Made by a program: the position numbers and the translations under genes
The notes under the pieces: model-generated
Databases searched by the model: none
Told to the model about the DNA's origin: nothing
What the model saw: only the letters and a program-made list of their open reading frames with translations
In this document: positions 1-32,691 of the stretch, in pieces
Numbering within the stretch: position 1 is the first letter of the stretch
How the letters are laid out: every line of letters begins with the position of its first letter
Source of the DNA: a virus
Virus record (IMG/VR): IMGVR_UViG_3300009373_000023
Location: 1-32,691 of that record
Length of the DNA stretch: 32,691 bases
Direction: 5' to 3' (one strand)

Positions 1-34
1 AAATAAAAAACCCTACGAAATTACTTCCGAAGGG
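1..34 (-). terminator. Intrinsic terminator closing the late operon
   Basis: Read on the minus strand, a stem of about 10 bp with one T-T mismatch and one G-T pair and a GTAA loop (plus-strand 11-34) is followed directly by a U-rich tract (plus-strand 1-10, nearly all A). It lies 60 bp past the last minus-strand stop codon, as expected for the 3' end of the long late transcript. The hairpin and T-run are seen directly; termination is inferred. Confidence 0.75.
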
Positions 35-93
35 GATTCTCCACAATACTATATTAAACGCTCAGATTTTGCTCTGGTGAAGCCTGAGTATTA

Positions 94-363
94 CTAGCGA
101 CCTAATCTACCATTCACGACTTTCAGAAGCGTTACGAGTTCAGTCAAGGCTTGGGTATTCTCTTCTCTACCCTCTTGGTCAGATTCTATTATCTTTGTCA
201 ACCTATTTTCCATGAAAACCCTGTCTTGCCTTGTTTGCTCTTGTTGTTCTTCCCACTTCTTAGAGTTGGTTTTCCTATCTTTCCGGTAGAAATGAAATAT
301 AATCACAGCTATTACCCCACCTGTTCCTAGACCTGATATTAACTCTACGAGACTAACATCCAT
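94..363 (-). CDS. Small membrane protein with coiled coil, holin candidate
   Basis: An 89-aa protein. Residues about 8-26 (LISGLGTGGVIAVIIFHFY) form a single hydrophobic helix, followed by a basic stretch (RKDRKTNSKK) and a charged Gln/Glu-rich helix that looks like a coiled coil to the C-terminus. One N-terminal membrane helix with a charged cytoplasmic tail is a common layout for phage holins or spanin-like lysis proteins, and it is the last gene before the operon terminator. Its start overlaps the end of the upstream membrane-protein gene by 19 bp, suggesting coupled translation. No endolysin is visible in the window, so the lysis role rests on topology and position only. Confidence 0.6.
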   Translation of the reverse strand: MDVSLVELISGLGTGGVIAVIIFHFYRKDRKTNSKKWEEQQEQTRQDRVFMENRLTKIIESDQEGREENTQALTELVTLLKVVNGRLGR

Positions 364-650
364 AGGACACCTACCAACTTATAAATCGCATAGCACCATA
401 GGGCTATCTGACAGGCAATACCCACGCCAGAACCGACCATAGCCCCCATGTAATCCTTCCAAGCCTCATCCTTAACGTGCTTGTCCTCATTTTCCTCATA
501 TCGGATAAACAACCAGAGAAGGGGTAAGCTCATAGGGAAAGTCAAACCAATAAAGAAACCAACACCAGTATGGAGCATGACCCTGTAGCCAAAATCACCC
601 TCATCATCTCTCTCATGTTTGATTAACCGATTGAATAATTTACGCATCAT
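345..650 (-). CDS. Phage membrane protein with two hydrophobic segments
   Basis: A 101-aa protein with hydrophobic segments at about residues 27-48 (MLHTGVGFFIGLTFPMSLPL and on) and 72-100, separated by an acidic loop (RYEENEDKHVKDEAWKDY). The RYEENED..KDxAWKDYxGAMVG pattern resembles small membrane proteins I remember from the ends of phage structural operons, but I cannot name a function. Two adjacent ATG codons are possible starts; a GGAG motif lies upstream. It precedes the other membrane protein with a 19-bp overlap, so the two may work together in lysis or at the host membrane. Confidence 0.6.
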   Translation of the reverse strand: MMRKLFNRLIKHERDDEGDFGYRVMLHTGVGFFIGLTFPMSLPLLWLFIRYEENEDKHVKDEAWKDYMGAMVGSGVGIACQIALWCYAIYKLVGVLWMLVS

Positions 651-663
651 TAAATCAACTCCA

Positions 664-2523
664 TTAAGTACCCTCTACCTCACTAGGTATTAGTTCAACA
701 CACCTCATTTGAACTTGTGCTTCCCTACCCTGTTCAAAGTCGTAGTTCTCTTCTGTTAATTCGGTAGCTGGAACTCTGGTTATATCAACGTGCTTTGTGC
801 CTATCTGTCCGTATTGCAACGTCCTCAGTGTTTTCACCATTGACATTGAACCAATCTCAGTCAAAATCTGTTCAGCACTTCTTTGTTCAGATTTCGTCTT
901 ATTAACATCAATCACAAAATCATACTGTTCTCTTATATCCGGCATTACTTTGTATTGTGTTATCATTGAACGAAACACAGGGTTTCCATCAGCCCATTGT
1001 AATCTCCATTGCATAGCATGGGCAGTTTGACCATAAGGGCTACCATAAATAGCAAAGTTACCAGCCGGGTCATCAATGGTTGAATAGAATGTATACAGGA
1101 ATTGTCCAGGAGAAGTTCCTAATCCTGCTGACCTATCAGCAGCGTTGTAAACATCAATCGCCATAGTAATAGGTGGCCTTGATAAATTTGCATCTAACCT
1201 TGTGTTCAGATACGTTGAGATATTCTCAGGCATCCCCATATCCATTACTGGTGTGTGAAAATATGCGGGGTCGGCATTATATGAATATGTAGCTGCAAGA
1301 GTCGGCTTTATCAATGGATTCATAAAATAGCCAGGAAAGTTACTATTGCCGAAAATACACCATAGCCTGTCAATAGCATCAGGGGCATTGGAGACAAACA
1401 TATCCCTAACCCATACACCAGCACTAGGTATTCGGGCATAATATTGCCATATGTTCTGTCTATCCATTGTTAGTATATGGGAGAATGTTGCACCTTGAAC
1501 TGCTGCAAATAGCCAATCTCCTGCTGAAACCATAGAAGTAATCTCACCCATCTTATCAGAAGGCAGACCATCTTCTCTATCATAACCAACTGAGTTTATC
1601 TGAGGTTCACTAATATCATAATGCTTTAATGAGAACCTATGTTTGAAATAAAGGTCATTATCAAACATGACCTGAACGCCATTCCTTTCTTGTGTATCGC
1701 CAAAGTCTATAGTCACAGCAGGAGTCTCATCGAAGTCATATATACCACCAGGAGTATAGGCGAAGGATGTTACACCATCACTTACTATTTTAGGTAAATA
1801 ACTACCAACAGCACCACTTACTGTAGCTACTGATTCGGCTGTGCCATAAGCACCATCAATAACATACATATAGAGGCGGTTAGCATCATAAGACATAAAG
1901 TGGATAGTACCACCTAATCTACCGAACTGAGGGTAAAGGCTTAAACCCTTATACCTACCCACCCATCCACCTCCTACACCACCTAAAGACCCCCCAAGAG
2001 TTGGCACAGAGTATATAGTACCAGCACCAGCTACAAGAACTTGGTTTGAAACTGCTATGACAGCTTCACACACTAAGCACTCGTCTGCCTTAGAACCTAT
2101 AACAACTACATGACTACCAAGAGTATCCGGTGCTGAGAATTTATAAGCTATCGGTGGCGCACCAGATGGGACTCCTGTTTGTCTAATAAGGTATAAGTCA
2201 TTGGCATATGATAAAGCCACATCCAAATCACCGGCTGATGGATTGAGAGTAGGGGTAACAAAATCAGGAGATAAAACCATCTCAGACCATCTAGTATCTA
2301 CGTTCTCAGCATCCCACAGTCTGTTAGTCTGATAGTCGTGAACTATCTTCTTACCCAAACCACCAGACCAATCATCAAATATAAAAGAGGACAGACCACT
2401 TCTATCCCTTCTCTGTTGTTGCCCAACAGTTCGGATATTCTGTGGAAAGTCCTCTATCATGCTACGGAGAACACCAGTATTAGGTCTCAACTCATATGGT
2501 TGACCATCTAAAAACACCTTCAT
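664..2523 (-). CDS. Tail protein, probable beta-propeller-like fold
   Basis: A 619-aa protein, rich in beta strand, Gly, aromatic and Asp residues. It opens with a DWSGGLG motif near residues 51-57, then an arrangement of short strands of the kind found in phage tail or receptor-binding propellers (repeated V-x-G-x-x-L-Y/F-x-Y-D segments between about 100 and 400). The C-terminal part (about 420-610) looks like a separate beta domain. This is a familiar layout for tail hub or tube proteins of short-tailed phages. It starts one base after the stop of the upstream adaptor-like gene, with an AAGGTGA SD inside that gene's end. The exact tail role (tube, nozzle or fibre) cannot be decided by eye. 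Confidence 0.6.
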   Translation of the reverse strand: MKVFLDGQPYELRPNTGVLRSMIEDFPQNIRTVGQQQRRDRSGLSSFIFDDWSGGLGKKIVHDYQTNRLWDAENVDTRWSEMVLSPDFVTPTLNPSAGDLDVALSYANDLYLIRQTGVPSGAPPIAYKFSAPDTLGSHVVVIGSKADECLVCEAVIAVSNQVLVAGAGTIYSVPTLGGSLGGVGGGWVGRYKGLSLYPQFGRLGGTIHFMSYDANRLYMYVIDGAYGTAESVATVSGAVGSYLPKIVSDGVTSFAYTPGGIYDFDETPAVTIDFGDTQERNGVQVMFDNDLYFKHRFSLKHYDISEPQINSVGYDREDGLPSDKMGEITSMVSAGDWLFAAVQGATFSHILTMDRQNIWQYYARIPSAGVWVRDMFVSNAPDAIDRLWCIFGNSNFPGYFMNPLIKPTLAATYSYNADPAYFHTPVMDMGMPENISTYLNTRLDANLSRPPITMAIDVYNAADRSAGLGTSPGQFLYTFYSTIDDPAGNFAIYGSPYGQTAHAMQWRLQWADGNPVFRSMITQYKVMPDIREQYDFVIDVNKTKSEQRSAEQILTEIGSMSMVKTLRTLQYGQIGTKHVDITRVPATELTEENYDFEQGREAQVQMRCVELIPSEVEGT

Positions 2524-2524
2524 T

Positions 2525-3349
2525 CTAACGAGTCACCTTTTTACCTCTAGGATAACTGTGAACAAAGTCATCGAGAGGTCTGAAATCATCCCTGAACATA
2601 TAGAACTTCCTTCGCCATTCATCATTCTCATTTATACGCTGAGAGGCAAGCAACATAGAAGCACCCATGACAGTAAATTCTTCAATGTCAACATCAAGTG
2701 TAGCATTGTCTGTTGCCTGTATCTGAGGTCTAGCCTGTCCTATCACATTCACCAAGACATTATTGAAGTCAGTAAGGCTTATCTTCCGGCTATCGAACAT
2801 GATAACGTATGTGCCACCAGAGTTAGGGTGAATCTCCCAATATCTAGGCGGTATCTCATATATCCTATTAACCTTATCTACTGAGGCATAATCTGTATTT
2901 GAAGAAGGTATGAGCCTCAGTGTTTCGATATAGTCAAAGCCTGATGGAACAGCATACTCATACTGAGTAGCAACCAAAGCCATAGTTGCAGTAACATCTT
3001 CAAGGAATTTAATCTTGGCTTTACCAATCATCCGATCAATAGCATTATCATAGTCTGACTTGCGGAAGTAATCGGTGACTAACGCATTGGAGCTAATTGT
3101 TGGTGTGGTAGTGAAGCTATGAGTGAAAAGAATTTCTCTATTTGTGGTGTGAATTGAACCGCATACTCTTGATTGACCAGCAAGCCCACCCCCTGAAATG
3201 TATGCGTACTTGCCTTGTAACTGTAGAGCATCAGACATAATGAGTTCATCTAATCTTATGGCAGAAGCGTAGGCTGAAGCTACTGTTTCGTCAAATAGCA
3301 AGTCTCCCAAGTTTTGAGCAGTAGCTTTAATTGCATCTAACCTGTTCAT
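2525..3349 (-). CDS. Putative head-tail adaptor or tail-completion protein
   Basis: A 274-aa protein: helical N-terminal part (residues 1-50), a beta-rich centre, then a helical section ending in a strongly basic tail (PRGKKVTR). The segments YAVPSGFDYIETLRL (about 130-145), YEIPPRYWEI and ASMLLASQRINENDEWRRKF resemble small structural proteins found directly before tail proteins in phages, where they act as head-tail connectors. I do not recognise a specific family. The SD GGAGGTGAT is a near-perfect match to the 16S rRNA tail, overlaps the stop codon of the upstream glycosyltransferase and lies 3 bp from the ATG, so translation is probably high and coupled. Confidence 0.55.
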   Translation of the reverse strand: MNRLDAIKATAQNLGDLLFDETVASAYASAIRLDELIMSDALQLQGKYAYISGGGLAGQSRVCGSIHTTNREILFTHSFTTTPTISSNALVTDYFRKSDYDNAIDRMIGKAKIKFLEDVTATMALVATQYEYAVPSGFDYIETLRLIPSSNTDYASVDKVNRIYEIPPRYWEIHPNSGGTYVIMFDSRKISLTDFNNVLVNVIGQARPQIQATDNATLDVDIEEFTVMGASMLLASQRINENDEWRRKFYMFRDDFRPLDDFVHSYPRGKKVTR

Positions 3350-3353
3350 ACTA

Positions 3354-6041
3354 TCACCTCCGTTTCACTTCATCCCCTCCAATCTGCTTAAAAAGCTGTA
3401 AAATCTTCTTAGCTTGGCCTTCCCATGAACGAGCCAAAGCATATTCTCTACCATCATGCCTTAATTTTTCGCATAAGTCAACATCTTCTAATGTTTTCAC
3501 TATTGTATCAACAATCTGCTGTTGTGTAAAGTCTAATCCTAGAGGTATTCCCCTCTCCCCAACAGTCTCACCCAAAGCGCCATTCATCCGGTAGAAGTTT
3601 ATCACCCCTGCTGCCTGTGCTTCAAGGAAAGAGATGCCGTATGTCTCCCTGAAGTCGTGTGGTGGTGGATATAACAGGCAATCAGTTCTCAATAACTCAA
3701 GCGCCAACTGTTCCTGACCTATCCGGCCACACCATTGAACCCCATCTTGCCTGACTAACTGAAGTAACTTGGCTTTCAATGCCCTCTGTGAATCTATGAA
3801 TAGAGTGGAATCAAAGTATTCCCACCCATAGTAGATATTTAATGTAGCATCGGGTAACGCTTCCTTCAATAACGGCCACAACTCCAATACCTGTTCCAAT
3901 CCTCTATCCGGTGAACTCATCCATATAAAGCTGTGCGGTATCTTTTCGACTTCCCTCTTGAATCTCTCAGGGCGAAGGGCATTACCTATAACAGCCATCT
4001 TCGGCAACCTGTAGCAAGTGGTGTCCTCAAAGAACGTGGCTGGAGTCCATAAGTCATCATAGGTCTTTTCCTGGTCATCAAGGTCTATGACCTCACAATC
4101 CTTCAGGAATGGGTATGTCCTCTTCAGGTGTTCTATATGCCAGTGGGATAATCCCACTATACAGTCAAGCTCTTTGGCCACATCAGGAGTCAGCCTATCC
4201 CAACAGTGAATATCGTGACACCATAGCCATTTCTGCTGTGCCGGGATAGCCTCATAGAATACATCGGGATTCCGGGAAGATATGAAAAGGTTGCATGGGG
4301 ATGATTGAGCATTGTATAACTCTGTCGGTCTGTAATAGACACCATCCCATATTTGCTTGTCCATTGCATAGAGGATACAATGGTTGTTCAGTTTCTCCAA
4401 TTCATAAGTTGTTTCAGCAGCCCACGTTTCTGATCCCCCACAACCTATCTCTCTTATTGTTTTGGGATTCCAATGTTCCAATCCCTTACCAAGAAACAGG
4501 CGAATCAACATATCGGTAGGTTTCTTGAAGTCATACTCAGCCCATATCCTCTTATCATCCTCTTGGAAGTTAATAATGTGCCGACCATCTTTCGATGTAA
4601 TCAATCTCTCCATATCGCTGAAAGCCATGATATTGAACTGGTCTACATTATCCTGTACCCTTGAAGATGTAACTGTGATATGTTCAAAGTTCTGGTCTGC
4701 CTGTTCCAAGAATACCTCTGGATTGATACACCTATCTATATTGATGATAGCCTTACCCTTACCTAAGTCTACCAGTTCCGGTTTATTCTCAATCTGCTGG
4801 TTGTGATGATCCACACCAGCAACCAGAGTCGGGAACTCCTCTGTATCTCTCCACCACCAGGGGGTAGCCTGCACCAGATGATTTAATTTCGTTATCTCTT
4901 TGTTATCTAGCAGATGCACAGCCAGCAACTTGATAGCCTCATCCACTCTGTTCTTCTTGATTTCGTTTTCTATCAGCCTCAGATGATACTCATTCTCTCG
5001 GGTTGGTCTAATCTGATATGCTTGACTAAGGTAGTTAAGAGCCTCATTAAGTTCCATCTTCTTCAGGTGACACTCAGCAAGTATGGCTAGTGTATTAAAG
5101 GAATACTCCAAAGGATTGATGAATATGATAGCTGGTGGTTCGGTCATCAGTTCCTTATTCTGAGATAGTTTTGCAAAGTGAATGGCCTTATCGAGTTGTC
5201 CGTTCTTTAGATAGGAAAAGGCAAGCTCCACATAGCCATCCTTATACTGAGGAAATAGGTCAATACACATCAATGCTACCTCAATAGCCTGTTTATCATT
5301 CAATTCCCTCAGAGCTTTACAAGCATAGCATAGAGCCTGGTATCTCTCTAGGAGTATAGCACCTTCGTCAGAGCCAAATTTAAGATACCACTGTGCTGCC
5401 TCAGTCCAATGCTGTCCGGCAAAGTTCTGGTGTCCTAAGTATAGCCATACCCTCTTATCTTCAGGAGTCTCCTTGAGCATCTTGTTGAGTATGGTGAAGT
5501 TTCTTACCCCTCTGTCAACACCAGTTCTGTGCCGATGTAGGATTATCACTTCATCACTTCTGACATACTGAGTAGGGATTAACGGAGATACAGTCTCATG
5601 CAATCTACCTTTCCATATCCAGCCACAAGACCTTCTGAGTAGGCGTTCACGCTCGTACAGAGTAGTGAGATTACCGAACTCATCAATGGAATAATGATAG
5701 GGAAACCATATACCACCTACTTCGGGCTGTGCGTTCTCTGCCAGTTTTCTAAGGTTCTCAGGTTGATAAATAATATCATCCGAATCTACCCACATCAGCC
5801 AATCGGTAGTAAGGTGACTGAAGCTGAAGTTTCTCTTCGCAGCGAAGTCATCAATCCAGGGACCGAAGTTATAAATCCCCACTTTGGGAGATGCCGACTT
5901 GATAGCATCAATAGTTTCCTGTGGTGTGTTATCCTGAATGGCTACTACTATCTGGTCAACATCCTCTTCAAAACTCTCGATACATTCCTTGATTGATTCA
6001 GTCTCGTTATATGTGATTATGGCTACGCCTATCGTTTGCAT
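3354..6041 (-). CDS. Three-part glycosyltransferase: GT2, TPR, GT4
   Basis: An 895-aa fusion. Residues 1 to about 190 are a GT-A fold family 2 glycosyltransferase: IGVAIITYNE at the start, the metal-binding DSDD at 86-89 and a WKGRLHE segment near 145. Residues about 195-400 look like tetratricopeptide helices (repeated A-x-x-x-L-x-x-G/A and Y-x-x-A-L patterns). Residues about 505-890 are GT-B-like family 4: SPDRGLEQVLELWPLL, then ETYGISFLEAQAAG, which carries the E-x7-E acceptor/donor motif. Such enzymes transfer sugars from nucleotide donors; the acceptor is unknown. The start is supported by AAGGAG six bases from the ATG. At 895 aa it is far longer than a usual phage glycosyltransferase, and it sits between enzyme genes and tail genes. 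Confidence 0.85.
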   Translation of the reverse strand: MQTIGVAIITYNETESIKECIESFEEDVDQIVVAIQDNTPQETIDAIKSASPKVGIYNFGPWIDDFAAKRNFSFSHLTTDWLMWVDSDDIIYQPENLRKLAENAQPEVGGIWFPYHYSIDEFGNLTTLYERERLLRRSCGWIWKGRLHETVSPLIPTQYVRSDEVIILHRHRTGVDRGVRNFTILNKMLKETPEDKRVWLYLGHQNFAGQHWTEAAQWYLKFGSDEGAILLERYQALCYACKALRELNDKQAIEVALMCIDLFPQYKDGYVELAFSYLKNGQLDKAIHFAKLSQNKELMTEPPAIIFINPLEYSFNTLAILAECHLKKMELNEALNYLSQAYQIRPTRENEYHLRLIENEIKKNRVDEAIKLLAVHLLDNKEITKLNHLVQATPWWWRDTEEFPTLVAGVDHHNQQIENKPELVDLGKGKAIINIDRCINPEVFLEQADQNFEHITVTSSRVQDNVDQFNIMAFSDMERLITSKDGRHIINFQEDDKRIWAEYDFKKPTDMLIRLFLGKGLEHWNPKTIREIGCGGSETWAAETTYELEKLNNHCILYAMDKQIWDGVYYRPTELYNAQSSPCNLFISSRNPDVFYEAIPAQQKWLWCHDIHCWDRLTPDVAKELDCIVGLSHWHIEHLKRTYPFLKDCEVIDLDDQEKTYDDLWTPATFFEDTTCYRLPKMAVIGNALRPERFKREVEKIPHSFIWMSSPDRGLEQVLELWPLLKEALPDATLNIYYGWEYFDSTLFIDSQRALKAKLLQLVRQDGVQWCGRIGQEQLALELLRTDCLLYPPPHDFRETYGISFLEAQAAGVINFYRMNGALGETVGERGIPLGLDFTQQQIVDTIVKTLEDVDLCEKLRHDGREYALARSWEGQAKKILQLFKQIGGDEVKRR

Positions 6042-6051
6042 GAATTACTCC

Positions 6052-6873
6052 TTATGACTCAATAGTAAATGTGTTCTTATCAGGCACTATCTTGATACAC
6101 GGACAGCCTATCCTACTTGGCTTGTAACCCTGCTTCTCGGCATAGCTTATCCCTATGTTCTCGCCTTCCTTCGGTTGCGTATATGTTTTGAGCCATGACC
6201 CCGTAATAGTAGCTGCCAATTTGGTACTCTTGATCCTTTTGCTGATACACTCTAGCCTGTCAGGTGTGTGCTGTGTCATAGCGTGAAGATGCCCCATCAG
6301 ATAGACATGGGCATAGGCTTCATTGACCAATCTCATTAACCTCATTAACCTTGCACCCTCTGTCTGTGCTGCCCCTGCACCATGCCATGCGTGAACCTTG
6401 AATAACCTACTTGGTGGTGTTTCTGTTTTGTTCAGCCTCTTGAAAAGCAACAAAATAAATGCAGCATATCCACCATACAAAACACCTAAGTCCTTGCAAA
6501 TATTCCGTGTGAAGTCATATTGGTAGCTAGTATGTATGGATTCCTCATGGTTTCCAGTGAGCAAAGCTATAATCTTGTGTCTTACTGGCTTGAATAATTC
6601 CACTACCCTCTCCCTCTGAGATTCAATGATGTTATCTTTAGTCACCCATCCAGATAACCCCATCATATCGAATCGCTTGTCATCCTTCACTATACACTCG
6701 GCATAATCACCCATACCGATGATGTAGGCATTTTTCTGGTGGGCTATCTCTCTTATCTTTTCCTTGATGTCATTTTCTGCACAGTGAATACTACCTATAT
6801 GAATATCACCAATCGGGTATATGTAGAACTCATCAGGTCTTTTGTATTCAACTATTTTCTCTATGACTTCCAT
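6052..6873 (-). CDS. Calcineurin-like metallophosphoesterase
   Basis: About 273 aa from the ATG at 6873; a GTG two codons upstream is possible but would overlap the AGGGGTG SD. The five-part metallophosphatase signature is visible: GDIH near residue 24, GD near 57 (followed by YAE where many relatives have xxD), GNHE near 109, a His in AWHGAGAA and GHLH near 196. These residues bind two metal ions and hydrolyse phosphoesters; substrates range from nucleotides to DNA ends and lipid- or sugar-phosphates. It lies between the radical SAM/glycosyltransferase genes and overlaps the upstream small gene by 26 bp, so a role in processing a glycan or nucleotide-sugar intermediate is possible but unproven. 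Confidence 0.85.
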   Translation of the reverse strand: MEVIEKIVEYKRPDEFYIYPIGDIHIGSIHCAENDIKEKIREIAHQKNAYIIGMGDYAECIVKDDKRFDMMGLSGWVTKDNIIESQRERVVELFKPVRHKIIALLTGNHEESIHTSYQYDFTRNICKDLGVLYGGYAAFILLLFKRLNKTETPPSRLFKVHAWHGAGAAQTEGARLMRLMRLVNEAYAHVYLMGHLHAMTQHTPDRLECISKRIKSTKLAATITGSWLKTYTQPKEGENIGISYAEKQGYKPSRIGCPCIKIVPDKNTFTIES

Positions 6874-7102
6874 ATTCACCCCTTAATTGTTCCAACCCTT
6901 CCATCAAGAGCCGAACTAAATCTTCTATCATATCATGGGTCATCCAAGGAAAGTAGTTTTCTATTACAGCATGGCAGACATGGGCTTGCTGATAACAATA
7001 AGGTAGTGTGGAGTCCACTATAACGACTAACTCACAAGTTGTATATTCTCCACCGTGTAGATGCGCTGTTTGAGTATCTTCTTGTTTAACTGTTATCTGC
7101 AT
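6848..7102 (-). CDS. Hypothetical small acidic protein
   Basis: 84 aa when started at the ATG at 7102, which has AGGAG four bases upstream; longer in-frame starts lack an SD. It begins MQITVKQED, has Cys and His residues scattered in the centre (CELVV, PYCYQQAHVCHAVIENYF) and ends in an acidic amphipathic helix. I recognise no family. It overlaps the stop of the membrane-protein gene upstream by 10 bp and the start of the phosphoesterase downstream, which argues that it is translated. Confidence 0.5.
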   Translation of the reverse strand: MQITVKQEDTQTAHLHGGEYTTCELVVIVDSTLPYCYQQAHVCHAVIENYFPWMTHDMIEDLVRLLMEGLEQLRGEYGSHRENS

Positions 7103-7281
7103 AATACTCCTGCTATTATAATAAAAACTGCCATAAATATTCGTATTAGCCTTATCCAATGGTCACGCTTAAAAGTCTGTCTCAAACTACCTTCATAACT
7201 GGGAGCATTGATGTAAAGGTGAATACTATATATGCCATCTGATAGTAGCCATGTTCCTATAATTATTAAAGCCGTTCCCAT
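7093..7281 (-). CDS. Small membrane protein with two transmembrane helices
   Basis: 62 aa from the ATG at 7281; GAGG, formed over the TGA of the upstream radical SAM gene, is the SD. Residues about 2-24 (GTALIIIGTWLLSDGIYSIH) and 42-60 (IRLIRIFMAVFIIIAGVL) are hydrophobic, with a polar, basic stretch between. Both ends would lie on the same membrane side. Position after a radical SAM enzyme and before a phosphoesterase might mean membrane anchoring of the pathway, but no family is recognised. Confidence 0.5.
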   Translation of the reverse strand: MGTALIIIGTWLLSDGIYSIHLYINAPSYEGSLRQTFKRDHWIRLIRIFMAVFIIIAGVLCR

Positions 7282-7288
7282 ATTAACC

Positions 7289-8140
7289 TCAAGCAAAACT
7301 ACATTTCTTACAGAGTCCTATGCTTGACCGCTTATGCCGATTATGTTTTTCTCTCAGCTTGGTTAATTCCTCATTCTGCCAATCTTTCCTCAAGTCTCCA
7401 CTGTAATGCCCTAAGTCTAACGTGAAATCAGCATCCCAACAACAAGAACTCAGCTTGCCATCATAGCCCACCACTATATCAGAGAAGATTGACCGGCATG
7501 GTGCTATCCTTTGTATCAACTTCATGTTGCTCCTGTTGGCAGAGGAAGCAGTAAGTAACTGAGGTGCTGCCTGTTGCTCATGCCAAAAGGCTACGAAGTA
7601 ATCCCTTTCAAGGTCTGACATATATTGTGGTGAAAAAACCATCGAAGCCCATACTGTTACATCAGGTCTGAGAGCCTTGATAGCCCTTACCATATTGGGC
7701 ATCCCATTGAGAATATCAGGATTCAACCCGGTGAACTTCTTGTAGGTATCCTCAAAGAAGGCATTGACACTCAGATTGATTACATGGAGTGTCTTGATTT
7801 CAGCCAATCCTTTCAATACCTCTTCATTGAGCAGAGAGCCATTGGTGGGTATTACTATCTTGGTGTTAGGCAACTTGCTCTCTATCATCTTGAGAATCCA
7901 TAGCCAGTTATCATTCAGGAAGAATTCACCATAGTTCACTGGGATTATCTCAGTTAAGGGAATATTCCATCTCTTTACATCATCGAGTATCTTGACTAAC
8001 AATCCACCATCCATTTCACCTACTCGGGTGCTGTTGTGCCTATGGCATGACATACATATGGCGTTGCATCTTGTAGTTGTATCGAGCCTCAACTGTCTTG
8101 GCTGTTCGGGAACTTCATAAGTAACTTCATTTTGTTTCAT
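7289..8140 (-). CDS. Radical SAM enzyme with SPASM-like C-terminus
   Basis: 283 aa. The motif CNAICMSC (residues 25-32) is the CxxxCxxC site that holds the 4Fe-4S cluster used to cleave S-adenosylmethionine. The C-terminal 70 residues carry five more cysteines (APCRS, SSCCWD, GLCKKCSF) in a SPASM/twitch-like arrangement that binds additional iron-sulfur clusters. SPASM enzymes often modify peptides, and related ones act on nucleosides or sugars. The gene overlaps the end of the pyruvyl-transferase-like gene by 14 bp. Radical SAM enzymes with this layout next to glycosyltransferases are common in surface polysaccharide clusters, which favours a glycan or lipid-linked substrate here; the substrate cannot be read from sequence. 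Confidence 0.85.
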   Translation of the reverse strand: MKQNEVTYEVPEQPRQLRLDTTTRCNAICMSCHRHNSTRVGEMDGGLLVKILDDVKRWNIPLTEIIPVNYGEFFLNDNWLWILKMIESKLPNTKIVIPTNGSLLNEEVLKGLAEIKTLHVINLSVNAFFEDTYKKFTGLNPDILNGMPNMVRAIKALRPDVTVWASMVFSPQYMSDLERDYFVAFWHEQQAAPQLLTASSANRSNMKLIQRIAPCRSIFSDIVVGYDGKLSSCCWDADFTLDLGHYSGDLRKDWQNEELTKLREKHNRHKRSSIGLCKKCSFA

Positions 8141-8603
8141 GGTAAATATCCCACTCCTTTTGTAATTCTCTCGGGAACATGACTATCCAAACCTTATTTG
8201 CGGTATAGACTTTCAGGCAGATAGGGTCGCCCACTACCTCTGACCTTATACCTTGCTCGAAAAGCATATTGGCTGTATGTCTACCTCTAACTCGGACAAA
8301 CTCAGCCTTATCCAATTTCTCCAAATGATTTCTGTCTCTGAATCCAGCACCGAATACACCCCATTTACAAGTAGGATGGAAGTCTCTCAATGGAGTGCCA
8401 AGTATTGTGCCACCACCTATGATAACGAAGTCAGGCTTGTAGGTTCTTTGAGATGCTATATAACATTCAATCCTTGAGTCTTGGCTTTCTATCTCATCCT
8501 TCAAAGCCTTGTAGAGAATGTCATCGGAGATAAGCCCATGACCATAAGAACCCCATAAGCCTATCTTCATTTCTCTAGGGGCTTCCTCTTCCTTCATCTC
8601 CAC
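8127..8603 (-). CDS. Half-length polysaccharide pyruvyl transferase-like protein
   Basis: 158 aa. The N-terminal half of the polysaccharide pyruvyl transferase family is recognisable: GSYGHGLISDDILYKAL (compare the family's G-x-GN-x-GD region), PDFVIIGGGTILGTP, WGVFGAGFRD and VRVRGRHTANML...VVGDP. Full family members are about 300 aa or more; here the protein stops just where the second Rossmann half should begin. It may be a single-domain variant or a truncated gene, yet the frame is clean and the gene overlaps both neighbours (10 and 14 bp), so it appears maintained. A GTG start is used with AAGGAG four bases upstream; the domain itself starts at an internal ATG (residue 12). The family transfers pyruvate from PEP onto sugars of surface polymers. 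Confidence 0.7.
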   Translation of the reverse strand: MEMKEEEAPREMKIGLWGSYGHGLISDDILYKALKDEIESQDSRIECYIASQRTYKPDFVIIGGGTILGTPLRDFHPTCKWGVFGAGFRDRNHLEKLDKAEFVRVRGRHTANMLFEQGIRSEVVGDPICLKVYTANKVWIVMFPRELQKEWDIYHETK

Positions 8604-9805
8604 TCTTCTCCTTTTAGAAATTCATAGAACTGCACATACCTTTGCCATAGGTCTGCTGCTGTTTGCCCTTTGATTATATGGTTGAAGTGGTCAGGCACAT
8701 AGTTCCACCAATTAGCAAAGTTCTCGTCTATTATCTTGATTCCATACTTCGCAGGGTCATCATAAACAGGACATCCGGGATAAGGTGTGAAGGTAGATAG
8801 TGTCCACTTATCCGGCTTTGTCTCCTTTATGAACTTCATATTCTCATAAAGTGTGTTGTTGTCCTCTCCCGGTAAACCGGCCACAAAGTATGTCTTAGCC
8901 CTCAATCCTACTAAATGCAATATCTCAATAGCCTGTTTGTGGTCCTCTGCCAGTTCCTTCTTATTGTTCAGCACAAGAACCTTATTATCAGCACTCTCTA
9001 CACCTAAACCACATTCCTCACAGCCCGACTCTTTCATCAATCGAGCCATGTTCTCGGTTAAGAGCTTAGACCTAGTGTGGCATTTATATCGAATACCCAA
9101 CTTACCTACTTCGAGACACAATCTGGTAAAGTTAGGGTGGACTGTAAAGTTATCATCCTCAAACCTGAAATGTCTTATGCCTCTGTGTTGGAGTTCTTTC
9201 AGTTCTTCAACTATATTTTCGGAACTTCGGTAAATTACCGGAACTTGATGGATATTTCCGCAAAAAGAGCAACTATATGGGCAACCACGACTACCTATTA
9301 TAGTCATAGCCTTTTCGCCAGTTCCATACCTTTCACCGGGAAACAAAGTCTCACTGAAAGGATCGGCTATCATATCCCAAGCAGGAAAGGGAACATCATC
9401 AAGGTTCAGGATTCTCGGCATCTGCATGAATGTATTACCTTTGCCTTTGAGTATATCGAGTATGGCATATTCACCTTCACCCTTTACTATGTGGTCAAAG
9501 AATCCAAGACAATCCCCAGGCAATAGAGAAGCATGAGCACCACCTATGACCGTCTTGGCATTGGGATACTGTGTCTTGGCCGATATTGCTAACTCTTTGG
9601 CCACCGATATTTGAGGGGTAGCTGAAGTAAAGCCATAGTATCTTGCTTCCGGCAGTTGACCAGCCCTATCCCTGAAATCCACTATACGCACCTTGTATCC
9701 CTCTTTGTGAGCCATAGCCCCTACATATAATAAGGATAGAGGGAAATACATCTTGGGGTTAGCAGATACCCAATCGGGCAGACTTACAAGAACTAAATCT
9801 AACAC
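8594..9805 (-). CDS. B12-binding-type radical SAM enzyme
   Basis: 403 aa with a GTG start inside the end of the upstream gene (AGGAAG upstream). Residues about 1-125 are a Rossmann-like cobalamin-binding-type domain (LVLVSLPDW, PLSLLYVGAMAHKEGYKVRI, VIGGAHASLLP, HIVKGEGEYAI). Residues about 165-390 are the radical SAM core: CPYSCSFC at 175-182 is the cluster motif, followed by FRFEDDNF, GLGVESADNKVL and YFVAGLPGEDNNTL, the usual strand motifs. A DxHxxG cobalamin signature is not present (the corresponding stretch is different), so whether B12 binds is open. Members modify lipids, sugars, nucleosides or natural products, often by methylation. It is co-transcribed with glycosyltransferases. Confidence 0.88.
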   Translation of the reverse strand: MLDLVLVSLPDWVSANPKMYFPLSLLYVGAMAHKEGYKVRIVDFRDRAGQLPEARYYGFTSATPQISVAKELAISAKTQYPNAKTVIGGAHASLLPGDCLGFFDHIVKGEGEYAILDILKGKGNTFMQMPRILNLDDVPFPAWDMIADPFSETLFPGERYGTGEKAMTIIGSRGCPYSCSFCGNIHQVPVIYRSSENIVEELKELQHRGIRHFRFEDDNFTVHPNFTRLCLEVGKLGIRYKCHTRSKLLTENMARLMKESGCEECGLGVESADNKVLVLNNKKELAEDHKQAIEILHLVGLRAKTYFVAGLPGEDNNTLYENMKFIKETKPDKWTLSTFTPYPGCPVYDDPAKYGIKIIDENFANWWNYVPDHFNHIIKGQTAADLWQRYVQFYEFLKGEEWR

Positions 9806-10371
9806 GACTTCACTTCCTGTATTATGTTCAAACCTAAAATAATCTCAGGGCTTTCCTTTACATTGCCAAGCACTTTGAAAAATGAATGTTCCAATTCTTG
9901 AGATTTGCAAACATACGCAAATGAGTTTGCATCATATTGTTCACCGGATAAAATAGGTTCGTAAGTTAAAGCTATATTATTCCATCTAATAACTCCATAA
10001 AGAACTCCTTTCTTATCTCCTGCTGCATATGCAAAATATTCATGGAAATATTCAATAATGTCTCCTTCTTTAACTTGCTTACCATCAATATCGAATAAAC
10101 CTTCTATTTCTCGTTGTTCCGTTAGTCTTGTATCATCAAGTATATCTTGTTTGATTTGAATACGGCTACGACGTTCTTCAAATGTTTCAGTTTCACGATT
10201 AATCTCTTTTTGAAGTTTGTGATGTATAGATTCTCTTAACCATTGAGGATAACGTGAATCTGCCCTAATCTGCTCATAATACTCAGCCTGTTCTTTTTCG
10301 TATTGTTCAATAGACCCGATACTACCTACCATGTATGTTGTTTCCAGAAGAGGATTATAATTTATTTCCAT
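9799..10371 (-). CDS. YopX-like domain protein with coiled-coil N-terminus
   Basis: 190 aa. The first 90 residues are charged and helical (EQYEKEQAEYYEQIRAD, ETFEERRSRIQIKQDI). From about residue 92 the pattern LFDIDGKQVKEGDII...GVLYGVIRW...FFKVLGNVKESPEII matches the YopX fold: D-x-x-G-K-x-x-x-E-G-D-I near the start and a V-x-G-N-x-x-E-x-P-E-x-x ending. YopX proteins are common phage accessory proteins of unknown function, usually in early regions; finding one in a late operon is unusual. Lower G+C and plainer codons than its neighbours suggest later acquisition. It overlaps the glycosyltransferase upstream by 10 bp. Confidence 0.65.
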   Translation of the reverse strand: MEINYNPLLETTYMVGSIGSIEQYEKEQAEYYEQIRADSRYPQWLRESIHHKLQKEINRETETFEERRSRIQIKQDILDDTRLTEQREIEGLFDIDGKQVKEGDIIEYFHEYFAYAAGDKKGVLYGVIRWNNIALTYEPILSGEQYDANSFAYVCKSQELEHSFFKVLGNVKESPEIILGLNIIQEVKSC

Positions 10372-11396
10372 CTCTTGCCGTTGGCTACCTCCTTAAATAA
10401 TTTAACGTAGTCTCTAACAACATTCTCCCGACAATACTTCTTGACTACTGAAGGACGAGTTAATTCTGGTTGAAGGTTATCTATATTCTTGACAGCCTCT
10501 ACATATTCTTCATGCTCATTACAGGCATAACCATCAACACCATCTGTTATAATCTCAGGCAATCCCCCAAGTCTCGGGATTATTACAGGACTTCCGCATA
10601 GTAAAGCCTCTTGAACCTTATGAGAAGTAATCTCAATGTGGTCTGTGTAATACAGCAAAGCCCTACAGGATTGCATCAATTTAATCTTTTCATCATCTGT
10701 TGCTTCACCGATAAAACTAATCAATTTGCCATCACAGAGATCCAAAATTCCCTGTTCATAATCTGTTAAGGGTTTATTCTCTGTGGCTTCAGAACCCCTA
10801 CCACCCACTACATCTAGTGGTAGACCTAACTCCCGACACAACATAACGGCATTGAGATTGCCCTTTTCAGGGTGCATCCTGCCTATTGTGAGTAGCCTGT
10901 CACCCCTCTTACCTACTGGCTTATATACTTCAGGGTCAATGGCTATGGTTTCCTGATAGACTGACTTCTGTTTGTAGACTGTCCATATTGCCTGAACACC
11001 CCACTTAGACCATGACACAAGGTTGTAAGGTGCTTTCTGGTATTTGTAATAGACCGGTGCAGGATGAAACACATTGGCAGTTGGCATATTGCTCATATAC
11101 CTAGCTATCAAGTGGAGATGGCTTATATCCCAAATAACATCGAAGTCATAGAACTTATGTTGCCATTGCTGAAAGGCTGTCTGCTCGGCATGGATAGTCC
11201 TGTCATTATTGACATAGCCAGCGCAGGGCATCATCTCAGCATCATCTGGTAGCCAAGTATCTTTATGGCATAGAACAGTCACTTCATGCTCTTTAACAAG
11301 CTCGGTAGCGAACTCTACCACAAGCCTCTCTAAGCCTGTGTATCGAGCATCCTTAGTATAAGGCATCTCCAATGGGCTAACTAATAGTATCTTCAT
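10362..11396 (-). CDS. GT4 glycosyltransferase, second tandem copy
   Basis: 344 aa, GT-B fold. N-terminal domain starts MKILLVSPLEMPYTKDARYTG; C-terminal domain carries LTIGRMHPEKGNLNAVMLC (donor-domain start), FIGEATDDEKIKLMQSCRALLYY and VQEALLCGSPVIIPRLGGLPEI, the family 4 nucleotide-sugar site. It is clearly a paralogue of the GT4 gene two ORFs upstream (matching RYxGxExL, HLHLIARYMSN versus QHIASRYISN, and KAPYN segments). The start ATGA overlaps the upstream stop by 4 bp. Two diverged copies suggest successive addition of two sugars, or different acceptors. The acceptor is unknown. Confidence 0.88.
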   Translation of the reverse strand: MKILLVSPLEMPYTKDARYTGLERLVVEFATELVKEHEVTVLCHKDTWLPDDAEMMPCAGYVNNDRTIHAEQTAFQQWQHKFYDFDVIWDISHLHLIARYMSNMPTANVFHPAPVYYKYQKAPYNLVSWSKWGVQAIWTVYKQKSVYQETIAIDPEVYKPVGKRGDRLLTIGRMHPEKGNLNAVMLCRELGLPLDVVGGRGSEATENKPLTDYEQGILDLCDGKLISFIGEATDDEKIKLMQSCRALLYYTDHIEITSHKVQEALLCGSPVIIPRLGGLPEIITDGVDGYACNEHEEYVEAVKNIDNLQPELTRPSVVKKYCRENVVRDYVKLFKEVANGKRWK

Positions 11397-11623
11397 CCCT
11401 CTATCAACCTCTTTACTGGCTCACCACAATGAGAACAATATATCCATTTATTATCCATTGGTTTATCACACTTTCTACAGAATGGGTGCGTCTTAGAATA
11501 GCAATCTCGACATTCTATTCCGCCTAGATGGGAATGAGTCAACGCATTTGGGTTATCAGACCAACATTCCCCACTCTTAGAACAATCAAGATCCTTTCCA
11601 CATGAAAAACATCTGCAAATCAT
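11393..11623 (-). CDS. Small zinc-ribbon protein
   Basis: 76 aa containing four Cys pairs: CFSCGKDLDC near residues 5-14, CRDC near 38-41, CRKC near 49-52 and CSHC near 63-66. The pairs would bind two zinc ions as double zinc ribbon or rubredoxin-like knuckles. It has no other recognisable domain. It overlaps the start of the downstream glycosyltransferase by 4 bp (translational coupling). Such proteins often bind nucleic acid or other proteins; its place between two glycosyltransferases gives no firm clue. Confidence 0.6.
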   Translation of the reverse strand: MICRCFSCGKDLDCSKSGECWSDNPNALTHSHLGGIECRDCYSKTHPFCRKCDKPMDNKWIYCSHCGEPVKRLIEG

Positions 11624-11626
11624 TAC

Positions 11627-11824
11627 TCACCCCTTATAAAACCACTTGTTATCGTCTTGGCTTCCTGAGTCTCCTATAAATAGCCATGTATAGTCTGGTA
11701 TTATATCCATCCACCATGTAGGACTCTTCATACAGACATGACCTTCAGTATCTTTATGATGCTCAAAATCCCAATAGCCTGTAGCATATCCTGTCTTGGT
11801 AAAATATTCCTCTTCGTATTCCAT
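11627..11824 (-). CDS. Hypothetical small aromatic-rich acidic protein
   Basis: 65 aa, very rich in Trp, Tyr, Asp and Glu (EYEEEYFTKTGY, PTWWMDIIPDYTWLF). No membrane segment or known motif. Its ATG overlaps the TAA stop of the upstream GT4 gene (TAATG), and it lies 3 bp before the zinc-ribbon gene, so it is embedded in a tightly packed operon. No function can be assigned. Confidence 0.5.
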   Translation of the reverse strand: MEYEEEYFTKTGYATGYWDFEHHKDTEGHVCMKSPTWWMDIIPDYTWLFIGDSGSQDDNKWFYKG

Positions 11825-12834
11825 TACCAGCGCCTACCCTTAGAAACTTCCTCATACAAAGGAATATAGTTGCCCACGATTGACTCAATAGACCACCTAT
11901 CCCTAGTTTCATCATATAACTTATTAGGTTCAAGTTTGTCTACATTGTGCAATGCCCATACGAAATCAGGCACAGTTCTACAGAGATAACCATTGACCCC
12001 ATGAGTCACTATCTCTGAGGCAGCACCAACATCAGATACTATAACTGGCATACCAGACAACATTGCTTCCTGGCACTTATGATTAGTCACTTCTGGATGA
12101 GTAGTTGCATAAATCAATGCCTTGTTAGTCTGTAAGAGTTTCACCTTCTTTTCGTCAGACACTTCACCCAAGAATCGTATAACCTTACCATCACAGTTCT
12201 CTATTATACGAGCCTTATAATCAGCATCAGAGTCAGCACCTACTATATCAAGTGGCTTCCCAACGTCAGAACATATCAATAGGGCATTAAGATTTCCCTT
12301 CTCCTCTGCCATTCTACCAAGCGTAAGAAACCTATTGTTTCGGTGTCTAGGGGATAACCTATACTTTTCAACGTCAAGGGCTATTGAGGGCTGGTAAAGA
12401 GCCTCCTGTCTATATACTCGCTTGAACTCCCGACTAGCCCATTGGGATAGAGCAATGATATTGTATGGTGCTTTAATGTATTGCTGTAATGCCGGAGCGT
12501 GCCAAAAGATATTGAGAGAAGGGAGATTAGAGATATATCGAGATGCTATGTGTTGGTGTGAGAAGTCGTGAACAACGTCATAGTCATAGATAAAACGCTG
12601 ATACTTTAGAAAGGCTTGAATCTCAGCCCTGAGAAATATATCCTCTTCTTGTGGTATATAGGAATAGTGTGTTACTCCATCGGGATACTTGCTATCTCCA
12701 TGGCCGATGATACCGACTTCATGCCCTAGCCTGTTCAACTCATAAGAAAAGGCATAGGCTAACTGCTCTATGCCTGAATATCTCGTTTGTTCATTTATTG
12801 CGAAACCTAACGGACTTACGATTAGAACTTTCAC
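11824..12834 (-). CDS. GT4 glycosyltransferase, first tandem copy
   Basis: 336 aa with a GTG start and AGGA upstream. GT-B fold: MKVLIVSPLGFAINEQTRYS at the N-terminus, FLTLGRMAEEKGNLNALLIC starting the donor-binding domain, and CQEAMLSGMPVIVSDVGAA as the nucleotide-sugar site. Family 4 enzymes transfer a sugar with retention of configuration, using UDP-, GDP- or ADP-sugars. It heads the enzyme insert and has its own promoter about 40 bp upstream (TTGACA-N16-TAAAAT with TG extension), so this block can be expressed independently of the head genes. Confidence 0.88.
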   Translation of the reverse strand: MKVLIVSPLGFAINEQTRYSGIEQLAYAFSYELNRLGHEVGIIGHGDSKYPDGVTHYSYIPQEEDIFLRAEIQAFLKYQRFIYDYDVVHDFSHQHIASRYISNLPSLNIFWHAPALQQYIKAPYNIIALSQWASREFKRVYRQEALYQPSIALDVEKYRLSPRHRNNRFLTLGRMAEEKGNLNALLICSDVGKPLDIVGADSDADYKARIIENCDGKVIRFLGEVSDEKKVKLLQTNKALIYATTHPEVTNHKCQEAMLSGMPVIVSDVGAASEIVTHGVNGYLCRTVPDFVWALHNVDKLEPNKLYDETRDRWSIESIVGNYIPLYEEVSKGRRW

Positions 12835-12862
12835 TCGTTTGTCCTTTCAACCACCACATCCC

Positions 12863-12932
12863 ATCTACTCTATTTTAACATAGAAAAAGGTAATGTCAAA
12901 TATCCTGTGGTTCATCACAGGGCAAGCCTTCA
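12863..12932 (-). repeat. Promoter-bearing direct repeat, copy 1
   Basis: A 70-bp block: 43 bp identical to copy 2 (13208-13250), 7 divergent bases, then 20 bp with one difference. It covers the 3' end of the 73-aa hypothetical gene and the promoter after it. The offset between copies is 345 bp. Confidence 0.85.
12872..12899 (-). promoter_or_regulatory. Sigma70 promoter for the enzyme block
   Basis: On the minus strand TTGACA (12894-12899) is separated by 16 bp from TAAAAT (12872-12877), with TG one base before the -10. The -35 overlaps the TGA stop of the upstream gene. Transcription would begin near 12865, about 30 bp before the GTG of the first GT4 gene. Sequence match is seen; activity is inferred. 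Confidence 0.7.
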
Positions 12933-13117
12933 TCGTGCCGACAAATATGATACTGCGCTCTAACAGTATCTTCTTCATTATCTGCACCCTCATTCAACTT
13001 CCGAGCTTTCCCCACTAGCCGTTTAATCTCAGAAACGGCTAGTGGGTAATTGTCTTTTAACTGTTTCGGTGTCATATCTGGTATGAATAAATCTAACTGT
13101 ATTCTAGTTCCTGCCAT
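12896..13117 (-). CDS. Hypothetical 73-aa protein
   Basis: Started at the ATG at 13117 because TGGAG lies seven bases upstream; a TTG two codons earlier has no usable SD. It opens MAGTRIQLDLFIPDM, has a basic helix (KRLVGKARKLNEGADNEED) and ends EGLPCDEPQDI. The last codons lie in the 70-bp repeat: in the other copy, downstream of the LamG gene, the same frame reads EGLPCDEWKDI before a stop, so a relative of this gene once stood there. It has a promoter copy of its own about 95 bp upstream. No family recognised. Confidence 0.5.
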   Translation of the reverse strand: MAGTRIQLDLFIPDMTPKQLKDNYPLAVSEIKRLVGKARKLNEGADNEEDTVRAQYHICRHDEGLPCDEPQDI

Positions 13118-13207
13118 TACCAAACTCCAAGTAAATGTTTTTCTTTCTGAAAACTTGCCATTGCATCAAATTCATCCCAACCTTGAGTTTCAACCTCCTC
13201 AAGTGCT

Positions 13208-13277
13208 ATCTACTCTATTTTAACATAGAAAAAGGTAATGTCAAATATCCTTCCATTCATCACAGGGCAAACCTTCA
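13208..13277 (-). repeat. Promoter-bearing direct repeat, copy 2
   Basis: Second copy of the 70-bp block at 12863-12932. Its outer edge supplies the TGA stop (13275-13277) of the LamG-like gene, and it holds a gene-end remnant in another frame reading EGLPCDEWKDI then stop. Confidence 0.85.
13217..13244 (-). promoter_or_regulatory. Sigma70 promoter, repeat copy 2
   Basis: Minus-strand TTGACA (13239-13244), 16-bp spacer, TAAAAT (13217-13222) with TG extension; identical to the promoter in copy 1. It points to the 73-aa hypothetical gene and the glycosyltransferase block beyond. Confidence 0.65.
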
Positions 13278-14009
13278 AAGCCAAATATTATATAGACGTC
13301 TTTCTTTTTCAAATAACTTAAAATCTTCCCTTTCATCTATTGCCCTAAGTAGAATATAATGTAATCCTAGATTCCCATTATAAAATCTCGCACCATTACG
13401 TTCTCCACCAATCTCCCATAACTCACCACCAGTAGAAGTGAAGGCTGCTGTGAAGTTTGCTACTGCACCACCATAAGATGGTCCTGTTGCTACTGTTCTA
13501 GTGTTGCTTATCGATCCGTTGACTGATATGCGATTTATGCCCGAATCATTTATCCAAGCTAATCTTGTCCAAGTCAATCTGTCATTGGGAAATTCATCAA
13601 TACGCCTAACGCCAGACAAATCTCCCTCCAAACAGAGGAATGGCGCATCATGGCTGTAAAACTGATAGGCAATATCTACTCCATTACCCAATACCTTTCC
13701 GCAAGGTCTTTCTAAAGAAACTACAGCAGCATCGTTCTTTATCCATATAACAATAGTGAAACTACCTGAGTGTGGTAACTCCTTACCAGTAGTAACTTTA
13801 TCATCTATTCCATCGAAATAAAGATACCATATACCATTCTCATGCCTTCTCCAAGATGCTCCTACCCTTGTTCCGTTATTACAATATGGGCTTTTATCTT
13901 TAACAGTATCTCCATGTCCAGGCAAGCCATTGAAATACAATACTGTACCTAATGGTGGTGGCTCAAATAATAATTTCGGATTAGCTACATCTATTATTGC
14001 ACTCTTCAT
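13275..14009 (-). CDS. LamG/concanavalin A-like jellyroll protein
   Basis: 244 aa. The N-terminal segment TVLYFNGLPGHGDTVKDKSP, then NNGTRVGASW and LYFDGIDDKV, is the typical opening of a LamG-like jellyroll (D-x-S-x-x-x-NNG and FDG-x-D-D). SGSFTIVIWIKND and WTRLAWINDSGINRISVNG continue the pattern of beta strands. In phages such domains act as carbohydrate-binding decoration, fibre or appendage modules. It follows two small probable virion proteins and precedes the glycosyltransferase block, so the glycan it binds might be related to the one those enzymes build. Its stop codon is supplied by the edge of a duplicated 70-bp repeat, so its C-terminus may have been altered. Confidence 0.7.
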   Translation of the reverse strand: MKSAIIDVANPKLLFEPPPLGTVLYFNGLPGHGDTVKDKSPYCNNGTRVGASWRRHENGIWYLYFDGIDDKVTTGKELPHSGSFTIVIWIKNDAAVVSLERPCGKVLGNGVDIAYQFYSHDAPFLCLEGDLSGVRRIDEFPNDRLTWTRLAWINDSGINRISVNGSISNTRTVATGPSYGGAVANFTAAFTSTGGELWEIGGERNGARFYNGNLGLHYILLRAIDEREDFKLFEKERRLYNIWL

Positions 14010-14011
14010 TA

Positions 14012-14554
14012 CTAAGTTCCCGGTATCACTTCACCAATTACTCTGATATATGAACTGTTCTTTACTTTGCCCTCAACACCAGCAGCCCTGTTCGGATTGA
14101 TGGCTACAAGTGTGAACTCACAAGGGAAGTAAGGTAAACTGGCCACCGGTATATAACCACTGAATACATCATCAGAAGTAGTGTTAGTGCCTACTGCTTT
14201 GGCATAAGTTCCTGAGATGTTTATAGGACCGAGTGAACCAGCCGTAATATTACCGGCAGAAGGAACAGCGAAATCCTTAGATTGCGCTGTCCAGTAATAG
14301 TTGATACTGGCTACGAAGCTACCATTCAATCCAGTAAATCTCTGAGCCAGAGCAACCTCGATTAGTTTGGCTCTCATAGAGAAACCAGGATCGAACTTTT
14401 CCTGAATGATATTGACAGCAGTAGTACCGAATGTTGCTATTGAGGAATACTGAACACCATCTGTAGGAACTACACCCACATCCTGAAAACGGAATATGCG
14501 TTCAGTAACGAAATCTACACTGGTGCGAGAACCACCTTTTTTGATGTTATTCAT
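14012..14554 (-). CDS. Probable virion structural protein
   Basis: 180 aa, beta-rich and poor in charged residues apart from the N-terminus (MNNIKKGGSRTSVDFVTER). Segments such as GSFVASINYYWTAQSKDF and YFPCEFTLVAINPN look like a small capsid-decoration or head-completion fold, but no specific family is recognised. SD GGAGGTG stands six bases from the ATG, a strong site as expected for a structural protein. It lies two genes after the major capsid protein and 2 bp before the LamG-like gene. Confidence 0.5.
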   Translation of the reverse strand: MNNIKKGGSRTSVDFVTERIFRFQDVGVVPTDGVQYSSIATFGTTAVNIIQEKFDPGFSMRAKLIEVALAQRFTGLNGSFVASINYYWTAQSKDFAVPSAGNITAGSLGPINISGTYAKAVGTNTTSDDVFSGYIPVASLPYFPCEFTLVAINPNRAAGVEGKVKNSSYIRVIGEVIPGT

Positions 14555-14607
14555 TTTGCACCTCCGTATGCAAATCTTTGGGCGAATACTGGTATTTTAT
14601 TAAACTG

Positions 14608-15045
14608 TTACATGGGGGGTAAAGCACCAGCACCAAGCTCTACTGTGCTTTCAAAGCCCATGCCTTCAAGGTGTGACATTTTACCAGCTGCAATCTGTTC
14701 CCTCATGTGGTTCTCATAGATAGTCTTGAAACAAATGGGAACGTCTACCAGTTCGACACCGGCTATAGCTTGAAGCCTCACTCCCTGACAGTTCAAGGGC
14801 AGAGTCTCCATCGGTGTGAAGGAACATAATCCGTAGATTTCTTTCAAGTCAGACATATTGTAAGTTACCTTCACTCCCTGAACAGTAGAACCGGGAACTC
14901 TCTCGGTAGGTTGTGCCTCTACTACCTTCTCAGCTTCAGCCTTTAATTCATCGGCTATCCTGGCAGCTTCAGCAGGGCTTACAGACTTGAGTTGTCGGGT
15001 GACTTGCTTTTTCACCCTTCTTTTTCTAGGCGTTTCAGTTACCAC
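14608..15045 (-). CDS. Hypothetical protein after the capsid gene
   Basis: 145 aa with a GTG start and an AAGGGGGG SD. The first 50 residues are highly basic then Ala/Glu-rich helical (RKRRVKKQVTRQLKS, PAEAARIADELKAEAEKV). The rest is compact: VTYNMSDLKEIYGLC, LPLNCQGVRLQ, CFKTIYENHMREQIAAGKM. A basic tail with a globular C-terminus would suit a capsid-associated or DNA-contacting head protein; position directly after the capsid gene supports a virion role. No family recognised. Confidence 0.45.
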   Translation of the reverse strand: MVTETPRKRRVKKQVTRQLKSVSPAEAARIADELKAEAEKVVEAQPTERVPGSTVQGVKVTYNMSDLKEIYGLCSFTPMETLPLNCQGVRLQAIAGVELVDVPICFKTIYENHMREQIAAGKMSHLEGMGFESTVELGAGALPPM

Positions 15046-15088
15046 TTTACCCCCCTTTTTACTTATGAATTATTGACAACCCATAGTG

Positions 15089-15136
15089 TTACACCACAGG
15101 CGTTGAGTTCCAATACCAATTCTTAGGCTTAGCCAT
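15089..15136 (-). CDS. Possible 15-aa ORF downstream of capsid
   Basis: A very short frame, MAKPKNWYWNSTPVV, with GAGGTG eight bases before its ATG, in the otherwise empty interval between the capsid gene and the next one. The SD is good and the sequence is protein-like, but 15 codons is too little to be certain. It could be a remnant of a longer gene or a translated leader. Confidence 0.3.
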   Translation of the reverse strand: MAKPKNWYWNSTPVV

Positions 15137-15164
15137 TTCTCTTACACCTCTATTTTATTTTTAG

Positions 15165-15212
15165 AGAGGGGGCTGGAAGTGTTTTACCTGTTGCCAGGGT
15201 TCAGCCCCCTCT
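15165..15212 (-). terminator. Strong hairpin after the capsid gene
   Basis: Perfect 11-bp inverted repeat (15165-15175 with 15202-15212; AGAGGGGGCTG/CAGCCCCCTCT) with a smaller CCTG/CAGG hairpin inside its loop. It begins 13 bp past the capsid stop. No run of U follows on either strand, so it may partly terminate, or protect the 3' end of capsid mRNA from exonucleases. Confidence 0.5.
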
Positions 15213-15224
15213 ACCTTTGTCTAC

Positions 15225-16163
15225 TTAGGCCGAATTTGAACGGCTTGAGGCACAGTTGATTAAACCACCGAAGTCGTTGTTCAGAAGAACAGCCACAAGA
15301 GCCATCTTGTAGCCCAATGTGCTGTATTGCTCAAGCGGGTCGGATACACCACCGGGCTTCTGGTAATACATCCTCAAGGTCTGAGTGCTTAGTTCGGTGA
15401 CTCCGTAGAACTCTTGACCGAACATGAGGACTTCGTAAACATCAGCACCGGACATACCATAGGAACTGCGAACCCGGAGATTATTGGTTTCAGCGAAGTT
15501 AATACCCATCCACTCACCTATCTTACCAGACCGAATTGCCTCTGGCGAGACATACCTGAAGTCATCCCTGATGTCAGGGTCTTCCATAAGGTCTTTGGTA
15601 TTATCGGGATGAATGAGGCAAGTGTAAGGTGGTCTTGCTCCATTCCTACGGAGAGTTCGCTTCATCTCCAACAGTTCAGGAGCATCCAGGTAATTACCAC
15701 TACCGACAGCGCCAGCACCGGAAGTTCCAACCACAGTTGCGGTATCCGCATACTGAATAGTGGTGGCAGAACTAAGGGCATTTCGCACTATAATATCGGC
15801 ACTCTCAGCACCGCACATACCGAACTTCTCAGCATATTCCGCAACTATCGGGTCGTAGGATTGGGTGTTAAGGACATCGGTAATTCGGGCATACTGTCCG
15901 TACTGAGATATGGTGGCTGTCACCGCACTTACAGTGGCGTTGGTTTCCGAACCGGGAGTTCCTTCAGTGAGAGCAGAGGTGCTAGTAGCAATCTTCTCAA
16001 ATCTACGGAACTCTATGGACTTACCCCCCCTGGGTGGTATCGGTCTTTTGACACCGTAGTTCATATATACAGTGTCCAATACGGCTACCGACAGTAACTT
16101 CCTGTCGTAAAACTGCTTCATCTCATTGGCCATACCGCCAGCACCAAGTTGTTCCATCGCCAT
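15225..16163 (-). CDS. Major capsid protein, N4-gp56 family
   Basis: 312 aa. The N-terminal half matches the N4-gp56 capsid family: FYDRKLLSVAVLDTVYMNYG, PIPPRGGKSIEFRRFEKI, LTEGTPGSETNATVSAVTAT, and ISQYGQYARITDVL. LIHPDNTKDLMEDPDIRDDF and YEVLMFGQEFYGVTEL continue the shell domain, followed by PLEQYSTLGYKMALVAVLLN near the C-terminus as in relatives. It forms the head shell (HK97-like fold expected for tailed phages). It directly follows the scaffold-like gene and is followed by a strong hairpin. No maturation protease was seen. Confidence 0.88.
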   Translation of the reverse strand: MAMEQLGAGGMANEMKQFYDRKLLSVAVLDTVYMNYGVKRPIPPRGGKSIEFRRFEKIATSTSALTEGTPGSETNATVSAVTATISQYGQYARITDVLNTQSYDPIVAEYAEKFGMCGAESADIIVRNALSSATTIQYADTATVVGTSGAGAVGSGNYLDAPELLEMKRTLRRNGARPPYTCLIHPDNTKDLMEDPDIRDDFRYVSPEAIRSGKIGEWMGINFAETNNLRVRSSYGMSGADVYEVLMFGQEFYGVTELSTQTLRMYYQKPGGVSDPLEQYSTLGYKMALVAVLLNNDFGGLINCASSRSNSA

Positions 16164-16183
16164 GATCTTATCCCCCTGTTAGT

Positions 16184-16765
16184 TTATTTAGCACTTGAGG
16201 GAGGTTGATTATAATACTCTGCCTTCATCTTCTCTTCTGTCACCTTAAACTCCTCATCTGTCTGTTGAGCTATTTCCTTCTTCGGCTGTCTACTCGCTCC
16301 TGTTTGCTCGAAGGCATTTTCAGCAGGGTTCTCTTCGTTCCCTTCACCCTTATTCTCCAACCTCAACCGCATGGCTTCTTTTTCAGGATCATCTACATTC
16401 TCGATTTGTTCAGCAGTTACGCCATGTTCAGTTACAAGTTCTTGAATACGAGACTTCTTCTCCCTCTCATTGATAGAAGCCTCCTTTTCGTCTAATAGCC
16501 GTTCTCTCTCGTCTTGCGACTCACCTCTTTCAGTCTGCTCCTTTTCTGTACTCAGTAGTAAAGCCTTAACCTCTTCTGCCACATTTCCCCCATCTACCGA
16601 ATTAGCTTGAGCAAGTGTGAGTTGAGTTTTTAGACTTGATTTTTCGGCCTCAGACTTTTTGAGTTCACTCTGCGCCTTATCTCTTGCTGCTTTAACAGCC
16701 TCCAGTTCCGACGCACGCACCATTTTTGGTGCAGCCTTTTCAGACTCGGGTTTCTCGCTACTCAT
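16184..16765 (-). CDS. Probable capsid scaffold protein
   Basis: 193 aa, almost entirely charged and helical, with long coiled-coil stretches (residues about 18-55 and 65-110: DKAQSELKKSEAEKSSLK, ERERLLDEKEASINEREKK) and a polar Gln/Asn-rich tail. Low aromatic content and position 20 bp before the major capsid gene are typical of phage scaffolding proteins, which template head assembly and leave the mature head. The SD AAAGGAG stands twelve bases from the ATG, a rather long gap. Assignment rests on composition and synteny, not on a sequence family. Confidence 0.75.
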   Translation of the reverse strand: MSSEKPESEKAAPKMVRASELEAVKAARDKAQSELKKSEAEKSSLKTQLTLAQANSVDGGNVAEEVKALLLSTEKEQTERGESQDERERLLDEKEASINEREKKSRIQELVTEHGVTAEQIENVDDPEKEAMRLRLENKGEGNEENPAENAFEQTGASRQPKKEIAQQTDEEFKVTEEKMKAEYYNQPPSSAK

Positions 16766-16811
16766 ATTAAATTGTAACTCCTTTACTTTTTATTTCGTGG
16801 CTGCTCTCTCC

Positions 16812-16860
16812 AAAAAAAGTAGGTGTGGCCAAACCTTTCATGGTTTGAGCAGCCACACCT
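16812..16860 (-). terminator. Intrinsic terminator before the scaffold-capsid genes
   Basis: On the minus strand a 9-bp stem (AGGTGTGGC/GCCACACCT) is extended by a 6-bp inner stem (CAAACC/GGTTTG) across a 4-base bulge, followed two bases later by seven T (plus-strand 16812-16818). It lies between the 1480-aa gene and the scaffold gene, downstream of a good promoter, so it could act as an attenuator. A 10-base segment just beyond the T-run (16797-16806) is complementary to part of the 5' arm (16847-16856). Confidence 0.8.
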
Positions 16861-16886
16861 CAAGGAACACTTATTCAATTAACTCA

Positions 16887-16916
16887 ATCATAAACATATT
16901 TCAGCCAATTTGTCAA
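16887..16916 (-). promoter_or_regulatory. Sigma70 promoter ahead of the scaffold-capsid genes
   Basis: Minus-strand TTGACA (16911-16916), 18-bp spacer, TATGAT (16887-16892). It begins 6 bp after the stop of the 1480-aa gene. Transcription would start near 16880 and meet the intrinsic terminator 20 bp later. Confidence 0.6.
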
Positions 16917-16921
16917 CCCCC

Positions 16922-19900
16922 TTACTGTAAAGCCTGTAAAATAGGGTTATCTGCTATCAGGCTTCTCACCTTTCTTTTCCTTGTAATCCTCTTTGGAGTA
17001 TAGTAAGGCACTAGCTCCTGTGGTATGCCTAGAATATTTATCTTGCTATCGAGAATATCTTTCGCCTGTCTACTTTTTATGATGAGACCACGCCATATTG
17101 CTAGAGCAGCATCCACTTCTGGATTATCTTTTCTGAATTTCAATCTAGCCAAGTCCTCTTCTCTGTCATTAGCAAATTCCTGTTCCTCAAAGGCTTCATC
17201 ATATTGCTGTAGAAGTCCAACATCGTCTGTTTTCATCTGCCATATTCTATCAACCTGTTGTGGCGGAAACTCATTCTCATGTGAGTCCATATAATCACTA
17301 AGATACTTGGGTGCAAACTCAATCACCTCTTCCCAATCCCTTGTAAAGAAGGGTAGTATTTCTTCCGGTAAGTCAATAGCGTTCAATCTTTGCCTTATCA
17401 AGTCTCTAGCTTCCAAACTCTTGAATGTATCAGTTCTCCCCCAAAAGTGGAGTATCATATCGAGATTAGGGTCATTCTTCCTAGCTTCTAATCTCAAATC
17501 TACATCATCACCTTTTTGCTTGGCAGGAATATCCTCATACTGTTTTATCAATATTGCATCCTGGTTCTTTAGCATCTGCATTACTTCTCTGTCTGCTCTG
17601 AGATTCCTACGATTCCACTCAGCAGCATGTGTCCTGACATATTCCCTCATATCACTCGGTATTACTTGAAGATACCTATAAAGGGGGAAACTCTCCACTT
17701 TAGCTTCTTCCCCTACATCGGGCGATAAGTCCATCATTATTTCATCAGGCATATTCTCAAGGTTCTGTAAGGCTATTTGAGCATAGTCACTTATTTGTCT
17801 ATCTATCTCGTTAATCGCATCCCTCTTAGCTTCTGAAGTCATTACTTCATCTTCATAAATCTCGTATTGGATTTGCCTTATTTCTGATATTTTCTTGGCT
17901 TGTTGCTTTAACCATCTTGCTGTAGGTGAGTAGACTTCACCAGTCTCCCAATCGAAGGTAATCTGTAACTCAGGGTGGTCATCCCTAAATTCATTAAACT
18001 TATCCATTCTACCAGCATTGCCCATCTCTTTCAGGAATTTCTCACCACCTTGATACTCTTCAAGTTTTTCATAGAACTTCTGGACATGGGCATCGGCAGA
18101 GCCAAAAGGATTACGCACTACAGCAGCTTTAATGATAGGTATATCTATCAAATCCTTTGAAGGTTCAGGGATATTTGGTACTACCCCTGTTTCTTTGAGT
18201 ATCAATTCCAATGCTTCATCAGCATATTTACCTAGTCCAGCAGTATATCCTCTAAGTAGATTCTCTATCATGGCCGGTGAGTAATTCACCCAATCGCCTA
18301 GTTTCTTGGCTACCTCAGAACTATAATGGTGGTATTGTAGTTCGGGTGGCAAATCCTTTCTACTCTCAGGTACTATCGGTCTATCAAGGAAGAAACTGTA
18401 GTTGGTTATATTCTCCAATATGGGTATTGCTGCTGTAGGTAAGAATCCAGGTGAAGCACTCTCAAGGGCGTTACGAACCATGTCTTTGAATACTTCGGGG
18501 TCTTGATTATCAATGTATTCCATTATCCTTTCTGGCATTGTGCCAAAGAGGATTCCCAATTCAAAAGGCTTTGGCACCCTATATATCTTGTTTTCCCTAT
18601 TAAATTGGTTTCTCTCTTCCTCAGACATATCATCCCATTGTGCTTCACTGATTCTCTTTGGTATTATTATCCAAAATAAATCCTTTTGCCACTGTGGAAG
18701 ACTTTTCCACCTAGCATCTTCTCTGTTCGCCTGATAGAGTAGTATGGATGGCAATGTAATACCCATTATGGCTTTAGGTATTATCCGCTCTGGTCTTTGT
18801 ATCAGTTCACGCCACAACTTCTCTTGCGCTCTCATATTGGCGTTCCAGAAGGCAGTTAGGAGATTAAAGGCTTTAGTTTGTGACCCTATAACCGCAAAGT
18901 CTAGGGTTACTTCCCTCGATGCGAAAGCAGCTGCCTCTGGCGTTGCACCTTTCCTTATGGCAGCCTTAAACTCCCCAAGTCTTGTAGCCTGTTCCGTTAA
19001 TTCGGCTGCAAGTTCCAATGTATCAAGGGGATGTTTAATATAGTCCTTAAAACCCTTACCTCTTAGCACCTCCTTCAAACTTTTGCTCAAATATTCTCTA
19101 TCAAGGGATGTTAGCATAGCACGTTGACCACCAGAAGCAGCCCAAAGATGATACATCTCCCCTCTGTTGACCATCTCAAATAGACCCCTTGCAAAGTCTA
19201 CAGGGGGTATAAACCCATATCGTGAGTAGACAAAGGCACTCATAATATCCCTGAAAGGATTTTTTATCAACCAGAAATCAGGAGATAATATAGCGCCAGC
19301 CCTTAACCATTTAGCGGGATAACCTAGTATCTTCCATATTTTACCTAACTCTGGTGGGTCTAATCCAAGTACCGCCTTATAGAGTTCATGTTCTAACTTA
19401 AAATATTTTGGTTTGCCTTTTACCAAAACGGTTAATGTATTTGGTTCTTTCGAGAACATTGCGGGTCTAAAGATGTTTATTATATCATCAGTTTCTTTAG
19501 CTGTTATTCCTGCTATATCTATGCCTAATTCCTTACCTGTTACAGTTGCCACCTTCGCTATCGGGGTTTTAATCGGCTTCATCAATGCCCTCATAAGAGG
19601 ATGTTTATTAGCCACATTAGCCATTGCAAGATTAGCCATATTAGCGTCTGCCATGTGCAAAAGAACATAAGTATTTTTAACAACAGACTGTAGAGGGTCA
19701 ATAATCAATCTTTCCTCATCACCCTTTATAGGTTTGAAGAAACTTCTTAAATTGGCTGAACCCTTACCGAAATAACCTCTATTAGCCAGTTCTTCATAAA
19801 CTCGATAGAATGGTACATAGTCCTCATTGGCTTGTTTGAATTTTTTATACATTTGTGGGCTAAGTGCGCCTGATTCCTTCACATATCGTAAAACGTCATC

Positions 19901-21364
19901 TTGATACTGAAATAAGTCATTAGCTACATCCTTGAACCAGGGATAGCGTATCTCCAAGTCTGCAATGGCTTTAATTGCCTGTTTATCTGTTATCCCTGTT
20001 TTTATTCCCCTTTGGCTAAACTTTCTCCCTATTTGGCTCTTTGCTACAGTATAAGTCTTAAAAAGTTTTAACAAATCGTCATCATCAACTCGTTTCATTA
20101 ACTCTTTCAGACCTTTACCTCTAGGTGCAAACTTGGCTTTGCCCTTCTCATTTAATTCCCAAACCTTCCTACCAAATGTTTTATAGGTTAAAAATTCGTT
20201 AGCCTTTCCGTGAGAACCAAGCATTAGCCTTCTCATATTATATGGAACTTCCTCAAAGGGAACATCAATCCCCACTCTCTCGGCAACCTTCATAAAGTTC
20301 CTGAGTGGATAGTTCTCATCGAACCCCATAGTGAACAGTCTCTCTAGTTTCTTCGCAAATGGAATCTTAGGTTCTACAATCTTATCCTCTGCAAAAGCAA
20401 TTCGGGAAGCAATTTCATCTACTTCCTTTGAGATTCCAAGACTAGGTTTTGTTGTTATAGGAATCTCCCTCTTAGTCATATCATCCAACACCAATTCAAG
20501 ATAATAACCTAATTCGTCATCAACTCTTCGCACTCCTTTAATTTCAGCCTGTGTAATTATTTCACCCCTTTGCGCTCTAGTTAGAATATCATCTATCTGT
20601 GCAGTAACCTTAACATTGGCCTTATTCCTGATTCCAGCCAACCTATTAGCACCCCTAAAAGGCAATGCCAACACCTTACCGGCAGCCACTTCAACAGCAT
20701 AGATTGGTGCTATCGGTGCAGCGGCAGTTTTCGCCAGTGGTGCTAGTGGTCCTGTAACTGCTCTCAAAGGTTTGAATATTTGGCCGGCAGATGGAGCAAG
20801 ATACCATGTGGGGTTGAGGGCTGCATTTATCATCTTCCAAGAATCAGGTATATGTTCTTGATACAAACGACTTAACTCTTCAGAGGGCATATATCTGATA
20901 TTCCGAAAGAACTCAGGAATAGCTAGGATTTCCTCCCCAACACCTTCAATGAGTGGTAATTCATCAATACCCCTTTCCTGTTCAAACTTTCTCTTAAACT
21001 CAGCCATACCAGGTGTAATCTCTTTCTCTCTGCGAAGTTGGGTATAGGCTAGGGTCATTTCTATTGGATGACCGATAGCTTCAATAACAGGATTTATCTT
21101 CTCTAATACTGGTCTGAATACATCCAATACCTGTTCGCCAAAGCCTCTCGGTGGCTGTTCTGGTGGTAATGGTGGAAGTGGTGGTAAAGGTGGTAGAGTT
21201 CCCTGTGGCTGTGCCTGAACTTCTCCTAATGGTTGATTGGGCACACCAGTTGCTCGGACATTCAACTGTTCGGGTTCTTCCTCAAGAGTCCTACTCAGTT
21301 GTTCTAAATGGGAAACATTGAATATCCTTTCAAGGGCTAAATCTATCCCTATATTTTCAGGCAT
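16922..21364 (-). CDS. 1480-aa polyvalent protein, LPD38-like, possible ejection protein
   Basis: Very large protein. Order: acidic N-terminus; proline-rich stretch at residues about 57-72 (repeats of PPLP); Ala/Pro-rich hydrophobic segment at 190-243; a helical region with NEDYVPFYRVYEE near 513 and IKGDEERLIIDPLQSVVKNT near 547; then a section at about 660-1060 resembling the LPD38 domain of phage polyvalent proteins, with NPFRDIMSAFVYSR near 702 and YRVPKPFELGILFGTMPE at 929-946; and a long charged helical tail. Polyvalent proteins are thought to enter the host with phage DNA. Placement after the portal and before the head genes fits an internal, ejected virion protein. Its ATG overlaps the upstream TAA (TAATG). 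Confidence 0.7.
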   Translation of the reverse strand: MPENIGIDLALERIFNVSHLEQLSRTLEEEPEQLNVRATGVPNQPLGEVQAQPQGTLPPLPPLPPLPPEQPPRGFGEQVLDVFRPVLEKINPVIEAIGHPIEMTLAYTQLRREKEITPGMAEFKRKFEQERGIDELPLIEGVGEEILAIPEFFRNIRYMPSEELSRLYQEHIPDSWKMINAALNPTWYLAPSAGQIFKPLRAVTGPLAPLAKTAAAPIAPIYAVEVAAGKVLALPFRGANRLAGIRNKANVKVTAQIDDILTRAQRGEIITQAEIKGVRRVDDELGYYLELVLDDMTKREIPITTKPSLGISKEVDEIASRIAFAEDKIVEPKIPFAKKLERLFTMGFDENYPLRNFMKVAERVGIDVPFEEVPYNMRRLMLGSHGKANEFLTYKTFGRKVWELNEKGKAKFAPRGKGLKELMKRVDDDDLLKLFKTYTVAKSQIGRKFSQRGIKTGITDKQAIKAIADLEIRYPWFKDVANDLFQYQDDVLRYVKESGALSPQMYKKFKQANEDYVPFYRVYEELANRGYFGKGSANLRSFFKPIKGDEERLIIDPLQSVVKNTYVLLHMADANMANLAMANVANKHPLMRALMKPIKTPIAKVATVTGKELGIDIAGITAKETDDIINIFRPAMFSKEPNTLTVLVKGKPKYFKLEHELYKAVLGLDPPELGKIWKILGYPAKWLRAGAILSPDFWLIKNPFRDIMSAFVYSRYGFIPPVDFARGLFEMVNRGEMYHLWAASGGQRAMLTSLDREYLSKSLKEVLRGKGFKDYIKHPLDTLELAAELTEQATRLGEFKAAIRKGATPEAAAFASREVTLDFAVIGSQTKAFNLLTAFWNANMRAQEKLWRELIQRPERIIPKAIMGITLPSILLYQANREDARWKSLPQWQKDLFWIIIPKRISEAQWDDMSEEERNQFNRENKIYRVPKPFELGILFGTMPERIMEYIDNQDPEVFKDMVRNALESASPGFLPTAAIPILENITNYSFFLDRPIVPESRKDLPPELQYHHYSSEVAKKLGDWVNYSPAMIENLLRGYTAGLGKYADEALELILKETGVVPNIPEPSKDLIDIPIIKAAVVRNPFGSADAHVQKFYEKLEEYQGGEKFLKEMGNAGRMDKFNEFRDDHPELQITFDWETGEVYSPTARWLKQQAKKISEIRQIQYEIYEDEVMTSEAKRDAINEIDRQISDYAQIALQNLENMPDEIMMDLSPDVGEEAKVESFPLYRYLQVIPSDMREYVRTHAAEWNRRNLRADREVMQMLKNQDAILIKQYEDIPAKQKGDDVDLRLEARKNDPNLDMILHFWGRTDTFKSLEARDLIRQRLNAIDLPEEILPFFTRDWEEVIEFAPKYLSDYMDSHENEFPPQQVDRIWQMKTDDVGLLQQYDEAFEEQEFANDREEDLARLKFRKDNPEVDAALAIWRGLIIKSRQAKDILDSKINILGIPQELVPYYTPKRITRKRKVRSLIADNPILQALQ

Positions 21365-23109
21365 TATATTGTAACCACCTTCTCAGGTCGAACTCTAGCT
21401 TGCCTAGCTCTCTTAGTTAATGCTGTCCACTTCTCTTGCTCTAAACGCTTTTCTCTCTGGGCTGGCAACTCAGTTATAGGCTCACCACCAACAAGGTTTT
21501 GAACAGCCTGTGCTTTTGCTTTCTTTATAGCCTCTTGTTCCATAGTAGGGTCTAATCCAAGACCTTTAGCCTTTTGGGTAGCTTCAGCTAATGCTCTTTC
21601 CAATGTAGCCAATCCCCCTCTTCGGGCTACCGCTTCTCGCTCCCTCTCCTGCTCTTGAACTAAGGCAGCTTCCACTGGTGTTCCACCTACTTGCCTTAAT
21701 GTAATTTTGCGTTGTCTTTGTTCTTCTCGGGTTAAAACACCCTCTCCACCTATGAACTCTGCTATTCTCTCAGGAGTTACAGTCTGGGTGAAATAACCCC
21801 TCAAGGTTTGAGTTAAGAACTTAGGCATCTGCCCGGAGCGTATTATTTCCGATTGATCACCTAACAGATTCAGAGCAGCACCATGTGCTCCTGCTCCACT
21901 CAATATCTGAGACAAATATCTAAGGTTCTGAGCTTGCATATCAGCATCTAATTCACCGGATACCAACCTATTAGCCCAATCGGTTCTCAGACGGTTAATC
22001 TGTTCTAAGGTAGCAGGGCTTAATCGGCTTATGTCCATATATTTTGCCAGAGTAGTAAGGCTTGGCACAAAGGTATTTATTCGCCTTATGTCCTCAACAA
22101 TTTTATTCTTGTCCTCTGCCCCAATACCAACTTGCATAAAACCAAGTTGTTGCGCCCATTGATTAACTCTATCCCTGATAGCCGGAGTTGTTGCAATATC
22201 ATAAGCACTTATACCCTCTTCCGTAATTCTCTGCCCCACTGATAGAGCAGACACATCCCTGGCAAATTTATTAAAGTCGTAGTTTGGGTCGCCACCCTCT
22301 TGCTCCCTCATAATCGTTATAAACTCATTAGGAGAAAGAGTCTGTTTTCTTTCCCTCGTTTCGGGGTCTAGTAATACAGCATTGTTAAAATGTTTCCATA
22401 TAGTTTGTATATCTAATTCATCAAAATTAGCAAAGGGTACTGCCACTATATAGGTTTTATCTTCTTCATCTTCAAATACCGCAATATCCATATAGGGTAA
22501 TTGATCGGCTTCTTCTACACCTGTTGGTTCTGGTTGTGTTCCCGGTCCTTCTCTCTCACGATCCCTAATATGAATATTCGGAAATGTACCGACTATCTCT
22601 ACCTCTGTCGCTCTACCTTCCATTTCCTGTATTCTTGGGAATACATTTCTGCTGAAATACTCAAAGATAGGCCATGCTTCAGGGCTTGTTAGTATTCTAT
22701 CCTGTTGATAGATGCCACGCCTTACAGCATCTTCCCCATACTTCGGCTGATTTACCATCCAAGATATGAATTGCCTATACATATCATCGGGTATATCGGG
22801 TTCTCCCGGTTGTTCTTCAGGTTCAACTTCAGGTTCTACAATCTTCTGTTCTGGTTGAGCCGGTGGTTCTTCAGGAAGCTCGACAAATACCTCTGGTCTA
22901 CGCAAGGCTACCCATTGACGATATAAGGGATGCTCTTGATATACTGTCGCATTTTTAGGCAACTCCACTGGCAAATCAGACCAGGGGAAAAGTAATCTAC
23001 CTTGCGTTTTTAGCCTGTTTATAGATTCTAAATAAGCTCTGAACCTTCTATATTCCTCAGTCGAAGGTTTTGTATAAGGACCTATCTTTGTTTCTCTTGG
23101 CTCTGCCAT
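21364..23109 (-). CDS. Pro/Glu-rich probable virion protein
   Basis: 581 aa from the ATG at 23109, which has a perfect AGGAGG six bases upstream; longer frames upstream lie inside the portal gene and are rejected. Residues about 76-115 are a Pro/Glu-rich linker (ELPEEPPAQPEQ, VEPEEQPGEPDIPDD). The middle is mixed alpha/beta, and the last 200 residues are helical and highly charged (EEQRQRKITLRQ, EQEREREAVARRGG). No family recognised. Sitting between portal and polyvalent protein and coupled to both (SD overlaps the portal stop; TAATG with the next gene), it is probably an internal head or portal-associated protein that may be ejected with the DNA. Confidence 0.55.
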   Translation of the reverse strand: MAEPRETKIGPYTKPSTEEYRRFRAYLESINRLKTQGRLLFPWSDLPVELPKNATVYQEHPLYRQWVALRRPEVFVELPEEPPAQPEQKIVEPEVEPEEQPGEPDIPDDMYRQFISWMVNQPKYGEDAVRRGIYQQDRILTSPEAWPIFEYFSRNVFPRIQEMEGRATEVEIVGTFPNIHIRDREREGPGTQPEPTGVEEADQLPYMDIAVFEDEEDKTYIVAVPFANFDELDIQTIWKHFNNAVLLDPETRERKQTLSPNEFITIMREQEGGDPNYDFNKFARDVSALSVGQRITEEGISAYDIATTPAIRDRVNQWAQQLGFMQVGIGAEDKNKIVEDIRRINTFVPSLTTLAKYMDISRLSPATLEQINRLRTDWANRLVSGELDADMQAQNLRYLSQILSGAGAHGAALNLLGDQSEIIRSGQMPKFLTQTLRGYFTQTVTPERIAEFIGGEGVLTREEQRQRKITLRQVGGTPVEAALVQEQEREREAVARRGGLATLERALAEATQKAKGLGLDPTMEQEAIKKAKAQAVQNLVGGEPITELPAQREKRLEQEKWTALTKRARQARVRPEKVVTI

Positions 23110-23119
23110 TACAAACCTC

Positions 23120-24925
23120 CTAGCGTAGAGTAAGACCAGCTTGAGTAGCCCTTCTCTCCTCATCAGTTTGCGCTCGTCTATTGAGTCCTGGTGGTGGAAT
23201 ACCCCTTGCTGCCCTTTGTACATCGGGGCTATTCACCATCTCGGGTGGCATTGTCTCAGGGCTTATCCCTGCTGTCTCTTCTCCCGGAGTAGTTGGAACA
23301 CCTTGCCTTATACCTAACTGGACTTCCAACCCCATGATATATCGCCTTATTGAAGCAGCAATGTTAGTCGCACCCTTTAATTCATATTCCTCTACTTTTT
23401 TCCACATCTGCTCAATGGTTTCTATCTGTCGGATAAACTGGTCATCCATCATCTGATCGAACCTTATGCGCTCATACTCCTGCTCGATGTCCTGAATATC
23501 CAACTCGGTATCCCAAAGAGTAGCCCTGCTAAGTATCTGTGGTGGACTCACAGCCTGTCGAGCATTGACTATAGCCTGTGTTTTATCAAACTTGGATGAT
23601 ATTGGTATTTCAACATCAAGGTAGATTCTATCCGGCACATCTTCAGGAGTAAATTCCTCAATATAGGTCATACCCCTCTTCATATCAGCCGGATTCTCAG
23701 TATGAAGAGTCATGCCCTGATATTTGCCAACTCTATACTGATTCAGGAAATCCATCATCACCGCAGCAACAATCTTATTCATCTGGAACATATATGGACC
23801 TAATTTATACCTGACAGCAGCTAGTAACTGAGATAAAGCAAAGCCCGAAATCTCAAAGGGTAAACTACCATAGACGGAGCTAGGCAATGAACCTTTCTGT
23901 TTTTGCTGACCGAAGTAGTTGAACAGAATATTGGCTTCTTGAGGGGTAGTGGCATGTTTCAATAGTTCAAGTTGGTCCTCTATTTTCAGATTTATTTCTT
24001 GGCCATATCCTCTCATTTTGCCTATCTTCCCTTGCCCACTCCTCGTTCGCAAAATAACATTTGGATAAGCGTTCTCAGACAATATAGTTGCCATTAGCCC
24101 TATCATCTCATTATCGTAGTCATACATATCCCGGTTGGCTGCTATGATACTCTCACCGCGCCTTGTTTCCCAATTTGGCTTTGTTCTATCGGGAGTGCCT
24201 ATAGAGCCACAGTGGATAGGGATTCTTTTCATCTTCTTTTGCCAAGTTAAAGGTTTCGCTAATTCCCCACCCACAAGAACAGCGTTTTTAACTTTACCAT
24301 TGTCAATTACCCAATAATTAGTTATCGTAACAAGTTCCTCTCTAGTCTTATCTTTGAGTTCATTTTGCACACCCTGGCTCTCAAAGTTGGCAGCGATAGC
24401 TTGAGCAGTTATCCCATCGGTATCATACTTTCTGATAAACTTGACAAGCCTATCCGCATCCCACTCGGGATAACATTCCAAAGGATTCCATATATCAGCA
24501 ACAAACTCTGGACCATCATCTCCCTTTTTAACCACTGTGAAAACAGAATACCAACCAAGCAACACCCAATAGGCAAGATTCCACAACCAGTACCCTTCTC
24601 CTCTATCCATACACCGATTATCAAGAGTTCTGTAGATACCGATTATGAACCTCTCTGCCTTATTCATCTTTTGCTTCTCTTCAGCATCGAAGTTTATCGA
24701 AAGGGGCATCCTGAACCTGGGGGGATTGATAGAGGCTAAAGCCCTAGAAGTATCGAAGAACACCTTTGGCTCATTGTCTATCCACTTCTTCTCATCACTT
24801 TCTAGGACAGGGTGTATAAGGTTTATCCTATCCATATCAGCGTTAATCTGCTGGTTTCTATATTGCCAGTAAGATTCAAGCCTTGTAGCATCCTGCTGAA
24901 TCTGTGTAACTACATCGTCACTCAT
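23120..24925 (-). CDS. Portal protein
   Basis: 601 aa from the ATG at 24925, chosen because AGGGGGTG lies four bases upstream; an earlier in-frame ATG at 24943 would lie inside the terminase gene without an SD. Portal-like features: WNLAYWVLLGWYSVFTVVKK, a WNPLECYPEWD segment (the conserved D-P-x-x-x-x-P-x-x-D-type stretch), long helical middle with NRDMYDYDNEMIGLMATILS, a stem-like helix, LPFEISGFALSQLLAAVRYK, and a Pro-rich C-terminal tail. Size and place right after the large terminase agree. The portal ring is the DNA channel at one head vertex and docks the terminase. Confidence 0.82.
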   Translation of the reverse strand: MSDDVVTQIQQDATRLESYWQYRNQQINADMDRINLIHPVLESDEKKWIDNEPKVFFDTSRALASINPPRFRMPLSINFDAEEKQKMNKAERFIIGIYRTLDNRCMDRGEGYWLWNLAYWVLLGWYSVFTVVKKGDDGPEFVADIWNPLECYPEWDADRLVKFIRKYDTDGITAQAIAANFESQGVQNELKDKTREELVTITNYWVIDNGKVKNAVLVGGELAKPLTWQKKMKRIPIHCGSIGTPDRTKPNWETRRGESIIAANRDMYDYDNEMIGLMATILSENAYPNVILRTRSGQGKIGKMRGYGQEINLKIEDQLELLKHATTPQEANILFNYFGQQKQKGSLPSSVYGSLPFEISGFALSQLLAAVRYKLGPYMFQMNKIVAAVMMDFLNQYRVGKYQGMTLHTENPADMKRGMTYIEEFTPEDVPDRIYLDVEIPISSKFDKTQAIVNARQAVSPPQILSRATLWDTELDIQDIEQEYERIRFDQMMDDQFIRQIETIEQMWKKVEEYELKGATNIAASIRRYIMGLEVQLGIRQGVPTTPGEETAGISPETMPPEMVNSPDVQRAARGIPPPGLNRRAQTDEERRATQAGLTLR

Positions 24926-24935
24926 AAGACACCCC

Positions 24936-26468
24936 CTAGACATAGTTTGTTACTGCGTGTCTACCCTCTTCCTCAAATATATCCATTGCTTCTCTCATCT
25001 GTAGGGCTATACTCAGAGCATCCCACTCATCATCATAATACCCTACTTTCACAACCTTGTCATCTACAATGTCAAGGCTTGCTGCCTCATTCAGTAAATT
25101 CTCGCTATAAGAAATCAAATCACCGGAGCGCATAGCACTCCTCAGATAGTTTATCATTAAGGGTTTACTTTTAAGAGTAGTTTTCCAACCATAGTCGTGC
25201 TTCTGCATCTTGGTAATCTCATCATAATCAACATGGGTATATAAGTTGGGATAATTCCTTTCTAGCAATATACGGATAACTGAGTGACCATGCCCTGTTT
25301 TCTCCACTCCTATCTCCGCATTACCATACCTTCTACCCAACTCAAATACCAAGTCGGCAAATAAATCAGGTTCTATCCTACCTCTCAGTCGTGCGACATA
25401 CTCCATATTCCTGTTATCTACCACTGAGGCAACTGAGTAATCTCCTTTGGCTACACCGGCAGCCACATCAACCCCTATCTTGTAGGTTCTATCTCCTCTA
25501 TGATCCTTCCAGATGGTCAACTCCCCCTCTAGTTTGCCCTCTCTAATCTCAGCCCAATACCTTTTGAGGGTTGCAGCATCAATAGCTCCTGAGACACCGG
25601 CCATCCAACAATCTATATCGTTCTCTGGATATTCCTGAAAGAACAACTCTCCTATTTCAAGTATTTTATATCGCCTGAAGGCTACTTGGTTATCGGTAAG
25701 ATGTTGTAACTCCCTCAGATTCTTCTCCTGATTATCCAATTCCTGTAAGGAGATGTTTAACTTGATAGCACAGCGCTCTAGGTACTCGGGTTTAATAAAC
25801 TTGTCTGTCATTATGGCATCAAGCAAACAGGTAACATCCCACCACCAGGGGAAGAAGAAGGCTTTGTAAGGGTTATCTCCGTTCTTAGCACCATTATAGA
25901 GGTCAGGGAATAACCCTACACGCCCTTTCGGTGTAGATTCGACTGTCATTACAGCATTACCAGTAAGCGGTACTGTTTGAGATATGTCGGTGAACAACTG
26001 AAGCGCTCTACTGGCTGACCATTTGCTTACCTCACTCAAGTGTACCCGGGTTAGGGTATGACCTATACCGATAGCATCAGACTTCGCACTATCAATGTAG
26101 ATATAAGAATCCAACTTAGGGAAACTCATCCTAGAACCTGCTTTCCATCCTAGTGTTGGTCTTATGCTAGGTGGTAAATTCTTGTGGAAGCGCTGGACCG
26201 TCTGGAAAAGGAACTCTGAAGTCTCCTGGTCGTGAGTTATAAGGGTTTGTCTACCATGTTCCTGAGTAAACAAAGCATGGGCATTATCGGCCATGACTCC
26301 GGTGGAGAAACCTGTTTGCCTGTTCTTGAGGCAAACATTACGATTCGACTTATTTGCAATATAATACTCTTGAGCCGGAAACAATACCATCGGAACTAAG
26401 TGACTGTTTTTATCAATCACCTTGAAGTATTTAGGGATATATTTCAGACTATCAAATAAATCATCCAT
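24936..26468 (-). CDS. terL: Terminase large subunit
   Basis: 510 aa. ATPase domain: Walker A-like LKNRQTGFSTG near residue 47 and Walker B-like VHLSEVSKW near 140. Nuclease domain of RNase H type: the first acidic residue in YKIGVDVAAGVAKGDYS near 313, IGVEKTGHGHSVI as second site, and DDEWDALSIALQMREA near 485 as the third. It packages DNA into the head through the portal and cuts the concatemer. The ATG follows the TGA of the upstream small gene without a gap and lacks a good SD, so it seems to depend on coupling. Confidence 0.92.
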   Translation of the reverse strand: MDDLFDSLKYIPKYFKVIDKNSHLVPMVLFPAQEYYIANKSNRNVCLKNRQTGFSTGVMADNAHALFTQEHGRQTLITHDQETSEFLFQTVQRFHKNLPPSIRPTLGWKAGSRMSFPKLDSYIYIDSAKSDAIGIGHTLTRVHLSEVSKWSASRALQLFTDISQTVPLTGNAVMTVESTPKGRVGLFPDLYNGAKNGDNPYKAFFFPWWWDVTCLLDAIMTDKFIKPEYLERCAIKLNISLQELDNQEKNLRELQHLTDNQVAFRRYKILEIGELFFQEYPENDIDCWMAGVSGAIDAATLKRYWAEIREGKLEGELTIWKDHRGDRTYKIGVDVAAGVAKGDYSVASVVDNRNMEYVARLRGRIEPDLFADLVFELGRRYGNAEIGVEKTGHGHSVIRILLERNYPNLYTHVDYDEITKMQKHDYGWKTTLKSKPLMINYLRSAMRSGDLISYSENLLNEAASLDIVDDKVVKVGYYDDEWDALSIALQMREAMDIFEEEGRHAVTNYV

Positions 26469-26663
26469 TCAGTTCACAATGGTAAAATCACTCCACAAGG
26501 AGTTCATAATTTCCCTTAGTTTTGCCCTATCTCTATCCTCACCCACCCCATATTCTACATCATATATTTCTACGGCCTGTTTATAGAAATGGTTGTCAGT
26601 CATCAGAAACCATTTGTCAACACACATTTGGAGTCCATCCCTTTTTTGCCTTGTGAATTTCAT
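26469..26663 (-). CDS. Hypothetical 64-aa protein before terL
   Basis: 64 aa, MKFTRQKRDGLQMCVDKWFL at the start, mixed charge, helical, with no recognised motif. Its ATG directly follows the TAG of the 52-aa gene upstream, and its TGA is directly followed by the terL ATG, so the three genes are fused end to end in the message. Translation is likely; function is unknown. Confidence 0.5.
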   Translation of the reverse strand: MKFTRQKRDGLQMCVDKWFLMTDNHFYKQAVEIYDVEYGVGEDRDRAKLREIMNSLWSDFTIVN

Positions 26664-26822
26664 CTATTTCCCCTTTCTCGGTTTCATCCCATGCTCGATA
26701 CCATAGAGCAATCTCATTTGCTTTTCAGCACCAGCCCTAGTATCGTGTGTGCCTTTAACATCCCTCGTCTGCCTATTAACCACCACAAACTTACCATCCC
26801 TGTTTTCAATCGCATAAGGCAT
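26664..26822 (-). CDS. Small phage protein, 52 aa, beta-strand and helix
   Basis: Starts MPYAIENRDGKFVVVNRQT, then GTHDTRAGAEKQMRLLYGIE, ending in a basic PRKGK tail. The pattern (three short strands, V-V-N-x-x-T, then a helix with A-x-x-Q-M-R-L-L-Y-G) is one I recognise from tiny proteins that recur beside phage terminase and head genes. AAGGGGGTG is a strong SD five bases upstream. Function unknown. Confidence 0.65.
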   Translation of the reverse strand: MPYAIENRDGKFVVVNRQTRDVKGTHDTRAGAEKQMRLLYGIEHGMKPRKGK

Positions 26823-26834
26823 CTCACACCCCCT

Positions 26835-26990
26835 TTATTTCCTATACAAAACACAAACAACTGCTAAAGCAATCGCTATAATCTTTAATCGTTTATCCAT
26901 ATCCCCAGGCAGAGGCAGAATACTGTTGATTGAAATAACGATATTTCTCATACTGCAATTAGGAACTTTACATATCGTGCAATTTTTCAT
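26835..26990 (-). CDS. Possible small membrane protein with CxxC
   Basis: 51 aa: N-terminal MKNCTICKVPNCS holds three cysteines (CxxC plus one more); the C-terminal 20 residues (KIIAIALAVVCVLYRK) form a transmembrane helix. The ATG overlaps a TGA (TGATG) that ends a frame belonging to the decayed gene upstream, which favours translational coupling. No clear SD of its own. Confidence 0.4.
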   Translation of the reverse strand: MKNCTICKVPNCSMRNIVISINSILPLPGDMDKRLKIIAIALAVVCVLYRK

Positions 26991-27261
26991 CAATTCTTCT
27001 CATACCACATAAAGAATCCAACAGATACATCTCCACCCCCACCGCTTGCTGTTGCTCTTACCTCACAGTCTCAAGGGCAGCAGCAACGGCTGGATTATGA
27101 CCGAACTTATTTATGCTCGTATGGTCTGGAACATCACCCTCTGCAATATCGTAAAGATAAGAGGAAGCGGAAATTCTCTGCTTCCCATTGCTTAGACCTA
27201 GAGCTGGTTGCCACAGTCCTGTAGCACCATCCCTAATATACATATGGCGGTCTTGAAACAT
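26990..27261 (-). pseudogene. Shrunken, frameshifted phage appendage protein
   Basis: The intact frame (27058-27261, 67 aa, SD GAGGT five bases upstream) reads to VPDHTSINKFGHNPAVAA and stops at TAA. The N-K-F-G-x-N-P-x-V segment is typical of the start of longer phage virion proteins. A -1 shift just before that stop joins it to a frame reading RATASGGGGDVSVGFFMWYE and ending in TGA at 26990-26992, which looks like the C-terminal strand region of the same type of protein. So both an internal deletion and a frameshift appear to have occurred, or a sequencing error lies near 27061. The short 67-aa product may still be made. Confidence 0.45.
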
Positions 27262-27271
27262 TGGCTACCTC

Positions 27272-27715
27272 TTACCCCTTCCCTTTCTTCCCCCTCTTTA
27301 TTGTTTCCTTCAACATGTCCTCATACCCATTCCCATCATCTTTCTCTTTTGCCCGCGCCCTCTTCTTCATCTCAATCCTCTCTTTCTGTAAATATTGATT
27401 GGCTTTGATTACCTGTGTCTGCTCTTTGTCTGTCAATTCATCCCATCGGCTTGCCTTCGCTGCTACCTTCTCCATCCCTACCAAACCTAGCAACTCGGAA
27501 TAATTCTCTACTTCCTCAGTATTATCCAACACTTTGTTCTTTACTGCACTATACCCCTCGTCTTTGCTCATCCACTCGGCCTGTTTCTGAACAGTCAACC
27601 CCAATAACTTCATCGCATCCTCTACCCTCAAGCCCCTCAATAAAAGCACTAGGAAATCATATTGGTCAGTAGACAACGCCTTCTGATATTCTACTAAGTT
27701 AAATCTTTCTTCCAT
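27272..27715 (-). CDS. terS: Probable terminase small subunit
   Basis: 147 aa. The first 60 residues contain a helix-turn-helix-like region (LLLRGLRVEDAMKLLGLTVQKQ), as in small terminases that bind the packaging site. The C-terminal part is strongly charged and basic (EMKKRARAKEKD, TIKRGKKGKG). It is the first gene of the late operon, some 800 bp before terL, which fits the usual S-L order, and it abuts the divergent regulatory region that may contain the packaging signal. Assigned from fold pattern and position; sequence families of TerS are too diverse to decide by eye. Confidence 0.65.
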   Translation of the reverse strand: MEERFNLVEYQKALSTDQYDFLVLLLRGLRVEDAMKLLGLTVQKQAEWMSKDEGYSAVKNKVLDNTEEVENYSELLGLVGMEKVAAKASRWDELTDKEQTQVIKANQYLQKERIEMKKRARAKEKDDGNGYEDMLKETIKRGKKGKG

Positions 27716-27759
27716 ATCACCAAACTATCACCTTTCCTTTCCAATGTCAACCATACCCC

Positions 27760-27788
27760 TTGACATCTCATAAAACACCACCTAAAAT
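27760..27788 (+). promoter_or_regulatory. Plus-strand promoter P1
   Basis: TTGACA (27760-27765), 17-bp spacer, TAAAAT (27783-27788): 11 of 12 consensus positions. Transcription would start near 27795, exactly before a 7-bp hairpin, and run toward the methyltransferase gene. Confidence 0.75.
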
Positions 27789-27794
27789 AGAATT

Positions 27795-27964
27795 ACAGTC
27801 GGTGTTGCCTCCCGACTGGCATTCGACCTCCTTTCTTTTCTACTGAGGCCGGTGGCAGAAGCGGACTTATCCAACCTTCTTAACTACCGGCCTCCCTCGT
27901 TTATCCCCACCCTATTGACTTACTGTTTTCTTTTGCTATAATTATATTAAGGGAAGGTTGGATA
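27795..27964 (+). ncRNA. Structured leader RNA upstream of the methyltransferase
   Basis: The transcript from P1 would carry a 5' hairpin (CAGTCGG 27796-27802 with CCGACTG 27812-27818) and a second one with a perfect 9-bp stem (GAGGCCGGT 27845-27853 with ACCGGCCTC 27886-27894) and 32-base loop. The loop contains TTATCCAACCTTC (27867-27879), fully complementary to GAAGGTTGGATAA (27953-27965) over the methyltransferase SD and first base of its ATG. This could hide the ribosome site in the P1 message only. The interval may also serve as packaging site for the adjacent small terminase. Confidence 0.45.
27915..27942 (+). promoter_or_regulatory. Plus-strand promoter P2 for the methyltransferase
   Basis: TTGACT (27915-27920), 16-bp spacer, TATAAT (27937-27942) with TG one base before the -10: an almost ideal extended -10 sigma70 promoter. 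The start near 27949 would give a message that begins at the SD and lacks the complementary upstream arm. Confidence 0.8.
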
Positions 27965-28846
27965 ATGCTAACTCACGTTAGTCTCTTCTCCGGTATCGGG
28001 GGCATTGATATTGCAGCACACCAAGCAGGTTTCAAGACTGTCTGCTTTGTCGAGATTGACCCCTTCTGCCAAAAAATCCTCAACAAACACTGGCCAAACG
28101 TACCCATAATAGGAGACATAAGAGATGTCAAAGGAACAGAATTTGGAGCAGTTACCCTTGTTACAGGGGGATTCCCTTGCCAGCCTTTCAGTCAAGCCGG
28201 GAAGCGAAGAGGCAAGGAAGATGACCGCTACCTCTGGGGTGAAATGTTTAGGGTCATCAGAGAACTTAAGCCCACTTGGGTTGTTGCAGAAAACGTTGCT
28301 GGAATCATCAATATGGAACTCGACAATTGTCTATCTGACCTGGTACACGAAGGCTTTGAAATCCAAACGTTTCTTATACCAGCTTGTGCCGTCAATGCCC
28401 CCCACAGACGAGATAGAATCTTCATTGTGGGCTACTCCAAACACGCTCGATTGCATGAACCCGAAGTCGGAAGTAGCATTGGAAAAGGAGAGTTGCAAGA
28501 ATGTTCCATCGAATCGTCTATTAGGCAGGGAAGTCCACCTATGGCCGACACCGCAGGAGAGGGATTACAGAACAGGAGAAGGTCATCGTTGGGAGAACAC
28601 AGAAGAAAGAAGCCGGAACCTAACGGATGCAATAGCACATTCAGAGAATTACAAGATGGTGCCGGAATCAGAACCTTATCCGGGTGGTGGGCAACTGAAC
28701 CCGAATTGGGTAGAGTGGCTAATGGGATTCCCAATAGGGTGGACAGACTTAAATGTCTAGGTAATGCCGTAGTTCCTCAACAAATATACCCCATCCTTAA
28801 AACTATCGCCAATATCGAGAACTCTCTGGACTCCTCATCGTTTTGA
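27965..28846 (+). CDS. DNA C5-cytosine methyltransferase
   Basis: 293 aa. Motif I FSGIGG at 8-13, motif IV PCQPFSQAG at 71-79 with catalytic Cys72, motif VI ENV at 109-111, motif VIII HRRDRIF at 147-153, motif X LGNAVVPQ at 265-272. The variable target-recognition part (about 160-240) is short and of low complexity, so the recognised site cannot be predicted. It moves a methyl group from SAM to C5 of cytosine. No restriction enzyme is adjacent, so it is a solitary phage enzyme, probably to protect the genome or adjust gene expression. A second ORF of 211 codons overlaps it in the +1 frame. SD-like GGGAAGG lies seven bases upstream of the ATG. Confidence 0.95.
   Translation: MLTHVSLFSGIGGIDIAAHQAGFKTVCFVEIDPFCQKILNKHWPNVPIIGDIRDVKGTEFGAVTLVTGGFPCQPFSQAGKRRGKEDDRYLWGEMFRVIRELKPTWVVAENVAGIINMELDNCLSDLVHEGFEIQTFLIPACAVNAPHRRDRIFIVGYSKHARLHEPEVGSSIGKGELQECSIESSIRQGSPPMADTAGEGLQNRRRSSLGEHRRKKPEPNGCNSTFRELQDGAGIRTLSGWWATEPELGRVANGIPNRVDRLKCLGNAVVPQQIYPILKTIANIENSLDSSSF
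28125..28760 (+). CDS. Overlapping +1-frame ORF inside the methyltransferase gene
   Basis: 211 aa, fully inside the methyltransferase gene in its +1 frame (codons 54-265 of that gene). Its ATG follows AGGAGA with eight bases between, better than the SD of the host gene. The product has features I recall from separately annotated phage proteins next to cytosine methyltransferases: LLQKTLLESSIWNSTIVYLT near 53, LWATP near 101, LWPTP near 139 and LNPNWVEWLMGFPIGWTDL at 191-209. A 212-codon open frame is unlikely by chance. However, conserved residues of the methyltransferase force part of this sequence (the last motif lies opposite TEPELGRVANGIPNRVDRL), so expression is not proven. Confidence 0.5.
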   Translation: MSKEQNLEQLPLLQGDSLASLSVKPGSEEARKMTATSGVKCLGSSENLSPLGLLQKTLLESSIWNSTIVYLTWYTKALKSKRFLYQLVPSMPPTDEIESSLWATPNTLDCMNPKSEVALEKESCKNVPSNRLLGREVHLWPTPQERDYRTGEGHRWENTEERSRNLTDAIAHSENYKMVPESEPYPGGGQLNPNWVEWLMGFPIGWTDLNV

Positions 28847-29294
28847 ATGATTTTCGTGAGAGTAACTGCATTATACTAGAGGAGAAGGCTACGAGGATGC
28901 CCCCCCTACCCCTCCCACCAGCTATCCTAGTCGTAGATTATCCTTAATGACTTCAATTAACCAGGGGATTAGGACCTGTTCTAGCAAAGTTGGCGTTTCG
29001 GATAGCCAGTTATTAGGCACAAGGTTCGCACATTATATATTATGTAGCGTCAATTCGTGCCTAACATGAAGCATTACACTAAATTCCTCCCCGGTATCCT
29101 CTGAATCATGCATACTGGTGCAAAAGTATCAAAGTAGATTTTAGCACAGTATAAATGATAATGATTACTGTTACTGATAAAGGTATAAGCATTTCCTTTC
29201 ATACTTTCAAATAGTAATGATTATCAATAAGGTATTACCCAATTATTATTCACAAAGAAAAAGCTAAAAAGGTATTATACTCTCTTATAATATA

Positions 29295-29319
29295 CTCTCC
29301 TCTCCTCTCCTCTCCTCTC
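29295..29319. repeat. Pentanucleotide repeat, five CTCTC units
   Basis: Perfect tandem array of the pyrimidine-only unit CTCTC, five times, next to AT-rich sequence. Such a tract could change length by slippage or ease DNA unwinding; it lies in the gap upstream of the replication gene. Confidence 0.85.
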
Positions 29320-29405
29320 TTAGGGGCAAAGTAGATTTGAGAAATAGCATAGAGAAATGGAAAGCAAGTAAAAAGTATGTGGTTGTAATAAAGCATAGAG
29401 AACGC

Positions 29406-29434
29406 TTGACTTATTGTAACCAATAGTCTATGCT
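29406..29434 (+). promoter_or_regulatory. Promoter with operator-like repeat for the early operon
   Basis: TTGACT (29406-29411), 17-bp spacer, TATGCT (29429-29434). GACTTATTG (29408-29416) and CAATAGTC (29421-29428) form an inverted repeat with one bulged base between -35 and -10. The first 12 bases, TTGACTTATTGT, match P2 at 27915 (TTGACTTACTGT) in 11 positions, so both may share a regulator. It is 24 bp upstream of the ribbon-helix-helix gene, which could autoregulate here. Confidence 0.6.
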
Positions 29435-29457
29435 AAATAGAAAGGGGGTGCATAGAA

Positions 29458-29688
29458 ATGAGTATAAACAAAAACATAATGCTAACGTTGACTGAAGCTG
29501 AGATTGAAGAGTTAGAGAAGTTGTCTAATTGGCTAGGATGCTCAAAAAGTAAGGTTGTAGGACAAGCACTTCATTTATTAAAAAATGAGCTATCAACCGC
29601 AATTTCTGACGAAACAGCACTCAAAATATTCACCGGGGCGACAATTTTCAACGAAAATGAAATTCAAAAATCAAGTGGGGGTGAATAA
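29458..29688 (+). CDS. Ribbon-helix-helix-type DNA-binding regulator
   Basis: 76 aa. NIMLTLTEAEIEELEKLSNW followed by LGCSKSKVVGQALHLLKNEL fits a ribbon-helix-helix fold: an N-terminal strand with alternating residues, a first helix ending in a turn, S-K-S-x-V-x-x-x-A at the start of helix two. Such dimers bind inverted repeats and often control their own operon; the repeat within the promoter just upstream is a candidate site. The SD AGGGGGTG is strong. It is the first gene of an early plus-strand operon with the DnaD-like gene 3 bp downstream. Confidence 0.65.
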   Translation: MSINKNIMLTLTEAEIEELEKLSNWLGCSKSKVVGQALHLLKNELSTAISDETALKIFTGATIFNENEIQKSSGGE

Positions 29689-29691
29689 TAC

Positions 29692-30309
29692 ATGCCTTAT
29701 ATAAAATTAAACACAAAGGCTTTAAGGGGTAGATTTCACTTTGATTTCACTCGGTTAGAGCGTTGCACATGGTACGAAATGTTGATGTTATCCAAAGAAC
29801 TACAATATCCTGGCTACCTACAACAATCGGAAACCACTGGCTATCCGTTGTCTTATTTAGCTGGACAATTAGGTGTGAGCACTTCACAATTGAAAGTATT
29901 ACTCGATAAGTTCAAAGAAGCTGAAATGATAGAAGTAAACGGCAATGGTTGTATATGTATTCCGAATTGGGGAAAATATCAAGCTACCTATGATTATAGG
30001 CAATCAAAGCCGGTTGAAAGCATAGCTGATGATATATTAGACGAACAGTTAAGGGAAAACGTATTGGTTTATGAAGCTGAAATTGGGGTTATAAGTCCAA
30101 GTGTAAAAGATGATCTAATATATATAACTGATAACTTCAAAGCCGGATGGTTGACCGATGCTATTATAGAGGCCAAACAATATAACAGACACCGGAATAT
30201 CAAGTATTTATTGACTATCATGGAGCGATGGAAAGCTGAAGGAAAGACAGGTAAAAGTCCCGGTAAAAAGCAAGTTACCGATGATGATAGTGACCTAATC
30301 GAGCAATAA
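29692..30309 (+). CDS. DnaD-like replication initiation protein
   Basis: 205 aa. Residues about 50-95 are a winged-helix domain (YPLSYLAGQLGVSTSQLKVL, then EAEMIEVNGNGCICIPNW as the wing). Residues 127-184 match the DnaD/DnaB_2 C-terminal domain: YEAEIGVISPSVKDDLIYI, GWLTDAIIEAKQYN, IKYLLTIMERWKAEG, with the hallmark Y-x-x-x-I-x-x-x-W. Such phage proteins bind the origin and help load the helicase. The tail is charged and flexible. This supports the repeat-rich gap upstream as a candidate origin. Confidence 0.82.
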   Translation: MPYIKLNTKALRGRFHFDFTRLERCTWYEMLMLSKELQYPGYLQQSETTGYPLSYLAGQLGVSTSQLKVLLDKFKEAEMIEVNGNGCICIPNWGKYQATYDYRQSKPVESIADDILDEQLRENVLVYEAEIGVISPSVKDDLIYITDNFKAGWLTDAIIEAKQYNRHRNIKYLLTIMERWKAEGKTGKSPGKKQVTDDDSDLIEQ

Positions 30310-30354
30310 TATTCTGTTATTTCGAGGCTAATCTAACTATTTTAATAAAATATA

Positions 30355-30381
30355 TGTCTTACGGGGTTGACAAGTAAGACA
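30355..30381 (+). promoter_or_regulatory. Inverted-repeat operator around a -35 box
   Basis: Perfect 8-bp arms TGTCTTAC (30355-30362) and GTAAGACA (30374-30381) with an 11-bp spacer that contains TTGACA, the -35 of the promoter at 30367-30395. A bound repressor would block polymerase. The arms could also form a hairpin in read-through RNA. Confidence 0.6.
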
Positions 30382-30395
30382 AAGTATGCTAGTAT
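30367..30395 (+). promoter_or_regulatory. Promoter of the small-protein cassette
   Basis: TTGACA (30367-30372), 17-bp spacer, TAGTAT (30390-30395) with TG one base before the -10 hexamer. Start near 30402, about 25 bp before the 43-aa ORF. Confidence 0.65.
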
Positions 30396-30426
30396 GAGGT
30401 AAGAATAAATAATAGGAGGGTTTGAG

Positions 30427-30558
30427 ATGAAGATAGAGATTATTAGGACTAATTGGAGGCTACCTTATATAAGGCGTTATAATGCTACTGAGCAAGACTA
30501 CGACTGGCAGGTTGTTATCCAGATCCCAAAGCACCGGATATTTATATACCCTAGCTAA
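30427..30558 (+). CDS. Hypothetical 43-aa protein
   Basis: Starts MKIEIIRTNWRLPYIRRYNA, basic and aromatic, ends IPKHRIFIYPS. AGGAGGG stands six bases before the ATG, and the ORF is the first after a repressible-looking promoter. Alternating hydrophobic residues (WQVVIQIP, RIFIYP) suggest a small beta structure. No family recognised; the strong SD is the main support. Confidence 0.5.
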   Translation: MKIEIIRTNWRLPYIRRYNATEQDYDWQVVIQIPKHRIFIYPS

Positions 30559-30573
30559 TCCCTAACCTGGGCA
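30552..30573 (+). repeat. Spacer repeat, copy 1
   Basis: A 22-bp segment beginning TAGCTAATCCCTAACC at a stop codon recurs at 30782-30803 with one difference. Both copies overlap the end of a small ORF and precede an SD, so each small gene appears to have been duplicated with its flank. Confidence 0.75.
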
Positions 30574-30598
30574 TTATCAAATAAAAGGAGGTAGGATG

Positions 30599-30784
30599 AT
30601 GGCAATAATAGAATGTTCAGACGGAGTTCTCGATGTTACTTGGGAAGTAGCAAAAGATTTAGACTATGGGTGGTGTCCATTCTGTGGCCCAGTAGATAGC
30701 AACATTAAAAGGTTATTGCATAGCGGGTGGTATTGCAGTAATTGTGACACTAAATTCAGGTATACTGGCAAACAGAATAGTTAG
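30599..30784 (+). CDS. Small zinc-ribbon protein
   Basis: 61 aa from the second of two adjacent ATG codons (GGAGG seven bases before it; four before the first). CPFCG near residue 26 and CSNCD near 46 are two CxxC pairs that would hold one zinc. The N-terminus (MAIIECSDGVLDVTWEVAKD) carries no further motif. A typical early phage accessory protein; function unknown. Confidence 0.6.
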   Translation: MAIIECSDGVLDVTWEVAKDLDYGWCPFCGPVDSNIKRLLHSGWYCSNCDTKFRYTGKQNS

Positions 30785-30803
30785 CTAACCCCTAACCTGG
30801 GCA
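30782..30803 (+). repeat. Spacer repeat, copy 2
   Basis: Second copy of the 22-bp segment at 30552-30573 (21 of 22 identical), again overlapping a gene end. A related TAGCCTAATAAAATA element follows at about 30834 and recurs at 31124. Confidence 0.75.
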
Positions 30804-30867
30804 GTAGTTTATACTGCTCAGACAGGGCTTAGACTAGCCTAATAAAATAAGGAGGGAGATTGAGACT

Positions 30868-31119
30868 ATGGAATACAAAATACAAATAGGCGGTAAAGTG
30901 AGAGGACATAAATATTCCGAGTGCGGTTCCTTTGCAGAGCCATGCGAATACTGTAAAACACCGTTTAGTGTTGCTCTTAACTATGGCGGAGATTGTCCTG
31001 GTAGTGATGTTAGGGCTTTTAGAATATCGGCATGGCGGAAATATATTGAGGAGTGTTCCCTATCTGATAATAGAACTGAGGATCAAATAATTAAATTAGC
31101 AATAGCTAACGCACACTAG
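30868..31119 (+). CDS. Hypothetical Cys-containing protein, 83 aa
   Basis: Starts MEYKIQIGGKVRGHKYSECG. Cysteines at CGSFAEPCEYC (CxxC plus one upstream) and again in GGDCPGSD and EECSLS could bind a metal. RAFRISAWRKYIEEC is an amphipathic helix. The SD GGAGGGAG lies about twelve bases from the ATG. Unknown family, part of the small-protein cassette. Confidence 0.55.
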   Translation: MEYKIQIGGKVRGHKYSECGSFAEPCEYCKTPFSVALNYGGDCPGSDVRAFRISAWRKYIEECSLSDNRTEDQIIKLAIANAH

Positions 31120-31156
31120 GGGCATAGCCTAATAAAATACATAAGGAGGTAGGATT

Positions 31157-31417
31157 ATGACACAGTGTAGTGAAAGGGTGAGTAGTGATGGGTGGCATTA
31201 TTATCACAGGGCGTATTGTTTACCTGAGTGTGAACGCAAGGCTGTAGTAGAACGAGATGGCAAGCCTTATTGTAAGATACATGACCCTGAGTATAAGAAG
31301 CAGAAGGATGCTAAACGTGAAGCACAGTATAGGGTAAATAGTTGCAAGCAGTGTTCTTACCACTTCCCTTATGACTTTTACTTGTATTGCCCTATCTGTA
31401 GTACTAAAAGGAGTTAG
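31157..31417 (+). CDS. Small Cys/His-rich zinc-binding-type protein
   Basis: 86 aa. Cysteines and histidines occur as AYCLPECERK, KPYCKIHDPEY, CKQC and CPIC, giving at least two metal sites; the first resembles a short treble-clef or KIHD-type finger, the second a zinc ribbon. GGAGGTAGGATT before the ATG nearly repeats the site of the gene at 30599. Likely nucleic-acid or protein binding; function unknown. Confidence 0.6.
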   Translation: MTQCSERVSSDGWHYYHRAYCLPECERKAVVERDGKPYCKIHDPEYKKQKDAKREAQYRVNSCKQCSYHFPYDFYLYCPICSTKRS

Positions 31418-31451
31418 CCCATAATAAGCCTAATAATGAAAGGGGAGATAG

Positions 31452-31706
31452 ATGAATATAGACTATCGTGCAATCCAAGCAGAGCTTGACCAGTTGGCTA
31501 ATCCGGTTGATGATAACGGACACCATCACGGAGCTAGGATAGAGATCAAAGTCAGACCGGACAAGGGCATGGCCGTCTCCGTCGGTATAGATGAATACGA
31601 GAGAGATAATAAAATGGGCTTTAGAATCAGGCTTAATCCTTCAAAAATTAGGTGCGAAGGGAAGCTATCAGAGTGCTTAGACTATGCAAAAAGATGCGTA
31701 ACCTAA
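31452..31706 (+). CDS. Hypothetical 84-aa protein
   Basis: MNIDYRAIQAELDQLANPVD, then GHHHGARIEIKVRPDKGMAV with three consecutive histidines, then alternating strands (GFRIRLNPSKIRCEG) and a helix (LSECLDYAKRCVT). Alpha-beta layout; no known family. AGGGGAGA precedes the ATG. Its base composition is richer in G+C than its neighbours, a possible sign of separate origin. Confidence 0.5.
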   Translation: MNIDYRAIQAELDQLANPVDDNGHHHGARIEIKVRPDKGMAVSVGIDEYERDNKMGFRIRLNPSKIRCEGKLSECLDYAKRCVT

Positions 31707-31730
31707 CAAATATAGGAAAGGGATTAAACT

Positions 31731-32132
31731 ATGTGGCTACTGTTGATAATTGGAATTGCTTTCGTCTGGTTAATGTATGAGACGAACTGGCTACGAGTGC
31801 AATTGGTTTATGGATTGCCCGAGTATAAGCCGATTACTGCCAAGCTAACCAAAGCACAATTAAAACAAAGCTTGGCAGAGAACTATGCCTGGGATAACTG
31901 TTTAAGTGCAATAAATTATGCTGATGGCAACTTTGAAGTGCTTGACTTCTGCGTAGAGGACTATTTGAGTGTAGTCGAGCAGGAAATAGGTTTGAGGTCT
32001 ATGCCCTATCATGGCCGGCACAAGGCTTTAATGCCCGGATGGGATAGCAACCAACTAGAGGTAATGAGGCAAGTCTATTCTGGTATGAAACCATATCAAG
32101 GGGGGGTTTATGAACATCTACGAGATGTGTAA
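31731..32132 (+). CDS. Hypothetical protein with N-terminal membrane helix
   Basis: 133 aa. Residues 2-16 (WLLLIIGIAFVWLMY) are a transmembrane helix or uncleaved signal anchor; the rest is polar and helical (KLTKAQLKQSLAENYAWD, CVEDYLSVVEQEIG). A short Gly/His/Pro segment (PYHGRHKALMPGW) lies near the C-terminus. It could act at the host membrane, for example against superinfection, but nothing specific is seen. The 3' end overlaps the next gene by 23 bp. Confidence 0.5.
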   Translation: MWLLLIIGIAFVWLMYETNWLRVQLVYGLPEYKPITAKLTKAQLKQSLAENYAWDNCLSAINYADGNFEVLDFCVEDYLSVVEQEIGLRSMPYHGRHKALMPGWDSNQLEVMRQVYSGMKPYQGGVYEHLRDV

Positions 32133-32310
32133 GCGCCATTACTTGAAAGAACATCTTGGAATATTGCCAGGATGGAATTGGTTAGAGGACCACGAACATG
32201 ACCTAGATGGATGGGAACCACAAGTCGAGTTAGATTTTGGCAGTTACAGACAAACGATGCGACTGAAAAAGCCGGAGACATTGAAAGAGGTTATCAAGGC
32301 AAATAAATAG
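32110..32310 (+). CDS. Hypothetical 66-aa protein
   Basis: Starts MNIYEMCKRHYLKEHLGILP, acidic middle with EDHEHDLDGWEPQVELD, ends in a basic helix (LKKPETLKEVIKANK). The SD AGGGGGG lies inside the end of the upstream gene and is followed by the ATG four bases later, so translation is coupled. No family recognised. Confidence 0.5.
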   Translation: MNIYEMCKRHYLKEHLGILPGWNWLEDHEHDLDGWEPQVELDFGSYRQTMRLKKPETLKEVIKANK

Positions 32311-32325
32311 GAAAGGAGAGATGTC

Positions 32326-32691
32326 ATGTGTGAATTTGTAAGCTGGATTGAAAAGGGGGACAAGGTTTATTTCCTGACAGGTGAGCAGGTCTTTAACACC
32401 AGGAAGGGGGAGGCTTTGCAAAAGTGGTGTGGTAGCCCTGATGACTACATTGGGCATGGGGCTATCAGGCACTACTATGGATTAGAGCAGGATGAGGGAA
32501 CAAACAAAGAATGTACCAACTTCTCCACACCAAAAAACTTTCCCAGTGTTATCTCGGAGGCAATAAAGAATGGTAAGATGAGAGGGCTGGCTATTGAGCT
32601 TCAATTACTCACCAAGCCAGCCTTTGCTGAGTATGCGAAGGTAAAGCAGCAAGCCTATGCTGAGTACAAGAAGGTAGAGCAGCAAGCCTAT
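32326..32691 (+). CDS. Phage early protein, partial, with 11-residue repeats
   Basis: 122 codons visible; the gene runs off the window. MCEFVSWIEKGDKVYFLTGE, KWCGSPDDYIGHGAIRHYYG and NKECTNFSTPKNFPSVISEA belong to a family I recall from many uncultivated phages, with unknown function. After residue 100 the sequence becomes repeats of AEYxKVxQQAY, two full units to the window edge. An upstream ATG at 32321 reads into a stop after six codons, so the ATG at 32326 is used with AGGAG upstream. Confidence 0.75.
   Translation, partial: MCEFVSWIEKGDKVYFLTGEQVFNTRKGEALQKWCGSPDDYIGHGAIRHYYGLEQDEGTNKECTNFSTPKNFPSVISEAIKNGKMRGLAIELQLLTKPAFAEYAKVKQQAYAEYKKVEQQAY
32626..32691 (+). repeat. 33-bp tandem repeat in frame
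   Basis: Two 33-bp units (32626-32658 and 32659-32691) encoding AEYAKVKQQAY and AEYKKVEQQAY; the array continues past the window. Unit ends are well conserved at the DNA level. Undecad repeats form long amphipathic helices. Confidence 0.85.

Follow-up and report, generated by a model that had tools for sequence, protein, structure and literature searches.

The methyltransferase locus and its second reading frame

The window, meaning the whole stretch of DNA that was analysed, is a virus record of 32,691 bases whose minus-strand proteins include both terminase subunits. On the plus strand, positions 27965–28846 hold an open reading frame (ORF) of 293 amino acids, here called alpha, that encodes the large chain of a C5-cytosine DNA methyltransferase with motifs I–VIII and X and is assigned to the PHROGs family phrog_363. 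Downstream of alpha lie a plus-strand regulator and a DnaD-like helicase loader. A putative sigma-70-like promoter picked out by a consensus scan only (TTGACT, 16 bases, TATAAT; 27915–27942, plus strand; 11 of 12 matches, with TG before the second hexamer) ends 22 bases upstream of alpha.

Alpha belongs to the C5-cytosine DNA methyltransferases: it matches PF00145 (4.8e-47), over amino acids 3–169 only. In the PDB, M.HaeIII (4e-22) and M.HhaI align to amino acids 3–163, through motif VIII, and then weakly at motif X. Translation and alignment with these two enzymes place motif IV, GGFPCQPFS, which holds the catalytic cysteine, at 28166–28192 and motif VIII, PHRRDRIFIVG, at 28400–28432; both are doubly coded. 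From about amino acid 159 to 240 (28439–28684), alpha is a spacer that has no recognisable motif, and the beta frame of the same bases is the variable region. Motif X, LKCLGNAVVPQQIYPIL, was assigned at 28748–28798 by weak alignment to motif X of M.HaeIII.

The second ORF, here called beta, lies wholly within alpha on the same strand at 28125–28760, with its ATG at 28125, its stop codon at 28758–28760 and an offset of +1 to alpha. It encodes 211 amino acids and is a candidate small subunit contributing the target-recognition part and motif IX. An earlier note on this DNA had described a 211-codon +1-frame ORF inside the methyltransferase gene, an AGGAGA eight bases from its ATG, and the motifs LWPTP and LNPNWVEWLMGFPIGWTDL. 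All are present: the Shine-Dalgarno (SD)-like AGGAGA occupies 28111–28116, LWPTP lies within the spacer at 28539–28553 in the beta frame, and LNPNWVEWLMGFPIGWTDL forms the C-terminal end of beta. No Pfam or NCBIfam model matches beta. In PHROGs the chains already form two separate families, phrog_363 (alpha) and phrog_1008 (beta), each labelled DNA methyltransferase; phrog_1008 matches the window beta at 1e-32 and is also the family matched by 52 of 52 homologues.

Evidence for dual coding

Evidence that the +1 frame is open beyond chance came from a null model in which synonymous codons were shuffled while the alpha protein and its codon usage were kept. In the window, the longest +1 run is 212 codons against a shuffle mean of 82, and none of 500 shuffles reached 212; the +2 frame is ordinary (54 versus 47). 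The same pattern was found in 86 non-redundant alpha genes, where the +1 run has a median of 245 codons (range 158–375) versus about 100 expected, with p < 0.01 in 85 of the 86, and the +2 frame does not depart from expectation (median 52 versus 54). In the single-chain control, E. coli dcm, the +1 frame is unremarkable (88 versus 104, p = 0.78). Loci retrieved with beta would bias a test of openness, so the N-terminal 160 amino acids of alpha were also used as a query. In all 79 new loci found in this way, the +1 run reaches 150 codons or more; this query still overlaps the first half of beta, but the openness runs well beyond it.

Constraint at the protein level was measured from the distribution of substitutions over codon positions. 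At an offset of +1, the third codon position of alpha is the second of beta, and the first position of alpha is the third, or wobble, position of beta. Among 32 independent pairs, the share of differences falling on alpha third positions is 0.57 in the N-terminal and 0.53 in the C-terminal non-overlapping part, versus 0.47 in the overlapping core of motifs IV–VIII, 0.32 in the spacer and 0.30 in the motif IX region. The drop is significant in the core (Wilcoxon, 7e-7) and in the spacer and motif IX region (2e-9), paired over the 29 pairs with enough differences. In the spacer, amino acid identity is 0.40 for beta and 0.30 for alpha, although the alignment was built on alpha. In the motif IX region, alpha position 1, which is the beta wobble position, takes 46% of substitutions and position 3 takes 30%, and beta is at least as well conserved as alpha. 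An SD match of at least five bases also precedes the beta start in 26 of 64 relatives (41%), whereas control sites taken from these genes show one in 6%.

These data agree with the proposal of the earlier note that both frames are used and that the target-recognition region is doubly constrained, as seen in the falling third-position share across the overlap. That note had named frequent +1-frame stop codons in relatives and normal synonymous variability in the overlap as signs against dual coding; such stops are not frequent, and the variability is not normal, as the reduced third-position share indicates. It had also argued against itself that the final motif of the second frame might only mirror conserved methylase residues, an objection that does not hold, given that substitutions there fall mainly on the beta wobble position and that beta conservation at least equals that of alpha. 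The note had explained the low-complexity target region by double constraint; the low complexity of the alpha spacer would fit a constraint exerted mainly by beta.

Overlapping frames cannot avoid mirroring some of the conserved residues of alpha, and the +1 ORF could on that ground be regarded as arising from codon conservation in alpha and from base composition, with no protein made. This explanation is hardly credible, as it is contradicted by the synonymous-shuffle null, the +2 and dcm controls, the shift in codon positions, the SD enrichment and the better conservation of the spacer in beta than in alpha. The data instead indicate that the stretch really is dual coding, with two proteins specified in two reading frames.

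Motif IX is probably carried by the second frame

No motif IX can be recognised in alpha in the stretch from motif VIII to motif X. A pattern search of the 79 loci retrieved with alpha likewise found no motif IX in the alpha frame, save in two loci whose frames are rotated (see below). The beta sequence of the window contains LNPNWVEWLMGFPIGW, which behaves like the motif that alpha lacks. The bases concerned, 28695–28751, read LNPNWVEWLMGFPIGWTDL in beta and PELGRVANGIPNRVDRL in alpha. The alpha element EPxxGRVAxGIPNRVDRL and beta motif IX share their bases in the window; in some relatives (L020, L039 and L040), the element appears at the alpha C-terminus as a separate stretch after motif IX, as though by duplication or merging of the segment.

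Support for assigning motif IX to beta came from phrog_116, a methyltransferase profile. When beta motif IX was joined to alpha motif X, the piece matched this profile with 27.4 bits (447–493), with IX and X in order and adjacent, versus 14.8 bits (465–493, motif X only) for alpha's own C-terminus. At a second locus the scores were 22.1 bits for the joined piece and 12.2 bits for the alpha C-terminus, and the full virtual chain of the window scored 207.5 versus 192.5 for alpha. A profile of the joined IX and X segment was also compared with the PDB. Its only matches, at a sub-threshold E of 0.086, were to the plant C5 methyltransferase DRM, across that protein's own IX–X junction; the control, a profile of the contiguous alpha C-terminus, found no methyltransferase. 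Pfam did not recognise isolated IX and X pieces of 50–60 amino acids. On a joined alpha-beta-alpha chain, the Pfam match gained slightly (profile 2–197 versus 2–169), and a phmmer search with that chain did not extend the match into the variable region.

Structure prediction spoke neither for nor against this assignment. AlphaFold modelled beta alone poorly (pLDDT 61), a Foldseek search with this low-confidence model gave no useful fold match, and a beta profile gave only chance matches in the PDB. In a chimera of alpha 1–158 and beta 106–211, the core was predicted with confidence and resembles C5 methyltransferases (Z about 15), but the small domain was not.

Additional evidence came from the placement of motif IX across 279 complete non-redundant loci. 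It lies in beta in 252, in alpha in five and in a third frame in five, and was not detected in 17; no locus has it in both chains. In five staggered loci (L250, L251, L254, L260 and L272), alpha stops after motif VIII, and an overlapping beta carries both IX and X. These staggered loci also have a second EP..RVA.G...R element between beta motifs IX and X. In a further locus, L274, IX and X stand in line in alpha, and the N-terminal part of beta is still nested. That persistence rules L274 out as a single-chain ancestor and marks it as a frame-swapped variant. Motifs IX and X thus change chains, as would be expected if both chains form one enzyme.

Beta might instead be a real but separate regulator or accessory factor, such as an inhibitor or activator of the methylase, and not a structural half of the enzyme. 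The reading-frame evidence by itself is silent on the role of beta, and the lack of a Pfam domain in beta would suit such a factor. This alternative is nevertheless unlikely: alpha lacks motif IX, the IX-like motif of beta restores the profile match, IX never occurs in both chains of one locus while IX and X can change chains, and a set of 80 genome loci yielded no stand-alone beta. The earlier note had suggested that the second protein might be a regulator or partner of the methylase; the partner fits these data, and the regulator finds no support in them.

A frameshift is another way in which the two frames could be combined. The +1 frame of beta takes up the normal motif order where motif VIII ends, and a hypothetical chain joining alpha to beta gives a phrog_116 match that includes motif IX, so that programmed +1 frameshifting could in principle fuse alpha motifs I–VIII to the C-terminal part of beta in one polypeptide. 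Such an arrangement is very improbable, however, since beta has its own ATG and an enriched upstream SD, and its conserved N-terminal 100 residues, which overlap motifs IV–VIII, would be skipped. Moreover, motif X is back in the alpha frame in most loci, and a complete chain would therefore require two shifts. The arrangement favoured here, with two separately initiated chains, most likely includes a feature that the earlier note overlooked: the second ORF appears to supply the methyltransferase motif IX that alpha lacks.

Comparison with known methyltransferases

M.HaeIII, M.HhaI and E. coli Dcm share the catalytic core, motifs I–VIII and motif X with the window enzyme, but each is one chain. 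The closest parallel is M.EcoHK31I, an E. coli enzyme that recognises YGGCCR. Lee, Kam and Shaw are said to have described in 1995 that its beta gene lies inside the alpha gene in the other frame. The phage genome K1ind1 has a nested ORF called "Mte8-like" that is homologous to the window beta (4.4e-23), and Mte8 is the database mnemonic of M.EcoHK31I. The likeness between M.EcoHK31I and the window pair is drawn from its motif layout and the reported nesting, with the K1ind1 ORF as an indirect link.

M.EcoHK31I consists of two polypeptides, the larger with motifs I–VIII and X and the smaller with motif IX (PMC3404938), which is the same split as in the window. They differ in that the window pair is a phage gene, beside which no restriction enzyme was noticed, and in that the target-recognition part is placed in beta for the window, whereas the predicted target-recognition domain of M.EcoHK31I is placed in alpha (PMC3404938). 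M.AquI, which recognises CYCGRG, is a C5 methyltransferase likewise split after motif VIII into two chains, but its small chain holds both IX and X (PMC3404938), whereas motif X of the window lies in the alpha frame. The window pair is therefore not of the M.AquI kind, and the M.AquI layout is instead shared by the five staggered relatives described above. With motifs I–VIII and X in alpha, and IX in a nested beta, the window fits the M.EcoHK31I kind.

Across a large family, the two frames stay open and are constrained at the protein level. No motif IX is detectable in alpha, and the beta motif restores the IX–X order. The two frames very probably encode the subunits of a split C5-cytosine methyltransferase of the M.EcoHK31I type, as read from the sequences of the window and its relatives.

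Distribution of the nested pair

The nested +1 layout was present in all 88 other loci of the first retrieval and in all 79 new loci retrieved with the alpha N-terminus, and the offset of beta is +1 in all 323 loci where both N-terminal profiles match. A tblastn search with beta matched 205 IMG/VR stretches (80 kept) and 248 GTDB genome stretches (80 kept). Full-length relatives were found in phages of Paenibacillus, Lacticaseibacillus, Salmonella and others, and also in plasmid records; the GTDB matches include Bacillota, several proteobacterial classes, Acidobacteria, Bacteroidetes, Planctomycetes and Verrucomicrobia. All 80 bacterial-genome loci are nested at offset +1, and three have one frame broken. 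Alpha is broken and beta intact in L172 and L196, and the reverse holds in L243. One uncultured Roseovarius chromosome (OX638333.1) has at least five widely separated loci with matching scores (L218, L219, L220, L222 and L223).

Annotation of these loci is uneven. The Paenibacillus larvae phages Bloom and Lily (g62/g63, "g62 internal gene") and K1ind1 (ORF29/ORF28, "Mte8-like protein") have the same nested layout with a homologous beta and are annotated with two overlapping genes, the Bloom and Lily beta being distant from that of the window (36–38% identical). Only one gene is annotated in N15 (gene 58) and C72C1. No description of the nested arrangement was found in the phage literature, in a search of open-licence papers only, which is weak evidence of absence. 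This kind of split methyltransferase was already known, but how widely it occurs (in 323 of 323 testable loci and across many bacterial phyla) seems to have gone unrecognised. By these sequence comparisons, the nested layout is far commoner in phages and prophages than annotation indicates.

Candidate slippage tracts in relatives

In ten loci (L096, L097, L124, L127, L135, L142, L244, L256, L332 and L335), frames 1 and 0, where motifs IX and X otherwise lie, are exchanged for frames 2 and 1 or for frames 0 and 2. Each of these ten frame-rotated loci has a repeat tract, defined as a run of at least nine G or at least seven AG units, in the doubly coded spacer between motifs VIII and IX (G9–G12 or (AG)7–11), versus four of 201 in-register loci (Fisher, 2.6e-14). 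Tract-bearing loci are distributed over the three registers as 4 : 6 : 4. In one pair, L097:2975 (G12, rotated) and L098:611 (G11, in register), which share 94% identity over 1,097 bases, a single G is the only net difference in length, and it puts both frames into another register. No such tract occurs in the window copy.

These data suggest that slippage in the tract produces phase variation in the rotated relatives, shifting both subunits at once; the main caveat is assembly error in the tracts. Two further loci, L133:3223 with (AC)10 and L273:2922 with (AC)6, place motif X in the third frame, and a motif IX was not recognised in either. They possibly carry the same switch with another repeat unit. 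We lean, by a modest margin, towards a broader proposal that concerns the relatives and not the window copy: that nested two-subunit methyltransferases are a large and old family of overlapping genes in phages and prophages with one phase-variable branch, in which a G or dinucleotide tract in the spacer slips and both downstream halves move together through three registers, one alone giving alpha motif X and beta motif IX.

Proposed mechanism and significance

In the proposed mechanism for the window, a single promoter, to judge from its consensus, would drive alpha, and ribosomes would also initiate at the internal ATG to produce beta separately, as the SD conservation suggests. Alpha would give the AdoMet site, the catalytic cysteine (core motifs I–VIII) and motif X. 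Beta would give motif IX, by sequence, and probably target recognition, by its position and variability. The two chains would assemble as a heterodimer into one enzyme predicted to methylate cytosine at a specific site, and this methylation would most likely protect the phage DNA from host restriction, as the family suggests.

To our knowledge, long same-strand arrangements of a gene within a gene have rarely been demonstrated in prokaryotes. This family is large enough for double constraint to be measured directly and for motifs IX and X to be tracked between chains. In many phage records, a single gene is annotated at a locus that would require two, so that studies of expression or specificity with alpha alone would be expected to fail. 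If the phase-variation proposal is true, the tract in the relatives would be a single slippage switch acting on two subunits together.
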